NCBI RefSeq assembly: GCF_029504655.1
Contig: NZ_JAQFIL010000001.1
Span: 4,097,001-4,161,000 of the forward strand
DNA from: Catalinimonas alkaloidigena
GTDB lineage: Bacteria; Bacteroidota; Bacteroidia; Cytophagales; Cyclobacteriaceae
DNA: 64,000 nucleotides
Direction: 5' to 3'
The translations under genes were made by a program, and so were the position numbers. The number at the start of each line of letters is the position of its first letter. The first letter of the stretch is position 1. Below the pieces are notes generated by a model. It saw only the letters and a list, made by a program, of their open reading frames with translations. It searched no databases and was not told the DNA's origin. Positions 1 through 64,000 of this stretch are shown piece by piece.

Positions 1-1
1 C

Positions 2-1159
2 AAAACCATCATCCCCGGCATCATAGATGTGCATGCGCATGCGCAGCATTTCCGCCTGGGGCTTAACCCTCAGAAGCACTGGCCTTATTATGCCAACCTG
101 GCTTATGGTGTTACCACCATGCACGACCCTTCGGCTAATACCGAGATGGTCTTTGCCTTTTCTGAGATGGTTAAAGCCGGTAATATAGTAGGTCCAAGAG
201 TATTTTCCACCGGAGTTATCCTCTACGGTGCCGAGGGAGATTTTAAAGCCAAGATCAATAACCTTGATGATGCTCGATCTGCCATTCGTCGTACCAAAGC
301 TTTTGGAGCTTTTTCAGTCAAAAGCTATAACCAGCCCCGTCGTGACCAGCGTCAGCAAATCATACAGGCAGCCCGTGAAGAAGAGATTTTAGTAGTTCCT
401 GAAGGTGGTTCATTCTTTTTTCATAATATGAGCATGATCCTGGACGGACATTCCAGTATTGAGCATAATATTCCGGTTGCTCCACTTTACGATGATGTGT
501 TACAGCTATGGGCAGCCAGCAAAACTACGTATACGCCTACGCTGATCGTCAATTATGGTGGGCTGAATGGTGAATATTATTTTTACCAGAATTCTAAAGT
601 TTGGGAGAAAGAACATCTGCTCACATTTACTCCCCGGGGAGTGATTGATTCCCGCTCACGTCATCGGACTATGGTGCCTGATGAGGAGTATGATCATGGT
701 CATATTCTGACTTCTGAAAGCTGCAAAGCTTTGGCAGACCAGGGTGTAAAAGTAAACCTGGGCGCTCATGGTCAGTTGCAGGGCTTAGGAGCTCACTGGG
801 AACTCTGGATGCTGGAGCAGGGGGGCATGAGTGAGATGGAAGCGCTGAAAGCAGCGACTATAGATGGTGCTTATTATTTAGGCATGGACAAACATATCGG
901 CTCGCTGGAAGAAGGTAAGCTGGCCGATCTGGTGGTGCTGGATGCCAACCCTCTGGATGATATCCGCAATACCGAGCAAGTAAGCCATACTATGGTCAAC
1001 GGACGTTTATACGATGCCAAAAGTATGAATGAAGTAGGTCTTTATGATCAGGCAAGAAGCAAATTTTACTGGGAGCAGAATAAATACAATCAGCAGTTTG
1101 ACTTCCATATGGAAACGTGCTCTTTCCTGACACCCCAGTGTCACTGTGGTGTACATTAG
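2..1159 (+). CDS. Amidohydrolase family protein, C-terminal part (5' end outside window)
   Basis: The open frame runs in from the window edge, so the start is missing and 385 residues are visible. It opens with PGIIDVHAHAQHF, the metal-binding HxH motif of the amidohydrolase (imidazolonepropionase/dihydroorotase-like) superfamily, and continues with later candidate ligands in SSIEHN and GAHGQLQGLGAHWELW. The end, GKLADLVVLDANPLDDI followed by VNGRLYD, is the usual C-terminal beta-sandwich of these enzymes. In Bacteroidota such domains are often the C-terminal half of roughly 1000-residue exported proteins with an N-terminal TolB-like propeller. That is inferred here, because the N-terminus is not visible. 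The GTG at 29 lies inside the motif and is not the true start. A good terminator follows the stop. The substrate cannot be named. Confidence 0.88.
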   Translation, partial: KTIIPGIIDVHAHAQHFRLGLNPQKHWPYYANLAYGVTTMHDPSANTEMVFAFSEMVKAGNIVGPRVFSTGVILYGAEGDFKAKINNLDDARSAIRRTKAFGAFSVKSYNQPRRDQRQQIIQAAREEEILVVPEGGSFFFHNMSMILDGHSSIEHNIPVAPLYDDVLQLWAASKTTYTPTLIVNYGGLNGEYYFYQNSKVWEKEHLLTFTPRGVIDSRSRHRTMVPDEEYDHGHILTSESCKALADQGVKVNLGAHGQLQGLGAHWELWMLEQGGMSEMEALKAATIDGAYYLGMDKHIGSLEEGKLADLVVLDANPLDDIRNTEQVSHTMVNGRLYDAKSMNEVGLYDQARSKFYWEQNKYNQQFDFHMETCSFLTPQCHCGVH

Positions 1160-1188
1160 CAAAATTGTTTTTTTACAGCTTCCCAGAC

Positions 1189-1223
1189 AGCAGAACGACT
1201 TTAATAAATCGTTCTGCTTTTTT
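1189..1223 (+). terminator. Rho-independent terminator after the amidohydrolase
   Basis: A perfect 10-bp stem (AGCAGAACGA at 1189-1198 with TCGTTCTGCT at 1209-1218) is followed by a run of T, 30 bases after the stop codon of the amidohydrolase. The rest of the gap up to 1450 shows no gene. Confidence 0.85.
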
Positions 1224-1450
1224 GCTGATACTTGAATTATGTTAACAACAATTTGATGATTTGTAACCGCCTCCACTTTAATGCAGATACTGGGCTAAAC
1301 ATACTTCTCCAAATAAACGCAGGCTACATCCTTTTTCACTAAATTCAGGATAGGATAAAGTTTGGCAAGCCTTATGCTTCATTTATTTCTGTATGCATGA
1401 ACGTGCTAACGCATGGTTGATGTTGACCTTACAGTAACTTCTGAAATCGC

Positions 1451-1936
1451 ATGAAGCATATCCAGTATTTATTTGTATTGCCTTTCCTCTTGTTGATGGC
1501 TTGTGGCCCTAGTGAAGAAGAAAAATTTGAGCAGCAGGTAAGAAGCCGCGCCATTGAATATTTTTCTACTTATCAAAAAAGAGAAGATTGGAATAAATTT
1601 CTATCTTTTTACCATCCAAAAGTTACTTTTACTGACGCTGCCCTCAAGACCCGTACAAGAGGCCTGGAAGATTTTAAAGAATTCTACAACTGGCCCGACT
1701 CAAATTTTCAGAAGATAAGTCCCGCTCAGAAACATCTGGAATTACAGGATATCATCACTCAGGATAGTCTGGTAGTAGCTCGGGGACACTTCAATCCTTT
1801 TTACTGGCATGGCGAAAAGCAGGAGTGGACAGGAGGCTTTACCATCTGGCTCTACTTTGACAAAGATTTAAAAATAAGACATCAGGTAGACTATATTCAA
1901 TACCCTGCATCGGTGATCCTTTCAGCAAGGAGGTAA
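1451..1936 (+). CDS. Small lipoprotein with NTF2/SnoaL-like fold (putative)
   Basis: This 161-residue protein starts with a lipoprotein signal peptide ending in the lipobox LMAC (Cys18), so it is probably anchored in the outer membrane or periplasm. The mature part (REDWNKFLSFYHPKVTFTDAA, then VARGHFNPFYWHGEKQEWTGGFTIWLYFDKDLKI) has the helix-plus-curved-sheet pattern of NTF2-like/SnoaL-like proteins: a short helix, a 'duration of exposure' type motif around FYHP, and a C-terminal strand set. No catalytic residues can be assigned. It is a single gene between a terminated upstream gene and a convergent lipoprotein gene. The family call rests on pattern only; a general lipoprotein call is safe. 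Confidence 0.75.
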   Translation: MKHIQYLFVLPFLLLMACGPSEEEKFEQQVRSRAIEYFSTYQKREDWNKFLSFYHPKVTFTDAALKTRTRGLEDFKEFYNWPDSNFQKISPAQKHLELQDIITQDSLVVARGHFNPFYWHGEKQEWTGGFTIWLYFDKDLKIRHQVDYIQYPASVILSARR

Positions 1937-1961
1937 ATGAATAAAACTTATCGGTCTAAGA

Positions 1962-2309
1962 TCAATCTTTTACGATTGTAAACCCTAATGCTTCAGCCTC
2001 AATCCGCTGTTCGTCTGCAATGTTAATATAGAGGTTGTTTCCACTCCAGCAATTACATGCTTCACAAAGATATGTATCGGGAGCTAATTCATTTTTCAAC
2101 TCCAGCGATAAAACCTTTACCCCCTGATCTTTCAAGTAATCTCTGATATTATTCATGTATACCTCTTGATCATGCGCAAAGGCCCAGGGGTTCGCACACT
2201 GTGTTTCCGCCATCATCATTTTGATGCGACCTGCTGTACTGCCTTTCAAATCCTCTTCGCAGGAAATAAAACTTACGAAAAGGACCAACAGTAAAATATT
2301 CTTTTTCAT
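1962..2309 (-). CDS. Hypothetical lipoprotein
   Basis: This 115-residue protein has a short signal peptide and lipobox FISC (Cys17). The mature part contains four cysteines (one in AETQCANPWAF, three in YLCEACNCWSG), which suggests disulfides or a metal site in the periplasm, and ends with EALGFTIVKD. I recognise no named family. It converges on the preceding lipoprotein gene with a 25-base gap and is divergent from the M20 peptidase gene, so the two probably have separate promoters in the 88-base gap upstream. Confidence 0.7.
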   Translation of the reverse strand: MKKNILLLVLFVSFISCEEDLKGSTAGRIKMMMAETQCANPWAFAHDQEVYMNNIRDYLKDQGVKVLSLELKNELAPDTYLCEACNCWSGNNLYINIADEQRIEAEALGFTIVKD

Positions 2310-2397
2310 AACTATCTCTTTTTAGGCTAGACTCCTATATTCACTTTTTGATTGGAATATTATCTTTACAGCATTCTCCACTGCAAATACCTGATCC

Positions 2398-3930
2398 ATG
2401 ATGAGAAAAAACTATACATATATTTTTTTAATAGCATTTTTGCTATGCAATGCATCCTTAGAAGCACAAAAGCTCCAGCAAAAACAGATTCAGGCGCTTA
2501 CTAAAAAGCATCTAAACGATGGTATTCTGGAACTCAAAGAAATTCTCTCCATCCCTAATAATGCCAGTTACCCGGCACATGTTCAGGCCAATGTGAAATG
2601 GTGCGAGCAGGCTTTTGGCAAACGTGATTTCCAAACCCGGCTTCTGGAAACTGATGGACCTCCCCTACTGCTCGCTTCACAGTTTATCAGCCAGAAGTTG
2701 CCAACGGTACTTATCTATTTGCAGATTGACGGTCAGCCGGTAGATTCTTCTCGCTGGTTTCAGCCCAGCCCCTATGAGCCCGTTCTCAAAACGGCTGATG
2801 CTTCAGGTGGCTGGAAAATCATAGATTGGAGCAGCTTGGAGAATGATTATAAGCCTGACTGGCGGATATTTGCCCGTTCTGCTTCCGATGCCAAAGGTCC
2901 GGTGATCATGTTTCTGAAAGCAATGGATATTTTAGCCGAGCAAAATGTAAAGCCTTCTTTCAACCTCAAGGTAATCATGGATTTTGAGGAAGAACTGGGC
3001 TCACCCCACCTGCCCGGAGCTGTCAAAACTTATGCTGAAGAGTTGATGGCTGATCACATGATTGTCCTGGATGGTCCGCGTCATCCTTCCAATGAGCCTA
3101 CCCTCACTTTCGGAGCAAGAGGTATACAGACCGTTACGCTAAAGATATTTGGACCTAAAAACCCTCAACACAGCGGACACTATGGTAATTATGTACCCAA
3201 TCCTGCCTTTCGTATGGCTCATTTGTTGGCTTCCATGAAGGATGAATACGGCAGAGTGACTATTCCCGGCTATTACAAAGGCATCAGCCTGGACGAAAAA
3301 ACCATTGCCCTATTAAAAACTGTACCTGACGATGAAGCCGCTATCAAAAAGATGATTGGCATCTCCGGTCAGGATAGCGTAGCGGATTTTCTACAGGCTT
3401 CACGTCAGTATCCTTCGCTCAACATACGTGGCCTGCAATCGGGTTGGGTAGAAGAAGAAGTACGGACTATCGTACCTGACTTTGCCATTGCAGAAATTGA
3501 TATACGCCTGGTCAAAGAGTCTGATCCCGAGTACCTTTTAAATCTGCTTAGAGCACACATTGCGGCACAGGGCTATCATTTTGTAGTGGGTGAACCTGCT
3601 GATGCTGAGCGCCAAGACTATGATAAGCTCATCAGCATGGAGCATGAATATTCTTATGGTGCATTCCGCACTGAGATTAATTCACTCACCGGAAACTGGC
3701 TCTCCGCAGCCCTGGAACGGGCCTTCGGCAGTACACCGATTCGCATCCGTACTTCGGGCGGGTCCATACCAATTTCTCCCTTTGTGATTACGCTGGGTGT
3801 TCCTGCCGTTACTGTACCTACGGTAAACTCTGACAACAATCAGCACAGCCCCAATGAGAATCTGAGACTAGGTAATTTTGAGGAAGGCATACGTACTGTG
3901 ACCGCAATTCTTACTCAGCCCATAGAATAA
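2398..3930 (+). CDS. M20 family metallopeptidase (exported dipeptidase-like)
   Basis: A 510-residue protein with a Sec signal peptide (MMRKNYTYIFLIAFLLCNASLEAQ), so it is periplasmic. The di-zinc peptidase M20 features are present: LIYLQIDGQPVD as the first metal site region, SASDAKGPVIMFLKA as the catalytic Asp region, and MDFEEELGSPHL as the Glu-Glu catalytic base and metal motif. LGVPAVTVPTVNSDNNQHSPNENLRLG near the end supplies the last His. A dimerisation domain lies between, around TFGARGIQTVTLKIFGPKNPQHSGHYGN. Length and motif order match exported M20 dipeptidases of Bacteroidota. Two ATGs are adjacent at the start. The first metal ligand, normally HxDxxP, reads QIDGQPVD, so the first His is replaced by Gln; this seems common in this subgroup but I cannot verify it. 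Confidence 0.9.
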   Translation: MMRKNYTYIFLIAFLLCNASLEAQKLQQKQIQALTKKHLNDGILELKEILSIPNNASYPAHVQANVKWCEQAFGKRDFQTRLLETDGPPLLLASQFISQKLPTVLIYLQIDGQPVDSSRWFQPSPYEPVLKTADASGGWKIIDWSSLENDYKPDWRIFARSASDAKGPVIMFLKAMDILAEQNVKPSFNLKVIMDFEEELGSPHLPGAVKTYAEELMADHMIVLDGPRHPSNEPTLTFGARGIQTVTLKIFGPKNPQHSGHYGNYVPNPAFRMAHLLASMKDEYGRVTIPGYYKGISLDEKTIALLKTVPDDEAAIKKMIGISGQDSVADFLQASRQYPSLNIRGLQSGWVEEEVRTIVPDFAIAEIDIRLVKESDPEYLLNLLRAHIAAQGYHFVVGEPADAERQDYDKLISMEHEYSYGAFRTEINSLTGNWLSAALERAFGSTPIRIRTSGGSIPISPFVITLGVPAVTVPTVNSDNNQHSPNENLRLGNFEEGIRTVTAILTQPIE

Positions 3931-4076
3931 TGTTAATAAAGATAATATTTTAATAGCGTTGGGAGTTTGATATGTAAGAAACGCTGGCAGGTACAACTTT
4001 TATTTGTTTTCACAGATTTTACATTTGCTAGTAATACATAGTAATCACCCACATTTGTAAGTAAAGAGCTTTTCTT

Positions 4077-4247
4077 ATGCAATCCATTAAAAACATCCTC
4101 CGAGATGAGATGAATATTTTCATGCTTATCGTGTTTTTAGGCTTCACATTTGATTTTGTAACTACCTCATCTCTTCTGGATCAGATCCTTGATGGGCTTA
4201 TTCTTGCCGTTACGATGGTTTATTTTAGAATCAGAGGTATTTTATAG
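4077..4247 (+). CDS. Small two-helix membrane protein (putative)
   Basis: A 56-residue frame starting at ATG 4077 and ending at TAG 4245-4247. It has an N-terminal charged stretch (MQSIKNILRDEM), a hydrophobic helix (NIFMLIVFLGFTFDFV), a short turn (TTSSLLDQ) and a second hydrophobic helix (ILDGLILAVTMVYF), ending in basic residues RIRGIL. This orderly pattern of two membrane segments with basic ends argues for a real gene in an otherwise empty gap. No family is recognised. A TACATTTG sequence at 4020-4027 could be a -7 promoter box. Confidence 0.45.
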   Translation: MQSIKNILRDEMNIFMLIVFLGFTFDFVTTSSLLDQILDGLILAVTMVYFRIRGIL

Positions 4248-4669
4248 GGTAAGTAATAAGAGAGACATGTCTTTGATTAAGAGCATGTGTTCCATCTCAA
4301 AAAGATTCTTTACTCATAAGCCTATCCAATATTCTGGCATCATTTTCCTGGCTATTTCTCCGTACCAAAAGGAAAGGCGGATAGTCCTTATTTTGCTTTA
4401 TGGCGAAGACCTGTATTTCAAATGAAAGTATAGCTTTATTGCCTTTAACCTTCATAACTTTATAGATAAAATTGCCAAAACGGACGCAAAACGAAGGAAT
4501 ACCAGACGAGTAAGGAAGGCAGGTAGATGCTGTCTACCTGCGATAATACAATTATCACCCCCTGATTAGTCTGCCCTTGATGAGGTAAGCTTTTGCTGGC
4601 AAAGCGATATAATTAAATTGAGTTAGCAGTACATTCCTTTGTCGTTAATAAAGACCGCTTTGCAATTAC
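4248..4669. other. Gene-poor gap with a perfect hairpin and a short repeated motif
   Basis: No convincing gene lies in these 420 bases. Position 4490-4503 carries the 14-mer AACGAAGGAATACC, which occurs again at 60410-60423. A perfect 9-bp hairpin follows (GCAGGTAGA at 4519-4527 with TCTACCTGC at 4533-4541, loop of five) without a T run. This looks like intergenic repeat debris rather than a terminator. Confidence 0.5.
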
Positions 4670-5602
4670 TTACATTTCCCGTAGCCCGGGTACAGACAAT
4701 TCTTCCACATTCCAATGGGCCAGCTTCGCCCCTGCCTGATACGCACTTTCCAGGAAGCTCAATAGCGCCTCTTCGGGATTCTCCAGCTCACGAATTTCAT
4801 CATACATCAGCAAGGCCATAGGCGAACCATTGGCATCTATCCATTGTGCAGTTGCTGGACTCAGTTTTTCCAGGCCCAATCCTTCAGGAGACGGATAGGT
4901 ATATGAGTAAAATGCAGGAGCAGGAGTATTATCATCACCTGCCCAGAAACCAAAACTAATTACCTCGTGTGAATAGGCATCTTTTTCTACTACTGACGCT
5001 CCGGCATCCATAGGAGGGGCTTTTCTTCCCGAAAAACGGGTCACCGTTAGGTCCATATGGTGCCAGTAGAGGTGTACCGGACAGGTTTTCCCATAATACC
5101 TTCCGCTAAACTCCTTGAACACGCCATCCACCCACAGCATGATCTTCCAGAACTTTGTAATGGAATCCAGATCCCAGTGATGATACTGCTTTATCTTTCC
5201 AAAGCTTTCCTGTATGGGCAGGTCAAAAGGTTGAGGAATGATGTCTACTTCCACACCTATCTCCCGCAGATGCATGCAGAACAACTGATAAAACTCAGCA
5301 ACCGAGTTGCCATCTTTCAGAGATATCTGTATGTCATCCGCCCAGCTACTGATGATTTCCACCCTGCTGTCTTTGATGTTCAGATTGATCTCAAATACCT
5401 CCTGTCCAAAAGGAATGCTACGGGTGCTGAAGCCTTTGGCGCTGATATGCTCGGTAATGTACCACCAATGATTCTTGCGGGGCATGAACTGTAGCTTTAC
5501 TTTTCCGATGATTTGTAAGATCAGATGCAGCGTCATTTTACTGTCTTTCCAGTCTGCAAGGGGCAAAGCAGGTAACGATAATTGTGTGGCTGAGGATTGC
5601 AT
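4670..5602 (-). CDS. DUF5996 family protein
   Basis: A 310-residue cytosolic protein without a signal peptide. It matches the pattern I know for DUF5996: LPLADWKDSKMTLHLILQIIGKVKLQFMPRKNHWWYITEHIS at the N-terminus, then PFGQEVFEINLNI, later SPIHLYWHHMDL-like text (PVHLYWHHMDLTVTRFSGR) and VISFGFWAGDDNTPAPAFYSYTYPSPEGL near the end. The function of the family is unknown; it is widespread in bacteria as a stand-alone protein. It is a single transcription unit here, with gaps of more than 250 bases on its upstream side. The family call is firm and no function should be inferred. Confidence 0.88.
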   Translation of the reverse strand: MQSSATQLSLPALPLADWKDSKMTLHLILQIIGKVKLQFMPRKNHWWYITEHISAKGFSTRSIPFGQEVFEINLNIKDSRVEIISSWADDIQISLKDGNSVAEFYQLFCMHLREIGVEVDIIPQPFDLPIQESFGKIKQYHHWDLDSITKFWKIMLWVDGVFKEFSGRYYGKTCPVHLYWHHMDLTVTRFSGRKAPPMDAGASVVEKDAYSHEVISFGFWAGDDNTPAPAFYSYTYPSPEGLGLEKLSPATAQWIDANGSPMALLMYDEIRELENPEEALLSFLESAYQAGAKLAHWNVEELSVPGLREM

Positions 5603-5865
5603 AAGTAAAAAGTTTAATGTTCCAGAATAAAAATTTGTATGTATGTTCCTGTTTAAGCTACGTGTATAACACTATTTGCAGTTATTTGATGATATGTTTC
5701 CGGTAAAATCTGTTTATCTTAGATTACGTGATCATTAAATATATGGTACAAGCCGTCATACATTGCTTCTCTTCCAAGATAAGATACAAAACCACATACC
5801 TCAAATGCATACAGCTTCGTTGAGTAATTGCTGCCTCCTTACAGCGTTTAAATAAAGCATAGCCG

Positions 5866-6351
5866 ATGCAAATCAAAGTAGAAAAAGAACCATACTCTCT
5901 TACAAAAGCATTGTGGGTTTACCTGATCCTCTTTCTGCTGTATTTTGCCATTGCAGTAGCTCCCGGCTTCTGGCTAAATGACGACAATTGGCAAAGCCTT
6001 CCCTTTCTGCGCTGGCTTAATCTCATGCTCATCCCGCTCATCTTCAGCCTGATCATTACCCATACTTCCCGCATAGCTCACCTTCACCTTACCCATCTGT
6101 CAGAACCGGAAGTAATAAGGCAGCGCCTGTTACAATCTTTGCAGCAACAGGGCTACAGCATAGCCCGTGAGTTCCCTGATAAAGTGTATCTGCGTTCCCG
6201 TTTCTTCCTCTGGGACTTCCTGATGGGGAAGGGTAATTTACAGTTGAAAGAAAAGAAATCATCCGTCCAGATCAGTGGATGCTGGAGCAAAATCCATCAA
6301 CTGGAAAAGTTGACGCATGAGGGAGAAATACTTCTCCCCAACCCCAAATAG
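5866..6351 (+). CDS. Hypothetical membrane protein
   Basis: A 161-residue protein with two hydrophobic segments near the N-terminus (LWVYLILFLLYFAIAVAPGFW and WLNLMLIPLIFSLIITH) and a soluble C-terminal half of mixed strands and helices (VIRQRLLQSLQQQGYSIAREFPDKVYLRSRFFLWDF). The tail resembles small PH-like membrane-associated domains, but I do not recognise the family. Its 3' end converges on the sulfatase gene with a 23-base gap. About 260 bases upstream are without a gene. Confidence 0.6.
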   Translation: MQIKVEKEPYSLTKALWVYLILFLLYFAIAVAPGFWLNDDNWQSLPFLRWLNLMLIPLIFSLIITHTSRIAHLHLTHLSEPEVIRQRLLQSLQQQGYSIAREFPDKVYLRSRFFLWDFLMGKGNLQLKEKKSSVQISGCWSKIHQLEKLTHEGEILLPNPK

Positions 6352-6374
6352 CCTCACTGGCAATATTCATTACA

Positions 6375-8252
6375 TCAGTTGTCAATGCTCACTTCTATGC
6401 CGCAATTCACCATCGTCTGATCCAGTGCCATCCCGATAAACATAGGATATGACCAGTTCTTATACCTTCCCCAAACCTCACCGGAATATTCAGGCATGAC
6501 CTGTTCCTGAATTGTGTCAACCAGCGGTTGCGCTTTCTCCCCCAGATTTCTTACGCTTATAGCCGCCTGTAACACCACCGGCTCGTTTTCATGTTGTAAC
6601 ATACGAGCTAATTCCTGATAAGCTCCTTCATCTTCTATCTGTTTGATCAGAATTTCTGAAGCCAATATGGCTACGCTGGGCGATTCATCCTGTGATAAGC
6701 TACTCAACACATTATACTGCGAAGCGATATCCCCCTCATAAGCGTCCAGGGCTACCAGCGCCCAGTAACGCACCCCGCTGTCTTCCGATTCCAGATAAGA
6801 TGTCAGCTCCCCGGGATCATCGAGCTTACCAACCAGATCAGCAACCTGCAGTATATTAGCGGTAGCATAACTGCTGCTGTCACGTGCCATTTCATATACA
6901 CTTCCATCCCCTTGCGCACGCATCATCATTTCTCCTTCGTTCAGCAAACCGGTATCATGATGTCTTACCATCCAGTCATATAGATTCTGCTGCATCTCCT
7001 GTGCCCTGGCCTGATGCCCTTCTTCACCGATCAGGTTATGCAACTCATAAGGATCATTCTGTAGGTCATATAGTTCTTCTACCGGTTTGGGCGTAAACAT
7101 ATCCTGAGCTTCAGGAGGTAGTTCGCCCTCTTCCTTCACCCTGAACAGCTCCTCAAAGCCTCTCTTTCCCCGGTTAAAGATGACGGCATTCTGTATATAT
7201 GGTTTATGCGGCATGAAGTGACGTATGTACATATAGCGTCCATCGTAGACCGAACGGGCGACATCATAGCAATCGTCTGCCCGATCGCGATAACCGTAAA
7301 TATATTCTTTGGGCTGTACTTCTTCTCCCAGAAAGTTTTTTCCTTCCATCATTTGTGGAACTTCGGCACCAGCAAGCGAAAGTACGCTGGGGGCAAAATC
7401 CACAAAACCTACCATCTGATCTACTTCCTGAGTCGTAAGATTAGAAACCAGCTCTTTGTACTGATCCGGCACATGCAGCACAAATGGTACCTGTAAACCG
7501 GAATTATACAGCCAGCGTTTGTAACGGGGCAGTCCATAGCCATGATCAGCAAAGACAAAAATGATGGTATTTTCATACTCTCCATCTTCCTTGAGCTGCT
7601 GTACCAGCTTCCCTACTTCCTGATCAAAGACCGTGATCAGATCATATTGATGTGTCCATATGCTTTTGAATTCGTCTGTCTTTGGATAATAGGGAGGAAT
7701 CTGCGCCCGCTCAGGATCATGCTTTTGTTCCAGTGACTCTGTATCTTCGGGCCTGTTACTATTGGCATGACCTTCATGGGTAATGCCAAAATTGAAAACA
7801 CTAAAAAAGGGTTGATCTCCTCCTCTATTTCGCCAGTGCGCTTCTCCTCCGTTCTCATCCCAGCGGCCTTCCGCACTAAAATTATAGTCGGTCTTGGCAT
7901 TGTTGGTGGTAAAATAACCGGCATCCTTCATGAGTTCGGGCAGAACGCGCAGGTTTTGAGGCACAGGTATCTCAGAACGAAGATGCTGCGTGCCCAGCGA
8001 GGTAGCGTATATGCCGGTAATCAGCGTAGACCTGGCTGGAGCGCAGATTGGCGCGTTAGAAAAAGCTTTTCTAAAAATATAGCCTTCTTCTGCCAGTTGA
8101 TCAATGTTTGGCGTAATAGCATAATCGTCGCCATAGCAGCCCCAGGCCGGGCCAATATCTTCGGCATTGATCCAGAGAATATTAGGAGGCTGAGGTTCCT
8201 GACAGGCATATAAGCTGAGAACAACTAATAAGAATATTAAGCTACGTTGCAT
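6375..8252 (-). CDS. Sulfatase lipoprotein with C-terminal HEAT-like repeats
   Basis: A 625-residue exported lipoprotein (lipobox LYAC, Cys17). NILWINAEDIGPAWGCYG carries the calcium-binding acidic pair, and ICAPARSTLITG (Cys70-x-Pro72-x-Arg74) is the signature in which the cysteine is matured to formylglycine. GYGLPRYKRWLYNSGLQVPFVLHVP is the later alkaline-phosphatase-fold metal site. After a normal sulfatase core of about 480 residues, the tail (ILQVADLVGKLDDPGELTSYLES..., SVAILASEILIKQI, VVLQAAISVRNLG) reads as HEAT-type helical repeats. The Cys type requires an anaerobic or aerobic formylglycine-forming enzyme elsewhere in the genome. The gene follows the GH140-like gene with 69 bases between, so the two are probably co-transcribed for breakdown of a sulfated glycan. 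Confidence 0.92.
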   Translation of the reverse strand: MQRSLIFLLVVLSLYACQEPQPPNILWINAEDIGPAWGCYGDDYAITPNIDQLAEEGYIFRKAFSNAPICAPARSTLITGIYATSLGTQHLRSEIPVPQNLRVLPELMKDAGYFTTNNAKTDYNFSAEGRWDENGGEAHWRNRGGDQPFFSVFNFGITHEGHANSNRPEDTESLEQKHDPERAQIPPYYPKTDEFKSIWTHQYDLITVFDQEVGKLVQQLKEDGEYENTIIFVFADHGYGLPRYKRWLYNSGLQVPFVLHVPDQYKELVSNLTTQEVDQMVGFVDFAPSVLSLAGAEVPQMMEGKNFLGEEVQPKEYIYGYRDRADDCYDVARSVYDGRYMYIRHFMPHKPYIQNAVIFNRGKRGFEELFRVKEEGELPPEAQDMFTPKPVEELYDLQNDPYELHNLIGEEGHQARAQEMQQNLYDWMVRHHDTGLLNEGEMMMRAQGDGSVYEMARDSSSYATANILQVADLVGKLDDPGELTSYLESEDSGVRYWALVALDAYEGDIASQYNVLSSLSQDESPSVAILASEILIKQIEDEGAYQELARMLQHENEPVVLQAAISVRNLGEKAQPLVDTIQEQVMPEYSGEVWGRYKNWSYPMFIGMALDQTMVNCGIEVSIDN

Positions 8253-8321
8253 AAAGTTGATGATAGTTTTTGTAGTTGATATTAATTATTTCGCCAAAAT
8301 TTGTGAAGACACAAACTTTGC

Positions 8322-9725
8322 TTATTCGTCCTCCTGACCTGGCACCGGAAAATTTTTGTTGGCATCATCCAGTAGCAGTATCCAGTCCTGCCCCCGGCCC
8401 GAACTGGGCGGCGTGAAAGTCTGCATGCCTGTATTATCACCGGTATGGATGATATCTGTGATACCGTAGCGGGGATCGTACCAGGAAGCAGTGACCGCAT
8501 GGGAGTCAAACTGAGAAAGATCTACTGTAAAAGGCGCTCCCCGGGGAGAATATACCAGTGCGAAGGAAGCATCACTGGCAATCATGGCTTTGATCTTTGC
8601 GCCACCTCTTTCAGGGCCATCCAGTACGAGCGCAGTATCCGGTATCAGGAGAGTGAAAGGCCGCGACGCAAATAAATTGCGCACATGCTTCATCTGAAAG
8701 CTGCCCGCATGGTCAATGGCATCGTACCAGGGTACGTTAGCGCCAATGACCGGATCACGTCCCGGCTCCCACATCTGCCAGATACTATTATGTCCGTAGG
8801 TATGTCCGCAGGCTCCTTCCAGCAAAGAAAAGTAGGCAGCCTGACGCGCGTCATAGTCGTCAAAGCGCAGGTTTTTAGGGTCTTTCTGATTGTAAAAGCC
8901 CACCAGTATATTTTCATAGCGCGGCTCTCCATCCAGCGTAGGCTTGACAGGCTTTAGCTGATAATCATGGGCAGCGAATAGTCCGTTATCATGATCGCGG
9001 GCACCGTGGGAGGACTGAAACATATTGAAATCCAGCCACTCGGCCTCATGAAAAAAGTCGGAAGACAGGCCCGGTCCTCGTGGATGATAGGTAATGAGAT
9101 GTGCCCCACCATCACCTTCTCTCAGCCCCTGGGCCATGGCTTCAATGATATCCGCTTCCTCTTGGGTAATAATGTTCTGGTCGCCGCCCAGTATCCAGAT
9201 GATAGGCTGGTCCCGATAGCGCTCTCCCAGAAACTCACCGTAGGCCCGGGCATTCTCCACGGTAAAAATGCCTGACTCATCGGAGGCATCGGCCTTCCAC
9301 TTATCGCCCCAGGAGGGCAGCATACCGATAAACATATCCAGCACAGCGGCTTTGTTCACGATATAATCCACATGCTCAAAGTAAGCCTCATTGGGCCGGG
9401 CAGGATCATTATCTTCCAGTGGTGTTGCTCCATATGCATTGGGTACATTCAGCCCGCCAAGCTGCGCCAGCACCACTGCCTGGATTACGGTGAAGCCTTT
9501 TTCAGCACGGTTTTCCAGGTATTGATCTGCTTCTCCCCTGTCCAGGCGATGAAACAGCTCCCAGGCGGTATCTCCCATATAAAAGAACGGCATGTCATCA
9601 TCATACATTAGATAGCGTCCGTTGTCAGAAACTTTAAGGCCGGGCACAGGCTGCGCAAAGAGTAGGTTAGTGAAAAGTAGCAATGAGAGTATTCCTGTAA
9701 TACGCTTAAGGTTTGGTTGTTGCAT
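8322..9725 (-). CDS. Glycoside hydrolase family 140-like protein (DUF4038 apiosidase-like)
   Basis: A 467-residue protein with a Sec signal peptide (...LSLLLFTNLLFAQ). The N-terminal barrel starts with LKVSDNGRYLMYDDDMPFFYMGDTAWELFHRL, the typical opening of the DUF4038/apiosidase-like (GH140) TIM barrel. Further barrel text includes DMFIGMLPSWGDKW, RYRDQPIIWILGGDQNI and TLDGEPRYENI, which contains the acidic residue expected for catalysis. The last 90 residues (ASFALVYSPRGAPFTVDLSQF...WYDPRYG) match the small beta domain that usually follows. Family members characterised elsewhere act on apiose-containing pectin side chains; the substrate here is not shown. It is the first gene of the pair with the sulfatase. 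Confidence 0.9.
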   Translation of the reverse strand: MQQPNLKRITGILSLLLFTNLLFAQPVPGLKVSDNGRYLMYDDDMPFFYMGDTAWELFHRLDRGEADQYLENRAEKGFTVIQAVVLAQLGGLNVPNAYGATPLEDNDPARPNEAYFEHVDYIVNKAAVLDMFIGMLPSWGDKWKADASDESGIFTVENARAYGEFLGERYRDQPIIWILGGDQNIITQEEADIIEAMAQGLREGDGGAHLITYHPRGPGLSSDFFHEAEWLDFNMFQSSHGARDHDNGLFAAHDYQLKPVKPTLDGEPRYENILVGFYNQKDPKNLRFDDYDARQAAYFSLLEGACGHTYGHNSIWQMWEPGRDPVIGANVPWYDAIDHAGSFQMKHVRNLFASRPFTLLIPDTALVLDGPERGGAKIKAMIASDASFALVYSPRGAPFTVDLSQFDSHAVTASWYDPRYGITDIIHTGDNTGMQTFTPPSSGRGQDWILLLDDANKNFPVPGQEDE

Positions 9726-9861
9726 TTAGTTTTTCAGTGAATATAAAAGCTTATGGCTAAGTCAGCAAACTGTAGCTCTAATAAAAAGCCTGAAGAATCG
9801 TTAGTGTTCTTTTCAGCAATTATTAAATTAGGAGAAAATTAAGCGCCTAAACTTATTCTCA

Positions 9862-10461
9862 ATGCGACTATCTTTTATTCCTGCTTTGCTATTTGGTTTA
9901 CTCATTTTTTCCTGTAGTTCTAATGCACAGGATATTCCTAATAAAGATGAACAGATACAGGCCGCTGTTATAGCAGCTCCCGAAGATAAACGAGCGGAGG
10001 CTACCGTATTAGGTTTTGATGCGGAAGGTAAATTAGTCACGCTCAGAGAGGGTAGTAATAATATGATTTGCCTGGGTGATGATCCCAATTCAGCTGGTTT
10101 TAACGCTGCCTGTTATCATAAGGACCTGGAGCCATTCATGGCGAGAGGGCGAGCACTCAAAGCCGAAGGAAAATCTCCGCAGGAAATCTTTGACATTCGG
10201 GAAGAAGAAGCTAAGTCAGGACAACTTGCCATGCCGGAAAACCCCAGTACGCTACATGTCCTCTCAGGAAAAGAAGGAAAATACAATGCTGAAAGCGAAT
10301 CGGTTGAAAATGCCAATTACCGCTATGTAGTCTACATTCCTTTTGCAACTGCCGAATCTACCGGTTTGCCGGAAAGCCCTGTGGTACCCGGCGGCCCCTG
10401 GATTATGGACCCCGGCACCCACCGCGCCCATATTATGATTTCTACCCCTGCTCAGGAGTAA
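9862..10461 (+). CDS. Hypothetical lipoprotein
   Basis: A 199-residue lipoprotein (lipobox IFSC, Cys18). The mature protein contains VLGFDAEGKLVTLREGSNNMICLGDDP and ends with PVVPGGPWIMDPGTHRAHIMI, where His residues lie near a Gly/Pro-rich loop. I know similar unannotated exported proteins but no functional name. It is divergent from the GH140-like gene and convergent with the DUF547 gene. A long hairpin begins directly after its stop codon. Confidence 0.7.
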   Translation: MRLSFIPALLFGLLIFSCSSNAQDIPNKDEQIQAAVIAAPEDKRAEATVLGFDAEGKLVTLREGSNNMICLGDDPNSAGFNAACYHKDLEPFMARGRALKAEGKSPQEIFDIREEEAKSGQLAMPENPSTLHVLSGKEGKYNAESESVENANYRYVVYIPFATAESTGLPESPVVPGGPWIMDPGTHRAHIMISTPAQE

Positions 10462-10462
10462 A

Positions 10463-10523
10463 TAGTGTTATGGTTCTTGGTTCTTAGTGTTATCGCAACT
10501 TGGAACCAAGCCCCATAATACTA
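10463..10523. terminator. Long hairpin between convergent genes (bidirectional terminator or REP-like element)
   Basis: Two stacked inverted-repeat arms: TAGTGTTATGG (10463-10473) with CCATAATACTA (10513-10523), allowing one G-T pair, and CTTGGTTC (10476-10483) with GAACCAAG (10503-10510). The loop repeats part of the outer arm (TTAGTGTTAT). No T run follows, so it may be a small palindromic repeat element rather than a classical terminator. Confidence 0.6.
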
Positions 10524-10547
10524 AGCACTTTAGATGGCAGAAGTAGC

Positions 10548-11366
10548 TTAACTTTGGCTTACATCCAATTCTGTATAGTTACCCAATTCCAGCGTCCAGT
10601 CGTAATCTTTGAACTCTAAGTCGGGATCAGCGTCTTCGGGAATAATATCGTAGCGGCGTAGCATCTCTTTGGCTCCATCCAGTCCGTCAAAGTCACCCCG
10701 AAACCAACTGATAAGCGAAGTAACATACACCTTACTTTCTTCCGGTTTATAGGTAGTGGTACGATTAAGAAACTGCCGGGAAATAGCATCTAACTGCTCA
10801 TCCATTTTTGACACATCAAAAATCGCAATGTAGGGGCAACTCCTGGCCCCACAATTAAGCGCAAAATGGATGCGGGGATCAGTTTCCTCTACCCTAAAAG
10901 CTTTCTCAAAATCATCTGCAAATGGATCCTGAATCAGCCCTAAAGACCACTTCACCTTTGAACCACGAATGATGCCGTGTTCAATATCGTCCAGGCTAAG
11001 CGCTTCTCCGGCGATAGTAATCTGTTCGCTTTTGAAAAATTTATCCCTATCCTCAAATTTCTCCGGGTTTTTTATCAGGATATGCTGTACAAAGCCATTG
11101 TAAACGTTGATAAAGAACGCCTTTTTGGCCGCATCACTATCCAGTTCGCCTTTCAGTTCCTGCATGGGTGCATTGGCAAGCTGCTCAATAATTGGGGAAG
11201 CATCCTGTTGATTTTTTGCCCGCTGTACCAGCTGTTTGGAGAGTTCCAGATAGCTAGAGGCATGTGCTTTTTGTGCTATTTTTTCATTTATAGCATCATT
11301 ATTGTTTGTTTCCGGGAGAAAACAATTCCAGCTTAAAGCTGTAAACAACATCAGTAAGATTGTCAT
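10548..11366 (-). CDS. DUF547 domain-containing protein
   Basis: A 272-residue protein with a hydrophobic N-terminus (MTILLMLFTALSWNC), probably exported; the LSWNC stretch is a poor lipobox, so lipidation is uncertain. The DUF547 core is clear: KKAFFINVYNGFVQHILIKNP, then DDIEHGIIRG, DPRIHFALNCGARSCPYI and ISWFRGDF. The conserved Asn, Cys and His suggest a thiol-hydrolase-like or transglutaminase-like fold, but the family's reaction is not known. It ends at the long hairpin shared with the convergent lipoprotein gene. Upstream is a divergent glycosyltransferase gene. Confidence 0.9.
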   Translation of the reverse strand: MTILLMLFTALSWNCFLPETNNNDAINEKIAQKAHASSYLELSKQLVQRAKNQQDASPIIEQLANAPMQELKGELDSDAAKKAFFINVYNGFVQHILIKNPEKFEDRDKFFKSEQITIAGEALSLDDIEHGIIRGSKVKWSLGLIQDPFADDFEKAFRVEETDPRIHFALNCGARSCPYIAIFDVSKMDEQLDAISRQFLNRTTTYKPEESKVYVTSLISWFRGDFDGLDGAKEMLRRYDIIPEDADPDLEFKDYDWTLELGNYTELDVSQS

Positions 11367-11498
11367 ATATTTGATGAATACTTTTTACTTACAAATCCGG
11401 CTTCTATATAGATTACGTAACTTATATAACCTACGGATTGATTATTACTTTTTTATGTAACGTTTTTTTCGCTCATCAATACAAATAAAGAACTGCAA

Positions 11499-12236
11499 AT
11501 GAAGGTCAGTGTCATCATACCGACATTCAATGAAGAAAATAACATCGCAAAACTCATTCACTTCCTCTTTTTACACGCTACTGATAAGCTGGAAGAAATT
11601 ATAGTTTGCGATGGTAACAGCAAAGATGCCACGCTCATTAAAGCTCAAAAGGCCGGAGCCAGCACTTTTCTTTCTCCCCGAAGAGGCAGAGCTTCTCAGA
11701 TGAACTACGCAGCCTCACAGGCAAATGGAGATGTGTTGTATTTTGTGCATGCCGATACCATTCCTCCCAGCACCTATATCAAAGATATACAAAAAGGGCT
11801 GGCTGAAGGCTTTCTGCTAGGTGGCTATCGTTCTAAATTTCAGTCCAGAAACCCTTTGCTTAAAATCAACGCCTACTTCACTCGCTTTGATAGTGCAGCT
11901 TCGCATGGAGGTGACCAAACTCTTTATATCTACAAAGACTTTTTTGATGCGCTAGGAGGATACAGAGAAGACTATGTTATTATGGAGGATTTTGAGCTGA
12001 TCAAGCGCGCCCGCAAAACGGCAGTATTCAAAAAGATGCGTAAGAGTGTTCAAATCTCAGCACGCAAGTACAGTAATAACAGTTATCTGAGGGTAAACTT
12101 TGCTAATCTCATTGTTTTCAATATGTACCGCCTGGGTTTTTCTCCTGCTGTACTACAAAACACCTATCATAAGCTGATCAAGCATCCCAAGCCAAAAATT
12201 GAACAGGAATCTTCTTCTCCACTGCAGGCATATTAG
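11499..12236 (+). CDS. TIGR04283-type family 2 glycosyltransferase
   Basis: A 245-residue GT-A fold glycosyltransferase: MKVSVIIPTFNEENNIAKLI at the N-terminus, EEIIVCDGNSKDAT for nucleotide-sugar binding, SPRRGRASQMNYAA, and VLYFVHADTIPP with the HAD version of the DxD motif. The RGRAxQMN text and GGDQTLYIYKDFFDALGGY are diagnostic for the TIGR04283 group, some of whose members sit in arsenosugar loci; others are in carotenoid or general loci. No arsenic genes are nearby, so the acceptor is unknown. It lacks membrane segments. The following M20D gene begins 33 bases downstream and may be co-transcribed. Confidence 0.88.
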   Translation: MKVSVIIPTFNEENNIAKLIHFLFLHATDKLEEIIVCDGNSKDATLIKAQKAGASTFLSPRRGRASQMNYAASQANGDVLYFVHADTIPPSTYIKDIQKGLAEGFLLGGYRSKFQSRNPLLKINAYFTRFDSAASHGGDQTLYIYKDFFDALGGYREDYVIMEDFELIKRARKTAVFKKMRKSVQISARKYSNNSYLRVNFANLIVFNMYRLGFSPAVLQNTYHKLIKHPKPKIEQESSSPLQAY

Positions 12237-12269
12237 GCTTGATTTTATAAATTGTGCCAAAAATTAATT

Positions 12270-13706
12270 ATGCCGAAGAAAATTTACTGCACAATACTAT
12301 GCTGCCTGTTGACCTTTTTACCATCAATTCTACAGGCACAAGCTGAAAAAGAGAAAATCTCCGCTTCTATTGAAGCACAGCAAGACGCCTATCGTGATCT
12401 TGCCCTGGACATCTGGAACTACGCTGAAATAGGCTATAAGGAGACCAAAAGCAGCCAGGCTTTGCAGCAAACACTTGAGAGCGCCGGCTTCAACATAGAA
12501 AGAGGAGTTGCTGAGATTCCTACTGCTTTTGTTGCCAGCTACGGCAGCGGAGAACCAGTCATCGGCATATTGGGAGAATACGATGCTTTGCCTGGACTAT
12601 CACAAGCAGCAGTTGCTGAACGTAAAACGCTCGTAGAAGGTGCTGCCGGTCATGCCTGTGGCCATCACCTGTTCGGAGTGGCATCAGCCGCGGCGGCTAT
12701 TGCCATGAAAGACTGGCTGGACAATAATGATAAGTCTGGCACAGTCCGTTTCTACGGAACTCCCGCCGAAGAAGGAGGCTCAGGAAAAGTGTATATGGTA
12801 CGTGCCGGTCTTTTTGATGATGTAGATGTGGTGCTGCAATGGCACCCTTCCAGTGTCAATGATGCCAGCCCGGGCACTACCCTGGCCAATAAATCAGGCA
12901 AGTTTCGCTTTTATGGGGAAGCTTCACATGCCGCCTTTGCTCCCGAAAGAGGCCGCTCCGCACTGGATGGCGTTGAAGCCATGAACTACATGGTCAATAT
13001 GATGCGTGAGCATACTGAAGAAAGCTCCCGTATTCATTATGTTATCACTAAGGGTGGCGAAGCGCCAAACGTAGTACCTAATTTTGCCGAGGTATATTAT
13101 TATGTCCGTCATAAAGATGTGGCGGAAGTAAAAGACATGTGGAATCGCCTAATCAATGCTGCCGAAGGCGCTGCGCAAGGTACAGATACCCGGGTAGAGG
13201 TAGAAGTGGTAGGAGGTGTATATAATATCCTGCCCAATGAAACCCTCTCTGAAGTCATGTATGAGAATCTACAATTCGTAGGTGGCGTGGACTATGATGC
13301 GAAAGAAAAAGCTTTTGCCGAGAAGATATCTGCGACATTTGGTAATAATGCAGTGGACCTCAGCATTGCCAATGAGATTCAGCCCCGACAGATGCGAGAA
13401 GGAAAAGCTTCTTCTGACGTAGGTGATGTAAGCTGGGCAGTACCTACCGTAGGATTGGGAACAGCTACCTGGGTGCCTGGTACTTCAGCGCACTCCTGGC
13501 AGGCAGTAGCCGCCGGAGGCACCAGCATCGGCATTAAAGGCATGATAGTCGCTGCTAAAACGATAGCCCTTAGTGGCATTGAGCTGATTCAAAAACCCAA
13601 CATCATAGATGAAGCGCGACAGGAGTTTGATCAAAGAAGAGGAGAAGGCTTTCAGTATGAAGCCCTGATCGGTGAGCGTGAGCCCCCTTTGGATTACCGA
13701 AAATAA
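12270..13706 (+). CDS. M20D family amidohydrolase (AbgB-like), exported
   Basis: Starts at ATG 12270, giving a signal peptide (MPKKIYCTILCCLLTFLPSILQAQ); the upstream in-frame TTG at 12252 would put non-typical residues before it. The 478-residue protein has the M20D order: LGEYDALPGL, GHACGHHLFG with the Cys-His metal pair, TPAEEGGSGKVYM with the Glu pair, and the dimerisation lid around GEASHAAFAPERGRSALDGVEAMNYMVN. Near the C-terminus TWVPGTSAHSWQAVAAGGTSIGIKGM supplies the last His. AbgB-like enzymes cleave p-aminobenzoyl-glutamate or similar amides; the substrate in this exported form is not known. It may share a transcript with the upstream glycosyltransferase. Confidence 0.9.
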   Translation: MPKKIYCTILCCLLTFLPSILQAQAEKEKISASIEAQQDAYRDLALDIWNYAEIGYKETKSSQALQQTLESAGFNIERGVAEIPTAFVASYGSGEPVIGILGEYDALPGLSQAAVAERKTLVEGAAGHACGHHLFGVASAAAAIAMKDWLDNNDKSGTVRFYGTPAEEGGSGKVYMVRAGLFDDVDVVLQWHPSSVNDASPGTTLANKSGKFRFYGEASHAAFAPERGRSALDGVEAMNYMVNMMREHTEESSRIHYVITKGGEAPNVVPNFAEVYYYVRHKDVAEVKDMWNRLINAAEGAAQGTDTRVEVEVVGGVYNILPNETLSEVMYENLQFVGGVDYDAKEKAFAEKISATFGNNAVDLSIANEIQPRQMREGKASSDVGDVSWAVPTVGLGTATWVPGTSAHSWQAVAAGGTSIGIKGMIVAAKTIALSGIELIQKPNIIDEARQEFDQRRGEGFQYEALIGEREPPLDYRK

Positions 13707-13755
13707 TTGTAAGTGTAAAAGGGGATAGATATAGCTTTACTACATTTTTTTATTC

Positions 13756-14205
13756 ATGGATATCAAGTACGTTCATACCAATATCATTAGCCAGGACTGG
13801 CGTAAACTGGCGGAGTTTTATATTCAGGTCCTGGGCTGTCAGTTATTATCTCCGGAAAGAAAGCTATCAGGAGCGTGGCTGGAAAAAGGAACGGGAGTCA
13901 AAGGTGCAGCATTTGAAGGTGTACATCTGAGGCTGCCTGGTTATGGAGAATCCGGCCCGACCCTGGAGATTTATCAATACAAGAAGATGGAGGATAAAAC
14001 TGAGCCGAAAGCGAATCGTCTGGGCTATGGCCATCTTGCTTTCTTGGTAAAAGATGTAGCTGCAATGCTTAATAAGCTTATAAGTAAAGGTGGAAAAAGC
14101 TTAGGACAGACCACTCAGCATCAGGTAGAAGGTGTTGGTTTGCTTACTTTTGTGTATGCTACTGATCCGGAAGGAAATATTCTGGAACTACAGCATTGGT
14201 CGTAA
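13756..14205 (+). CDS. VOC (glyoxalase/bleomycin resistance) family protein
   Basis: A 149-residue cytosolic protein with two beta-alpha-beta-beta-beta modules. MDIKYVHTNIISQDWRKLAEFYIQVLGCQLL gives the first His, and YGHLAFLVKDVAAML with YATDPEGNILELQHW gives the second module's His and the Glu metal ligand in NILELQ. The family includes glyoxalases, dioxygenases and resistance proteins, and the ligand cannot be read from sequence. It is 49 bases after the M20D gene on the same strand. Confidence 0.88.
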   Translation: MDIKYVHTNIISQDWRKLAEFYIQVLGCQLLSPERKLSGAWLEKGTGVKGAAFEGVHLRLPGYGESGPTLEIYQYKKMEDKTEPKANRLGYGHLAFLVKDVAAMLNKLISKGGKSLGQTTQHQVEGVGLLTFVYATDPEGNILELQHWS

Positions 14206-14384
14206 GGTTTGACACCTCTGTTTTAAAAGAGAAATTTTTTATCCTTAAAATAAACTGATAAGTTCTATAGAATAGAGATATTGACGAGCGCGCAACTATT
14301 CCTGGAACTATAAAACTATCTCTGATTCACCATTACTCTTACATTCTCAGCAAAACCTGTATTTTAGCATAAAACCCAACCGCT

Positions 14385-15422
14385 ATGAGTTCCTCTGATG
14401 ATGCCCTTGATCGTTACATGAAAAAACTGACGGAATTGCAGTATGCCCGACAGGAAACACTTTATTCTGATGAAGAACTCAAGCAAATCGCGTTTGACTC
14501 AGGCTTTACTGAAGCTGAATGGCAAGAGGCCCGGAAACGCGCGGAGAAGCAGAAGCAAAGAGGAAAGTACCATATTGTTCATGCCAACTGGCAGGACGCA
14601 GTGGAAGAACTGGAGGCAGCCTGTGCCCTAACTCCTAATGATGCCGAAGCGCATACGATGGCTGCTGAAGCTTATATCAATCGTGGGGGCACCCAACAAA
14701 ATACGGAAGATTTTCGTCAGGCAGAATATCACCTGGATCAGGCGCTACTGATAGACAGCAAATATGAAAATGCATTTAAGTTAAAAAGAGAACTAAATAC
14801 TCGCCGTAAGATACTTACCACACAAACTCATAAAAGCACAAGAAACCGTAAACTTATTCGCTGGATGATTCTGGGAGGCATAGCATTAGTTGTAATTTTC
14901 TGGTATTTCACTTCTTATAACAGCATGGTAAATGCTGAAGAAGAAACCATAGAAGCCTGGGCACAGGTAGAAAATGTATACCAGCGTCGTGCCGACTTAA
15001 TTCCAAATCTTATATCTACTGTAGAGGCCGCTGCTGACTTTGAAAGAGAAGTGCTCACGGAAGTCACCCAGGCCCGAAGCCAGACTTTAGGAAACCCTGT
15101 AGACCCTACTGAACTTAACCCAACTGCGCTGCGTCAGTTTGAACAAAACCAGGCAGCATTAGGAGCATCACTTTCACGGCTGATAGCCGTGGCAGAAGAT
15201 TATCCTCAAATTACTGCTACTGAGAATTTTCGGGATTTGCAGGTTCAGTTGGAAGGCACAGAAAATCGTATCGCTGTGGAGCGAAGACGGTTTAATCAGG
15301 CTGTACAAGCCTACAATGCCAAAGCCCGTAAGTTCCCGTATAACCTCTTAGGATTTGATACTAAAGCCTATTTTTCAGCGAATGCAGGAGCAGAAAACGC
15401 ACCCAATGTAACATTTGATTGA
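14385..15422 (+). CDS. LemA family protein with N-terminal TPR-like region
   Basis: A 345-residue protein with three parts. The N-terminal 140 residues are helical and contain TPR-like text (WQDAVEELEAACALTPNDAEAHTMAAEAYINRG, then FRQAEYHLDQALLIDSKYENAFKL). One membrane helix follows (WMILGGIALVVIFWYF). The rest is a LemA domain: YNSMVNAEEETIEAWAQVENVYQRRADLIPNLISTVEAAADFEREVLTEVTQAR, with NRIAVERRRFNQAVQAYNAKARKFP near the end. LemA proteins are usually only about 190 residues, so the cytosolic TPR extension is notable. It leads a three-gene operon with two TPM proteins (the next start is 3 bases after the stop), the common LemA-TPM pairing of unknown envelope role. Confidence 0.9.
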   Translation: MSSSDDALDRYMKKLTELQYARQETLYSDEELKQIAFDSGFTEAEWQEARKRAEKQKQRGKYHIVHANWQDAVEELEAACALTPNDAEAHTMAAEAYINRGGTQQNTEDFRQAEYHLDQALLIDSKYENAFKLKRELNTRRKILTTQTHKSTRNRKLIRWMILGGIALVVIFWYFTSYNSMVNAEEETIEAWAQVENVYQRRADLIPNLISTVEAAADFEREVLTEVTQARSQTLGNPVDPTELNPTALRQFEQNQAALGASLSRLIAVAEDYPQITATENFRDLQVQLEGTENRIAVERRRFNQAVQAYNAKARKFPYNLLGFDTKAYFSANAGAENAPNVTFD

Positions 15423-15424
15423 TT

Positions 15425-16075
15425 ATGTCCCAGTCCCTTATCACTAAAGAAGAAGCATTACAAATCAAAAATGCAGTAACAAAGGCTGAAGAACTTTCGG
15501 GAGGAGATATTGTCCCGGTAATTTCGCGTCAGTCTTCCTGGTATGAGTACACGCTCTGGCGTGCGGGAGCGCTTTTCTCTCTACTGACTGCAATCGTACT
15601 CACCATCATTTACCTGAGCTCTGACACTTTGCTTTGGTTTCCTCCCTATTTATGGTTGCTCATTTGTACTACCGGAGGCATAGCAGGGGCTACGCTTACT
15701 GAGTCATTCTCTTTTATAAAACGTTTTTTTATCAGCAAAGAAAGTTTAAAGCAACAGGCCGAGAGCAGGGCAAAACAACTGTTTGTAGAACAATCCATCA
15801 GCCATACTGAGCAGCGTACCGGTATTCTTCTTTATATCAGTTTCTTTGAAAAGCATGCTATTATTTTACCCGATATCGGTATTAGTGAGATCGTTGACCA
15901 GAACGTATGGGATGAAATTTTACTTAAGCTGGTCAACGATATGAAAAATGGTGCATACGCCTCCGCTATTTGTCATGCTATTGTTAGTTGTGGTAAAGTA
16001 CTGGAAGAAAGCGGCATACAAAAGGTGATTGAGGATGATAATGAATTACCGGATAAAGTGCATATAGATGAATAA
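15425..16075 (+). CDS. TPM domain membrane protein (short form)
   Basis: A 216-residue protein starting at ATG 15425, three bases after the LemA stop. The N-terminus (LITKEEALQIKNAVTKAEELSGGDIVPVISRQSSWYEYTLWRAGALFSLL) and later text HTEQRTGILLYISFFEKHAIILPDIGISEIVDQNVWDEILLKLV are the TPM/YgcG-type domain, here split by two membrane helices (AGALFSLLTAIVLTIIYLSS and LWLLICTTGGIAGATL). It overlaps the next gene by 8 bases, so translation is probably coupled. It is the usual cytosol-facing partner of the long TPM protein in LemA operons. Confidence 0.85.
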   Translation: MSQSLITKEEALQIKNAVTKAEELSGGDIVPVISRQSSWYEYTLWRAGALFSLLTAIVLTIIYLSSDTLLWFPPYLWLLICTTGGIAGATLTESFSFIKRFFISKESLKQQAESRAKQLFVEQSISHTEQRTGILLYISFFEKHAIILPDIGISEIVDQNVWDEILLKLVNDMKNGAYASAICHAIVSCGKVLEESGIQKVIEDDNELPDKVHIDE

Positions 16076-17180
16076 GCGCTTACCCAATCTTCGCAGATGG
16101 TTAATGCTGTTGTTCATCCTAAGCTTCCATGCTTCCTGGACCCAGGAAGTTCCTTACCTCTCCGCCCGTGTCAACGATTATGCCGATCTGATACCTGATC
16201 CACAAGAGAGGCTACTGGAAGAGAAGTTGTATAACTTTGAACAACAAAGTACGCATCAGCTTGTCATACTCACCATCAACAGCCTGGAGGGCGGTGATCT
16301 GGAAGACTTTGCAGTACGCACCTTTGAAAAATGGAAGCTGGGACAAGCCAGTAAAGATAATGGTGTGCTCTTACTCATCTCTTCCGAAGATCGTAAACTT
16401 CGTATAGAGGTGGGCTACGGACTGGAGCCTTATCTCACAGATGCCCAGGCCAGCCGTATCATTCGTGATGTGGTCGTACCTTACTTCCGTCAGGATAGTT
16501 ATGCAGAGGGCATTACCGCTGGCGCAGATGCAATTATTCGTCAAATTGAAGGCACAGGGGAACTGCCTGAACCACAGGAGGGCAGCGGGGGTGGAAGTAG
16601 TTTTTTCCATTGGTTGCTTACTGCTATCATGAGCGTGATTGCATTGGGGCTCGTATTATTTCTGGTCAAAAGACACCGCAGAAACCGCCCCAGAGTAAGT
16701 CCTGAGACAGGCCTGCCCATGAAGAAACTGAGTGAGAAAGAGGAGGATATCCATCTGGACCCAGGACAGCAGGTGGAAGAATCTATCGGCTCGGTGGATT
16801 ATGATGTCTGGGTATCAGGAAAAGAAAATGATATACTCATCATTCCCTACAAAAACTTCTGGGAGCAGTCGTACACTACATGTCCTAAATGCGGATATAG
16901 AACCTATTACCGTAAAGCTACCAAAGTAATTAAAAGTGCTACGTATGCCCATCATGGTAAGGGTGAGAGAATATATGCCTGTAAGCACTGCGATTACACC
17001 CAACATAAAGCGTATCGTATCCCCAAGCTCCAAAAGCAAAAAACCGTTATTATTCCCACCGGTGGCGGAGGAAACTTCGGACGTGGCGGGGGCTTTAGCG
17101 GAGGAGGCGGGTTTTCAGGGGGAGGATTTAGTGGAGGTGGTGGTTTTAGTGGCGGCGGCGGAGCATCTGGCAGTTGGTAA
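16068..17180 (+). CDS. TPM domain protein with zinc-ribbon-like segment and Gly-rich tail
   Basis: A 370-residue protein with a signal peptide (MNKRLPNLRRWLMLLFILSFHASWTQ). The periplasmic TPM domain (RVNDYADLIPDPQERLLEEKLYNFEQQSTHQLVILTINSLEGGDLEDFAVRTFEKWKLG and GVLLLISSEDRKLRIEVGYGLEPYLTDAQA) is followed by a membrane helix (WLLTAIMSVIALGLVLFLV). The cytosolic part has two CxxC pairs (TTCPKCGYRTYY and YACKHCDYTQHK) fit to bind zinc, and the protein ends in a low-complexity GGGGFSGGG tail. Such Gly-rich tails with a final SW are usual for YgcG-type proteins. The Cys pairs in the cytosolic loop are an extra feature. It closes the LemA operon. Confidence 0.9.
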   Translation: MNKRLPNLRRWLMLLFILSFHASWTQEVPYLSARVNDYADLIPDPQERLLEEKLYNFEQQSTHQLVILTINSLEGGDLEDFAVRTFEKWKLGQASKDNGVLLLISSEDRKLRIEVGYGLEPYLTDAQASRIIRDVVVPYFRQDSYAEGITAGADAIIRQIEGTGELPEPQEGSGGGSSFFHWLLTAIMSVIALGLVLFLVKRHRRNRPRVSPETGLPMKKLSEKEEDIHLDPGQQVEESIGSVDYDVWVSGKENDILIIPYKNFWEQSYTTCPKCGYRTYYRKATKVIKSATYAHHGKGERIYACKHCDYTQHKAYRIPKLQKQKTVIIPTGGGGNFGRGGGFSGGGGFSGGGFSGGGGFSGGGGASGSW

Positions 17181-17321
17181 AAAGCATTCTAAACTTCTCA
17201 TTATCAATGATTTGAAATTTTCATAGTATTTTTCTCAAAAAAATCGCAACCTTTGCCATACAATACTTGTATATACAATTAAATTAAATACAAGAGTAAT
17301 TCTCAAACTATTACAAGTATC

Positions 17322-17930
17322 ATGAAATCACTTAAACTTATTGCAAGCGTTGCACTCATTGCTTCAGTACTGGTATCTTTTACCCTGCCTACCAAAGTAG
17401 AATCTTATAATGTAGATGCTGAGCAAAGCACACTCATATGGACAGGGCGTAAGGTAACCGGAGAGCATACGGGAACCATTAATATCAAAGAAGGAAATCT
17501 GGAGGTAAATGGCGAAAAGCTTGAAGGCGGAAGCTTTACCATTGATATGAGCACAATTGAGAATGCCGATCTGGAAGGCGAATATAAAGGTAAACTGGAA
17601 GGGCATCTCAAATCTGATGACTTTTTTGGCGTAGCCAGCCATCCTACTGCTCAATTTGTCATCACCCAGGCCAGGGCCCAGGAAAATGGACAGTACGAAA
17701 TCACTGGTGACCTGACAATCAAAAATATTACCAACGAAGTGACTTTTCCTGCTGAAGTAAAAGTAAGCGGAAATCAGGTAACTGCCGACGCTAAAATTGT
17801 AGTAGACCGTTCAAAATACAATGTACGCTATGGTTCAGGAAGCTTCTTTGATAATCTGGGAGATAAGACCATCTATGATGAGTTTGACCTGGAAGTAAGC
17901 CTGGTAGCCAATACTGCCGTAGGTAAATAA
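17322..17930 (+). CDS. YceI family protein
   Basis: A 202-residue exported protein (signal peptide MKSLKLIASVALIASVLVSFTLP). The lipocalin-like YceI barrel is clear: YNVDAEQSTLIWTGRKVTGEHTGTINIKEGNLEVNG, GGSFTIDMSTIENAD, HLKSDDFFGVASHPTAQFVITQA and ITGDLTIKNITNEVTFPAEV, ending with YNVRYGSGSFFDNLGDKTIYDEFDLEVSLV. Family members bind polyisoprenoids or amphiphilic molecules in the periplasm. It stands alone, with a good terminator directly downstream. Confidence 0.93.
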   Translation: MKSLKLIASVALIASVLVSFTLPTKVESYNVDAEQSTLIWTGRKVTGEHTGTINIKEGNLEVNGEKLEGGSFTIDMSTIENADLEGEYKGKLEGHLKSDDFFGVASHPTAQFVITQARAQENGQYEITGDLTIKNITNEVTFPAEVKVSGNQVTADAKIVVDRSKYNVRYGSGSFFDNLGDKTIYDEFDLEVSLVANTAVGK

Positions 17931-17955
17931 ATATTACTCGTTTAGCCTTTACTTG

Positions 17956-17989
17956 CCTCTTTCGGTATTGCCGGGAGAGGTTTTTTTTT
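17956..17989 (+). terminator. Rho-independent terminator of the YceI gene
   Basis: A 10-bp stem (17956-17965 with 17971-17980, including two G-T pairs) and a five-base loop are followed by nine T residues. Confidence 0.85.
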
Positions 17990-17995
17990 ATAAAT

Positions 17996-18024
17996 AAAGC
18001 GCTATTCAGTTAGAATAACGCTTT
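17996..18024 (-). terminator. Hairpin after the ATP-grasp gene on the minus strand
   Basis: AAAGCGCTATTC at 17996-18007 pairs with GAATAACGCTTT at 18013-18024 with one mismatch and a five-base loop. Read on the minus strand it lies 45 bases after the stop of the ATP-grasp gene and is followed by an A/T-rich stretch rather than a clean T run. Confidence 0.55.
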
Positions 18025-18069
18025 ATGAAACATAGTCTGGTTGGTATAATTCAGCAGTAATATTTTTAT

Positions 18070-19110
18070 TTACAGTGTATTGACCGTCTTATTGTCAATA
18101 GCTCCATCATAGGTATTACGGTAATACACTTTTTTCTCTATCGCCCTGATGATCTTACTGCCGTAATCAACTTCATACATCTGCGACATCAGATTGAGTC
18201 CTCCCGGACTGAATACATTTACTTCCATCAGCTTATCTCCTACGATGTCTACACCTACCAGAAACATTCCGTCCTGTACCAGTTTCGGACGCAGTACCTC
18301 TACCAATTGTAACATTTCTTCAGTGACTTCTGCTTTTTTGGGTTGTCCACCCGCATGAATGTTACTTCTAATCTCATCGGCATGATTTACCCTTCGCAAG
18401 CCTGCGTATTTGCCATTACACTGCAAGGGTTTACCGTTCATCAGGAACAGGCGGGTATCACCTTCCTTGGCTTTGGGCAAATACTCCTGGGCAATGATAT
18501 AACCATCTCTGCTTATGGCTTCGATGATCTGGTTAAGATTACTCTTTGACTTACTGTCAACCATAAATACATTGGCTCCTCCCGAACCCTGCAAAGGTTT
18601 AAGTATCATCTTTTCCTTCTCATCTTTAAAAAATGCGTGTATTTCTTTGGGATCACGGGTAATAATGGTCCTGGGACGCAGAATTTCAGGAAAGTGCTGA
18701 AAGTACATCTTATTGATGGCATCCGACAAACTTCCGGGATGGTTCAAAACGATCACATTATCTTTCAGCGCAATCTGCGCAAAGATGTAGGGTGCGTTCT
18801 GTGCCCAGTTTCTTTCGTTCATATCATCGGCCGGATTATTTCTCAGAAATATTACATCCAGATCTACTGAACTGATATGGGTGGTTTCTGCATTCCGCAA
18901 ATCTTTAAGAAAAGTAGAGGATGATTTGTATTTATGTTCTTTTACCGACTTGGCACGGGCTACCATATGTCCGTCTGAGGTATACCCCAGGTCACCTACG
19001 CCAATGATAAATACTTCATGGCCCATTTTATACGCTGAAAGAGCAAGGTATATCGTAGTATACCCTTCCTTTTCTGTTTCTATACTATTAATGACGAATG
19101 CTATCTTCAT
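18070..19110 (-). CDS. Glutathione-synthase-like ATP-grasp ligase
   Basis: A 346-residue cytosolic protein. The N-terminal Rossmann-like part (MKIAFVINSIETEKEGYTTIYLALSAYKMGHEVFIIG) and the sequence NNPADDMNERNWAQ, VIVLNHPGSLSDAINKMYFQHFP match the GshB-like pre-ATP-grasp domain. KEKMILKPLQGSGGANVFMV is the ATP-grasp glycine-rich loop with its lysine, and VGVDIVGDKLMEVNVFSPGGL carries the magnesium-binding acidic residue and Asn. Such enzymes join a carboxylate to an amine via an acyl phosphate. No gamma-glutamylcysteine ligase is nearby, and the gene overlaps the QEGLA metallopeptidase gene by 23 bases. A role in a dedicated peptide or protein-tail modification therefore seems more likely than bulk glutathione synthesis (inference). 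Confidence 0.88.
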   Translation of the reverse strand: MKIAFVINSIETEKEGYTTIYLALSAYKMGHEVFIIGVGDLGYTSDGHMVARAKSVKEHKYKSSSTFLKDLRNAETTHISSVDLDVIFLRNNPADDMNERNWAQNAPYIFAQIALKDNVIVLNHPGSLSDAINKMYFQHFPEILRPRTIITRDPKEIHAFFKDEKEKMILKPLQGSGGANVFMVDSKSKSNLNQIIEAISRDGYIIAQEYLPKAKEGDTRLFLMNGKPLQCNGKYAGLRRVNHADEIRSNIHAGGQPKKAEVTEEMLQLVEVLRPKLVQDGMFLVGVDIVGDKLMEVNVFSPGGLNLMSQMYEVDYGSKIIRAIEKKVYYRNTYDGAIDNKTVNTL

Positions 19111-20932
19111 GATTTATGAGTTTAGTAATTGAGATCCCCCGGCGAACTTCCTCTAGCCTGCTTTTGGCCTGTTCGCTATTGATATAAGGCGGTAGAAAGG
19201 GAGTTTTTACTACCCGCCGGTGTATTAATTCTTTGACAAAGGGCACATGAGCAAGGGCAAATTTACCGGCATAAAGCGGTTCTACTTCCCCCCCTTTTTT
19301 CATGTACTCCATTAATTTTACCAGACCTTTAAGATAAGCCGCATCTTTGGTGAGGCCTCCGCCTCTGTGTACCCTGGTACTGATGTTGAATGCGCTTTTT
19401 TCCGCAAAACCGTAATCTTGATTTAGCATGCGGTAAGTCTCTATAAAGTCTGCACCATCACAAACCGACTCTACAGCCAACACTCGGATGGCCAATATTC
19501 TTAAGCGGGCTGCGGTAAGTCCGCCCACTAAATATTCTGCCAATACCGCCAGCCCTTCCTGCAGAGGGTCATAGCCTGCCATGCCGGCATAAAACAACTT
19601 GAATGGCTGATGCTTACCGTTTCCGTAGGTAAGTATGTGCGTACCTACCTCATGTTGAAGCAGTGCCTCTGCCCTCGCTCCTTCTAAGGAAAAATCCTCT
19701 CCGATCAGAAGCCTGCTTTTAGAAACCATAATGCCATTGATATCTTTTCTGATCTCTACGCCCAGCTCCACATCAGGAAAATGTGGGCGATACTGACCCA
19801 ACTCATTGAGGGCTAACTGTTTAAATTCTTCAGCCTGCATCCGCTCCCTCTCCTCACTCTCTTCCGCTGAAACTTCTTCTAATAGCTCTTTTGCTATTTG
19901 AATAATGTCTTTTTCTACTTCACCATACAAGCTATTGCTCAGGTGCAGAAAGTTCTTGCTTTCTCTTTCTTCCAGCATCAGCAGTTGTTTTTCCAGCTCC
20001 ATCCTTTTGTCACGAAAGAGGAAAGCCAGCGTAGGATCTTCAATATTTTCCAATTGTAAATTGAACAGTCGGCGCTTCTCTTCTTCGGGGTCCAGCGAGA
20101 TCAGGCGGTAGTTAAATTCGGGAAGCCTACTGTAATGATGTTTTCTAAAGTTCTCAAACTCCACCGATTGGTTGACCGGGCTTACCCGCAGCAGAAAACT
20201 CATCTTCTCACTCACTTCCGCCAGCTGACGATCAGCCGAGCGAATCATCTGCGTCAATTGTGTCTTACCCAGGGTAAGGTAGTGACCAAACTGATTGGAA
20301 GTCTGTACCCTGATAAACTCAAAGGCCGCTTTTTTCAGCACCTGAGAGATTTTGCGCCTTACTTTACGGTACAGTAATGCATAGAGGTTCCCTTTTTCAT
20401 CCTGATAGATCAGTGGGATTTCTATGCCTACCTGCAACGTACCTACTTCTTTCGCTCTCTCTAGTGAAAGCAAAGGCGTCAATCCGGGAGGGTGACGTTG
20501 CACAGTGTTCAGTACCTGTACTTTTAGCGGGTTGTATACTGCTTCTATGTCTTCAAATCCTTCTTTCAGGGCTTTGATGGTAGCGGGCGAACGATCTTCA
20601 GGAGCATATATCTTAAAAGTTTCAATTCCATTTTCTGGAGCCATCCACAGTTCAATGATCATAAAAGCATGGAATGCATGTGAAGCTGTAGCCGCAATGC
20701 AGAAAAGCAGTTCATCAATTTCCAGATCCTGACGTGCGACAAGGTAGGCCCCCTGCGTCTTCAGCAAACCAGACAGATAAGTATCTTCCTTATCGGCATA
20801 GCGATATACGCAGAGGTAAGGAAGCGGCTTGTCAATAAAGAGCTTACCTCCCTCCGGTAAGCGTCGGTTCACACTCTTGCCATTCGAGAGCGAGCGACAC
20901 ACGTAATTAATGAATGTTTTTTCCAGACTCAT
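19088..20932 (-). CDS. QEGLA-motif (DUF1704/MATCAP-like) metallopeptidase homologue
   Basis: A 614-residue cytosolic protein of the group annotated as flavohemoglobin expression-modulating QEGLA motif proteins. The C-terminal half carries HEVGTH (residues 427-432), an HExxxH zinc motif, and about 26 residues later QEGLA (458-462), whose Glu is the expected third ligand. Mammalian members of this family (MATCAP) remove the C-terminal tyrosine of tubulin, so a carboxypeptidase activity is plausible; the bacterial members are uncharacterised as far as I know. The N-terminal 200 residues resemble the domain that precedes it in bacterial members. It overlaps the upstream amidohydrolase gene by 4 bases (ATGA) and the downstream ATP-grasp gene by 23, so all three are translated together. 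Confidence 0.9.
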   Translation of the reverse strand: MSLEKTFINYVCRSLSNGKSVNRRLPEGGKLFIDKPLPYLCVYRYADKEDTYLSGLLKTQGAYLVARQDLEIDELLFCIAATASHAFHAFMIIELWMAPENGIETFKIYAPEDRSPATIKALKEGFEDIEAVYNPLKVQVLNTVQRHPPGLTPLLSLERAKEVGTLQVGIEIPLIYQDEKGNLYALLYRKVRRKISQVLKKAAFEFIRVQTSNQFGHYLTLGKTQLTQMIRSADRQLAEVSEKMSFLLRVSPVNQSVEFENFRKHHYSRLPEFNYRLISLDPEEEKRRLFNLQLENIEDPTLAFLFRDKRMELEKQLLMLEERESKNFLHLSNSLYGEVEKDIIQIAKELLEEVSAEESEERERMQAEEFKQLALNELGQYRPHFPDVELGVEIRKDINGIMVSKSRLLIGEDFSLEGARAEALLQHEVGTHILTYGNGKHQPFKLFYAGMAGYDPLQEGLAVLAEYLVGGLTAARLRILAIRVLAVESVCDGADFIETYRMLNQDYGFAEKSAFNISTRVHRGGGLTKDAAYLKGLVKLMEYMKKGGEVEPLYAGKFALAHVPFVKELIHRRVVKTPFLPPYINSEQAKSRLEEVRRGISITKLINHEDSIRH

Positions 20933-21717
20933 GCTTTCACTTTGAAGATCTCTTCAGCCGCTTCACGTACCGGCAGCATAGAAGAAATAAATAACTCTCT
21001 AAGGTGTTTAAGCTGATCCTGATTGGCTTCTCCAGTCCACTCGTTCATAAAAAACTTCTTCACTTCTACAGGCAGCACACACACCCTGTCTCCATAGTGA
21101 TCGTTGATCCACTTACTGAAATAACCTCCCTTAAATTTCACATTCTCCCGCACGTCCAGATGCCTCCCTTCAAAATTATATTCCCTGAAGCTTTGTATCA
21201 GCGTATCCACCACAGCAGCCCATTGCTTGCGGTTCATGTTCTGCGTGCCGATGTTGATTTCCGGATTCTCCTCAGGACTGGCGTAACGGTCTACACCTTC
21301 CCGACGAAAGTTGTAAGAATGAAAATCATACACGACCAGCCAGGGATGCTTCAGTAGCAGTTGATCCAGATGATCGGCGAGCTGCCGGTAAAAATTATCG
21401 TAAACATTCAGGGATTTTTCTATCAGCTCGGCAGGGACGTCTTCTTTCCATACCTGTAAACCCCAGCTATCTTTAGGTTTTGAGTACACTGCCTTTTCCC
21501 TTGGCCGATTGACATCTACCTCAAAGCGGGAGTTGTGTACTTTTATCGTATTGTCGGATATATGTAGCCACTCCGTCGTGAAGGGGTCTTCTTCTCTCAG
21601 ACGCTCTGTCTCATTCAGGTTCAGGTAAGGCAGAAGTTCAGGCCTGATCTGATGCCCATTGTGTATGGCCGCCGTCACGATGGGGCTATCTCCAGTATTG
21701 ATTTCTATGTGTACCAT
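20929..21717 (-). CDS. N-formylglutamate amidohydrolase-like protein
   Basis: A 262-residue cytosolic protein. Family motifs: AAIHNGHQIRPEL near the N-terminus (His metal ligands), SRFEVDVNRPREKAVYS (the Asp-x-Asn-Arg substrate motif) and WLVVYDFHSYNFRREG (Asp-x-His). Family enzymes hydrolyse N-formylglutamate in histidine breakdown, but no hut genes are in view. This member is the first gene of a coupled operon with a MATCAP-like peptidase and an ATP-grasp ligase. A different amide substrate made or used in that pathway is therefore likely (inference). An upstream gap of about 310 bases carries the promoter. Confidence 0.9.
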   Translation of the reverse strand: MVHIEINTGDSPIVTAAIHNGHQIRPELLPYLNLNETERLREEDPFTTEWLHISDNTIKVHNSRFEVDVNRPREKAVYSKPKDSWGLQVWKEDVPAELIEKSLNVYDNFYRQLADHLDQLLLKHPWLVVYDFHSYNFRREGVDRYASPEENPEINIGTQNMNRKQWAAVVDTLIQSFREYNFEGRHLDVRENVKFKGGYFSKWINDHYGDRVCVLPVEVKKFFMNEWTGEANQDQLKHLRELFISSMLPVREAAEEIFKVKA

Positions 21718-22026
21718 AACCGTAGAAGTACAATTTGGAAACCATTCTTATCCGGATAGAATCAATTGAGTAAGTGGCAACCCCTTATCAATCGCATAAA
21801 AAAGGCTTTTTTTATAGAAATAATGGCCGTCTAAATTTTCTGTCTATAAAAAATTCATCCTTATGAATGGCTATCAGTTGAGGTCAGAAAATGTGGACTT
21901 CTACCTCATAGTAGTGGCGATTTGGCTACAAAAGTTGCTCAACACACGCATGCATTTCATTTGTTTTGCACAGGATAAGGCTCATTCTTTTTTATTATAT
22001 TGTTGGTTCAACTACCGGATCAAAAC
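21718..22026. other. Divergent intergenic region, no gene seen
   Basis: This gap separates the three-gene minus-strand operon from the plus-strand membrane protein gene and must hold both promoters. It is A/T-rich and no clear operator, hairpin or small gene was found. The in-frame TTG at 22000 is a less likely start for the next gene than the ATG at 22027. Confidence 0.5.
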
Positions 22027-22422
22027 ATGAAAATAAATGTTCAGACTGTGCTCATTCTTTTTTTCAGTCTTGGCAGTGCTATGATGAGTACACAGTTTCC
22101 GGTGGATCAACAGTTCTCCAGCATGATCGCTCTAGCCATGTTCTTTACTTTCTTTTGTGGCCTTGTTACCATTTATGGACACATGAGCGCAGTAGAAAAG
22201 AAGAGCAGTACCATTAAGCAGAGCCGAAAAGTCCTGACAATGCTGAACTTTGCCTGCCTCCTCATCATCTGTAGTACACTAGGCTGGATCATCGGAGGCG
22301 TAGTAGTGTATAGCCAGACCAACTTCTTCGCTTTCTCCATCATGCTATATTTTCTCGGCCTTCGTTTAGGTGCTTATCTGCAATTTCATTTATTAAGTTT
22401 GGACAATCTACTGCTTAAATGA
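22027..22422 (+). CDS. Hypothetical four-helix membrane protein
   Basis: A 131-residue protein from ATG 22027. It has four hydrophobic segments: VQTVLILFFSLGSAMMS, FSSMIALAMFFTFFCGLVTIYG, VLTMLNFACLLIICSTLGWIIGGVVVY and FFAFSIMLYFLGLRLGAYLQF. A basic loop (KKSSTIKQSRK) sits between helices two and three. No family is recognised and no partner gene is adjacent. The orderly topology supports a real gene. Confidence 0.6.
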   Translation: MKINVQTVLILFFSLGSAMMSTQFPVDQQFSSMIALAMFFTFFCGLVTIYGHMSAVEKKSSTIKQSRKVLTMLNFACLLIICSTLGWIIGGVVVYSQTNFFAFSIMLYFLGLRLGAYLQFHLLSLDNLLLK

Positions 22423-22594
22423 CGGTACTCAGGCTTCCGGATAGCTGCCCCCCAATGTCCCTTCCATAACTACCGCAATGGTTTGCCCCAAAGATTGTCT
22501 GTTAATTTGTTCTCGCCTTTCAAATGTCAATGAAGGATATGGTTGTCTATTGAATAAAACGCTTTTCATATACTCTTACATCACTTAAAGGCTC

Positions 22595-22720
22595 ATGAAT
22601 ATTTTAAGCAGTGTATTCAATGAGCTGCTTTCCGCTACCAAATACTCTCTCCTTTGGTTCTTACTGTATACCCTCAGTTTTGACTTGATAATTATTTGTG
22701 AACAATTTTCAAAAAGCTAA
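22595..22720 (+). CDS. Possible 41-residue membrane peptide
   Basis: ATG 22595 to TAA 22718-22720 encodes an N-terminal amphipathic stretch (MNILSSVFNELLSATKY) and one hydrophobic segment (SLLWFLLYTLSFDLIIIC). It fills an otherwise empty 320-base gap, but its end runs into the terminator of the convergent gene. It may be chance. Confidence 0.2.
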   Translation: MNILSSVFNELLSATKYSLLWFLLYTLSFDLIIICEQFSKS

Positions 22721-22755
22721 GCTCCTATCTACATGATAGCGATTGTTAGGGGCTT
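22711..22755 (-). terminator. Terminator overlapping the 3' end of the amidohydrolase gene
   Basis: On the minus strand a stem (22747-22755 with 22719-22727, one mismatch) contains an inner hairpin and is followed by five T (plus-strand A at 22711-22715). The stem includes the stop codon of the amidohydrolase gene. Confidence 0.6.
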
Positions 22756-23705
22756 TTGTGTTTTGCTATTTCTTCTTCACTAAGCCCGAGAAACTTTGCG
22801 GCATTATTATAGAAAATATCCTCCTTCTGCTCAAGTGTGAGAAACTCAACATTATTGATTGATGCTATGCCATCGCTTATTACCTGAGGCCAGACCATCT
22901 GGTCACTTCCAAACATGATCCGCTCTCCAAATCCCGCATTAATCAGAGATTTTAGAAAGGCATTGAGTTCCGCTTGGGGTAAAATCCAATTGAGAACAGC
23001 AATGTCAATATATAAGTTAGGATGCGCATACATCAAAGCTTTCACATCGTCCACATATGGCCAGCCAGCATGCATAATATAGATTCTCAAATTCGGATAC
23101 TTCACCAATACATCTTCCAGTTGTAATGGGCTGGCATTGTATGCACGCATGCCCCCCAGCATTTCAGGCATGCGGTGAAACCCATAATTTGGACCACCCG
23201 GAAAAATGTGAAATCCAACAGGAATGTCCAGATCTTGCGCCAATTCATAGTATGGCAGCTGAGAAGAATCGTTTGCTAATATCCCCGCATAAAAAGGAGC
23301 CATTTCTGCAATAGCTTGAAGAGCTCCTTCCTGATGCTGCTCTCTTAATGCATCTACTTCCCTGCCTGCCCCACCGATTAGTATAACTTCAGAACTATCT
23401 TCGTCCCATAGCTGACCATTAGTGACTACAGCTTTTACAATATTGTGTGTAATGAATTTCTCCAGAGTCTTTTCTTTTTGTTCTATGGCAGAATTCACAC
23501 CTTCATAGGTCTTAGCTCGTAAAGTGGGTGGATGGGTCATTCCAAACATAGGATGTCCTTCATCAAAGGCATGAATGTGCATGTCTATGATCGGACCACT
23601 GTATTTTTCGGTTGCCTGAGTTTTCAGGTCATCATGTTCTGCCGTTTGGGTACACCCGCCTGCTACAGCCAGAAAGACTAAGTATTTGAATAAATAATTT
23701 TTCAT
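22746..23705 (-). CDS. Amidohydrolase family lipoprotein
   Basis: Starting at the ATG at 23705 gives a 319-residue protein with a lipoprotein signal peptide and lipobox VAGGC; the upstream ATG at 23747 would add 14 residues before the signal and is unlikely. The barrel starts with PIIDMHIHAFDEG (HxH metal motif) and continues with VGFHIFPGGPNYGFHR, LRIYIMHAGWPYVDD (His) and IMFGSDQMVWP (Asp), the amidohydrolase_2 order. It ends with EDIFYNNAAKFLGL, the typical C-terminus. Members include decarboxylases and lactonases; the substrate is unknown. Periplasmic anchoring is unusual for that subfamily but common in Bacteroidota. Confidence 0.88.
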   Translation of the reverse strand: MKNYLFKYLVFLAVAGGCTQTAEHDDLKTQATEKYSGPIIDMHIHAFDEGHPMFGMTHPPTLRAKTYEGVNSAIEQKEKTLEKFITHNIVKAVVTNGQLWDEDSSEVILIGGAGREVDALREQHQEGALQAIAEMAPFYAGILANDSSQLPYYELAQDLDIPVGFHIFPGGPNYGFHRMPEMLGGMRAYNASPLQLEDVLVKYPNLRIYIMHAGWPYVDDVKALMYAHPNLYIDIAVLNWILPQAELNAFLKSLINAGFGERIMFGSDQMVWPQVISDGIASINNVEFLTLEQKEDIFYNNAAKFLGLSEEEIAKHKSP

Positions 23706-23942
23706 AATGTTGGGGATGGCCCATGCGTTTTGATTCAATGCGTTCAATGCATTTTTATCCTTTGTTAGAGGAAGTTTAATGTTCTTAAGGTGGGGCTGGC
23801 TTCATTAAGTTAGTATTAAATTTCAGATGCTATGAAAAACTTTCAGCTTAGTTTGTGGATTGAAATTAAAAATTGACCATGCCAGCCATAATCATGATTG
23901 CCCTATTTTAGCTGCTCCATTGTATACCGGATCATGAAATCC

Positions 23943-24512
23943 TCATTTTTTCTTTCCGATTAATAACAGAGAATCTCCATACTCAAATTCTTTATATTCT
24001 TTAAGCAGTAAGATTTCAAAATAGTCCTCAAACAAAAGTCTTAGACTTTCATCGGTCTGGTAATTAACATATAATCCTTTGAATACTTCATCTCCTTCCC
24101 CCTTCCAAAATGAATGGCAGATGATTCCATTAAAATTCAATATATCAACTTGCCTTAGAATGGATTTTCTTAATTCTTCGTTGGTCAAATGCTGAAGGAC
24201 TTTATTTGAGTACATCCCATCAAATTTCTTGTCAGTTTCTAATGTTATTGCATCTAAATGTAAAAATTCATCTTTTGTGTTATGATTAACGAGTCGACTT
24301 AGAAATTCTGTGGAATAATCAGAACCGACAACACGATAATTTTTCTTCAATATTTGAAAGTCAGTTCCAGGCCCGGAACCAATCTCAAGCAACAATGAAT
24401 TTGAAGGCAAGTAAATATTCAATTTACGAATCAATTCACTTCCATCAACATCATTAGCTAATCTGATATATTCTTCAACAGATGCTTTGGTCTTATAATA
24501 ATTGTTATCCAT
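23943..24512 (-). CDS. Class I SAM-dependent methyltransferase
   Basis: A 189-residue cytosolic enzyme with the SAM-binding glycine motif SLLLEIGSGPGTDFQIL, acidic motif II VVGSDYSTEFLSRL, motif III FLHLDAITLETDKKFDGMYSNKVLQHL and the later strand GIICHSFWKGEGDEVF. The substrate is unknown. It is the last gene in a run of small minus-strand genes, with 192 bases of spacer separating it from the transporter gene upstream. Its base composition looks more A/T-rich than that of flanking housekeeping genes by eye. Confidence 0.87.
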   Translation of the reverse strand: MDNNYYKTKASVEEYIRLANDVDGSELIRKLNIYLPSNSLLLEIGSGPGTDFQILKKNYRVVGSDYSTEFLSRLVNHNTKDEFLHLDAITLETDKKFDGMYSNKVLQHLTNEELRKSILRQVDILNFNGIICHSFWKGEGDEVFKGLYVNYQTDESLRLLFEDYFEILLLKEYKEFEYGDSLLLIGKKK

Positions 24513-24680
24513 GTCTTTTAGATTCTAAGTTGTCATATTCTGTTAAAGGCATTACAATGATCTCGTTTAAGCTTCTTGCAGGTTGGGGAGAGTTTAACTG
24601 TCCGCCTGCTACAAGTGTATTGAAAGAAAAGTGCTCAATTTTAGTGCTTCAGATTACATTATGCTTATATTTTTACGGTT

Positions 24681-24701
24681 GGTGCTCTCGCTTATATCCA
24701 A
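24681..24701 (-). repeat. Spacer motif copy 1
   Basis: The minus-strand 21-mer here contains TTGG, ATAAGCG and GAG at fixed spacing and matches the spacer at 27138-27158 at 16 of 21 positions on the same strand. It begins four bases after the transporter stop codon. Its role is unknown; see findings on cassette-like organisation. Confidence 0.45.
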
Positions 24702-24704
24702 CCA

Positions 24705-25604
24705 CTAATTAATTCTGATATGGCTCCATCCTAGGGCAAGGCCGGATCCCAGTAACAAATGCACAATACCCCATAATATGGCTACTGCGACTATGCCTCC
24801 GAGAGAAGGGAAGAATGTGATGCCAAGGCCAATAGCGAGTGCTACGTTCTGGAATGCAACCTCTATCGCCACTGCTCTACGTTCCGCTGCCAATAGTCCC
24901 ACCACCCATCCAATTCCCCATCCCAAGCCGACTGCAAATACGAAAGTGAAAAGTACAGGAAATAAAGCAACTTGAGCTAACAGGGCAAGTGATTTAAAGT
25001 TGCTTCCGATTAACATGGCAACAATCACGAAAAATACGATCCCCGCGATGAGACGCACCATGCCACGAATGTGATTGGCAGTGTGGGGACGATTGGCACG
25101 GAGAAGCATACCGGCAGTGACAGGGACTACCAGCATGATGAGTAAGCTGATAATTACCTGCTGTGGATCCATACTGATGTTCTGAAGTACCTCAAGTGTG
25201 GAAGTGTTCATGGATGCCCAAAAAGTGAATAATACCGGTGTAAGTACGATACTGAAAAGCGTAGAGACTGTTGTCATGCTAATGGAGGTTGCCACATCCC
25301 CTTTTGCTACACCGGTAAGATAATTGGATAGCGCTCCCCCCGGACAACAAGTAACCAGCAGAAGTCCCAGTGCGATACTCGCTGCATCGCTTAGGTACAG
25401 GCCTGCCAGGAAGGCAATGGCAGGCAGTATTCCAAACTGAGCAAGAAGTCCGATTATTGGGGCTTTCGGATTCTTTAAGACGCTCATAACCTTTGCCCAG
25501 GTCAAGTCCAGAGATACGGCGAAGACCAGGAAACCTACCATGATGCCGACAATTAATCCGATTCGGGGATCGAAGTTAAAAGGGATTTGATTGATGTCAT
25601 CCAT
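24705..25604 (-). CDS. Bile acid:sodium symporter (BASS) family transporter
   Basis: A 299-residue membrane protein with about nine or ten helices. Family text: IGLLAQFGILPAIAFLAGLYLSD, LLVTCCPGGALSNYLTGVAKGDVATSISMTTVSTLFSIVLTPVLF, and AFQNVALAIGLGITFF near the end, including the sodium-site NPGG-like segment (CPGGALSN). BASS proteins carry bile acids, pantoate, arsenite-like (ACR3 relatives) and other organic anions, and the substrate here is unknown. The gene is 12 bases downstream of a methyltransferase gene on the same strand, which suggests co-transcription and a link between methylation and export or import. Confidence 0.9.
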   Translation of the reverse strand: MDDINQIPFNFDPRIGLIVGIMVGFLVFAVSLDLTWAKVMSVLKNPKAPIIGLLAQFGILPAIAFLAGLYLSDAASIALGLLLVTCCPGGALSNYLTGVAKGDVATSISMTTVSTLFSIVLTPVLFTFWASMNTSTLEVLQNISMDPQQVIISLLIMLVVPVTAGMLLRANRPHTANHIRGMVRLIAGIVFFVIVAMLIGSNFKSLALLAQVALFPVLFTFVFAVGLGWGIGWVVGLLAAERRAVAIEVAFQNVALAIGLGITFFPSLGGIVAVAILWGIVHLLLGSGLALGWSHIRIN

Positions 25605-25616
25605 TAGTCGTCCCTT

Positions 25617-26252
25617 TTAGTTGACAGCCGGTTTCTCTCCCAGCATACAATGAGCACCAAATCGTACTTCATCATTGTGTTCGGTTCTACAATTGACAAA
25701 GCCCGCCTCGCGGAATGCTTTCTCCAGATCTCTCAGTTCATGGAGATAAAAGCCTTCTGTTCCTACCGGTTTGAATTTTATAAAATTGGCCCGGACTGGA
25801 AAAGTTACGGCAGCAAGTCCATTGGATTTGAGAACACGATACATTTCTTTAAACACGGCACCAGGATCTTTAATCACATATGCCGTGGCAACCGTACAAG
25901 CTTTGTCAAAGACACCCGCTTCAAGAGGCAGTGCATTACCTGCGGCTTTGTGAAGTTTCACCTTGCCCTCCGAGATAGCCCTGGCATTTTTCTTAGATGC
26001 CATTTCAATGGCGGTGTCTGATATTTCGACTCCCGTAACGGAGCCCCTGGCTGCTCGTTGTAAGAGTAATTTAATGTTAGCACCGTTACCGAAACCTATC
26101 TCGAGGATATCATCATTCGGTTGTATATCCATGAGTTTCACCGTCCACCGAGCATGCGCAATGGTCATTCTCGTCATCCACGCAAACAAAATCTTGCCGA
26201 ATAGCCCCCTCGGATACTGCATCTGCTTTCCGATCACGTTTATAAGTTTCAT
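25617..26252 (-). CDS. Class I SAM-dependent methyltransferase (UbiE-like)
   Basis: Start chosen at the ATG at 26252 (MKLINVIGKQMQYP), 211 residues; an ATG at 26285 would add 11 residues. SAM motif I is DDILEIGFGNGANIKLLL, motif II is SVTGVEISDTAIEMA, followed by KLHKAAGNALPLEAGVFDKACTVATAYVIKDPGAVFKEMYRVLKSNG, which is the ubiquinone/menaquinone methyltransferase-like order. N-terminal LFAWMTRMTIAHARWTVKLM suggests an amphipathic lid. It sits 12 bases before the BASS transporter gene. Confidence 0.87.
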   Translation of the reverse strand: MKLINVIGKQMQYPRGLFGKILFAWMTRMTIAHARWTVKLMDIQPNDDILEIGFGNGANIKLLLQRAARGSVTGVEISDTAIEMASKKNARAISEGKVKLHKAAGNALPLEAGVFDKACTVATAYVIKDPGAVFKEMYRVLKSNGLAAVTFPVRANFIKFKPVGTEGFYLHELRDLEKAFREAGFVNCRTEHNDEVRFGAHCMLGEKPAVN

Positions 26253-26467
26253 GATTTCAGGAGTTGATGTATTACTAAAATACAAAATTTTAAACTTTCT
26301 TAATTGAGGTCTTTTTTTTATAGCTGCCCTACATCAGCCAGTGGTATGAAAGTTTGGGAAGAGCGGGGAGCCTTTGTATCTACCCTTTCAGGATGTTGAT
26401 GCGTGCCAGGGGCGCAAATAAGCACTTTATCTCAAATATTTGATGACCGCATATCAGCCGCTGGCAA

Positions 26468-27106
26468 TTAGGATTTACTCTCTTTTCTACAAATTATCTG
26501 AATAAATCTTTGTGCCGGTTTGTTACCAACCTTTATGGCAGGTTCACGAATCTCCTCCGTATTTATCAATCCAAAATTTCCAAATTCTTTCTTTACTGCA
26601 TCCGAATCATAAAAAAACAAGTGTATTCCATGTTTGGTCTTAAATGTATCTTCGCCAACTTTTTCTCCATCTCCATAACGAATATCCAATTTTGAAATCG
26701 CTACAAAGACCAGATATCCATTTGGATTTAGTTGGTTGTAACAATCCTGAATCAGTTTTTCTCGCTCAGACTTATTCAATAAATGAATCAAAGCGTAGCA
26801 ATAAATTCCGTCATATGATTCCCGGTCAAAAGGCATGTTATGGACTGAACCATGATGAACTTTCAGCCTATTGCCATAATGCTTTTTAGCTAATTCAATC
26901 GCTGTTTCTGATATCTCAATTCCGGTGACATCAAATCCCTGATCTATAAATATTTTGGCATTTCTCCCGTAACCAAATCCAGGGATCAATATTTTATTCA
27001 ATCCTTTTTTTTTGAACAGATTTAAGGTGGAAATGGCAGAATCAGCAGGTTCATAACCCCACATTTCTTTTTTATCCTTAAAGCTTTCTTCCCAAAATTC
27101 TGACAT
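26468..27106 (-). CDS. Class I SAM-dependent methyltransferase (TehB-like)
   Basis: A 212-residue enzyme that begins SEFWEESFKDKKEMWGYEPADSAIS, like tellurite-resistance TehB and thiopurine methyltransferase relatives. Motif I is NKILIPGFGYGRNAKIFI, motif II FDVTGIEISETAIELAKKHY, then HHGSVHNMPFDRESYDGIYCYALIHLL. The substrate is unknown. It is a separate unit with about 215 and 280 bases of spacer on its sides, typical of the run of accessory genes here. It is unlike the other two methyltransferases nearby, so this is not a tandem duplication. Confidence 0.87.
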   Translation of the reverse strand: MSEFWEESFKDKKEMWGYEPADSAISTLNLFKKKGLNKILIPGFGYGRNAKIFIDQGFDVTGIEISETAIELAKKHYGNRLKVHHGSVHNMPFDRESYDGIYCYALIHLLNKSEREKLIQDCYNQLNPNGYLVFVAISKLDIRYGDGEKVGEDTFKTKHGIHLFFYDSDAVKKEFGNFGLINTEEIREPAIKVGNKPAQRFIQIICRKESKS

Positions 27107-27137
27107 CTTTTACTTTTTTATTCAGTATCTCCCGGCC

Positions 27138-27158
27138 GTTTCTCCCGCTTATGGCCAA
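27138..27158 (-). repeat. Spacer motif copy 2
   Basis: Second copy of the 21-base spacer motif (16 of 21 positions shared with 24681-24701), here 32 bases upstream of the TehB-like methyltransferase start and in the same orientation. Confidence 0.45.
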
Positions 27159-27388
27159 GGTCGGCGCTCAGGGAAATTTGAGTGCCGCATTCTATTAGTA
27201 AGATTTAAATAGAAAATTTAATAACACTATCAACAGGCAGAAATAGTTAAACTGCCAGAATTAACTACTACGATGGAGCATGCGATAAAGCGTAATGTGG
27301 TAATAATATCAACTCGTTGTTTATGTGTCGTTATTAGGAATCAGAAATTAGTTACATCTATCTGTGTAGTTGATATGCATGCTGTATT

Positions 27389-27658
27389 TTAAATATGCTT
27401 ACTCGGATTAAGAAAACGAGCAAAAAAGACTATTCCCAATAGAACAATTAGTAATCCGAAAAAGCCATAGATTGATACGGAAACCCAAAACAATAATGGT
27501 TCTGACGCCTTCTGGATAAGTCCAACTCTTTGCTCGGTTTCACCCTCCTTAATGGCCAAAAGAACTTTTTCATAGATTAAGTAACTGCCAAATATTACTA
27601 AGGACATGCTAATCGCAAAGCTAAGTATTCGGGAAAATATAGTTTTAACTAATTTCAT
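27389..27658 (-). CDS. Hypothetical small membrane protein
   Basis: An 89-residue protein with two hydrophobic helices (ILSFAISMSLVIFGSYLIYEKVLLAI and LLFWVSVSIYGFFGLLIVLLGIVFFARF) joined by a charged loop (KEGETEQRVGLIQKA). No family is recognised. It is isolated by 280-base and 200-base spacers within the run of accessory genes. Confidence 0.6.
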   Translation of the reverse strand: MKLVKTIFSRILSFAISMSLVIFGSYLIYEKVLLAIKEGETEQRVGLIQKASEPLLFWVSVSIYGFFGLLIVLLGIVFFARFLNPSKHI

Positions 27659-27862
27659 GACTAGGCGAGTTTGCGCCTTGGATTCTTACAAGTAACGTAT
27701 CTGGTAGCATCATAAAACCCCGCATAACGATGAAGTTCAGGTGACACGGAGGCGTTGGCGCTGTTTTCTTACGGTGCTTTATATACCTGTTTGTTTGAAA
27801 CAATGTTTCTTTTTTGCTCACTTACCAGCCGTGGTGCTTGCTCGGTGTCAGGAGCTTGTGTT

Positions 27863-28396
27863 TTACTTTATATCTAAATTAAATAATTGTGTCAGTTTCT
27901 TATCTAAATCTTCTATTTGGTTGGAGGTGATATTTCCTAATTTACCTATCACTAAAGATTTATCATTGGTAGCTATTTTACTAGTTCTTACTAAGGAGGC
28001 CTTTTTAAGGCCATTTGTTGGGTCAGGCTGCAAGAGAAAATCTGTGGGTTCTTGCCAGTGTAATTGAGTGGAAATAAAACTTACCGTTACATCCAAACTA
28101 CCTGCAATTGAGATCAGAGCAGGACGTTTTTTCCTACCTGAAAGATCAGTAAATGAATTGGAATGAGAACGATGCCCCCTTTCACCATCAGTACTTTTCT
28201 TTTGGTCATTCTCATCATACAAATCTTCATCATCATGCAGAAAAGTAAAACTATCAGACTCGCTGACTAAAGTTTCTATGCCACTCTGAAGAAGCTGTTC
28301 TTCATGTTTTTTAAGTACATAGTCTGCAAAATCAGCTATTTCATGAATTCTATCTTCAGGTAGTTTTTCTAGTGTCTCAAGGGTTCTATTGATCAA
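27863..28396 (-). pseudogene. Frameshifted type II toxin-antitoxin pair (antitoxin fused in frame to MazF/PemK-like toxin)
   Basis: The open frame encodes 177 residues made of two unlike parts. Residues 1-65 (INRTLETLEKLPEDRIHEIADFADYVLKKHE... ending DDEDLYDEND) are a typical small antitoxin. From FTDLSGRKKRPALISIAG on, the text is the core of a MazF/PemK-type ribonuclease toxin. A toxin start ATG lies at 28188 in the next frame, reading MVKGGIVLIPI, but this frame leaves the toxin about 11 codons later near 28155, where one base appears to be missing. A TGA overlapping that ATG is in the third frame, as expected for the old antitoxin stop. Two single-base losses thus explain the apparent fusion, and the toxin is probably inactive. 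A real fusion gene or a sequence error are the alternatives. Confidence 0.75.
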
Positions 28397-28465
28397 TCCT
28401 TGCTAATTCATTGCTTTATACTCTTTTTCTCAATATACGGATTTTCTCTCTTTTCTTTATATAGT

Positions 28466-28520
28466 CCATAACAGACAAATGCAGCGGGCGGCTCTGCTGG
28501 CAGCCTGAACGATGTTGGGC
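28466..28520 (-). other. attC-like element (tentative)
   Basis: On the minus strand GCCCAAC (28520-28514), which fits the RYYYAAC core of integron attC sites, is followed after about 41 bases by GTTATGG (28472-28466), close to GTTRRRY. The interior contains a GGCT...AGCC inverted repeat. It lies upstream of the toxin-antitoxin module. Structure prediction is needed; chance is possible. Confidence 0.25.
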
Positions 28521-28527
28521 ACTGTAC

Positions 28528-28679
28528 TCACTTTATCTCTATTTCTTCAAACTCCAAAATATCATCACAGTTATTAAAGAGTCATTTTTGTCAATTTTCA
28601 CTGATAGAATGCCATTGTCGCAATAGAATTGCTGCCTTCTTTCAGTAAGAAGTTGAGGTGACAAAACTACGGTTGAAAT
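28528..28679 (-). pseudogene. Possible frameshifted gene remnant
   Basis: On the minus strand one frame reads ISTVVLSPQLLTERRQQFYC...KIDKNDSLITV and then loses sense, while the neighbouring frame continues DDILEFEEIEIK to a TGA at 28528-28530. Together they look like the end of a small acidic protein broken by one frameshift. There is no start codon. Nothing else explains this 319-base gap between the toxin-antitoxin module and the esterase gene. Confidence 0.2.
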
Positions 28680-28715
28680 ACAGCACGTGGGCAGAAGACA
28701 GGAGGAAACAGATAA

Positions 28716-29441
28716 CTATTCCATCTCCCTTTCCTGATTTCTGATAAGTTCAATGGATTTGTCGGCAAAGCGTTTACCCATTTCCACATAGCCACTGGCC
28801 GACATATGCAGATCATCTTTGATCTCCTCTCCTCTCCTATTCACTCCATCATTCAGATCATCGGTATTGATCCAGCCAAAACGAGGATTAGACTCTGCCA
28901 CTTTTACCTGTATCTCCCTCATCAAAGGCCATTGCGGATAGTTTTTGTCTTCAAGATCATGGTCACTCAGCCTTCCGATAACAAAGTTGATGTCTGTTCT
29001 ATCCAGATCGTCACTAAGCTGTTGATAAATACCCATCAGGCTCTCTTCGTACACTTCAGCCAGTTGCTCTTTGGCATCACGCTCTCCCTGCATCCAGATG
29101 AATGTTACTGAGGCTAGTTCCTCATTTTCTATGTTTGCATTGACCTTGTTGATCAGTGAATCGTAGAGATCGGGCTGCGCCTGAGGTTCATCACCTTCAG
29201 GTGGCATCCAGTTTTTATACCAACGCCTGACCGGCTGTCCTCCGTAAGCGCTTTTCACTACGATCACCTTGTCGCTGCCAAATTCGGATTCAACTGTGGG
29301 TGTGAAAGATTCCTGAGGCCTTAGTCCCCCCATATTAGATTGACCGGAGAGAATAAAGAGATGCTTACCTTCCTGCGCTAAGGCAGTAGGTAAATTAATG
29401 AACAAGGAACCGCAAAGGGCAATTATGAATAATACTTTCAT
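28716..29441 (-). CDS. Sialate O-acetylesterase/SASA-type SGNH esterase, exported
   Basis: A 241-residue protein with a signal peptide (MKVLFIIALCGSLFINLPTALAQ). SGNH signature blocks: LFILSGQSNMGGL (catalytic Ser), KSAYGGQPVRRW (Gly), TFIWMQGERDA and the C-terminal DDLHMSASGYVEMG (catalytic Asp and His). This is the carbohydrate esterase family often called sialate O-acetylesterase, acting on acetylated sugars such as xylans or sialic acids; the substrate here is unknown. It is a single gene, running in the same direction as the accessory gene run that follows. Confidence 0.9.
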   Translation of the reverse strand: MKVLFIIALCGSLFINLPTALAQEGKHLFILSGQSNMGGLRPQESFTPTVESEFGSDKVIVVKSAYGGQPVRRWYKNWMPPEGDEPQAQPDLYDSLINKVNANIENEELASVTFIWMQGERDAKEQLAEVYEESLMGIYQQLSDDLDRTDINFVIGRLSDHDLEDKNYPQWPLMREIQVKVAESNPRFGWINTDDLNDGVNRRGEEIKDDLHMSASGYVEMGKRFADKSIELIRNQEREME

Positions 29442-29548
29442 GAAAAGTGAAGTAGTGTGTTTTGATAGTTAAAGTTATAATCCGATATAATAAAGCGTTA
29501 CTTGCATCTACATGATCAGGAGCAATGTACACTAAAGTTTTGAGCTTT

Positions 29549-30418
29549 TCATTCCTGCCTGCTTATTGCGATCTCATCCACCGGCAGTGGATGCCCAATG
29601 GCTCCTAATGCTGTTAAGGTTTGCATTACTTGGGTCAGCATCGCGGTATCTACTGATACTTCCCCGCTCCATTCTGTTTTGCTGAGCCATGCAGCGGCAT
29701 CTTCTTCCGGCAGCGCAAAGCGGCTACTGATCAGTTCCAAAGCATCCGGTCTTTGCTTAATGTTAGCAGCATACTCGTTTATCACTTTGAGCATCTTTTG
29801 AACGGCTTCCCCTTTACTTTCCAGCACTTTGTTGCGAACTGCCACCACAAAGCAGGGCCAGGGGGTATCTATTTCTCCCACCCTTCTGAACTCTCCTCTG
29901 TCTACCAGGGGCTTGGTCATAAACTTCTCCCACATAAAAGCATCAGCTTCTTCCTCCGCCAGCGCTTTGCGCGCACCCTCTATCCCTCCTACTTCTACGA
30001 AAGGAATTCCAGCGCTATCCCATCCCTTTTGCTGTGCCAGCACAAAAGCCATGAGGTGAGAACCCGATGTAGGACGGCTGATGGCAAAGCGTCTTCCTCG
30101 CACATCCTCAACCTTTTGGAAGTCCTTATGCGCTGCCACATGTATACCCCATGTAAGAGGCGAAGTTACAAATACCCGCGCTATACGAGCTGCCGTACCT
30201 TTGATAATGCTAGTCACCACACCTTCGGTGAGGGCAATGGCCACATCTGCCTCTTCATTTTGTAAAGACTGCATCATGGCTCCGGTACCTCCGGGAGCAT
30301 CCTGCCACTGCAGATCAATCCCTGCACGGGCAAAAGCCCCTTCTTCTATCGCCAGATACCAGGGTAAGTTGAAATGTTCGGGAACACCGGTTACTTTGAT
30401 TGTTATAGGATTAGACAT
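29549..30418 (-). CDS. SsuA/THI5-like substrate-binding protein without signal peptide
   Basis: A 289-residue protein with the periplasmic-binding-protein II fold of SsuA/THI5-like proteins: TIKVTGVPEHFNLPWYLAIEEGAFARAGIDLQWQDAPGGTGAMMQSLQNEEADVAIALTEG at the N-terminus, RGRRFAISRPTSGSHLMAFVLAQQKGW, and EEEADAFMWEKFMTKPLV. It starts directly with the mature fold (MSNPITIKV), so it is cytosolic. No permease or ATPase of its own is adjacent; the modABC genes on the other strand are for molybdate. It could be a ligand sensor or an enzyme like yeast THI5. The residue used as suicide substrate in THI5 cannot be confirmed here. It is divergent from modA with a 46-base gap. Confidence 0.82.
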   Translation of the reverse strand: MSNPITIKVTGVPEHFNLPWYLAIEEGAFARAGIDLQWQDAPGGTGAMMQSLQNEEADVAIALTEGVVTSIIKGTAARIARVFVTSPLTWGIHVAAHKDFQKVEDVRGRRFAISRPTSGSHLMAFVLAQQKGWDSAGIPFVEVGGIEGARKALAEEEADAFMWEKFMTKPLVDRGEFRRVGEIDTPWPCFVVAVRNKVLESKGEAVQKMLKVINEYAANIKQRPDALELISSRFALPEEDAAAWLSKTEWSGEVSVDTAMLTQVMQTLTALGAIGHPLPVDEIAISRQE

Positions 30419-30464
30419 ATGGTCTACTTGTTAAAAATAAATGCAATACTAACTTTAGCAGAAT

Positions 30465-31493
30465 ATGATTCAAAGTAGAGAATACAAGTCATCCCTGAAA
30501 TATTTTGTTCAGAATTTGTTGAAAAGGAATAAAGGCTCTAGACAAAAGCGAAAATCAAATTTACCTCTTCGCTTTTTAAACGAGATAAATGATGGTTTTC
30601 AAGAGAGAAGTCATTTCGCAGTGAAACGGAAATATCCTTATTATGCGCCCAATGAATGTGGACATACAAACGGGCAAAAATATTTTCGGCATGACAAAAG
30701 AAGCACGCCCAGCCATGGATATTGGCTCGGGTTTATCCTGCTTATTGCATTTACAGCCGGACTTTTCCCTTTACCCATCCAGGCTCAGGATAGTGATCAT
30801 ACACTGAAAGTGGCAGTAGCTGCCAATCTGCTTCTTCCCATGCAGGAAGTCAAAAAGCTGTATGAAGAAAAGTACAGCGGAGAGCTGATTCTGATTCCCG
30901 GCTCATCGGGTAAGCTGACGGCTCAGATCATCAACGGCGCACCTTATGACATTTTCCTGGCGGCCGATATGAAATATCCCCAGCAGGTTTTTAATGAGGG
31001 GCGGGCAGTGAGCAGACCGGAAGCGCTAACCCGTGGCAGGCTGGTATTCTGGAGTAAAACCAGAACTGAAGCGCCTTTGGAAGAATGGCTACAGAAAAAC
31101 AGCGACATCAAATCTATCGCCATCGCCCAGCCGGAACTGGCCCCATACGGCCAAAGGGCCAAAGACTGGCTCAGTGAAAAAGGGATCTATGAAAAGGTGC
31201 TGCCCAGAGTTATCTTTGGAGAAAGTATCGGGCAGGTAAACCAATACATACGTTCGGGAACCGTAGAAGCTGCTTTTACTGCTATCTCTGCCATGCAGGC
31301 TGAGGTGATGAAAGACATAGGTTACTGGCAACCCCTCACCGTAAATAGCGGAGAGGCCAGCCAGCTGGATCATGGATTCGTTCTACTGGAAAATGCGGTA
31401 GCCCCGGAGCTTGCCATCAATCAGTTTGTAGAATTTGTAAAATCTCCGATAGCAGCGCAGGTTTTTCAGAAATTTGGGTATGAGACCTATTAA
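30465..31493 (+). CDS. modA: Molybdate ABC transporter substrate-binding protein ModA, with odd N-terminal extension
   Basis: The ModA core is clear: LKVAVAANLLLPMQEVKKLYEEKYSGELILIPGSSGKLTAQIINGAPYDIFLAADMKYPQQVF, then LAPYGQRAKDWLSEKG and VEAAFTAISAMQ. A signal peptide (YWLGFILLIAFTAGLFPLPIQAQ) precedes it, but about 85 residues lie before the signal (SREYKSSLKYFVQNLLKRNKGS...). No ATG, GTG or TTG occurs in frame near the signal. Either the real start is a rare codon, the extension is translated, or a frameshift lies upstream. Followed by modB and modC; binds molybdate or tungstate in the periplasm. Confidence 0.88.
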   Translation: MIQSREYKSSLKYFVQNLLKRNKGSRQKRKSNLPLRFLNEINDGFQERSHFAVKRKYPYYAPNECGHTNGQKYFRHDKRSTPSHGYWLGFILLIAFTAGLFPLPIQAQDSDHTLKVAVAANLLLPMQEVKKLYEEKYSGELILIPGSSGKLTAQIINGAPYDIFLAADMKYPQQVFNEGRAVSRPEALTRGRLVFWSKTRTEAPLEEWLQKNSDIKSIAIAQPELAPYGQRAKDWLSEKGIYEKVLPRVIFGESIGQVNQYIRSGTVEAAFTAISAMQAEVMKDIGYWQPLTVNSGEASQLDHGFVLLENAVAPELAINQFVEFVKSPIAAQVFQKFGYETY

Positions 31494-31580
31494 TTATACA
31501 AAAACATGAATACAGATGAGAAAAAGCTGGTAAATGACCAATAAGCTTTTAGGTTTGTAGATCAACTGCTTGTGCATCAT

Positions 31581-32255
31581 ATGTCAGAGTTTCTTCAACC
31601 TTTGGTACTGAGCTTACAACTTGCCATGGCAACTACGGTCCTGCTGTTTATTATCGCTATTCCATTGGTATATGCTATTTACTTCCACAGTGGCTCCGCC
31701 AAGCCTCTGTTCAAAGCAGTAGTAAGCATGCCCCTGGTACTTCCTCCAACCGTATTAGGCTATTATCTGCTTATTTTTATGCGTCCCGACGGATGGCTGG
31801 GGCAATTAAGCCAGCAGCTATTTGATCTCAGGCTGGTATTTAGCTTTCCCGGCCTGGTCATAGGCTCGCTGATTTTTAGCCTGCCATTTATGGTCAACCC
31901 AATTTTATCAGCGATTGAAAACCTCCCTTTTTCTTACAAAGAGGCAGCATATACTTTGGGGAAATCACGCTGGAATACACTTTGGCATGTCCTTCTTCCC
32001 AATGTGCGGTCCTCCGTACTCGTAGGTCTGGTGATGACCTTTGCCCACACCATTGGGGAGTTTGGCGTGATACTGATGATAGGAGGTAATATTCCTGGCG
32101 AGACCAGGGTAGCATCCATAGCTATTTATAATGAAGTGGAGATGTTGAACTTTGACAATGCAGATATGTACGCCGGAATACTACTGGCTTTTTCCTTCTT
32201 TGTACTTATCAGTGTATACATCTACCAAAACCGTAGCCCACAGGGAGTGATATGA
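31581..32255 (+). CDS. modB: Molybdate ABC transporter permease ModB
   Basis: A 224-residue permease from ATG 31581 (a GTG at 31572 is a less likely start). About five membrane helices are present. VSMPLVLPPTVLGYYLLIFM is the ModB signature, and YKEAAYTLGKSRWNTLWHVLLPNVRSSVLVGLVMTFAHTIGEFGVILMIGGNIPGETRVASIAIYNEVE contains the EAA loop that contacts ModC. Its stop codon overlaps the modC start by 4 bases. Together with ModA and ModC it imports molybdate for the cofactor pathway found elsewhere in the window. Confidence 0.95.
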   Translation: MSEFLQPLVLSLQLAMATTVLLFIIAIPLVYAIYFHSGSAKPLFKAVVSMPLVLPPTVLGYYLLIFMRPDGWLGQLSQQLFDLRLVFSFPGLVIGSLIFSLPFMVNPILSAIENLPFSYKEAAYTLGKSRWNTLWHVLLPNVRSSVLVGLVMTFAHTIGEFGVILMIGGNIPGETRVASIAIYNEVEMLNFDNADMYAGILLAFSFFVLISVYIYQNRSPQGVI

Positions 32256-33106
32256 TCAAGGTATCTCTCCATAAATCTCTGATAGGTAGTGAAGGCAGCA
32301 TAGCGCTGGATATTAGTTTTGGTATGCCTCTACATAGCATATGGGCCCTTATGGGGCCTTCCGGCGCCGGTAAAACCAGTATACTCAAGATGCTGGCCGG
32401 CCTTATGAAGCCCGACCGGGGTCAGATGTATGTAGACGAGCAATGCTGGTATGATAGCGAAAAAAAAATCTGGAGGAAGCCTCAGCAACGAAGTATCGGT
32501 TTTGTTTTTCAGGATTATGCCCTCTTCCCCAATATGAACGTACGTCAGAATCTGGAATACGCTCTCCCCTCATCATCCTCATCTCAGCTGATTGATGATG
32601 TAATGACTTTGATGCATATGGAAAAGCTGCAAACGCAGAAGCCTGCCAACCTATCAGGAGGGCAGCGACAAAGAGTGGCACTGGCACGCGCCATCATTCG
32701 TCAACCTAAATTGTTATTGCTGGATGAGCCTTTTGCCGCTCTGGACCGGAACATGCGCGAAAAGCTTCAGCAGGATGTGCTTAGCTTGCATCACAGGTTT
32801 AATACTACTATTTTACTTGTCAGCCACGATGTCCTTGAAGTGGCAAGGATGGCCGATAAGGTACTGGAGATTCAGCAGGGAAAAATTATGTATGAAACAA
32901 ATGCTACCGAAAGGCTTCCCATAATTGATCAGGCCTGCTTTGAGGGAGAGGTCATAGAAATTGATGAGGAAAGGCAGTACTTTATTTTGCTGGACAAAAG
33001 AGTAGCTGGGCTGCTACGCTTTACATTACCTCAACATCCACAATTCAAAATACATGACAGGGTAGTAGTAAAAGGGGATCAAATTAAAGTGCAAACTTTA
33101 GATTGA
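32252..33106 (+). CDS. modC: Molybdate ABC transporter ATP-binding protein ModC
   Basis: A 284-residue ATPase. Walker A is MGPSGAGKTSIL, Q-loop IGFVFQDYALFPNM, signature LSGGQRQRVALARAI, Walker B LLLLDEPFAALD and switch His in LLVSHDVLEV. The last 60 residues (FEGEVIEIDEERQYFILLDK...RVVVKGDQIKVQTLD) form one small molybdate-binding-like (TOBE/MOP) repeat, shorter than in the enterobacterial protein. The start overlaps modB by 4 bases (ATGA). Confidence 0.95.
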   Translation: MIKVSLHKSLIGSEGSIALDISFGMPLHSIWALMGPSGAGKTSILKMLAGLMKPDRGQMYVDEQCWYDSEKKIWRKPQQRSIGFVFQDYALFPNMNVRQNLEYALPSSSSSQLIDDVMTLMHMEKLQTQKPANLSGGQRQRVALARAIIRQPKLLLLDEPFAALDRNMREKLQQDVLSLHHRFNTTILLVSHDVLEVARMADKVLEIQQGKIMYETNATERLPIIDQACFEGEVIEIDEERQYFILLDKRVAGLLRFTLPQHPQFKIHDRVVVKGDQIKVQTLD

Positions 33107-33143
33107 ACAAAATTATCATATATTGCCAAGCAAAAAAGGAATC

Positions 33144-33413
33144 ATGAAAAGGACTAAAATGCAGGATTACTGGCGCCATAACCTTAAATATCTGGCTATA
33201 CTTTTGGCTATCTGGTTTATCAGCTCTTATGGCTTTGGTATACTCCTCGCCGATGAGCTTAATCAGATCAAAATGGGTGGATTTAAGCTAGGTTTCTGGT
33301 TTGCCCAACAAGGTTCTATTTATATTTTTGTGGTCATCATATTTATTTATGTCTGGCTCATGAATCGCCTTGACAAAAAGTATGAAGTTGATGAGGAGGA
33401 AAAACTATCTTGA
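33144..33413 (+). CDS. DUF4212 protein, small subunit of a sodium/solute symporter
   Basis: An 89-residue membrane protein starting at ATG 33144, with AAGGA upstream at good distance. The DUF4212 pattern is clear: YWRHNLKYLAILLAIWFISSYGFGILLADELNQIKMGGFKLGFWFAQQGSIYIFVVIIFIYVWLMNRLDKKY, two helices joined by the FWFAQQGSIY motif. In other bacteria this gene is followed at once by its large sodium:solute symporter (VC_2705/ActP-like) partner. Here the next gene is a PAS kinase 130 bases on, so it appears orphaned. It begins 37 bases after modC. Confidence 0.85.
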   Translation: MKRTKMQDYWRHNLKYLAILLAIWFISSYGFGILLADELNQIKMGGFKLGFWFAQQGSIYIFVVIIFIYVWLMNRLDKKYEVDEEEKLS

Positions 33414-33542
33414 TCAATACTTAATCTGACTGCAGCACTTCTATCGGATTTTGCTGCCGCTTAGGAAGTTACAAATTTCTGTTATGCTTCCTATGCATAA
33501 TTTATTCCTGATAGAACTACCGCTAAACTAGTAAATGTACTT

Positions 33543-34520
33543 ATGAATGATTCCGCTTCTTCTGACTCCGTAGACTCCAGAATTAGCCGCTTTGAAAAGG
33601 AACTTTTCAAGCTGGACACTTCCCAGCTCTTAACTATGATGAAACAACATCTCAGTGATGGCTATTGCATTACTGATGATGAGGGTATTATTGTAGATGT
33701 AAACGACTCTTTTTGCAGTACTTTGGAATATCGTAAAGAAGAGTTGCTTACAAAAAACTTTGCAGAGCTCTTACCCCAGGGCATACGTCCTTATGCCCTG
33801 ATGCTGCATCACGAATATATATCAGGACAGACAGAAGAGAATGCTGCTGAGTGGGCATACGAAAGTAAATCGGGTAAAAAAGTGCTGCTGCGCTCCTCTA
33901 CTTCCAGGCTGGCGCTTTCTCCAGGTCATACCTATAAGTTAGAGATCTTACAGCTAACTACTCAAGCAGTTGCTGATGAGCAGGAAAGTATGAAGAAGAT
34001 CATGCATCAGTTTAAAAATACCTTACAGGAAATTGGCGGGCTACTGCAACTGCAAGCAGTGCAGCTTGAAGGAGAAGCCAAACAGGCAGTTGTACAAGCT
34101 CAACGTAGAACATCAGCGATTGCCCTCGCCTTTGAGCTGTTGCATAAGAGTACATATAGTGAAGCGATCAATATTGGAGAATACCTCTCCCGCCTGACCG
34201 GGCAGTTTGGGCAAAACTGTCAATTACACTTACACCACCAGGATATCTACTGGCAGATAAACAAAGCTTATGCGTTTGGAATCATTATTACTGAAAGCTT
34301 AAACAGCTTGATTGCAGCCGGAAATACTGTAATGCTACATCTAACCGCTAGTCAGGACAAGAATATATACGTGTGTGACTTGCGACTTGAGTACGCTTTT
34401 AGCGGAAAATTTACAGACTTCAGCAGGCAGTTAATTAATGCTCTGGGGAGGCAACTACAGGCAAAAGTAAAAATCCTACCCGACAGCCATCAAATACTTG
34501 ATGTACAGTGTCCTTTATGA
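33543..34520 (+). CDS. PAS domain protein with HisKA_2-like dimerisation domain and degenerate ATPase domain
   Basis: A 325-residue cytosolic protein. Residues about 30-145 form a PAS domain (DGYCITDDEGIIVDVNDSFCSTLEYRKEELL). It is followed by a HisKA_2-type helix pair, MHQFKNTLQEIGGLLQLQAVQL, with the phospho-acceptor-like His155, and by TSAIALAFELLHKS. The C-terminal part (IIITESLNSLIAAGNTVMLHLTAS..., LINALGRQLQAKVKIL) occupies the place of the HATPase domain, but the DxGxG and GLGL ATP-binding boxes are missing. It is probably a pseudokinase or scaffold that receives a signal but cannot phosphorylate by itself. Its 3' end overlaps the convergent Hpt-like gene by 6 bases. Confidence 0.8.
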   Translation: MNDSASSDSVDSRISRFEKELFKLDTSQLLTMMKQHLSDGYCITDDEGIIVDVNDSFCSTLEYRKEELLTKNFAELLPQGIRPYALMLHHEYISGQTEENAAEWAYESKSGKKVLLRSSTSRLALSPGHTYKLEILQLTTQAVADEQESMKKIMHQFKNTLQEIGGLLQLQAVQLEGEAKQAVVQAQRRTSAIALAFELLHKSTYSEAINIGEYLSRLTGQFGQNCQLHLHHQDIYWQINKAYAFGIIITESLNSLIAAGNTVMLHLTASQDKNIYVCDLRLEYAFSGKFTDFSRQLINALGRQLQAKVKILPDSHQILDVQCPL

Positions 34521-34874
34521 CGCCTCAGAAAGTTCCTCGTATTTACTTTTGACTTGAACAAGTAAGTTATCAAATGATTGTCCCAGTTCATGAATTAGTA
34601 CCGCTTTCCTTTCCTTATCTATAGCGGCCCCACTGATCTGTGGCTTAACCTGTTCCAGAAACTGACAAAGCTCATTTGCTCTCAACATCTCCAGATGTGA
34701 CATGACATTATGTAATGTTTTTCTGAAACTGTGTATATCCTGCTGCTCAATTGAGAGTACTAACTTATTTATTGCTTCTTCAAATTCTACACTTATAATC
34801 TGCAAAAAATACCTGTATTCGTCTCTGGACTCAAATACTTCTTCTACATACGAGTAATCTATGTTAATATTCAT
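34515..34874 (-). CDS. Hpt-like histidine phosphotransfer protein (putative)
   Basis: A 119-residue all-helical protein. The segment SFRKTLHNVMSHLEMLRANELCQFLEQVKPQ has the Hpt pattern: a His followed at +3 to +5 by the small-residue bend and later LCQFLE, resembling the C-terminal Hpt segment of the hybrid kinase at 43.5 kb (LRRIMHKLQPSVRMM). The His in TLHNVM is the candidate phosphate acceptor. It is convergent with the PAS pseudokinase gene. A stand-alone Hpt protein would connect a hybrid kinase to a response regulator; the partner is not identified here. The call is by pattern and moderate. Confidence 0.6.
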   Translation of the reverse strand: MNINIDYSYVEEVFESRDEYRYFLQIISVEFEEAINKLVLSIEQQDIHSFRKTLHNVMSHLEMLRANELCQFLEQVKPQISGAAIDKERKAVLIHELGQSFDNLLVQVKSKYEELSEAS

Positions 34875-35165
34875 TTTACTCTATCTGCTAATAGTTTCTG
34901 ATTCATTCCCTAACACTACAATTTGCTTACAATGGAAACATTAAAAAAAGATGAAAGGAGAAGTATATACCTTATGTTTGAATATTTATTAAATGTTAAA
35001 ATAACGAGGGATTGATCAAATAAACCGTAAGTCGCAACTGACATATGCGTGCCATCATTTAAGCTAAAATGATATTTTAACAGTAAAAAATTGAACTATT
35101 AAAACTTGTTTTCTGGGTTTTTTAAACAATGCGAGATATATACGTTATAAACAGTGTACATTATG
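34875..35165. other. A/T-rich intergenic region without a gene
   Basis: Divergent gap upstream of the Hpt-like gene and the small protein gene. No open frame of note. The right end leads into a candidate -7 box. Confidence 0.5.
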
Positions 35166-35173
35166 TAAATTTG
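35166..35173 (+). promoter_or_regulatory. Candidate Bacteroidota -7 box (TAAATTTG)
   Basis: TAAATTTG fits the TAnnTTTG -7 consensus of Bacteroidota and lies 48 bases upstream of the small protein gene at 35222. No clear -33 TTG is seen at the usual distance. Confidence 0.35.
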
Positions 35174-35221
35174 TACTCAGCCTACACGTAACCGTAAAAC
35201 AACACCAAAATTATATACTCC

Positions 35222-35437
35222 ATGGAAGAAAGTAATATTAAAGGTGTAGTTGCCCAACTTAAAGAAGACATTGATCAGGTGTCTCGCCAAACCAAAGGAT
35301 TAAAAAACGGAGAAAGATTCAGATCAGTAAAAAAGCTCAATGACCTTCGCACAATTCTGGATAAAATTACCGAGATCAATCAGTCGGTAGATCATCTGAT
35401 AGATGAGCAGCATCAAAAAAGAAACGGTCACCACTAA
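35222..35437 (+). CDS. Small hypothetical helical protein
   Basis: A 71-residue, highly charged protein (EESNIKGVVAQLKEDIDQVSRQTKGLKNGERFRSVKKLNDLRTILDKITEINQSVDHLIDEQHQKRNGHH) with heptad-like spacing of hydrophobic residues, probably a short coiled coil. No signal peptide or family recognised. It has its own candidate promoter and stands alone. Confidence 0.6.
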   Translation: MEESNIKGVVAQLKEDIDQVSRQTKGLKNGERFRSVKKLNDLRTILDKITEINQSVDHLIDEQHQKRNGHH

Positions 35438-35585
35438 TATTTTCTCCTTTTACGCATCCCTGGTTTAAAAGCATGATAACCTCTCTATCAGGCTAAGGCT
35501 ATTTCTACGTGTACTTACTTTCCTTATTACTATTTTAAAATTGTTGTATATTGATTGATCATAAATCAACAACCTAACTACAACA

Positions 35586-36899
35586 ATGAAGAAATCTATT
35601 TCTAAACATCCTGATCCTGCAGGACGAAGAAAGTTTGTAAAAAGCTCAGTAGCGGCATTCGCTACCATTAGTATCGTGCCCCGACATGTGCTTGGCGGTA
35701 CAGACCACATCGCGCCCAGCGATAAATTCAACCTTGCTTATATAGGTACGGGCAGACAGGGAAGAGGCACCCTTTTCAGAAGTTTTATCGAAATCCCTGA
35801 AGTTCAGATTGTAGCAGCTTGCGAGGTTGATCAAAAGAAACTCGCTGACTTTGAACAAATGGTATCTGACTATTATAGCGCTCAAAAAGAGCAAAATAGT
35901 TACCAGGGATTATCCACGTATGCTGATTTCCGAGAAATGTTAGGCAGTTCCGATGTAGATGGAGTGATAGTTGCTACCCCGGACCATTGGCACGCTTTGG
36001 CCTCAATCGCGGCTGCCAATGCAAAAAAACATGTTTACTGTGAGAAGCCTTTATCGCTTACGGTGGCCGAAGGAAGGGCAATGGTAGAGGCTGCCCGTAG
36101 AAACAATATCGTATTTCAGACCGGAAGTATGCAACGCTCCTGGGCTGACTTTCACCGGGCTGCTGAGCTGGTTATCAATGGTTATATCGGAGACATAGAA
36201 AAGGTAGTAGTAAGTGTGGGAGGTCCACCTGAGGAGTGTAATCAGCCCGATGAGCCTACTCCGAAATACCTGGACTGGGATATGTGGCTTGGTCCTGCCC
36301 CTCAAAGAGGCTACAGTTCTTTCTTCGCCCCTCCCATAGAGTGGGATGGGTGGCCCCGCTGGAGATATTGTAAGCATTATGGAGGGGGCATGATGACTGA
36401 TTGGGGAGCACATATGTTTGACATAGCACAGTGGGCCCTGGGGATGGATAATTCAGGACCAGTAGAGATAATTCCTCCTGACGGTAAAGACACGAAAGTA
36501 CTGACTTACAGATATGCAAATGGAATCCCGATGACTCGTGAAGATTTTGGTAAAGGTAATGCTGTGCGATTTATAGGTTCTGAAGGAACAATTGAAGTAA
36601 GCAGGAGCTTTCTGAATATGCCTGAGAATTTAAAACATCAGTCCATTGATCTGAACGACACGCATCTGTATCAAAGCCTCAACCATTACCGGGACTGGCT
36701 TAATTGTATCAAAACAGGAGAAAAACCGATATGTGATGTAGAAGTCGGGCACCGTACCGCTTCAGTATGCAACATTGGTAATATTGCTTATGAGCTTGGC
36801 CGACCATTACAGTGGGATCCTGAGAATGAGACGTTTAAAAACGATAAAGAAGCTGATAGTATGCTGTCACGCGATATGCGACAGCCCTGGAAGGTTTAA
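35586..36899 (+). CDS. Gfo/Idh/MocA family oxidoreductase with Tat signal
   Basis: A 437-residue protein. The N-terminus has a twin-arginine motif (GRRKFVKSSVAAFATISIVPRHVLGG), so it is exported folded with its cofactor. The Rossmann part starts FNLAYIGTGRQGRGTLF, and VDGVIVATPDHWHALASIAAANAKKHVYCEKPLSLTVAEG is the family's EKP motif with catalytic Lys. The C-terminal sheet domain includes WRYCKHYGGGMMTDWGAHMFDIAQWALGMD, with the GGGxxxDxGxHxxD motif. Family members oxidise or reduce sugars and cyclitols using NAD(P). The closest types in Bacteroidota are periplasmic glycan-degradation enzymes. It ends at a perfect terminator. Confidence 0.94.
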   Translation: MKKSISKHPDPAGRRKFVKSSVAAFATISIVPRHVLGGTDHIAPSDKFNLAYIGTGRQGRGTLFRSFIEIPEVQIVAACEVDQKKLADFEQMVSDYYSAQKEQNSYQGLSTYADFREMLGSSDVDGVIVATPDHWHALASIAAANAKKHVYCEKPLSLTVAEGRAMVEAARRNNIVFQTGSMQRSWADFHRAAELVINGYIGDIEKVVVSVGGPPEECNQPDEPTPKYLDWDMWLGPAPQRGYSSFFAPPIEWDGWPRWRYCKHYGGGMMTDWGAHMFDIAQWALGMDNSGPVEIIPPDGKDTKVLTYRYANGIPMTREDFGKGNAVRFIGSEGTIEVSRSFLNMPENLKHQSIDLNDTHLYQSLNHYRDWLNCIKTGEKPICDVEVGHRTASVCNIGNIAYELGRPLQWDPENETFKNDKEADSMLSRDMRQPWKV

Positions 36900-36926
36900 G
36901 ATGGATTAATGTTAATATTATTACCT

Positions 36927-36959
36927 CAGGCCGTAAAAAAAATTACGGCCTGTTTTTTT
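36927..36959 (+). terminator. Rho-independent terminator of the oxidoreductase gene
   Basis: Perfect 10-bp stem (CAGGCCGTAA at 36927-36936 with TTACGGCCTG at 36943-36952), a six-A loop and seven T. It may also serve the convergent gene that ends at 36964. Confidence 0.9.
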
Positions 36960-36963
36960 ACGT

Positions 36964-37734
36964 TTAATTTCGTGAATGTTCTAACTGATAATCCTTGTAA
37001 CACTGATTGATCGCCAGTATCACTTCATACTCATTTGGTCTTTCAACAAACAGATCTTTCATCCGGCAATACATCATAAACTCATCCAGTTTTTCTTTAT
37101 TCAGGCCCGTCACTTTTTCTACTAAATTACGGTTGTACTCCTGTGTAAGGGCATTAGATCGTTTGTCTGCGGCGATCTTCCTGCGTGCTTCTCTCTCGTA
37201 TCTTGCTCTTTTATTTAACCTGCCCGCGATAAAAGAAACAGGATTGAGTGGAGAAGCTGTAACTTCTCTTCTGGGACCATAGTAGGAGCCGGGAATATGA
37301 ATCTGCTCTTCTTCCTCATCTAACTCCATCTCCAGGATAGCTTTCTTAAAAGCATATTCATCTTTAAAGGCAAAGATGGTGACATTTTCAAGTGCATATT
37401 CCTGTTCACTGAGGCGTATTTTCAGGTCATAATTATCAGTAGTAGCTGTATCTCCAAAATAAAGGTGCTGGGGCTTATGTGCTACTGTAGAAAGGACAAG
37501 GGTATCCTGCTTCGGAAAAACGATATAAAAAAAACCTTCTTCATCGCTTACTACTCCTTTACCACGCTTGCCAATAGAGATTGTGGCATAGGGTACCACT
37601 TCATCTTGCTCATCAACTATAGTTCCGGAAAGGCGTATCTCCGACGTGCTCTCCTCACCTTGTACATCCTGCTGAGCGAGCAGCGTTCCTGGTACAATTA
37701 AGCATATAAGACACAAAAAAAATGTATTTCTCAT
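36964..37734 (-). CDS. Carboxypeptidase-like regulatory domain protein, exported
   Basis: A 256-residue protein with a signal peptide (MRNTFFLCLICLIVPGTLLAQ). Residues about 30-110 form a CarboxypepD_reg-like beta domain (IRLSGTIVDEQDEVVPYATISIGKRGKGVVSDEEGFFYIVFPKQDTLVLSTVAHKPQ), as found at the N-terminus of TonB-dependent receptors. The remainder is charged and helical, with YGPRREVTASPLNPVSFIAGRLNKRARYERE, common in stand-alone Bacteroidota proteins of this type. No receptor gene follows, so it acts alone or with a distant partner in the envelope. Confidence 0.85.
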   Translation of the reverse strand: MRNTFFLCLICLIVPGTLLAQQDVQGEESTSEIRLSGTIVDEQDEVVPYATISIGKRGKGVVSDEEGFFYIVFPKQDTLVLSTVAHKPQHLYFGDTATTDNYDLKIRLSEQEYALENVTIFAFKDEYAFKKAILEMELDEEEEQIHIPGSYYGPRREVTASPLNPVSFIAGRLNKRARYEREARRKIAADKRSNALTQEYNRNLVEKVTGLNKEKLDEFMMYCRMKDLFVERPNEYEVILAINQCYKDYQLEHSRN

Positions 37735-38104
37735 TTCAATATCATCAAAATTAAAGCTACTGCCGAACTCAAGTGCATTTTTTCATTATCATCAGACCAA
37801 CGATTATTCTGTAAAAATAATCCATTTTTTGGATAAACTAGCTGGCAAATCTCTAAAACCAGAGATTAGCTACTGATTTACTCTTTTCAGTAATACAAAT
37901 ATTGCAAGGAAAAGTCTGTCCTATGTCTAACGAACAATAGATTGGTAATTGCATACCAACCACTATTTCTCCATATCATGAATGAGCAATATAAATTTTT
38001 CAGCATTACTGCATACCCAACTTTATAAAGTATGCATTGACATTTTGTAAGCCGACGCTTTGACATGAGGGTATTTTGAAAGACACTTTATACGTATAGG
38101 AGAA
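37735..38104. other. Long upstream region of dnaK without a gene
   Basis: About 370 bases between the divergent carboxypeptidase-regulatory-like gene and the dnaK promoter zone. Several short inverted repeats are present, such as TTGGTA/TACCAA near 37950, but there is no open frame worth calling. Confidence 0.5.
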
Positions 38105-38147
38105 TAACTTTGCCCACAAATCTGCCAATCTGTCACGACTTCAGCTG

Positions 38148-38163
38148 TTGGCATAAGCATTGA
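38148..38163 (+). promoter_or_regulatory. Sigma-54-like promoter upstream of dnaK
   Basis: TTGGCATAAGCATTGA matches the -24/-12 consensus TTGGCACR-N4-TTGC except at two positions, with the GG and the TTG at the right spacing. It ends 50 bases before the dnaK start. The arm TGCCAA at 38123-38128 is the inverted complement of its TTGGCA, so the region could also bind a heat-shock regulator. A TAACTTTG -7-like box for the housekeeping sigma factor lies at 38105-38112. No CIRCE element was seen. Confidence 0.45.
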
Positions 38164-38212
38164 TCAAACAACAGTGAATTTGAATTTATTAAATCTGAAT
38201 CAATAAGATATT

Positions 38213-40150
38213 ATGGGAAAAGTTATAGGAATAGACTTAGGAACAACAAACTCCTGTGTCGCTGTAATGGAGGGTAACGAACCCGTTGTCATCCCCAACA
38301 GTGAAGGAGGAAGGACGACCCCATCTGTGGTCGCTTTTTTAGATAACGGAAATGGTGAACGTAAGGTAGGTAGTCCGGCCAAGCGTCAGGCAATTACCAA
38401 TCCTCATCATACAATCAGTTCTGTTAAGCGATTTATGGGTAAGAAGCACTCTGAAGTAACAGAGGAAAGAAAAAATGTCTCTTACGAACTAGAAAAAGGA
38501 AGTAATGATACGGTTCGCGTAAAAATTGGCGACCGTCTATATACCCCTCAGGAAATCTCAGCGATGATTTTGCAAAAAATGAAATCTACTGCTGAAGATT
38601 ACCTTGGCACTACCATCACTGATGCGGTAGTTACAGTACCTGCATATTTTAATGATGCTGAGCGCCAGGCTACTAAGGAAGCCGGACAGATTGCTGGCCT
38701 GAATGTCAAAAGAATTATCAACGAGCCTACTGCTGCAGCCCTTGCTTATGGCCTTGACAAGAAAAACAAGGACATGACCATTGCAGTGTATGACCTTGGA
38801 GGTGGTACTTTTGATATCTCTATTTTGGAATTAGGTGATGGTGTATTTGAAGTGAAGTCAACCAATGGTGATGTTCACCTCGGTGGTGATGATTTTGACG
38901 GAAAAATCATTGACTGGCTGGCGGAAGAATTTAAGAAAGATGAAGGCATTGATCTGAGAAAAGATCCCATGGCACTTCAGCGTCTGAAAGAAGCTGCTGA
39001 AAAAGCTAAAATTGAGCTATCTAGTGCTACCAGCACTGAAATCAACCTTCCTTACATCATGCCGGTTGATGGAATTCCCAAGCACTTGGTAAGGACACTG
39101 AGCCGTGCTAAATTTGAGCAATTAATTGATGACCTCGTACGTCGTAGCATGGAGCCTTGCAAAAAAGCCTTGGAGGATGCAGGCATGTCTACTTCTGAAA
39201 TTAATGAAGTGATTCTGGTAGGTGGTTCTACACGCGTACCCAAAATACAGGAAGAAGTAGAGAAATTCTTTGGCAAAAAGCCTTCCAAAGGTGTTAATCC
39301 TGATGAGGTAGTAGCAGTAGGAGCTGCCATTCAGGGTGGTGTATTCTCTGGTGATGTTAAAGATGTATTACTCTTAGATGTTACTCCATTGTCACTGGGT
39401 ATTGAGACTATGGGTGGCGTATCTACCAAGCTGATAGAATCTAACACTACGATTCCTACCAAGAAATCTGAAGTGTTCTCAACAGCTTCTGACAATCAGC
39501 CTTCAGTAGAGATCCATGTCCTGCAAGGTGAACGCCCCATGGCTAACCAAAACCGTACAATCGGTAGGTTCCACCTGGATGGCATACCACCTGCTCCTAG
39601 AGGGGTGCCGCAGATTGAGGTGACTTTTGATATTGATGCCAATGGTATCCTGAATGTGTCAGCTAAAGACAAAGGTACCGGCAAAGAGCAGAAGATTAGA
39701 ATTGAAGCTTCTTCCGGACTTACCGAAGAGGAAATAGAAAATATGCGTAAGGAAGCAGAAGCTAATGCTGAAACTGATAAGCAGGAGAAAGAAAAAGTGG
39801 AGAAAATCAATTCCGCTGACTCATTGATCTTTCAAACTGAAAAGCAGTTAAAAGAATTTGGTGAAAAACTTTCTGAAGGCAACAAAAAGCCCATTGAAGA
39901 AGCGCTTGCTGAACTTAAAGAAGCACATGGCAAGCAGGACTTGGATGCTATTGATGCAGCCATGAACAAATTGAATTCTGCATGGCAAAACGCTTCTCAG
40001 GAAATGTACCAGGCAGCGGGTGCTGATCAGGCAGGTGCAGCCGGAGGCCCTGAAGGTGCTCAGCCCGGTGGTGAGGATGCCAACGCTGGTGCAGACGGCG
40101 ATGTCTCAGATGTAGAATACGAAGAGGTAGACGACAAAGACAAGAAGTAA
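38213..40150 (+). CDS. dnaK: Molecular chaperone DnaK (Hsp70)
   Basis: A 645-residue Hsp70. Phosphate loop 1 is [16 protein letters not shown], followed by [14 protein letters not shown] [86 protein letters not shown] and [14 protein letters not shown]. The substrate-binding domain starts at [19 protein letters not shown], and the protein ends with a Gly/Ala-rich linker and the acidic tail [16 protein letters not shown]. Refolds proteins with DnaJ and GrpE, whose genes are not adjacent. Transcribed alone, with a strong terminator after it. Confidence 0.99.
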
Positions 40151-40185
40151 TTTGTTAAGCCTCTAAGGCCCAAATAAATAAGCTG

Positions 40186-40213
40186 AGAGCTCCACTTGCG
40201 TGGAGCTCTTTTT
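40186..40213 (+). terminator. Rho-independent terminator of dnaK
   Basis: Perfect 10-bp stem (AGAGCTCCAC at 40186-40195 with GTGGAGCTCT at 40200-40209), four-base loop, then T run. Confidence 0.92.
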
Positions 40214-40276
40214 ATTCGATTATATTTTTCTTATACCCAAATCGAATATATCTTCAGAGTGAATACTTCATCTTAT

Positions 40277-40284
40277 TACATTTG
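40277..40284 (+). promoter_or_regulatory. Candidate -7 box (TACATTTG) next to the Nudix gene start
   Basis: TACATTTG fits TAnnTTTG and ends only five bases before the GTG start of the Nudix gene. If used, the mRNA would begin at or next to the start codon (leaderless). Confidence 0.3.
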
Positions 40285-40289
40285 AGAAA

Positions 40290-40823
40290 GTGAATTATTG
40301 CAGTAATTGTGGCAGCGAACAAATTAATTTTGATATCCCTCATGGAGATAACAGAGCCCGTTATATCTGCCATCAATGTAATGCCATACACTACCAAAAC
40401 CCCAAAATGGTAGTCGGTTGTCTACCCGTTTTTGAAGATAAAATTCTGATCTGCCGCCGTGCAATTGAGCCCTGCTATGGACTCTGGAATTTACCCGCCG
40501 GATATTTGGAGAACAATGAAACCGTAGAGGAAGGCGCAGCCCGCGAAACATGGGAAGAGGCCAGGGCAAATGTGAAAATCATAAAATTGCACTGCATTTA
40601 TAACCTACCTCATATCAATCAGGTATATCTGCATTTTCTGGCTCACCTGAAAAATGACAGGATTGCCTGTGGAAGTGAAAGCCTGGAGGTAAAACTATTT
40701 GATGTTTATGATATCCCGTGGAAGCAGTTGGCATTCAGTTCAAGTAAGTTTGCTCTGGAAAAATACATTGAATTTAAGGAAAGTTATCAGGGCGTACATA
40801 TGGGTACTTACCAGGCGGATTAA
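40290..40823 (+). CDS. Nudix hydrolase with N-terminal zinc ribbon
   Basis: A 177-residue protein beginning at GTG 40290. The N-terminal zinc ribbon has the pairs NYCSNCGSEQ and YICHQCNAIHYQNP, as in NudC-like and related hydrolases. The Nudix box GYLENNETVEEGAARETWEEARANV keeps the catalytic Glu residues (RE..EE), but the usual glycine after the second Glu pair is Arg, and the conserved start LWNLPAGYLE is intact. The substrate is a nucleoside diphosphate linked to some moiety; it cannot be named. It stands alone after the dnaK terminator. Confidence 0.9.
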   Translation: MNYCSNCGSEQINFDIPHGDNRARYICHQCNAIHYQNPKMVVGCLPVFEDKILICRRAIEPCYGLWNLPAGYLENNETVEEGAARETWEEARANVKIIKLHCIYNLPHINQVYLHFLAHLKNDRIACGSESLEVKLFDVYDIPWKQLAFSSSKFALEKYIEFKESYQGVHMGTYQAD

Positions 40824-41268
40824 GAGCAATCTACTATGATAATTGTTTCATTTGCTTGTATTTTCGCTTGATTGATCTCTTATAAAAATAATAACATCTC
40901 CTTCCTCAATTTTTTTGTACCGGATAATCTACCCGTACATTCTGAGTAATTATATCTAGCCAAAACCCGGATTAGTATCAAATAAATAAGAAATTATATC
41001 ATTTGGTACGCTTCCTTGACAATGTAACTTTTTACCTCAATACCACAGAAAAATAAGTAGCATGAGCCCTAGTTTTACCGTATACTATCAACGAAGAAGC
41101 AATACTACCTTACAGGTGGTTTAACAATATCTAAATTTTTATAAGGGCGACGTTAATTTGTTAAACCTTACTGCAAACTTAAAATAGCGCAATATAATAT
41201 TGTTTAGGCAATAATTTTTTAACTGTATCAGATAGAAGGATTAGGAGTCATCGTAATTTTTTATAAGT
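40824..41268. other. Intergenic region before the hybrid kinase gene, no gene seen
   Basis: 445 A/T-rich bases. Only open frames of about 20 codons are present. The length suggests a long 5' untranslated region or a regulated promoter for the hybrid kinase, but no operator repeat could be identified by eye. Confidence 0.5.
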
Positions 41269-43776
41269 ATGATTTTAATGATTTTTGAAATGTACTTAGA
41301 TAGTTGTTTTCCTTTAGGCGAAACGCTGCAGGAAACACTGAGTAGCAAACAAATTATACAAAGTGAGCTGAGTAATATTTCTCCTTTACTTGCTTTGTTA
41401 AGCAGCATTTTCCCAAAAATAGTCTTTGAATGGCTCTACCTTATCATACCAATGGGTTTTTTCTATTCTCTTAGGTGTGATAAAAAAACAAAAGAGCTAC
41501 ACTTGTTTTTTGTCATAACAATAGCGTACCTGACGCTTTTTGCATTTATAAAAGTAGCTGGTGCCCATACTTCATGGATTAGTTTTAACGCAATGAACAA
41601 CCTTTGGCTCGTAGCTTCAGCCCTGCTGTTAGCAATAAGTATTAAGGTCATTCCTAAAATAATTCGGATATCTAAGTCAGCTGAGCTGGAAAGAATCAAC
41701 AAGAGACTGACTGAGGAGATCCAGGAAAGAAAAAAGGCAGAGCAAAGTCTAAAAGAACATAAAGAAAATCTGGAATTGGTAGTAAAACAGCGAACTGTTG
41801 ATCTGGAAAACACTGCCGAAAGGTTACAAAAAGAAATCAATGAACATAAAGAGGCTCAGGCACAGATTAGTCTACAAACTTCACTTTTAGAACAGGTTGA
41901 TAGTGCCATCATCGCCACTGACCTGCAGTATAATATCATCTACTGGAATCAATGTGCTGAAAGCTTGTTTGGCTGGCAAAGCAGCAAAGTACTGGGTAAG
42001 CCTGCATTGGAAGTCATGATTCGTAAAGAACATAGAAAAGCAGGTAAGCGGTTTCTTGAAAAATTAGGCGATAGAAAAGCCTGGTCAGGAGATTTTACTA
42101 TTCCTCATATTTCGGGGAGAAAAATTCCTGTGGAGTTGAATTGCTCAGCACTACTGGACGCTCAGGGCAGACAGATTGGTTTCACCTGTGTGGCGATAGA
42201 TATCACTGATTATGTTCGCTCCGAGCGCAAATTATTGCGAGAAAAAGAGAAAGCAATCAAGCAAGCTCATGCCAAACAGGATTTTCTGGCTACTATGAGT
42301 CATGAGATTCGTACCCCGCTCAATGTGATTATCGGAATGACGCGTCTGTTGAACGATACTAAGCCGACTAAAAAACAGGAAGAATACTTAAATAGCTTAG
42401 AGCTTTCTGCCAATCATTTACTTACGATCATCAATGATATTCTTGATTTAGCCAAAATTGATGCAGGCAAAATCAAACTGGAGAATATTAGTTTTAACGT
42501 TCACCAGGTAATTGAAGGCGTAAAGCAATCATTTGCTGCCAGAGCAGCGGAAAAGGGCATTGATTTAAGAATAGATAATGAAAGTATCTTACCAGTTTAC
42601 CTAAAAGGAGATCAGGTAAGGCTTACTCAAATTCTCAATAACTTAATTAGCAATGCGCTCAAATTTACCAATGAGGGTTTCATTACAATTAGAACGAGGG
42701 TTCTGGATAGCAGAAATGAAAAAGTAAGACTACTGTTTGAGGTAAGTGACAGTGGAATTGGTATAGCCGCAGACAAGCTTGAGCATATATTTGAGAATTT
42801 CACCCAGGCGCAGGAAGATACAACGCGTAAATACGGTGGAACAGGTTTGGGATTAACTATCTGTAAAAAATTAGTTCATCTCCAGAAAGGAAAAATCAGT
42901 GTAAAAAGTAAGGAAGGTATAGGCAGTACTTTCAGCTTTGAGCTAAATTATGAGCTTGACCAACAAAATGAGGCCATCATAGAAACTACACAAGAAATTC
43001 AGTACCCGTTACAGGAGGTGTGCCTATTGCTGGTTGAAGACAATCATGCCAATAGAATTGTAGCTTCCAACTTTTTAGGTAAAATGGGTGTAAAGGTAAG
43101 CTTTGCTGAAAACGGAGCTCAGGCATTACAAATGGTCCAAAAACAAAAGTTTGACATTGTTCTCATGGACTTACAAATGCCTGTCATGGATGGTTATGAA
43201 GCTACAAGAAAGATTAGAATGCTTGGCGAAGAGTATACAAAACTACCCATCATCGCACTGACTGCTGATGTGGTATCAGATGTACGTCAGAAGGTGAATG
43301 AATCAGGGATGAATGACTACCTCTCTAAGCCATTTAAGCCTGAGCATTTGAATTACACAATAGCCAAAAATTTAAATATCAAGTCTCAGCCAGCCACGGT
43401 TGAAGAAGAGAATGTCATGACACTCTGTCAGATATTGGATGAGTATAGCGATGATACTCAGTTTGTGGCTACGCTGCTTGAATCTTTAAAAAGTAGCTTT
43501 GAAAAGCTACCGCTTCAGATCAGAGAAACAGCCAGAGAGCGTGACATCTACTCATTACGTAGAATTATGCACAAGCTTCAGCCTTCAGTCAGAATGATGG
43601 AAGATCATGAACTTTTTCCAAAACTGGAAAGCTTAAAACATATGCTTACCAAGGATGATGTAAATGATACTGAAATCCGCCTGATACTGGAAGATATTCA
43701 TCAAGCTACCAAAAACTCCGTAAGCTATCTGGATAAGCTACAAAGAAAAACCCATAGCCAGAGCGCTAAAGTTTGA
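41269..43776 (+). CDS. Hybrid sensor histidine kinase (membrane-PAS-HisKA-HATPase-REC-Hpt)
   Basis: An 835-residue protein. Two or three membrane helices (VFEWLYLIIPMGFFYSL, LFFVITIAYLTLFAFIKVA, NNLWLVASALLLAISIKVIPKII) lead into a coiled coil (about 140-205), then PAS (LLEQVDSAIIATDLQYNIIYWNQCAESLFGW). The kinase core has H-box MSHEIRTPLNVIIGMTRLL (His345), N-box QILNNLISNALKFT, G1 VSDSGIGIA and G2 GGTGLGLTICKKLV. The receiver domain has its acceptor at FDIVLMDLQMPVMDGYEA (Asp634) and Lys in YLSKPFKPEHL. The last part is an Hpt domain with SLRRIMHKLQPS (His768). It makes a complete four-step phosphorelay chain, with the final regulator elsewhere. Confidence 0.95.
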   Translation: MILMIFEMYLDSCFPLGETLQETLSSKQIIQSELSNISPLLALLSSIFPKIVFEWLYLIIPMGFFYSLRCDKKTKELHLFFVITIAYLTLFAFIKVAGAHTSWISFNAMNNLWLVASALLLAISIKVIPKIIRISKSAELERINKRLTEEIQERKKAEQSLKEHKENLELVVKQRTVDLENTAERLQKEINEHKEAQAQISLQTSLLEQVDSAIIATDLQYNIIYWNQCAESLFGWQSSKVLGKPALEVMIRKEHRKAGKRFLEKLGDRKAWSGDFTIPHISGRKIPVELNCSALLDAQGRQIGFTCVAIDITDYVRSERKLLREKEKAIKQAHAKQDFLATMSHEIRTPLNVIIGMTRLLNDTKPTKKQEEYLNSLELSANHLLTIINDILDLAKIDAGKIKLENISFNVHQVIEGVKQSFAARAAEKGIDLRIDNESILPVYLKGDQVRLTQILNNLISNALKFTNEGFITIRTRVLDSRNEKVRLLFEVSDSGIGIAADKLEHIFENFTQAQEDTTRKYGGTGLGLTICKKLVHLQKGKISVKSKEGIGSTFSFELNYELDQQNEAIIETTQEIQYPLQEVCLLLVEDNHANRIVASNFLGKMGVKVSFAENGAQALQMVQKQKFDIVLMDLQMPVMDGYEATRKIRMLGEEYTKLPIIALTADVVSDVRQKVNESGMNDYLSKPFKPEHLNYTIAKNLNIKSQPATVEEENVMTLCQILDEYSDDTQFVATLLESLKSSFEKLPLQIRETARERDIYSLRRIMHKLQPSVRMMEDHELFPKLESLKHMLTKDDVNDTEIRLILEDIHQATKNSVSYLDKLQRKTHSQSAKV

Positions 43777-43807
43777 TGAAAAAGTAAAATGCTTGTTGCT
43801 TTCCTGC

Positions 43808-43815
43808 TAATTTTG
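43808..43815 (+). promoter_or_regulatory. Candidate -7 box (TAATTTTG)
   Basis: TAATTTTG fits the Bacteroidota TAnnTTTG element 40 bases before the lipoprotein gene at 43855. No well-spaced -33 TTG was found. Confidence 0.35.
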
Positions 43816-43854
43816 TTAGTTGTATGACATATAAACACTAACATAACTATCGCC

Positions 43855-44658
43855 ATGAAGCTACAAACGCTATCATTTTGTCTACTCTTCTCTCTTTACT
43901 TTTCATGTGGCTCACAAAACAGCGAGAACATGGCTGAGGTAAATGGTGCAGGTTTGGCAGAGACTAATCCTCCCGCTGAGGGATTTAATGTTAACACTTC
44001 AGATCCTGAAGCAATTGAGATCGCTGATAAAGTAATGGAAGCCATGGGGGGCCGGGCAGCCTGGGACAACACGCGTTATATCCGCTGGAACTTCTTTGGC
44101 CGCCGCTCATTAGTGTGGGATAAAAAAACCGGTGATGTTCGTATTGATGTGCCTGCTGACTCAGCCACTTACGTCATTAATGTTAACAATGATCAAGGCC
44201 AGGTAATGATTGGTGGAGAAGAAATTACCAATCCGGATTCACTGACGAAGTATGTGGAACAAGGTAAGAAAATATGGGTCAATGATAGCTACTGGCTGGT
44301 AATGCCCTACAAACTAAAAGACAGCGGCGTTACTTTAACCTATGTAGGAGAAGATAGCATGCAAACAGGCGATATGGCAGATGTGTTAGAGTTGCGCTTT
44401 GAAAACGTTGGTTTCACGCCACAGAATAAATATCAGGTATATGTTGATAAAAATGACGGGTTGGTGAAACAGTGGGCATACTATAGTGAAGCGTCTCTTG
44501 ACTCACCTAACTTTGTTACATCCTGGGATGACTACAAGGACTATAATGGCATCAAACTTTCCAGCAGCAGAGGTGAAAGAGGCATGAGTGACATCGGTGT
44601 GTTTGATTCTATCCCTCATGAAAAAGTATTTACACTGAAGCCATACAGGTTCAACTAG
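43855..44658 (+). CDS. Exported lipoprotein, LolA-like fold suggested
   Basis: A 267-residue protein with lipobox YFSC (Cys18) and an acidic linker. The main domain begins AIEIADKVMEAMGGRAAWDNTRYIRWNFFGRRSLVWDKKTGDVRIDVP and continues VINVNNDQGQVMIGG and KYQVYVDKNDGLVKQWAYYSEAS. This is the pattern of outer-membrane lipoprotein-sorting-like (LolA/LolB-like half-barrel) proteins of Bacteroidota. Function unknown. It follows the hybrid kinase by 78 bases but has its own candidate promoter, and ends at a shared bidirectional terminator. Confidence 0.75.
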   Translation: MKLQTLSFCLLFSLYFSCGSQNSENMAEVNGAGLAETNPPAEGFNVNTSDPEAIEIADKVMEAMGGRAAWDNTRYIRWNFFGRRSLVWDKKTGDVRIDVPADSATYVINVNNDQGQVMIGGEEITNPDSLTKYVEQGKKIWVNDSYWLVMPYKLKDSGVTLTYVGEDSMQTGDMADVLELRFENVGFTPQNKYQVYVDKNDGLVKQWAYYSEASLDSPNFVTSWDDYKDYNGIKLSSSRGERGMSDIGVFDSIPHEKVFTLKPYRFN

Positions 44659-44664
44659 GAAAAA

Positions 44665-44689
44665 AAACGCACTGTCTTACAGTGCGTTT
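44665..44689. terminator. Bidirectional terminator between convergent genes
   Basis: Perfect 11-bp stem (44665-44675 with 44679-44689) with a three-base loop. On the minus strand it is followed by a run of T (plus-strand A at 44658-44667) and it contains the stop codon of the minus-strand kinase gene. Confidence 0.85.
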
Positions 44690-46026
44690 AGTTCTTTAAT
44701 CGTTTGATATTCAAACTCAAAATCTATCTCAAAGCAGTCAACAAACTGCTTTTTCATGGCTTTCTTGAGTGCCTGAGTGTCCTCACAGTAAAAAATAAAA
44801 GCTCCCCCTCCGCCGGCACCGCATATTTTCCCACCGTAGGCTCCATTCTCTTTGGCAAAAGCATACATGGCATCCAGGTTTTCATTGGTGCTTGCCTGAG
44901 CCAACAGCTTTTGAGCTTCCCAGTTATCTTCCATAATTTTAGCACAGGCGATAAAATCCTTTTCTGCCAAGGCATGGATAAAACGATACCCACAGTCAGT
45001 AAGAATATCTAAAGCTCTTTTCCCCTCTTCTGTCTGGTAATTTTGATATACCTGTTCTACTGCCGACTGAGCATTTCGAGATACTCCCGTATGTAGCAAA
45101 AGCAAATTCTTTCTGAAAGCTTCAAGGGTATCTTTGGACACTTTTACATCCAAAGGTTTGGCAGTATCTTCCACACACTCAAAGCAATTAAACCCTCCAA
45201 AGACAATTGCGTACTGGTCCTGCCTGCCAATAGCCCAATTGAGCTCCCTATTTTCCAGGTTAAACAAGTCCTCAGCAATCGCGTGTAGGGATTTAGGCTC
45301 AGCGTTATACGTTTTGCTGCTGAGCATTTCCAAGAGCTTTACCGCAGTAGAAGTGCTTAACCCACTTCCCCGGGGATAACCGGAAAAGTTAAAGGTCTTG
45401 TTTCTCATCTCAATGATAGGCTTGATAGCAGCATTAGATACGTAACCTGTTTTTCCCTGCATAATATAGGGTACATCGGTCCAGCCTCCGGCAAAGTCAA
45501 TCCTGAGTGGCGCCTTGTACGCATAATTAATCTTGTTAATGATTCGGGTAGTTGAGGTTGGCATAAGTTCAGGAGGAACAGCTCTATCTACGTATTCAAT
45601 CTTTACTCCCACTTGGTCACAGAGTGCCTGCTTTTCTGCTATGGCAGAATCATCCTGATTAAGCACAAAAATGTCGGGTCTCAATTGGGTGATAACATCA
45701 GCAAAATCAATTTTTCCTTTACCGATCTTATGATCGTTAAGTACAGCGAAATCCACATCTTCTAATGCGGCGACCAGGTACAGTCTATTGTTCTCAGGAT
45801 TTACAGGACGCCCGGGTCCTTTTAACCGTCTTAAGGTTTCATCTCTACCCACACCTACAACCAGCAGGTCACCATATGATTTACACTGGTTAAAAAATAC
45901 TGCATGCCCTGATTGCAGTATGTCATAACATCCACTACAGAAAACTATTTTTTTGTCCTTGTAAGTATTTCTTAGCTCAGCAAGTGATTCAAGTTGGGTT
46001 ATCTTGGCTCTGATATTGTCAAACAT
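44677..46026 (-). CDS. Nucleotidyltransferase-GHMP kinase fusion protein
   Basis: Start at the ATG at 46026 (449 residues); an ATG at 46077 adds 17 hydrophobic residues with no clear role. Residues about 25-155 are an RfaE2/HldE-C-type nucleotidyltransferase: IVFCSGCYDILQSGHAVFFNQCKSYGDLLVVGVGRDE and LMPTSTTRIINKI. The normal HxGH nucleotide motif reads QSGH here (Gln38, His41). From about 165 it is a GHMP kinase: YKAPLRIDFAGGWTDVPYI, GYPRGSGLSTSTAVKLLEML (ATP loop) and KICGAGGGGAFIFYCED. HddA-like kinases phosphorylate heptose 7-phosphate at C1. A single protein that phosphorylates and then activates a sugar, with the parts in the order seen in Fkp-type fusions but with a different transferase, is the likely role. 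Confidence 0.88.
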   Translation of the reverse strand: MFDNIRAKITQLESLAELRNTYKDKKIVFCSGCYDILQSGHAVFFNQCKSYGDLLVVGVGRDETLRRLKGPGRPVNPENNRLYLVAALEDVDFAVLNDHKIGKGKIDFADVITQLRPDIFVLNQDDSAIAEKQALCDQVGVKIEYVDRAVPPELMPTSTTRIINKINYAYKAPLRIDFAGGWTDVPYIMQGKTGYVSNAAIKPIIEMRNKTFNFSGYPRGSGLSTSTAVKLLEMLSSKTYNAEPKSLHAIAEDLFNLENRELNWAIGRQDQYAIVFGGFNCFECVEDTAKPLDVKVSKDTLEAFRKNLLLLHTGVSRNAQSAVEQVYQNYQTEEGKRALDILTDCGYRFIHALAEKDFIACAKIMEDNWEAQKLLAQASTNENLDAMYAFAKENGAYGGKICGAGGGGAFIFYCEDTQALKKAMKKQFVDCFEIDFEFEYQTIKELNAL

Positions 46027-46093
46027 ATTTGCTACTTTTATCAAAATGGTTAAAGGTAAATAAAAAGCTGACAACAAAGGACATGCATTTGCC

Positions 46094-47485
46094 TTAAATG
46101 TAGATTTGAGTTTGCAGCGTCCATTGCCCTAAACGATCGTTGGAAATATTCTCACCAGCCTGTCTGATAAAAAGCTCTCGTGTACCGTATTGTAATGTAA
46201 TCTTCGCATGATGTCCTTCAATAAACCAGTTGAGACCTAAGTCAGTATTCAGTATGGAATCGTCTAGATAGTCCAGATTTTTTAGCTCTACTCGTGCAAA
46301 AGGCTGCAGCTTACCAAGACTTCCCAGCCAGTTGTCGGGCAAAAGTAATCCTGCCTGGGTCAAGAAGATACTTCCCGTTCCCAGCAGTGGCTCGGCATTG
46401 CCGAAGCCATCAATGGATACATCACCTTCAAAGCCAGTAGGCGAAGAAGCCTGCCCGGCAGCCGTATTCATCACGCCTACACTCCGATAGTAATCTGTCC
46501 CATAATCGTAATTGTAAAGTACTGAATATGCAGTTATCGCCATTCCCCTGATTCCAAAAGGATAGTCCAGGAAGGCATCTACTGCCCAGGAAGTATGGTC
46601 CTGGCGTTCCAGGTCACCGGAAACATCAAGAAAGCCACTTGCCTCAGGCTGGTGATAAAAGCCTGCTCCCAGATTAAAAACTCTTTTTGTACCCACATAA
46701 GTCTCTGTTCTGAAAGGAGTCAAATTTCCCTCAGGCTCCAGGAATTCATAAGCTACATACCCTCCCAGGGCTGGCTTATCAGAAGGAATATCTACTGCAC
46801 TTTCAGTATTTACATTCTCCAGGCTTCCGCTTACAAAGGGTTTATTCAGATGAAAACGATAGTCCAGAGGACCGGCCTTCCCTTTGGCATAAATTCCAAA
46901 CTGACGTCCAAACTGATCGCTTTGCTCTATATTTGGGAAGTTAAAAACCGGTAAGTCCAAGGTCATAAAGCTCACCACGCTGGCATTAGAAAAACGGGAC
47001 ACACCATTCCAAAAGTGCAGCCCCATGCCCAGAGCCAGAGAAAAAGGGTTCTTTTCTCCACTGCTTGGGTTCACCTGTGAAACTACTGAATATTCTGTCC
47101 AGGCATCATGGAAAAAAAGTTGTGGTTTTTTGGGTCCCTGCCCGGGAGCTCCTCCATTGATAAAGGTCTGATTGTTAATACCAATTTGGGTAAAAATTAA
47201 AAAGCGGGGAGTAATCTGCGAGTAAATGGTTGCCCTGGCCCTGCGTACACCAATATCAAAGCTATGCTCGGCCAATTCACCATTTGCGCCTACTGTACCG
47301 GGATTGTTCTCTACCCATTTTGCCCAGAACTGATTGAGGAGGATGATACGAATGTTTTTGCTACTATCCTGCCCAACCGGGATGTTGATACCACCATTAT
47401 AAATTTCAGATCCCTGAGCATTTAGCTGGGTATGACCGATGAAAAAGAGACCAAGGATTAAGAAAAAAATTGCTTTGCGCATCAT
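46094..47485 (-). CDS. Porin-like outer membrane protein
   Basis: Starting at the ATG at 47485 gives 463 residues with a signal peptide (MMRKAIFFLILGLFFIGHTQLNAQ). The mature protein is rich in alternating aromatic and polar strands, with IRIILLNQFWAKWVENNPG, DIGVRRARATIYSQITPRFLIFTQIGINNQTF, LALGMGLHFWNGVSRFSNASVV and a C-terminal strand FIEGHHAKITLQYGTREL...LGQWTLQTQIYI ending in an aromatic-hydrophobic terminal strand, typical of 16-strand porins such as phosphate-selective porin O/P-like proteins. The solute is unknown. It lies 67 bases upstream of the fusion kinase gene on the same strand and may be co-transcribed. Confidence 0.85.
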   Translation of the reverse strand: MMRKAIFFLILGLFFIGHTQLNAQGSEIYNGGINIPVGQDSSKNIRIILLNQFWAKWVENNPGTVGANGELAEHSFDIGVRRARATIYSQITPRFLIFTQIGINNQTFINGGAPGQGPKKPQLFFHDAWTEYSVVSQVNPSSGEKNPFSLALGMGLHFWNGVSRFSNASVVSFMTLDLPVFNFPNIEQSDQFGRQFGIYAKGKAGPLDYRFHLNKPFVSGSLENVNTESAVDIPSDKPALGGYVAYEFLEPEGNLTPFRTETYVGTKRVFNLGAGFYHQPEASGFLDVSGDLERQDHTSWAVDAFLDYPFGIRGMAITAYSVLYNYDYGTDYYRSVGVMNTAAGQASSPTGFEGDVSIDGFGNAEPLLGTGSIFLTQAGLLLPDNWLGSLGKLQPFARVELKNLDYLDDSILNTDLGLNWFIEGHHAKITLQYGTRELFIRQAGENISNDRLGQWTLQTQIYI

Positions 47486-47668
47486 TATTAAATGACATTT
47501 TAAGTAGCTGAGCATAAACAAAAAGATATTTATTTACTGTAAAAGGTTGACGATAACATTCAGGTTTGAAATTCAAAAGCAACCGGCATGTGAGCTGGAG
47601 CTTATTTCAAAGCGCCAAAGATAGAAAAAATATAAATGCTACCCTTAAGGGTCGGGGATTGATCCGAA

Positions 47669-48667
47669 TCAGCCGCCGATAGTAGACATAGATTCTGAAG
47701 CGGGGTGGGAAGCCTGCCGGGATTTTTCAGCCTCAAAACCATCTTTGGCACGATTGCCAAACGCTTTTTTCAGCGCATCCTGAATCTCATGATCACTGGC
47801 TCCGCTACGCATGAGCTTCCGGATATCCAGCACTCCTTCATCATATAAGCAGGTTTTGAGGGTGCCCTGAGCAGTTACACGAATACGATTGCAGCTTCCG
47901 CAAAAGGTTCGGCTGAAAGCAGCAATAATGCCTACATTACCTTGATGTCCGGGAATGTGGTAATTATAAGAAGTTGAATGCGCGGCATCTTTCACTTTCT
48001 GTATATCAGGATATCGCCCGCTTAGTTTCTCCAGAATTTTACGATGGGTCCACACCAGTACCGGATAGTGGCTGCCCTCTCCGTTAAAGGGCATCTCTTC
48101 AATAAAGCGAACATCTACCGGATAATCACGCGTTAGCTCAGCAAGCGGAATGATATCATCTGTGTTTTTGCCTTCCATCACTACCGCATTAATTTTGGTA
48201 TGCACCTCATGAGCTATCAGCAGGTCAAAACAAGCTTTTACCTTTTCAAATTCATCTCTGCGGGTGATTTCTTTGAAGCGTTCCCGGTCAAAAGTGTCCA
48301 GACTGAGATTAACAGAACGAACTCCCAGTTGTTTAAGCTCAGCTACATAATCTGTAGTCAGCACCCCATTGGTGGTAATGTTGATATCTTCAATACCTTT
48401 GATCTGGCTAAGCTGCCGCAAAAAATACATCAGATCTTTCCGCACAAAAGGCTCTCCGCCGGTAATTCTCACCTTAGACACGCCCATCGCTGCCATCAGC
48501 CGCACCATCTGGAGCATCTCTTCATAGGTAAGGAGTTCCCGCTTGGGTAAATACCTGATCCCTTCCGCCGGCATGCAGTAAAAACAGCGCAGGTTACAGC
48601 GATCTGTGACTGCCAGCCGCAGGTAGGTGATAGGACGTCCGTGATTATCGTATATCAGGTCAGGCAT
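47669..48667 (-). CDS. moaA: GTP 3',8-cyclase MoaA
   Basis: A 332-residue radical SAM enzyme. The N-terminal cluster motif is TDRCNLRCFYCMPAEGI (CxxxCxxC), VRITGGEPFVRKDL is the SAM-binding GGEP motif, and the C-terminal cluster is FCGSCNRIRVTAQGTLKTCLY with three Cys. The protein ends in the GG tail (STIGG) needed for activity. It makes the first molybdenum cofactor intermediate from GTP with MoaC. It is divergent from moaD with a 76-base gap between the starts. Confidence 0.98.
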   Translation of the reverse strand: MPDLIYDNHGRPITYLRLAVTDRCNLRCFYCMPAEGIRYLPKRELLTYEEMLQMVRLMAAMGVSKVRITGGEPFVRKDLMYFLRQLSQIKGIEDINITTNGVLTTDYVAELKQLGVRSVNLSLDTFDRERFKEITRRDEFEKVKACFDLLIAHEVHTKINAVVMEGKNTDDIIPLAELTRDYPVDVRFIEEMPFNGEGSHYPVLVWTHRKILEKLSGRYPDIQKVKDAAHSTSYNYHIPGHQGNVGIIAAFSRTFCGSCNRIRVTAQGTLKTCLYDEGVLDIRKLMRSGASDHEIQDALKKAFGNRAKDGFEAEKSRQASHPASESMSTIGG

Positions 48668-48743
48668 AAAGAAATTTTTCCTAGCTCAAATACAAATGTA
48701 CATAGCTTTGCGTATTAAACATAACTCACTTAATTTGTGTGCT

Positions 48744-48986
48744 ATGCAACTTAATATTTTATTATTCGGCGTTACCAAAGAAATTGTTGGAGAGCAAAGG
48801 CTAAAACTGGAGCTACCCCAGGAGGCTAGTGTAAGCATTCTTTTACAAAGTCTCAAGCAAAACTATCCCGCATTGGAAAATTTGGAGTCTATGCTGGTGG
48901 CAGTCAACAATGAATACAGCGAGCAGGATCAGCGCTTACAGGAAAGTGATGAAATCGCTATCATTCCTCCGGTGAGCGGCGGATAG
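48744..48986 (+). CDS. moaD: Molybdopterin synthase small subunit MoaD
   Basis: An 80-residue ubiquitin-like protein starting at ATG 48744; upstream in-frame codons to 48696 are not needed. Text includes MQLNILLFGVTKEIVGEQRLKLELPQ and ends EIAIIPPVSGG. The C-terminal GG carries the thiocarboxylate sulfur for molybdopterin. Directly followed by moaE after 11 bases. Confidence 0.95.
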   Translation: MQLNILLFGVTKEIVGEQRLKLELPQEASVSILLQSLKQNYPALENLESMLVAVNNEYSEQDQRLQESDEIAIIPPVSGG

Positions 48987-48997
48987 AATAATGAAAG

Positions 48998-49426
48998 ATG
49001 AGCAATAAGAAGATAGATATAGCGCTCAGCGATCAGCCACTGGATATCAAGGCAGTGATGGAAGCCGTCAATGACGGAAGTGCCGGTGCGGTAGATGTTT
49101 TTATTGGCACCGTTAGAAACAAGACGCAGGAACGTTCGGTAGTAAGGCTGGAGTATGAAGCTTACGACAGCATGGCAATAAAAGAAATGGAAAAGCTGGC
49201 GGCAGAAACCGCCAATAAGTGGCCGGTGGCTAAAATTGCGATTCATCACCGCAAAGGAACTTTGTATATTGGCGATATCGCTGTGATCATTGCAGTATCC
49301 ACGCCGCATCGTCAGGAAGCTTTTGAAGCCTGTAAATTTACCATTGACACCTTAAAGCAGCGGGTACCTATCTGGAAAAAGGAGGTTTTTGAAGATGGAG
49401 AAACGTGGGTGGCCGCTCACCCCTAG
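48998..49426 (+). CDS. moaE: Molybdopterin synthase catalytic subunit MoaE
   Basis: A 142-residue protein with MoaE motifs: GAVDVFIGTVRNKTQERSVVRLEYEAYDSMAIKEME, IAIHHRKGTLYIGDIAVIIAVSTPHRQEAFEACKFTIDTLKQRVPIWKKEVFEDG. The Lys in VPIWKKE and His/Arg in HHRKG are the known active-site residues. It forms the MoaD2-MoaE2 complex and inserts dithiolene sulfur. The MOSC gene starts three bases after its stop. Confidence 0.97.
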   Translation: MSNKKIDIALSDQPLDIKAVMEAVNDGSAGAVDVFIGTVRNKTQERSVVRLEYEAYDSMAIKEMEKLAAETANKWPVAKIAIHHRKGTLYIGDIAVIIAVSTPHRQEAFEACKFTIDTLKQRVPIWKKEVFEDGETWVAAHP

Positions 49427-49429
49427 CCT

Positions 49430-50209
49430 ATGCCCCATATAGAAAAAATCACCCTCTATCCTATCAAGTCACTGGATGGTATAGAGGTAAGTCATGCTAA
49501 AATCACCGACAAAGGAGCTTTGTATCTGGACCGCACATTTGCGCTGTTTAACAAAGCGGGCAGAACGGTGAATGCCAAGAAATACCCTACAATCCAAAAG
49601 TTACGCGCTGTTTTTGATCTTGCTGAGCTAAAGGTTAAGCTATCTACGCCTGGTGGGCTGATCTCAAGCTTTCAGATGGAACACGAACAGCAGCAAATCG
49701 AGGAGTTTTTCAGTGACTATTTAAAAGAGCCCGTGTCTATCAGGCAGAATGATATTTCCGGTTTTCCTGATGATGATGAAAACTCCGGTCCTACGATTGT
49801 TAGCACAGCCACTTATCAGGAAGTACAGCAGTGGTTCCCGGATTTATCTTTAGGCAATATCAGAAAGCGATTTCGGGCCAATATTGAATTAGGGGGATGC
49901 GAAACCCCTTTTTGGGAAGACCGGCTGTTCAATGCTCCTGGTATTGATCTGAGTTTTCAAGTTGGAACCGTTACTTTTACCGGTAAAAAGCCCTGTGCCC
50001 GATGTACGGTACCTACCCGCGACCCATTTAGCAGTGTTGCCGAAAAAAGCTTTATGTCCACTTTCATCAGTCGAAGGGAGGATACCATGCCTTCCTTTGT
50101 ACAGTCAGAACAGTTCAGCCACTACTACCATTTATGTGTCAACACGCTTATTCCAGCCAGTGAAAAGGGTAAAATTGTGCAGCTAAAAGATCAACTCAAC
50201 TTACTATGA
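49430..50209 (+). CDS. MOSC domain-containing protein
   Basis: A 259-residue protein. The N-terminal MOSC beta-barrel part (ITLYPIKSLDGIEVSHAKITDKGALYLDRTFALFNKAGRTVNAKKYPTIQKLRAVF) is followed by the MOSC domain with RFRANIELGGCETPFWEDRLF and the conserved Cys in KKPCARCTVPTRDPFS. MOSC proteins bind molybdenum cofactor or transfer its sulfur; members such as YcbX and mARC are N-hydroxylated-base reductases. It lies in the moaDE operon and ends overlapping the convergent SDR-type gene by 6 bases. Confidence 0.93.
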   Translation: MPHIEKITLYPIKSLDGIEVSHAKITDKGALYLDRTFALFNKAGRTVNAKKYPTIQKLRAVFDLAELKVKLSTPGGLISSFQMEHEQQQIEEFFSDYLKEPVSIRQNDISGFPDDDENSGPTIVSTATYQEVQQWFPDLSLGNIRKRFRANIELGGCETPFWEDRLFNAPGIDLSFQVGTVTFTGKKPCARCTVPTRDPFSSVAEKSFMSTFISRREDTMPSFVQSEQFSHYYHLCVNTLIPASEKGKIVQLKDQLNLL

Positions 50210-51073
50210 GGGAACAGCCTGAAGCTCTTGTCCATCTAAATATTCTTTGAAGGTCAATTTTCCATAGCGGGGCGCTACCATATCATGTGTAGTGATGTAA
50301 GTGAAATAGCTAAGCTTATCATAGAGGTTCTTGTTGAGTAGCCTCACCAGCATCAGTCCTGGCTTCACAATCCAGAGGGGAATGTTCATAGTAAGCCTGG
50401 TATGGGTGGCCTCAGCTACCATTTTCATTACTTCATTACGGCTATGAATTTCCGGTCCTCCTACTTCAGCTACCTGAGGACCGTTCTGAAGATGGTTAAT
50501 ACAAAATGAAGCGAGATCTTTGGGGTGAATGGCATTGGTCAGACATTTACCGTTTCCCGGAGTCATCAAGATTCCACTTTTTGCCATAATGATTAGGTCA
50601 TTCAGACCAGAAAACATACCCACTGGCTTAATGATCGTGTGAGATAATTTTGTATGCATCAGGTTTTGGGCAAACATTTCCTGTGTCCAGCCCTGCATGA
50701 GATTAGGTGAAGTTTCACTGCCATAAATAGAAGTGTAGACAAAGCGGGAGACGCCTGCCTTTTTGGCTTCTTCCAGCAAATTAAGATTCCCTCGGAAATC
50801 TAAATCCACAAAATTCCCAGCTTCCGGCGCAAACAAGCTCACACTTTTGCCAATGGTGGAAAACACAATCTCTATATCATCACAAATCCCCTTTAGCTGC
50901 TCAGGCTGCCTTGCATCTGCCAGCACCACTTCATCACAATAGGGAAGTATAGCTTTTCTTTTAGCTGCATCACGAATATGTCCTCTCACCCAATACTCAG
51001 GATGATCTTGTAGTTGTTTGAGCACTTCTAAGCCTAAAACGCCTGAAGCCCCAGCAATAAGTACCTTCTTCAC
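50204..51073 (-). CDS. NAD(P)-binding SDR/NmrA-like oxidoreductase
   Basis: A 289-residue atypical short-chain dehydrogenase. GASGVLGLEVLKQLQ is the Rossmann glycine motif (GxxGxxG form), VFSTIGKSVSLF the following strand, and SRFVYTSIYGSE the region of catalytic Ser/Tyr, although no classical YxxxK is present (TKLSHTIIKPVGMFSGLND instead). It has a membrane-proximal tail rich in hydrophobics (IPLWIVKPGLMLVRLLNKNLY). This is the NmrA-like type, which can act as a sensor or isomerase. Single gene, divergent from phhA. Confidence 0.88.
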   Translation of the reverse strand: MKKVLIAGASGVLGLEVLKQLQDHPEYWVRGHIRDAAKRKAILPYCDEVVLADARQPEQLKGICDDIEIVFSTIGKSVSLFAPEAGNFVDLDFRGNLNLLEEAKKAGVSRFVYTSIYGSETSPNLMQGWTQEMFAQNLMHTKLSHTIIKPVGMFSGLNDLIIMAKSGILMTPGNGKCLTNAIHPKDLASFCINHLQNGPQVAEVGGPEIHSRNEVMKMVAEATHTRLTMNIPLWIVKPGLMLVRLLNKNLYDKLSYFTYITTHDMVAPRYGKLTFKEYLDGQELQAVPS

Positions 51074-51203
51074 TTGGTTATAATTTTAGAAACAACAGTT
51101 TTCTTTTATTTAAGTTTTATTTATATAGAACTAATCGTATCAAAATGGCTGATCAAAGCATGAAGATTAGGATTGGCACATCAGCACCATAAAACAACGA
51201 CCC

Positions 51204-51944
51204 ATGATGAAGCAAGAATATGAAAAGTACAGTGAAGAGGATTTTCAGGTATGGAAAATCCTGTACGAAAGACAGATTGTAAACCTACCCCATGCCGCCA
51301 CCCAGGCTTATCTGGACGGGCTGCAACTCATTAATTTTACTGCTGACAAAATCCCCAACTTTGAAGAAACCAATGCGGTGCTTAAAGGACTTACCGGCTG
51401 GCAAATCCATGTGGTGCCCGGCCTGATTGACGATGACAAATTCTTTCAACTGATGGCTGACCGCAGGTTTCCGGCCTCTACCTGGCTACGCAAAATGAGT
51501 CAGCTGGATTATCTTGAAGAACCTGATATGTTCCATGATGTGTTCGGACATGTACCGCTGCTTACCAACCAGCCTTTTGTAGATTTTCTGCAAGCGCTTA
51601 GTAAAATTGCTCTCAGCTACATTGACAATCTGTGGGCGATTCATCTCATCTCCCGCATTTACTGGTTTACTGTGGAATTTGGCCTGATCAGAGAAAATAA
51701 TGCTTTACGTATCTATGGAGCCGGAATACTTTCTTCTGCTGGAGAAACCAAATATTCGCTGAGCGAAGAAGCTACCCAGCTTCCTTATGATGTTGATAAA
51801 GTGATGGGTACACCCTATCGCAAAGATGTTTTTCAGTCTCAATATTTTATCATTAATTCGTATGAAGAACTATTTAATTCCATATCCGCTATTGGGGGCT
51901 ATCTGGAAAAACATGCCGATACACCTGAACCTAACTTTGCCTGA
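51204..51944 (+). CDS. phhA: Phenylalanine 4-monooxygenase
   Basis: A 246-residue enzyme of the aromatic amino acid hydroxylase family. FHDVFGHVPLLTNQPFVDFL supplies iron ligands His111 and His116, and YWFTVEFGLI supplies Glu158. Further family text: SRRFPAST-like ADRRFPASTWLRKMSQLDYLEEPDMFHDVFGH and RTPYRKDVFQ-like GTPYRKDVFQSQYFI. It converts phenylalanine to tyrosine with tetrahydrobiopterin or similar pterin and oxygen. The bacterial single-domain length fits. No pterin carbinolamine dehydratase is adjacent. The next gene begins two bases after the stop, so an operon is likely. Confidence 0.95.
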   Translation: MMKQEYEKYSEEDFQVWKILYERQIVNLPHAATQAYLDGLQLINFTADKIPNFEETNAVLKGLTGWQIHVVPGLIDDDKFFQLMADRRFPASTWLRKMSQLDYLEEPDMFHDVFGHVPLLTNQPFVDFLQALSKIALSYIDNLWAIHLISRIYWFTVEFGLIRENNALRIYGAGILSSAGETKYSLSEEATQLPYDVDKVMGTPYRKDVFQSQYFIINSYEELFNSISAIGGYLEKHADTPEPNFA

Positions 51945-51946
51945 TA

Positions 51947-52666
51947 TTGAAAAGAATTCATCTGATCTCTAACCCCCGTAACCTGTCCACTGCTTTGATG
52001 TATTCCTTTGCCCAGCGCAAAGATACCCGGGTGGTGGATGAACCATTATACGCTTATTACCTTAAGCTCAGACCTGATGTAGATCATCCCGCCAAAGATG
52101 AAATCATGGATAGCATGAGCAGTGACCTTCAACAGCTTATTGATGAAGTATTGCTCAAAGATTATGACCGGCCCGTGTTCTTTATCAAAGATATGGCGCA
52201 TCATCTCATTAAGTTGGAGCTGGATTTCATGCTTTCCATGACCAATCTATTCCTGATCCGTACCCCCAGGCAATTGATTGCTTCCATCGGCAAGGTGATG
52301 AAGCAGCCAGCGATGGAAGATATCGGCTCTAAGCAGCAGTACGAACTCTACCACTGGCTCAAGGAGCGTGGGCAGAATCCGCTGGTGCTGGATTCGGGAG
52401 AATTACTTAAAGATCAGCGAGGCGTAATGCAAAAGCTTTGTGCCGCATTGGATATCCCTTTTGATGAAAACATGCTGCAATGGGAAGCAGGGGCACGGCC
52501 TGAAGATGGGGTATGGGCCAGGTACTGGTATCACAACATTCACCAGTCTACCGGATTCAGTAAGCAGGAAACGAGCAGCCGGCCACTGCCTGACCATCTG
52601 AAACCACTGTATGAAGAAGCTAAACCTTATTATGATTCGCTCTATCAGTATTCCATCAAAGCTTAA
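51947..52666 (+). CDS. Sulfotransferase-like P-loop protein
   Basis: A 239-residue cytosolic protein. The start is a TTG at 51947 (the next ATG would remove the P-loop). RIHLISNPRNLSTALMYSFAQRKDTRVVDEPLYAYYLKL is the PAPS-type phosphate loop and family signature, followed by VFFIKDMAHHLIKLELDF, FLIRTPRQLIASIGKVMKQ (3'-phosphate-binding Arg and Ser) and DSGELLKDQRGVMQKLCAALDI. I associate this signature with proteins annotated as sulfotransferases next to, or fused to, class IV aminotransferases, including plant proteins; this is from memory. The substrate is unknown. It lies between phhA and an aminotransferase gene. Confidence 0.82.
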   Translation: MKRIHLISNPRNLSTALMYSFAQRKDTRVVDEPLYAYYLKLRPDVDHPAKDEIMDSMSSDLQQLIDEVLLKDYDRPVFFIKDMAHHLIKLELDFMLSMTNLFLIRTPRQLIASIGKVMKQPAMEDIGSKQQYELYHWLKERGQNPLVLDSGELLKDQRGVMQKLCAALDIPFDENMLQWEAGARPEDGVWARYWYHNIHQSTGFSKQETSSRPLPDHLKPLYEEAKPYYDSLYQYSIKA

Positions 52667-52757
52667 AAATTTCAGTATGAAAATTTCATATTAACAAACA
52701 TCAAGACCCTAATAAATTTCAGCCTAAACCTTTAACCTACAACTTTTTACCAACCCC

Positions 52758-53663
52758 ATGCTACAGAAATTCAATCCTAAAAATGCAGATATACAAGTCT
52801 ATGTGAAAGATGGCCTCTACCCTCGTTCAGCAGCCAAAGTCTCCGTATTTGATAGCTCAGTACAGGGCGGAGATGCGGTATGGGAAGGGCTGAGGGTGTA
52901 TAAAAATAAAATCTTCTGCCTGGACCGCCACCTGAACCGCCTGCAGGACTCAGCCAAAGCACTCTTGTTTGACAATGTCCCGAGTAACGAAAGCATTAAG
53001 CAGGCGATCTTTCAGACCCTGGAAGCCAATGGCATGAAAGACGATACCCACATCCGCCTGACACTCACCCGTGGTGAGAAAGTGACTTCCGGCATGGACC
53101 CACGGGTAAACCAGGATGGCTGCTGCCTTATCGTGCTGGCGGAATGGAAACCTCCGGTGTATGACAATGAGAAAGGCATTAGAGTCATTACCTCAGGGAT
53201 CGCCCGTAACAGTCCTAAACACCTTGATTCCAAAATACATCACAACAACCTGCTCAACAACATACTGGCAAAAATTCAGGCCAATGTTGCGGGTGCTGAT
53301 GCCGCCATCATGCTGGATGCTTACGGCTTTGTGTCTGAACTCAATGACACCAATCTTTTCATGGTGAAAGGGGGGAAACTGTACACCCCGCATGCCGATG
53401 CCTGTCTGCACGGTATTACGCGCGGACTGACCATTGAAATCGGACGTTCGCTGGGCATAGAAGTGATTGAAAAGAACCTATCGCTTACCGAATTCTATAC
53501 GGCTGATGAGGTTTTTGCCACCGGTACTATGGGCGAGATGACCCCTGTAAGTGAAATGGATGGGCGAAAAATTGAAAACAAAACAGGCGAAAAACTTCTC
53601 CCTAAACTCAGAGGGAAGTTTGTCCAGATGATAGATGAGTTGAGTGAGTCTCTGCCTTTCTAA
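52758..53663 (+). CDS. Class IV aminotransferase (branched-chain aminotransferase-like)
   Basis: A 301-residue PLP enzyme of fold type IV. FDSSVQGGDAVWEGLRVYKNKIFCLDRHLNRLQDSAKALLF is the N-terminal domain, IRLTLTRGEKVTSG the substrate arginine region, and HLDSKIHHNNLLNNILAKIQA carries the PLP lysine (Lys159). GFVSELNDTNLFMVKGGKLYTP and the phosphate-binding CLHGITRG follow. Branched-chain, D-alanine and aminodeoxychorismate lyase enzymes share this fold; the length fits a branched-chain or D-amino-acid type. The last 24 codons plus downstream sequence occur again, degraded, at 54661-54870. Third gene of the phhA operon. Confidence 0.92.
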   Translation: MLQKFNPKNADIQVYVKDGLYPRSAAKVSVFDSSVQGGDAVWEGLRVYKNKIFCLDRHLNRLQDSAKALLFDNVPSNESIKQAIFQTLEANGMKDDTHIRLTLTRGEKVTSGMDPRVNQDGCCLIVLAEWKPPVYDNEKGIRVITSGIARNSPKHLDSKIHHNNLLNNILAKIQANVAGADAAIMLDAYGFVSELNDTNLFMVKGGKLYTPHADACLHGITRGLTIEIGRSLGIEVIEKNLSLTEFYTADEVFATGTMGEMTPVSEMDGRKIENKTGEKLLPKLRGKFVQMIDELSESLPF

Positions 53664-53800
53664 ACACAATTGTTTAGCCGCTTACATTTAGCTGAGCGGC
53701 TAAACAAAAGCTTTTAGCCACTTACTTCAAGGGTATGGCTGTGTGATTTTTTTCACCAATATTCATCTAGGCCTTTCTTTACCAAATAAGACAGTCCTGT
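53591..53800. repeat. Direct repeat copy A (end of aminotransferase gene plus downstream)
   Basis: These 210 bases align along their whole length with 54661-54870, by eye roughly three quarters identical. The copy covers the last codons of the aminotransferase gene, the stop, an 11-bp hairpin and about 100 bases beyond. Confidence 0.8.
53672..53705. terminator. Hairpin after the aminotransferase gene
   Basis: GTTTAGCCGCT at 53672-53682 pairs perfectly with AGCGGCTAAAC at 53695-53705, loop of twelve. No T run follows on the plus strand, so it may be a processing or protein-binding site. The same 11-bp stem is conserved in repeat copy B at 54743-54753 and 54766-54776. Confidence 0.6.
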
Positions 53801-53853
53801 TGCAGATGCAACAGTCATGGTAAATTGTTGGCAGAAGGCTATTTATTCATACC

Positions 53854-54207
53854 TTATCCATGAACAATTAAGTCAGAACGATTCATCTCAATTAAAACAT
53901 ACCGCTTAAATAATCTTTCAATCTTGTCAAAATTGCTTTCAAATAGACGGATCAATTCGCTGTTCTTGATATTTCCTGTTTTTATGATTAACAGTTTCTT
54001 GGGTCTTCCTCTCAAGATATGATCATCAAAGAAATCACTATCTTTTGAGATGACAATTCTGTCTTCCTGATCAGCAATAGTAATAATTTCTTAATCGTCA
54101 CTGTGATTAGCTTTGGGAAGGTTCAATGTATGTATCGCATCAACCCCATGATTTTCCAACCATATAGCTAATAGTTGAGGAAGTTGTGCATCGATGATAA
54201 ACTTCAT
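53854..54207 (-). pseudogene. DUF5615 (PIN-like) toxin gene with premature stop
   Basis: On the minus strand an ATG at 54207 opens a frame of 118 codons reading MKFIIDAQLPQLLAIWLENHGVDAIHTLNLPKANHSDD, then a TAA at 54091-54093 (codon 39), then EIITIADQEDRIVISKDSDFFDDHILRGRPKKLLIIKTGNI on to a final TAA at 53854-53856. The text is that of the DUF5615 PIN-like nuclease toxin, whose acidic active-site residues (Asp6; Asp in SDD; SKDSDF) are all there. Only the single stop breaks it, and the rest of the frame stays open, so the mutation is recent or readthrough occurs. The start overlaps the stop of the antitoxin gene by ATGA. Confidence 0.85.
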
Positions 54208-54443
54208 GAGGCTAAGGGATAGATAGCCTTAGTTTGAGTTACCCTCACAGCATAAGCCAAACAAGCCAGCAAATCTTCTTTTACCAAATCAGGATAGTCA
54301 GCTAGAATTTCTTCATAACTCATCCCTGCTGCTAACAACTCTAACATATTCTCTACTGGATACCTTAAGCCTCTAATAGTGGGCTTTCCATGACAAATAT
54401 TCGCATTGATCGTAATTCGTGATAACAAGTCTTCTTGTTCCAT
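54204..54443 (-). CDS. DUF433 domain antitoxin
   Basis: A 79-residue protein with the DUF433 pattern: LLSRITINANICHGKPTIRGLRYPVENMLELLAAGMSYEEILADYPDLVKEDLLACLAYAVR. DUF433 proteins have a winged-helix-like fold and act as antitoxins for DUF5615 toxins. The toxin gene starts within its stop codon, the usual coupled arrangement, but carries a nonsense codon. The antitoxin frame is intact, which is expected because its loss would be harmful only while the toxin is active. Confidence 0.9.
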   Translation of the reverse strand: MEQEDLLSRITINANICHGKPTIRGLRYPVENMLELLAAGMSYEEILADYPDLVKEDLLACLAYAVRVTQTKAIYPLAS

Positions 54444-54660
54444 AGTCTAACATTAATTTCCATCTAATATAGGCAAAATCATTATTTTTAGCTTGCTACT
54501 TCTTTGTGTTGGTACAGCTATCTGCTCCAATCGTTTATCTCAATGCAGATTCAATATCAAGCCTTGTACCATCAGTATTTTAATTTTCAGAAATGATCCA
54601 ACAGTCTTTTACGTCTCCTCTTTTTAATAAGTTCGTATTCATTCCCTTCAATTTTCTCAA

Positions 54661-54870
54661 AAAGGCTCCTTCCCAAACTCAGAGAGAAGTTTGAGCAGAT
54701 GATAGATGAGTTGAGTGAGCCTCTGCTTTTCTAATCATGATAGTTTAGCCGCTTACATCCAACTAAGCGGCTAAACAAAATGCTTTCAGCTACTTACATC
54801 AAGTGTATAACAATGCGAATTTTTTCCTTTCTGATATTCATTTATGCCTCTGTGTCAAATAAGTCAGTTC
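54661..54870. repeat. Direct repeat copy B (degraded copy of the aminotransferase gene end)
   Basis: Second copy of the 210-base repeat at 53591-53800, in the same orientation. It still encodes LSEP-like text of the aminotransferase end (KFEQMIDELSEPLLF from the matching frame) and the 11-bp hairpin. It bounds the segment that holds the DUF433/DUF5615 pair, about 1070 bases from copy A. Confidence 0.8.
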
Positions 54871-54946
54871 AACTCCCAGGCTAAGGAACGTAAGGAAATC
54901 CACTATTTTTGGTTACACCGCAACTACTATATTTTCTTAGCAACTG

Positions 54947-55540
54947 TTAGAGCAGTTTTTTTCTTTTTAAATATTCATATAGTCCTTTTTGAGTCAAATA
55001 AGTTGACCCCAAAATAATAAGTCCGACAATACCTATATCTAAAGGAAGTTTATCACTTAACGAGAAAATAAGGTCACTAAAAATGAGCACTCCACCAATA
55101 ATTGACATTCCATTAAATGCCCAATTATATGTTCCAAGTTTAGCATGGTCATACCAAACTTTATAGTAATAATGTTCAGGATCTTCCTTGGCAAGTCTTT
55201 TGAATATCAGATAAGATTCTTTGAATTTTTTCTTTCTCGCCAACACCATTCCTTTTAAGAATCTTATATGTCTCTCCGATTTTTTATAGTTCCAATGTTC
55301 TTCTGATAACTTTTCCAATAGTTGAGAAACTTCCTCAAGGACACTGATCATCTTGTCAAAATGATGATTTTCTGTGAGAGAATTCGCGTAGTGTAATTTA
55401 ATGTCTATAAACTTACTGATTTTGTCTGTATCCTCTAGTCTTTGATAATTATCATAGTAAATTCGGTTCAATTCATAGAAATTAATGACCTGATCTGGGT
55501 CTTTGAAGTCTACTTGTCTTAATTGATCTTCAACATTCAT
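54947..55540 (-). CDS. Hypothetical protein with TPR-like helices and two C-terminal membrane helices
   Basis: A 197-residue protein. The first 130 residues are helical, with pairs resembling tetratricopeptide repeats (DKISKFIDIKLHYANSLTENHHFDKMISVLEEVSQLLEKL; ERHIRFLKGMVLARKKKFKESYLIFKRLAKEDPEHYYY). Two hydrophobic helices follow (WAFNGMSIIGGVLIFSDLIFSL and LDIGIVGLIILGSTYLTQKGL) and a basic end KRKKLL. The soluble part faces the cytosol. No family recognised. It is A/T-rich and lies beside the repeat-bounded segment, so it may be part of the accessory region. Confidence 0.65.
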   Translation of the reverse strand: MNVEDQLRQVDFKDPDQVINFYELNRIYYDNYQRLEDTDKISKFIDIKLHYANSLTENHHFDKMISVLEEVSQLLEKLSEEHWNYKKSERHIRFLKGMVLARKKKFKESYLIFKRLAKEDPEHYYYKVWYDHAKLGTYNWAFNGMSIIGGVLIFSDLIFSLSDKLPLDIGIVGLIILGSTYLTQKGLYEYLKRKKLL

Positions 55541-55946
55541 TTTTCAAATTATCTTAACACCTATGAAATAGAGACTTACCTCTTATATTTACATATAATA
55601 CACCTCTCCAAAGTAAGCTAATCCACTATATTTTTCATTGAAGACGTATTAAATGAGTGGGTTTTGCCCAAATCTGTGAGTAAGTGTTCATGAAAGGTGA
55701 ATTGATTTTTTACAGATGGTACCATTGAAAGAAGAAAAAATAAGTTTTCAGTCCACTGCGGCAGTCGCCACCAAGTTATCCAGTTAGGGATCTTATACGT
55801 TGTGAAAGTCATTGATTAATGATTTATATGGCTGGAGAAGATCCCTACACTACGTTGCGAAATGACAATTAACATATTCAATACTAGGTTACATCTCCCA
55901 TGCGTATGTTTACTAAGCCTTATAGAACAAAAAAGCTTACTACGAC
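55541..55946. other. Gap of about 400 bases, one doubtful open frame
   Basis: The only frame of note is a 64-codon minus-strand frame at 55618-55812 (MTFTTYKIPNWITWWRLPQWTEN...). It is rich in Trp and Thr, shows no family match and no start signal, and I do not call it a gene. Confidence 0.4.
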
Positions 55947-56390
55947 ATGGGCACTACACTAACTGACACCCTATTGTCTCTATTCCTTGGAGGCACTTAT
56001 TTTTTTATGGTATTGCTGACCACTTACCTGGGAAGAAAAAGTAACCTGCACTGGGGCTTAGTAGCCATTGCCTCATTGCTATTTACACCGATAGTTGGCA
56101 TGCTTCTCTTACTTTGGTTTGGAGAAAGAATGAACTCTTATCATAGAGTAGAACGCCTTAAACAACTGAGAGATCAGGGCATCCTCAATGAAGAGGAATT
56201 TAACTGGAAATACTATCCGGCAACTCCTGAAATGTTGCTTCGTGAGTTGGCTATACTGAGGGATGAAGGGGTACTCACTCGTAGTGAATACTCTTCCAAA
56301 GCATATCGCATAAAGGAAGAAGGAGTGCCTGGCCACAATCCTGACCATCATATTTCCAGAGCATCCCGGCAGACTGAAATAGCCGTATAA
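55947..56390 (+). CDS. Membrane protein with two SHOCT-like motifs
   Basis: A 147-residue protein with two membrane helices (LLSLFLGGTYFFMVLLTTYLG and WGLVAIASLLFTPIVGMLLLLWFG), followed by two short helical hairpins of SHOCT type: RVERLKQLRDQGILNEEEFNWK and RELAILRDEGVLTRSEYSSKAYRI. SHOCT motifs are oligomerisation segments often at protein ends; two in tandem are less usual. No partner domain is recognised. Fifty-four bases upstream of the next gene on the same strand. Confidence 0.7.
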   Translation: MGTTLTDTLLSLFLGGTYFFMVLLTTYLGRKSNLHWGLVAIASLLFTPIVGMLLLLWFGERMNSYHRVERLKQLRDQGILNEEEFNWKYYPATPEMLLRELAILRDEGVLTRSEYSSKAYRIKEEGVPGHNPDHHISRASRQTEIAV

Positions 56391-56444
56391 TATCTATATG
56401 AGCGCTACGCTTGTATTCAAACGCATAGCGGAGATCATAATTGT

Positions 56445-57011
56445 ATGCTGCTCACCTTAAATACCGTGCAGATGGAGTATCAAAAAGCCAATCAGATTTA
56501 TTATTTTAAGGTAGGAAAAGGCAAGTGGACGGGTCAGTTTGAATTCAGACTTACTGATAAAGAAAGGCTTAAGCAAGAAAAAGTGGGGCTGCAAAACAAT
56601 TTGCTGGTACAGGCTATGCTGCTCTTTCAAAAGCTTTTTGGCAAAGCCCGTATTGACTCTGAGATTAAGATCTATCCGCAAAAGTATGAGATTGGTAGCG
56701 CCTTTAATGTAGTCAGGATTCACAAATTTGGATTGACACTCTATCTACTAAAAGAAGAATACATCCTGAATGCCAATGGTAAAGATGTAGTCGTAAACGC
56801 TAATGATAGATTTGGCCCATTTCCTTTTCTCCTGAATAAACAAAAATCGTATCCAGCAGAAATTCTTAATGAAGGTTTGCAGTCTCGCTACTATATGCCC
56901 TTGCTGGGTAGCACCTGGATTTGTGAATATACGGTGAAAGATAATGATCATGTAGATGGGCTTTTGAAATGTGACTGGGGGGAATCTATTGAAACCATTC
57001 ATAGGCTATGA
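56445..57011 (+). CDS. Hypothetical protein
   Basis: A 188-residue cytosolic protein with no signal peptide. It has a strand-rich N-terminal part (MEYQKANQIYYFKVGKGKWTGQFEFRLTDKERLKQEKVG) and a C-terminal strand set (LYLLKEEYILNANGKDVVVNANDRFGPFPFLLNKQKSYPAEIL... STWICEYTVKDNDHVDG) that could be a lipocalin-like or calycin-type barrel. I do not recognise a named family. Its stop overlaps the DUF5995 gene start by 4 bases (ATGA), so the two proteins probably act together. Confidence 0.65.
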   Translation: MLLTLNTVQMEYQKANQIYYFKVGKGKWTGQFEFRLTDKERLKQEKVGLQNNLLVQAMLLFQKLFGKARIDSEIKIYPQKYEIGSAFNVVRIHKFGLTLYLLKEEYILNANGKDVVVNANDRFGPFPFLLNKQKSYPAEILNEGLQSRYYMPLLGSTWICEYTVKDNDHVDGLLKCDWGESIETIHRL

Positions 57012-57772
57012 CCGCGACTACACTTACCTATCAGCAACGTATTGAGAAGGTTTATAATGCGCTGGATAAACTTACGCGAGAATTAGAATCTCAGCGGGAT
57101 AGCAGGGCTACCTTTTCTTTGGTATATACCAGGATGACTTATAAGATCCTCTTAAGCCTGAATGAACATACCTACTTAAGTCCCGAAACTGTAACTGCCC
57201 TGACGGAAGCCTTTGCCCATAAATACATGAGTGCAGTAGAAGCTTATACTGAAGGCACTCACTGCCCTCCCGCCTGGCAATATGCCTTTGACACCCTTAA
57301 GCGAACCCATACCTCCCTGCTAGACGAACTGCTGATCTGCATGTATGTGCATATCAGCTACGATTTACCCTATGCCCTCTGGCAGGTGGATCAGCAATAT
57401 CCTGATATCCTTAGCATTCATGATTTTCATCTGGTCAATGATGTTTTGCAATCTTCTATTGAGGAAATACAGGAGCTGGTAGCACAGCGATATAGCTATC
57501 GCCTTTTCTCACTAGACCGCCTACTCAAAAACAATGATGAAATTATTACCAATTATGGAATTCGGCTTTCGAGAGGTATCGCCTGGTACAATTTCCAAAG
57601 ACTGAAGGCAAACATTGATATTGAAAGCGCCCTTTATCGGAGTTGCGAAGTCAATACCCGGCTTATCATCAACGGACCCTATCGCATTACCCAACTGCCT
57701 CTCAAAATCATCCGCTACCTCTTAAATCTTGACAGGTTATGGCCTTCTGATGATGAAAAAGAACTTGTCTGA
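57008..57772 (+). CDS. DUF5995 family protein
   Basis: A 254-residue all-helical protein. It fits DUF5995: RATFSLVYTRMTYKILLSLNEHTYLSPETVTALTEAFAHKYMSAVEAY, LLICMYVHISYDLPYALWQVDQ (the conserved HISYDLPYAL motif) and HDFHLVNDVLQSSIEEIQE. Conserved His and Asp residues suggest a metal site, but the activity is unknown. It is coupled to the preceding hypothetical protein by a 4-base overlap. Confidence 0.82.
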   Translation: MTATTLTYQQRIEKVYNALDKLTRELESQRDSRATFSLVYTRMTYKILLSLNEHTYLSPETVTALTEAFAHKYMSAVEAYTEGTHCPPAWQYAFDTLKRTHTSLLDELLICMYVHISYDLPYALWQVDQQYPDILSIHDFHLVNDVLQSSIEEIQELVAQRYSYRLFSLDRLLKNNDEIITNYGIRLSRGIAWYNFQRLKANIDIESALYRSCEVNTRLIINGPYRITQLPLKIIRYLLNLDRLWPSDDEKELV

Positions 57773-57969
57773 GAAAATAATTATTTATGCTTCAGCCTCT
57801 GAAGGCATTAAAGCGTTCATATCGTTTTCCCACTCAGGCAGGCTTACTTGATATGGTTTTTCATCTTCGCTTCATTGACACAGCAAACATATTTGCGTAT
57901 ATGTCCATCAACTATTGATTTATTGCTGATTTAGTTATTTAATTTAGAGATATTCCTTCAACACTGCAT

Positions 57970-59142
57970 ATGAAAAAATTCAGATGGCCACTCATTGTTT
58001 TATCACTGCTCATCATCATCTATATGGCAGTCGCATGGATCGTTCCACAACAATTTGACAAGAAGCTGAATAAAACCCAAAAACCTCCACCCTATCTCGT
58101 ATCAAATAAAGCACTCCACCTCTACCAATCCCTGGATTTTGTGGCTGACCTACACTGCGATGCCCTGCTCTGGGACCGTGACCTCACCGAAAAGAATGAC
58201 ATAGGCCATGTAGATTTCCCCAGAATGCAGCAGGTCAACATGGCCTTACAGGCATTTACCATCGTTACCAAATCCCCCTCAGGGCAAAACTTCAGAAAAA
58301 ATTCAGGAGATACCTTTGATAATATTACATTACTGAATTTTTTACAGGCCAAACCGCTATCCAACTGGTTTAGTCTGGCCGAAAGAGCTGTATACCAAAG
58401 TCAGCAACTCTTTAAGTTTGCCGATGAATACGAAGACCCTTTCATTGTGGTAAAAAGCAGGGAAGATTTAAACCAGCTTATCACATCAAGAAAAGAGAAC
58501 AGACGAGTTACGGGAGGTTTTTTAGGCATTGAGGGAGCACACTGCCTGGAAGGCAAGATGGAAAATCTTGAAAAACTATACCAGGAAGGTGTTCGTATGC
58601 TGGCTCCTACACACTTCTTTGACAATGCACTGGGAGGCTCCGCCCACGGTATAGAAAAAGGTGGTCTTACCGATTTTGGCCGTGAAGTCATACAGCGTAT
58701 GGATGCTTTGGAGATGATCATTGATCTGGCGCACGCCTCCCCTGCCCTGATAGATGATGTGCTGGATCTGAGCCAACGTCCGGTCCTGGTTTCACATACC
58801 GGGGTCAAGGGCACCCGGGACAATGTGCGTAACTTATCCGATACACATATTCGTCGCATTGCTGCCAATGGAGGCCTGATAGGCGTAGGTTTTTTTGCGG
58901 GTGCAGTCAATGAGCCTCTGACGCAGGGAATCGTAGAGGCCATGAAACACATCAAATCTATTGCTGGTGTAGCGTGTATTGCTTTGGGTTCTGACTATGA
59001 TGGCAGTGCCACCGTTCCCTTTGATGTGACCGGCTTACCATTGCTGGTAGAAGAAATGCTCGCCCAGGGATTTAAGGAAGATGAAATCAGAGCCATTATG
59101 GGTGAAAACGTAAAGCGCTTTATGCTACAAAACCTGCCTTAG
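57970..59142 (+). CDS. Membrane dipeptidase (peptidase family M19)
   Basis: A 390-residue protein with an N-terminal membrane anchor (WPLIVLSLLIIIYMAVAWIVP). The amidohydrolase barrel has VADLHCDALLWDRD (HxD metal motif), GGFLGIEGAHCLEGKMENL (bridging Glu), MLAPTHFFDNALGGSAHG, IDLAHASPALIDDVLDL (His), RPVLVSHTGVKG (His) and IALGSDYDGSATVPFD (Asp). This is the renal-dipeptidase order. It hydrolyses dipeptides on the periplasmic side, including possibly peptides with D-residues. Single gene; about 200 bases upstream without features. Confidence 0.95.
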   Translation: MKKFRWPLIVLSLLIIIYMAVAWIVPQQFDKKLNKTQKPPPYLVSNKALHLYQSLDFVADLHCDALLWDRDLTEKNDIGHVDFPRMQQVNMALQAFTIVTKSPSGQNFRKNSGDTFDNITLLNFLQAKPLSNWFSLAERAVYQSQQLFKFADEYEDPFIVVKSREDLNQLITSRKENRRVTGGFLGIEGAHCLEGKMENLEKLYQEGVRMLAPTHFFDNALGGSAHGIEKGGLTDFGREVIQRMDALEMIIDLAHASPALIDDVLDLSQRPVLVSHTGVKGTRDNVRNLSDTHIRRIAANGGLIGVGFFAGAVNEPLTQGIVEAMKHIKSIAGVACIALGSDYDGSATVPFDVTGLPLLVEEMLAQGFKEDEIRAIMGENVKRFMLQNLP

Positions 59143-59626
59143 TGCTTAAAAGCAAACAGAACTGACAGATTTTGTAGTCTAGCGCATTGAAAATTAACAT
59201 TGGTCCCCAATAGGCAGATGTTCCCCTAGGTTACTTTACAGTTAGAGTTCCGTTTTGTGAGACACAATCCGGGGGCTCAGGCTTATTAATTTTTAACCTT
59301 CATTACAAGCAATCTGGCAGCGCTATGACCTGCTTATTTTGGTAAAAACCTAAACCAGCCAAGCTCGCAAAAAGCCATTATGACTGCCCTCAGACTAAAT
59401 GGCGGGTTAATGACGGGTCAAAGTTCTTTAATTTCGTGTACTGGTATTGCGCTTTTCTCTAATCTTGTTCCCGATGCTGATCAGCAAGGGATTTCAAGCA
59501 CGTAAGTTGAATGCTCCCGGACTTTTCAGCATGATCACCTAGCTGACAGCCTCAGAGGTGTGGCTGCCAACAGCTATAAGTGATCTTATGTATCCAAATG
59601 ACCCATTAAACTTAAACCGGAACAAG
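59143..59626. other. Gene-poor gap before the NTF2-like gene
   Basis: About 480 bases with no convincing gene. A hairpin lies at 59540-59576 (TAGCTG...CAGCTA around CAGCC/GGCTG). The in-frame ATG at 59558 upstream of the NTF2-like gene is not needed. Confidence 0.5.
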
Positions 59627-60073
59627 ATGAAAACAACCAAAATGTCTGCACTCACTATTTGTACTTTTTGCCTTATGATGATGACAGTAGCTACAGAAAG
59701 CAAAGGGCAAAGCACTGCTGAAGCCCAACAAGCCATTCAGACCGCTAATGATAATTATGTCAAATGGTTTAACCAGGGGCAAGTTGATTCACTGATGACC
59801 TTATACCGGGAAGATGCCTGTGTGATAGGCATTGGATGTAACAAAAACTACCTTACGGATTATTATCGCGCACAGATGGGCCGATATTCTTTCAACAAAC
59901 TGGCTGCTGATCACATCAGCATACAGGATACTATTGCCAAAGAAGAGGGGAAGTTCAGCATTCTGTTTGCCTCTGGTAATGAGGTGAAAGGCACTTATGT
60001 TACGGAATGGCAGTATACTGATGGTCAATGGCAAATCAAAAGAGACCAGGCGAATATCACCGCTGGCCGATAA
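59627..60073 (+). CDS. Exported NTF2/SnoaL-like protein
   Basis: A 148-residue protein starting at ATG 59627, with a signal peptide (MKTTKMSALTICTFCLMMMTVATESKGQ). The mature part has the NTF2-like fold order: AIQTANDNYVKWFNQGQVDSLMTLYREDACVIGIGCNKNYLTDYYRAQM, then ISIQDTIAKEEGKFSILFASGNEVKGTYVTEWQYTDGQWQIKRDQANI. This family includes ketosteroid isomerase-like enzymes and plain binding proteins; here no role can be assigned. Single gene followed by a repeat-rich gap. Confidence 0.82.
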   Translation: MKTTKMSALTICTFCLMMMTVATESKGQSTAEAQQAIQTANDNYVKWFNQGQVDSLMTLYREDACVIGIGCNKNYLTDYYRAQMGRYSFNKLAADHISIQDTIAKEEGKFSILFASGNEVKGTYVTEWQYTDGQWQIKRDQANITAGR

Positions 60074-60159
60074 AGGCTGCATCAGCATTAGAGGCGGTAG
60101 ATACACGATAGCTTATCGTCTCACCGCCCTCGTCTTTCACTCATTTATGCTACCCTCTA

Positions 60160-60180
60160 GCTGAAGTTTGCAACTTCAGC
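60160..60180. repeat. REP-like palindrome, copy 1
   Basis: GCTGAAGTT-TGC-AACTTCAGC: perfect 9-bp arms with a three-base loop, embedded in a conserved CTAGCTGAAG...CAGCA-CAAT context. The same palindrome recurs at 60341-60361. REP-type palindromes of this kind are spread in intergenic regions of many Bacteroidota. Confidence 0.7.
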
Positions 60181-60340
60181 AACAATGCCTCCGTGCTCGC
60201 TATCTTCACCGACCTCACTCATACTCCAAAGGCAGTGCTTTGCATTCATCATATATCCAGCTTAGCCTGCCGGATATGCTCCATTGAAGCATTCCGTAAC
60301 GCTAAGGAATCCTCACCTTACTAAGCATATTTCCCCACTA

Positions 60341-60361
60341 GCTGAAGTTTGCAACTTCAGC
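60341..60361. repeat. REP-like palindrome, copy 2
   Basis: Identical 21-base palindrome to 60160-60180, 181 bases away in the same orientation. The gap 60074-60553 holds no gene. Confidence 0.7.
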
Positions 60362-60409
60362 ATCAATACCACTTCTCCAAAAAATACAAAAAACCCAAAA
60401 CACAGCTAT

Positions 60410-60449
60410 AACGAAGGAATACCGAAGGAGAAGCGAAGGAGAAGCGAAG
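60410..60449 (+). repeat. Short tandem repeat following the AACGAAGGAATACC motif
   Basis: AACGAAGGAATACC (60410-60423), seen also at 4490-4503, is followed by two direct 11-mers GAAGGAGAAGC (60424-60434, 60435-60445) and a partial third unit. Confidence 0.55.
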
Positions 60450-60553
60450 ACAAGCTATAACTCATTTCCAGCTAAAGTACAACTCAGTGAGTCTGCTTGA
60501 TTTCTGATAACCATTAATCCAATCTTAGCTCACTCCCCCGCAAAGCCGAACAG

Positions 60554-61153
60554 CTAATTTTTAGCTCGTTGTATAAGCTCACTTACTGCCTGCTCCAGCT
60601 CCTGAGGTCTGTTATAAAGGGCTTTAGAATACAGCCACCCCTTTTTCGGTCCAATATTCAGCAAGCCGGTTCTAGCTTTATACAATCCCGCACTTACCGG
60701 ACTCGACTCTTTCAGTGCCAGTTTCCACTGTATCACCTTTCCACTAGCCCTGGTGTCTTCATCGTCCAGGATACAAAAAAGATGCTTCTCGGTAGCTACC
60801 AGCCATGTCCGTTGTTGGGACGTGCGGAAAATCAGGATTTCATCTACTACCTGCTCACCTTTTCCTACCAGCTCTGAGTCGTTGATGATTTCCCTGATAC
60901 CTTCCCGGGTAAAAAAACCGCTGGCTCCCAACTTTTCTATATTGCTATCCGCTTCGCCTCCCGGACTGGTAGCTTCAGCCACTTCCGGCTGAAAAGAAAA
61001 CTCAGCTTCACCAAATTTGAACTTAGCCAATCGTTGAAAGAGCATCTTGAGTTCAATACGAAAATAAAAGAGCATCACTACTACGATGACCTGCCAGAAA
61101 AAGGTGGATACAAAATCAAGCCATACCTGTAGTTGCGTAGTGGTATCTTCCAT
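60554..61153 (-). CDS. Hypothetical membrane-anchored protein
   Basis: A 199-residue protein with one N-terminal membrane helix (WLDFVSTFFWQVIVVVMLFYFRIELKML), then a basic linker and a soluble domain (REGIREIINDSELVGKGEQVVDEILIFRTSQQRTWLVATEKHLFCILDDEDTRASGKVIQWKLALKES...). The soluble part reads as a PH-like or YokE-like small beta domain of a kind used in membrane stress proteins. No family is certain. Upstream of moaC in reverse; separate unit. Confidence 0.65.
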   Translation of the reverse strand: MEDTTTQLQVWLDFVSTFFWQVIVVVMLFYFRIELKMLFQRLAKFKFGEAEFSFQPEVAEATSPGGEADSNIEKLGASGFFTREGIREIINDSELVGKGEQVVDEILIFRTSQQRTWLVATEKHLFCILDDEDTRASGKVIQWKLALKESSPVSAGLYKARTGLLNIGPKKGWLYSKALYNRPQELEQAVSELIQRAKN

Positions 61154-61294
61154 GATGAGGGTTTTTCAAAAGAAGCTGTAGAGAAGGTCTCTTGCTGAAT
61201 TTAAAGAAATGTCAGCTACAATGAAAATACTTTGCAGATCCCTATACGCTCCCGCATCTAAGTACGCTAAAACAACTCCCACTGCTTTACTTAC

Positions 61295-61795
61295 CTACTC
61301 CCGCTTAAAATCTCGTTTGCCTCCGCTCTTGGCCATCAGTTTGGTCTCTTTGATCACAATGTCGTGGGAAAGGGCTTTGCACATGTCGTAAATGGTGAGG
61401 GCCGCTACATTGGCGCCGGTGAGTGCCTCCATCTCCACCCCGGTCCTGGAGGTTACGCCTACCGTACATTCCACCACCACCTCCTGTGCAGCATTGATGT
61501 ATATCTTCAGCTTGCACTTCTCTATCGGCAAAGGATGACAAAAAGGAATCAGTTCATGGGTCTTTTTAGCTGCCATGGTACCGGCAATAACAGCGGTCTG
61601 GAATACCGGGCCTTTCTTACTATAGATTTCGTCCTTGTCTCCACTTTGGCTGAGTTCCTGCATAATATCATCCCCTAAAATGACAATACACTGTGCTGTT
61701 GCGCTTCTCTGTGTCACTGCTTTATCTCCCACATCTACCATCGTAGGCTGGTTTTTTGCGTCCAGGTGAGTCAGCCTTTGCTTATCTTTTGCCAT
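61295..61795 (-). CDS. moaC: Cyclic pyranopterin monophosphate synthase MoaC
   Basis: Starts at the ATG at 61795 (166 residues); a terminator lies upstream, so the frame upstream to 61843 is not coding. MoaC motifs: [66 protein letters not shown] (active-site His), [50 protein letters not shown] (Lys and Asp). It converts the MoaA product into cyclic pyranopterin monophosphate. It is 12.6 kb from moaA and about 1.9 kb from moeA. Confidence 0.97.
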
Positions 61796-61843
61796 AGTGT
61801 TTTGCTTTGCTATCGCTGCTAAGATAATAGGCAAAGGGGGCAT

Positions 61844-61867
61844 AAAAAAACCTCCGCATAGCAGAGG
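61844..61867 (-). terminator. Rho-independent terminator of the OmpA-family gene (minus strand)
   Basis: Stem CCTCCGC (61851-61857) with GCAGAGG (61861-61867), one mismatch, followed on the minus strand by seven T (plus-strand A at 61844-61850). It ends transcription from the OmpA gene before moaC. Confidence 0.8.
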
Positions 61868-61908
61868 CTTTTGTCATTCTTATGGTTTCTAATATGCTGT
61901 TCCTTTGT

Positions 61909-62613
61909 TTATTCTCCCAGTCTGCCTTCTTCAGCCGCTTCCTTCATCTCTTCATTGGCATAGATAGCCACTTCCACACGACGGTTTTCCTGACGGCCTT
62001 CAGCCGTATCATTATCGGTGACAGGCTGCTCCTCTCCATAGCCCATGGTGGTCAGACGGTCAGGGCTTACGCCTAAACTAAGCAGATATTCCGAAACTGA
62101 CTCTGCTCTGTCTTCTGATAATTCTTCATTGTAATCATCAGAACCAGTACTATCAGTATGTCCTTCAATCAATATATTGGTATCTTCGTATTTTTTAAGG
62201 GTTTCGGCCATCTCCTGAAGGTTTTCTTTGGTATTGTCTCGCAATGCGTAAGAGTCATAGTCAAACAGCAAGCCGGAGTCAAAGGTAATCTTGATCCCCT
62301 CACCTACCCGGGTAACTTCAGCGCCTTCCAGGTCTTCTTCCAGTTCTTCTGCCTGTTTGTCCATTTGGCGACCGATCAGGGCACCGGCAGCCCCCCCTAC
62401 CGTAGCGCCAATAATAGCTCCTACCGCGGTATTACCTGCTTTGTTTCCAATCACTCCACCAATAGCACCGCCTGCTCCGGCACCTATGGCTCCTCCCTTT
62501 TGTGTATTGTCCATCGTTTTACAGGCAGGCAATAAGCTTAAGTTGGTCAACAAGGCAAATGCTGCTATCCAGCTTAGTATTTTATTTGAATTATTGTGTT
62601 TAATATTTCTCAT
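61909..62613 (-). CDS. OmpA family lipoprotein with glycine zipper
   Basis: A 234-residue protein with a signal peptide and lipobox LPAC (Cys31 approximately). A glycine zipper follows (GGAIGAGAGGAIGGVIGNKAGNTAVGAIIGATVGGAAGALIGRQMD), then the OmpA C-terminal domain: GLLFDYDSYALRDNTKENLQEMAETLKKYEDTNILIEGHTDSTGSDDYNEELSEDRAESVSEYLLSLGVSPDRL with the peptidoglycan-binding Asp and Arg in place. It anchors the outer membrane to the cell wall. It ends with an acidic tail. Confidence 0.94.
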   Translation of the reverse strand: MRNIKHNNSNKILSWIAAFALLTNLSLLPACKTMDNTQKGGAIGAGAGGAIGGVIGNKAGNTAVGAIIGATVGGAAGALIGRQMDKQAEELEEDLEGAEVTRVGEGIKITFDSGLLFDYDSYALRDNTKENLQEMAETLKKYEDTNILIEGHTDSTGSDDYNEELSEDRAESVSEYLLSLGVSPDRLTTMGYGEEQPVTDNDTAEGRQENRRVEVAIYANEEMKEAAEEGRLGE

Positions 62614-62959
62614 CAGTCTAATAGTTTGTTTACATGCCTATACATATTCAAAGTATGTACCAAAATCAGTAAGACATATACTTGATAGATATGAGCCTGC
62701 AAAAACCTGTAGGAAGCGTTTACATGAAGAAAGAGCATCTTTATGTTTTATAGAAAATAAATGTATACCAAAAAAATCCACATCATTGGGTAAATATTAC
62801 ACACTTCTGTGGAAAGATTACTTTTAAACGTTCTACAAAAAAAATAAATAATGGCTTAAAACAGTCAGCAATGGCTGTATTTAAGGCTTAAGCTAAAATA
62901 ACTCACTCCAGTGGCACCATATTTACTTACTTTAAGACATAATCATCGTATACACTTAT
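62614..62959. other. Divergent promoter region of about 350 bases, no gene seen
   Basis: A/T-rich spacer between the OmpA-family gene and the outer-membrane barrel gene. It should hold both promoters. No palindromic operator or small gene was identified. Confidence 0.5.
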
Positions 62960-63604
62960 ATGGAAAATATAGACCAAATCAATAAAAAAAGGAAGACAAT
63001 CATCAGACTGATTATACTTATCATGTGCGCTATGCTTATTCCTTTGAGCATCATCGCACAGGATATTAAAGCAGGCGTAAAGGGAGGTGTAAATTTCAGT
63101 AATTTTGCTTCTCTGGAAAATGTAGAAGAGCAAAGTATGAGAACCGGCTTTCATGCAGGAGTGTTCGCCCAACTGCCCATTCTGGATGGCTTTGCGCTGC
63201 AGCCGGAAATTCTCTATAATACCAAAGGTACCAAAGCTACCTATGACATAGGAATAGCTGAAGGTGATGTAAAATATAACTTAAGCTATATAGACATACC
63301 CGTGCTCGCAGTGTTCAAACTGGGAGAGTCGGCCAATATCCACATAGGTCCCTATGTAGGCTTTTTGCTAAACAGCAATATTGACGCGGATGCGGTAGGT
63401 GAGTTTGATGGAGAAGATAGTTTTAAAACGCTGGATTTTGGACTTGCCGGTGGTTTTGCTTTAGACTTTGAAATATTATCTGTAGGTACCCGATATAATC
63501 TCGGACTTACTAAAATTAATGAAAGTGCCACTTCTGATGCAGTACTGAGTGAAGTGAGTAATTCACTGGCACAGGTTTATATCGCCTTGCAGCTTAATAA
63601 TTAA
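62960..63604 (+). CDS. Outer-membrane beta-barrel protein (porin family)
   Basis: A 214-residue protein. A signal sequence (TIIRLIILIMCAMLIPLSIIAQ) follows a charged N-terminus. The mature part KAGVKGGVNFSNFASLENVEEQSMRTGFHAGVFAQLPILDGFALQPEILYNTKG is the standard opening of the small eight-strand OMP_b-brl barrel of Bacteroidota. Later strands SYIDIPVLAVFKL, HIGPYVGFLLNS and GLAGGFALDFEILSVGTRYNLGLT follow, and the last is AQVYIALQLNN. Ligand unknown. Confidence 0.9.
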   Translation: MENIDQINKKRKTIIRLIILIMCAMLIPLSIIAQDIKAGVKGGVNFSNFASLENVEEQSMRTGFHAGVFAQLPILDGFALQPEILYNTKGTKATYDIGIAEGDVKYNLSYIDIPVLAVFKLGESANIHIGPYVGFLLNSNIDADAVGEFDGEDSFKTLDFGLAGGFALDFEILSVGTRYNLGLTKINESATSDAVLSEVSNSLAQVYIALQLNN

Positions 63605-63631
63605 ACATTTACCCTATTGATTCTATTGACA

Positions 63632-63654
63632 AAGCGCCTTGATGGCGCTTTTTT
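63632..63654 (+). terminator. Rho-independent terminator of the outer-membrane protein gene
   Basis: AAGCGCC (63632-63638) pairs with GGCGCTT (63644-63650), loop of five, then a T run. Confidence 0.88.
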
Positions 63655-63702
63655 ATTTTGTCTATACTTTTTAACATTGCCATATCACCTAACGCTAACA
63701 CT

Positions 63703-64000
63703 ATGATTGACGTAGAGCAGGCCTATGAAACCGTAATGCAACATGTGCTGAGTCCAGGAACGGAAAATCTTCCATTAGAAAAATGTCAGGGCAAGGTATT
63801 ACAAGAGTCTATCCATGCTGACCGTGACTTCCCTCCCTTTGACCGGGTAACGATGGATGGTATTGCCTATCGCTATGATCATGTGGAGGAAGGAGAACTC
63901 CTGGAGGTTGAAAGTCTGCTGGCCGCTGGAGTCCCTCCCCTTACTTTACAAGATGAACAAGCCTGTATGGAGGTGATGACCGGCGCGGTATGCCCTGTCA
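63703..64000 (+). CDS. moeA: Molybdopterin molybdenumtransferase MoeA, N-terminal part (3' end outside window)
   Basis: From ATG 63703 the frame reads MIDVEQAYETVMQHVL, then LPLEKCQGKVLQESIHADRDFPPFDRVTMDGIAYRYDHV, then GVPPLTLQDEQACMEVMTGAVCPV at the edge. PPFDRVTMDGIA and the MTGA segment are the MoeA domain motifs. It inserts molybdate into molybdopterin. Only the first 99 codons are visible. Confidence 0.92.
   Translation, partial: MIDVEQAYETVMQHVLSPGTENLPLEKCQGKVLQESIHADRDFPPFDRVTMDGIAYRYDHVEEGELLEVESLLAAGVPPLTLQDEQACMEVMTGAVCPV

Follow-up and report, generated by a model that had tools for sequence, protein, structure and literature searches.

A Conserved Trio of an FGase-Family Amidohydrolase, a MATCAP-Like Protein and a GSH-Synthetase-Type Ligase: A Possible Make-and-Trim Module for a Short Peptide

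Results

Organization of the Locus

The window, a stretch of 64,000 nucleotides of the Catalinimonas alkaloidigena genome, contains three ORFs, all on the minus strand, in the gene order FG-QE-GS (Table 1). The overlaps of 4 and 23 bases reported in the initial annotation are confirmed by the ORF coordinates. Seven neighbouring ORFs (14385–25604) scanned with Pfam are LemA, two TPM, YceI, Amidohydro_2, a methyltransferase, and an SBF transporter. No glutathione or histidine genes are seen among these seven, and the earlier statement that none lies nearby holds for this range. A phage origin was considered and set aside: among 50,697 phage records, there is one partial match.

Table 1. Positions of the trio and its features in the window.
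Feature	Position	Strand	Size or basis
FG: FGase-family (PF05013) zinc amidohydrolase	20929..21717	-	262 aa
QE: QEGLA/MATCAP protein, long subfamily	19088..20932	-	614 aa
QE residues 1-225: degenerate FGase domain, no Pfam assignment	20258..20932	-	profile comparison
QE residues 260-590: predicted MATCAP gluzincin carboxypeptidase domain (PF08014)	19163..20155	-	
QE HEVGTH zinc motif, residues 427-432	19637..19654	-	
QE QEG, residues 458-460; Glu459 is the predicted third zinc ligand	19553..19561	-	aligns with EEG of human KIAA0895L
GS: GSH-synthetase-type ATP-grasp ligase, NF009110/PRK12458 subfamily	18070..19110	-	346 aa
FG/QE stop/start overlap, 4 bases	20929..20932	-	
QE/GS overlap, 23 bases	19088..19110	-	

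The MATCAP-Like Protein and Its Degenerate FGase Domain

QE matches PF08014 at 6.6e-90 (302 bits versus a gathering score of 27). The HExxxH motif and the Glu of QEGLA, described as retained in the initial annotation, are both present. Among long QE ORFs, HExxxH is seen in 96 of 96 and QEG in 93 of 96; these counts leave aside four short ORFs of 100 and the fused L020. QE residues 234–594 share a domain with the flavohemoglobin expression-modulating QEGLA motif protein (TIGR02421), and the score, 318.7, is below the cut-off of this equivalog, 338.65. QE is a predicted MATCAP-type carboxypeptidase. Stand-alone QEGLA forms of ~425–450 aa (L016, L035, L036, and L129) constitute a clade apart in the QE tree, and FG and GS are absent beside them in the stretches covered, which for L129 include flanks of only 1.5 kb.

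The first third of QE is, as judged by profile comparison, a degenerate FGase domain that has lost the metal site. Its hhalign probability against the FGase profile is 94 with a score of 60.9, while pairs of other families reach at most 20.5, and controls made by shuffling the columns ten times or reversing them once at most 15.4. The score drops to 46–49 when the profile is split by FG type, and is 101 when fused FGase domains are included. ELW occupies residues 94–96, where the FGase metal motif DxH is expected. An early QE profile also matches type-B FG because it included the fused L020, which was left out of the later profile. FGase-MATCAP fusions are seen at L020, L124, and L130–L133, indicating that FGase and MATCAP are physically coupled there.

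The ATP-Grasp Ligase

The best match of GS is GSH synthetase (PF02955, 1.3e-52), and a TTL-family domain is absent among its five Pfam hits. The parallel with tubulin-tyrosine ligase drawn in the initial annotation is therefore valid only at the superfamily level. The score against the RimK equivalog is 34.6 bits versus a cut-off of 331. GS passes NF009110 (PRK12458) with 458.5 versus 408 bits, a model itself named glutathione synthetase by NCBI. The GS of the window is below both GshB equivalog cut-offs (TIGR01380, 218.6 < 299.05; NF003573, 227.4 < 272). Type-B GS proteins from seven of 15 QE genomes exceed the cut-off of NF003573. In a tree of 56 hand-picked loci, GS falls outside the five GshB rows (100/97); Paracoccus GshB (L119), whose ORF was called as 580 aa, was left out of this tree. 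By these comparisons GS is best described as a relative of GshB, not of TTL.

GS retains residues K125, K160, R86, R210, R225, R233, D273, E281, and N283 of E. coli GshB. These sites are ATP/Mg residues and substrate arginines. T288 of the SPT motif is T in all five GshB rows and G in the module rows of both types, A and B. The retention of these residues together with the change at T288 suggests that GS is catalytically active as a GSH-S-type ligase whose acceptor pocket has been altered.

Conservation of the Unit

Loci were found via the QEGLA gene, and the sample is the best 80 of 563 confirmed stretches, biased to long QE forms. A GS gene is present in 79 of these 80 loci, which bears out the coupling of an ATP-grasp ligase to a MATCAP-like gene described earlier. 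GS lies downstream of QE on the same strand in 75, and within 50 bases in 69, of the same best 80. Gene overlaps at loci other than that of the window are upper limits, because each ORF there was taken to begin at the earliest start codon following a stop. As for the three-gene order, whose conservation the initial annotation proposed to check, the QE-GS pair is kept (79/80) but FG is not constant (51/80 of the best 80 of 563). Extra ligases are arranged in arrays at L060, L065, L068, L069, L082, and L113.

In a sample of 247 genomes of the host phylum, QE is seen in 15, a patchy distribution. All 14 genomes with the GS subfamily fall among these 15 (hypergeometric 6e-22, where related genomes are not independent). 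The order of the trio is kept on Rhizobiaceae and Roseateles plasmids and on pSymB of S. meliloti 1021, a strain used in the laboratory. The trio is a conserved functional unit, far beyond chance. In an RNA-seq study of P. damselae, RS17020 "GshB" is upregulated 38-fold and RS17025 QEGLA 28-fold in 1% versus 3% NaCl (PMC10308900).

No conserved small ORF is found beside the module across 98 loci, up to 900 bases on each side; the short conserved peptide or target gene that was to be sought near the trio is thus not seen within this range. Clusters of small ORFs near the module contain six loci at most and are lineage-local. An RiPP cluster was considered and rejected, as neither a conserved precursor gene nor a larger small-ORF cluster adjoins the module in these 98 loci. 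Besides FG, QE, GS, and AstE/AspA, no modifying enzyme recurs across lineages at the module.

FG and Its Replacement by AstE/AspA

FG matches PF05013 at 2.8e-22. It keeps H19, E42/E43/D44, D131-x-H133, D68-x-N70-R71, and E218, which we take, by analogy, to be metal and carboxylate-binding sites. H19, E43, and H133 are among the residues invariant in 39 aligned rows. All five FG motifs are present in 51 of 53 FG ORFs (14 of 67 FG ORFs, outside 240–300 aa, are not counted), and the four AstE/AspA motifs in 21 of 21. A profile search for solved-structure relatives of FG yielded none at E ≤ 1, which leaves FG without a structural anchor.

In the best 80 of 563 loci, the third gene encodes an FGase in 51 and an AstE/AspA-type hydrolase in 20; nine loci have neither, and none has both. 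Neither this replacement nor the degenerate FGase domain in QE was noticed in the initial annotation. The nine loci with neither indicate that the third part can be dispensed with or is encoded at another site. The loci with the swap cluster in one QE clade (98/82). The swap may therefore be a single event, and the value of 2.8e-12 for it is too strong. Between FG and AstE/AspA, no sequence relation is detectable (hhalign probability 0.5). FGase and AstE/AspA have a common fold, and the known substrates of both families are N-acyl-glutamate/aspartate. To our knowledge, both act on small molecules. A small acidic substrate is proposed because FGase and AstE/AspA take each other's place as the third enzyme.

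Discussion

The best explanation, offered tentatively and at somewhat less than an even chance, is that the trio is a self-contained make-and-trim module for a short peptide. This reading draws on the conservation of the unit, the intact catalytic residues, the fusion and degeneration of domains, the swap of the third component, and the separateness of GS from GshB. The reactions, their order, and the substrate would be as follows. GS would join an amino acid, driven by ATP, to the free carboxylate of a small acidic peptide, and the acceptor is probably gamma-glutamyl- or N-acyl-glutamyl/aspartyl-like. QE, as a zinc carboxypeptidase, would take the C-terminal residue off the product or a precursor, and its dead FGase domain might bind or dock an acidic end of this type. 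FG, or its AstE/AspA-type replacement, would be a zinc amidohydrolase cutting the amide of an N-acyl or terminal acidic residue. The three enzymes could jointly fix the length and the end of the peptide, which would most likely be soluble and produced under particular conditions.

The lack of an adjoining carrier or precursor gene and the induction in P. damselae at low NaCl (PMC10308900) are counted for this reading. Counted against it are the name of NF009110, the type-B GS of seven of 15 genomes above the GshB cut-off, the nine of the best 80 loci without FG and AstE/AspA, and the undetected sequence relation between these two. In addition, those relatives of QE that have been studied by experiment, human KIAA0895L and KIAA0895, cleave protein C-termini (PMC10499314).

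A protein tail is less likely than a short peptide as the product. A protein-tail code, in which GS adds a residue to a protein C-terminus or side chain and QE and FG remove it, is rather unlikely. It would resemble TTL, MATCAP, and CCP carboxypeptidases acting on tubulin, or RimK/RimB acting on ribosomal protein S6. The catalytic domain of QE can be aligned with that of MATCAP at the zinc site, at QEG/EEG, and along the KDxxYxxG stretch, and a fixed cellular target would account for the absence of an adjacent target gene. RimK/RimB on RpsF is a bacterial ligase-protease precedent (PMC12239564). However, GS belongs to the GSH-S family, neither TTL nor RimK, and keeps the GshB arginines. FGase and AstE/AspA are small-molecule enzymes as far as we know, and presence in 15 of 247 genomes fits poorly with an essential universal target. 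Of the add-and-remove cycle suggested in the initial annotation, the conserved ligase/MATCAP-type unit stands, while TTL kinship and an adjacent target do not; a protein-tail cycle could still operate. A more far-reaching and more doubtful speculation is that bacteria write tails reversibly: residues would be put onto a protein tail or carrier of the cell by a GSH-S-type ATP-grasp enzyme and taken off again by a MATCAP-type enzyme whose dead FGase domain serves as reader. Animal MATCAP would then descend from half of a bacterial writer-eraser pair, the writer having been lost or replaced by TTL.

A LysW- or PEARL-like amino-group carrier or scaffold with its gene at another locus, loaded by GS, released by QE, and freed of a protecting acyl group by FG, is improbable. 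A ligase, a zinc carboxypeptidase, and a deacylase make up the logic of carrier pathways, and the extra-ligase arrays hint at several loading steps. Against this, a search of up to 900 bases on either side of the module in 98 loci yields no small conserved ORF, and no further modifying enzyme recurs there across lineages.

Glutathione synthesis or turnover, with GS as a true GshB and hydrolases degrading glutathione or its conjugates, is quite improbable. The family, the NCBI name, and the kept substrate arginines of GS agree with it; the lost SPT motif, the position outside GshB in the tree, and the scores below both equivalog cut-offs do not. GshA of PF04262 is absent from all 15 QE genomes and PF04107 is present in seven, so that eight have no recognised gamma-glutamylcysteine ligase. 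The genome of the window has one PF04107 gene, in a different operon. Histidine degradation or N-formylglutamate salvage, with FG (a PF05013 member) as an ordinary HutG and incidental neighbours, is hardly conceivable and mainly refuted for this genome, which is 99.7% complete and contains no urocanase, while FG scores 34.4 against TIGR02017 (cut-off 278.75) and its trio neighbours are conserved across phyla. The absence of PF04262 and urocanase makes both ordinary pathways unlikely, and the earlier remark that no simpler explanation is at hand is upheld.

Bacterial relatives of the tubulin-tail carboxypeptidase are accompanied by a dedicated ligase. The product of GS, once known, would show from what chemistry MATCAP arose and set right a group of "glutathione synthase" annotations; it may also bring to light a novel type of peptide metabolite or of protein modification. 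No publication on the trio was found in the open literature, most subscription papers being outside its scope. Literature matches to PF08014 are mostly malaria gene names. The amidoligase gene-neighbourhood survey of Iyer et al. 2009 (Mol Biosyst) reportedly predicted many ligase-peptidase operons.

Among known systems, MATCAP/TMCP (KIAA0895L, KIAA0895) resembles QE in the catalytic domain, HExxxH, the third Glu in [QE]EG, a conserved N, and KDxxYxxG. QE differs in being bacterial, in carrying a degenerate FGase domain at its N-terminus or being fused to an FGase, and in its operon with a ligase; it is not known to act on tubulin. GS and E. coli GshB (1gsa) are alike in fold family, ATP/Mg residues, and substrate arginines, whereas GS has SPG for SPT, a changed D9, D for K265, its own clade, and in many genomes no GshA partner. 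Elsewhere in the genome of the window, the operon L125 (C39 peptidase, RLAN/RimK ATP-grasp, GCS2, and FGase) likewise couples FGase to amide ligases, but these are other ligases, and it has no MATCAP or GSH-S-type ligase. RimABK, responsible for S6 polyglutamylation, shares with the trio the logic of an ATP-grasp ligase coupled to a protease; its ligase subfamily is different and its protease class unrelated (PMC12239564).

Gene organization and family assignment

The three minus-strand ORFs were re-read, and the overlaps of 4 bases (FG/QE) and 23 bases (QE/GS) described in the initial annotation are correct. The trio stands alone, because YceI downstream is convergent and, among listed ORFs of 60 aa or longer, the nearest one upstream on the minus strand begins about 1 kb away. 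Promoter-like matches are not more numerous than in shuffled sequences.

FG belongs to PF05013, and its score is far under the HutG cut-off. PF08014 spans residues 260–590 of QE, which is under the TIGR02421 cut-off; its N-terminal ~230 residues are blank in Pfam. GS (PF02955/PF02951) is over the NF009110 (PRK12458) cut-off and fails both GshB equivalog cut-offs. Among solved structures, GS matches E. coli GshB at 2.3e-37. For QE, the match to human KIAA0895L is only weak when one sequence is used as query (0.0045) and is clear when a profile is used (1.9e-12).

Coordinates of the module and of other features (window positions unless a locus or contig is named)
Feature	Position	Strand	Remark
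LemA gene, then two TPM-domain genes	14385–17180		near-overlapping
YceI	17322–17930	+	downstream of trio
Terminator-like hairpin	17955–17981		after YceI
GS, ATP-grasp ligase	18070–19110	-
QE, QEGLA/MATCAP	19088–20932	-
FG, FGase family	20929–21717	-
Second FGase operon	L125:4316–8489		own genome C1, ~2888315–2892488
FGase-MATCAP fusion	L131:535–2532
Decayed trio copy	L037:3–3495		several pieces; Phyllobacterium plasmid
GS as two adjacent ORFs	L039:9828–10870
Broken MATCAP match	G251 C242:11374–12386		two frames-adjacent pieces
Partial QE-like match (30% of query)	OQ572403.1:63467–64042		Pseudomonas phage Y1; sole such phage record

Conservation and architectures

PF08014 is present in 15 of 247 genomes of the phylum. 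In the 14 besides the window's own genome, FG, QE and GS lie together in 12; L029 has QE and GS with AstE/AspA, a hydrolase replacing FG at some loci, and L016 has QE alone. Over the same 247 genomes, NF009110 is over its cut-off in 13 and scores 396 bits in one more. All 14 fall within the 15 PF08014 genomes, and the next score (215 bits) is from a genome without PF08014. PF08014 is found in 15 of 59 relatives, and in three of three within the genus. Nine new loci from relatives comprise four FG-QE-GS loci (L134–L137), four FG-QE fusions (L130–L133) and a lone QE (L129).

The best 80 of at least 563 QE-found stretches, biased to long QE forms, cover 13 phyla by titles and tree labels, and many are MAGs. 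Among these 80, GS is present in 79, and is downstream on the strand of QE in 75 (within 50 bases in 69). FG is found in 51 and AstE/AspA in 20, both in none and neither in nine; in two of these nine, L065 and L097, a contig end falls just upstream. FG precedes QE in the same orientation at 45 loci, 39 of which have it within 50 bases, and AstE/AspA (PF24827 in the four members scanned) shares the strand of QE in 18 of 20. Pairwise distances of QE and GS are correlated (rho 0.80). The same trio is carried by plasmids of Shinella, Mesorhizobium, Aminobacter and Roseateles, and by pSymB of S. meliloti ml59 and 1021. Ten Flavobacteriia-type loci (L017, L018, L019, L021, L022, L024, L041, L042, L043, L048) have a ~440-aa transporter-like gene upstream on the same strand; several unrelated genes are likewise upstream, a shared chromosomal neighbourhood.

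The order FG-QE-GS pairs with long QE (~610–690 aa), and GS-FG-QE with short QE (~390 aa). FG is also fused to QE at L020 and L124. More than one GS is seen in nine of the best 80 loci and two QE in three; both GS types, A and B, occur at L021, L022 and L043. Lone QEs form their own separate clade (100/99). Planctomycete arrays (L060, L065, L113) contain three GS and two QE genes, L065 as pieces at contig ends.

A degenerate FGase domain in QE

By profile comparison, the N-terminal domain of QE is a dead FGase domain. It aligns with the FG family in hhalign (probability 94, E 1.6e-7, score 60.9), versus scores of 14–20 with GS, AstE/AspA and the MATCAP domain, 12–15.4 for ten column shuffles and 13.2 for the reversed control. 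Its HMMER profile matched six of six fused FGase domains (best 7e-13) and eight of 53 FG at E < 1e-3; the best E-value against 97 GS was only 2.3. The fused domain of L131 is the closest to this profile and has no HxGH, EEDP, DxNR or DxH motif; it is likely an intermediate toward the dead domain. Of 96 long QEs, none has His at the position of the FGase DxH histidine; 91 retain Arg44 and 92 retain Glu94 (the other four have Asp there). Since the metal-motif His is never present but Arg44 and Glu94 are kept, the domain is probably retained for binding.

GS and glutathione synthetase

In the GS tree (70 rows: five GshB, eight type-B and 57 type-A), the five GshB lie on one side of a branch (100/97) and all GS on the other, with a program warning of long branches. 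The ATP/Mg and arginine positions of E. coli GshB are kept in GS; T288 is G, K265 is D and D9 is changed. Among the 15 QE genomes, GshA (PF04262) was found in none and PF04107 in seven, and the module gene is the best GSH-S match in 14. The type-B GS of G130, G234, G088, G118, G134, G103 and G045 are over the NCBI GshB model NF003573, and are therefore likely misnamed glutathione synthase.

Possible function

Based on family membership, GS would form an amide bond, and QE (a gluzincin carboxypeptidase) and FG or AstE/AspA would each hydrolyse one. The main rival for the substrate is a protein tail. As all three genes are coupled and FG and AstE/AspA are interchangeable, a small acidic peptide is favoured. 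The second FGase of the genome is the last gene of an operon with a C39 peptidase, an RLAN/RimK ATP-grasp and a GCS2 ligase, and these genes recur in G171 (L126).

The sole expression clue seen for the module is in a salinity study of P. damselae (1% versus 3% NaCl), where RS17020, treated as GshB by the authors, is up 38.4-fold, RS17025 (QEGLA) 27.5-fold and RS17005 (hypothetical) 18.6-fold (PMC10308900). Locus numbering and the arrangement in Photobacterium sp. DA100, an FG-QE fusion preceded by GS, suggest that RS17020 and RS17025 represent this module. No description of the trio was found in the literature searched, which did not cover the most relevant survey. Ligase-peptidase modules are a known kind, as exemplified by RimK/RimB (PMC12239564).
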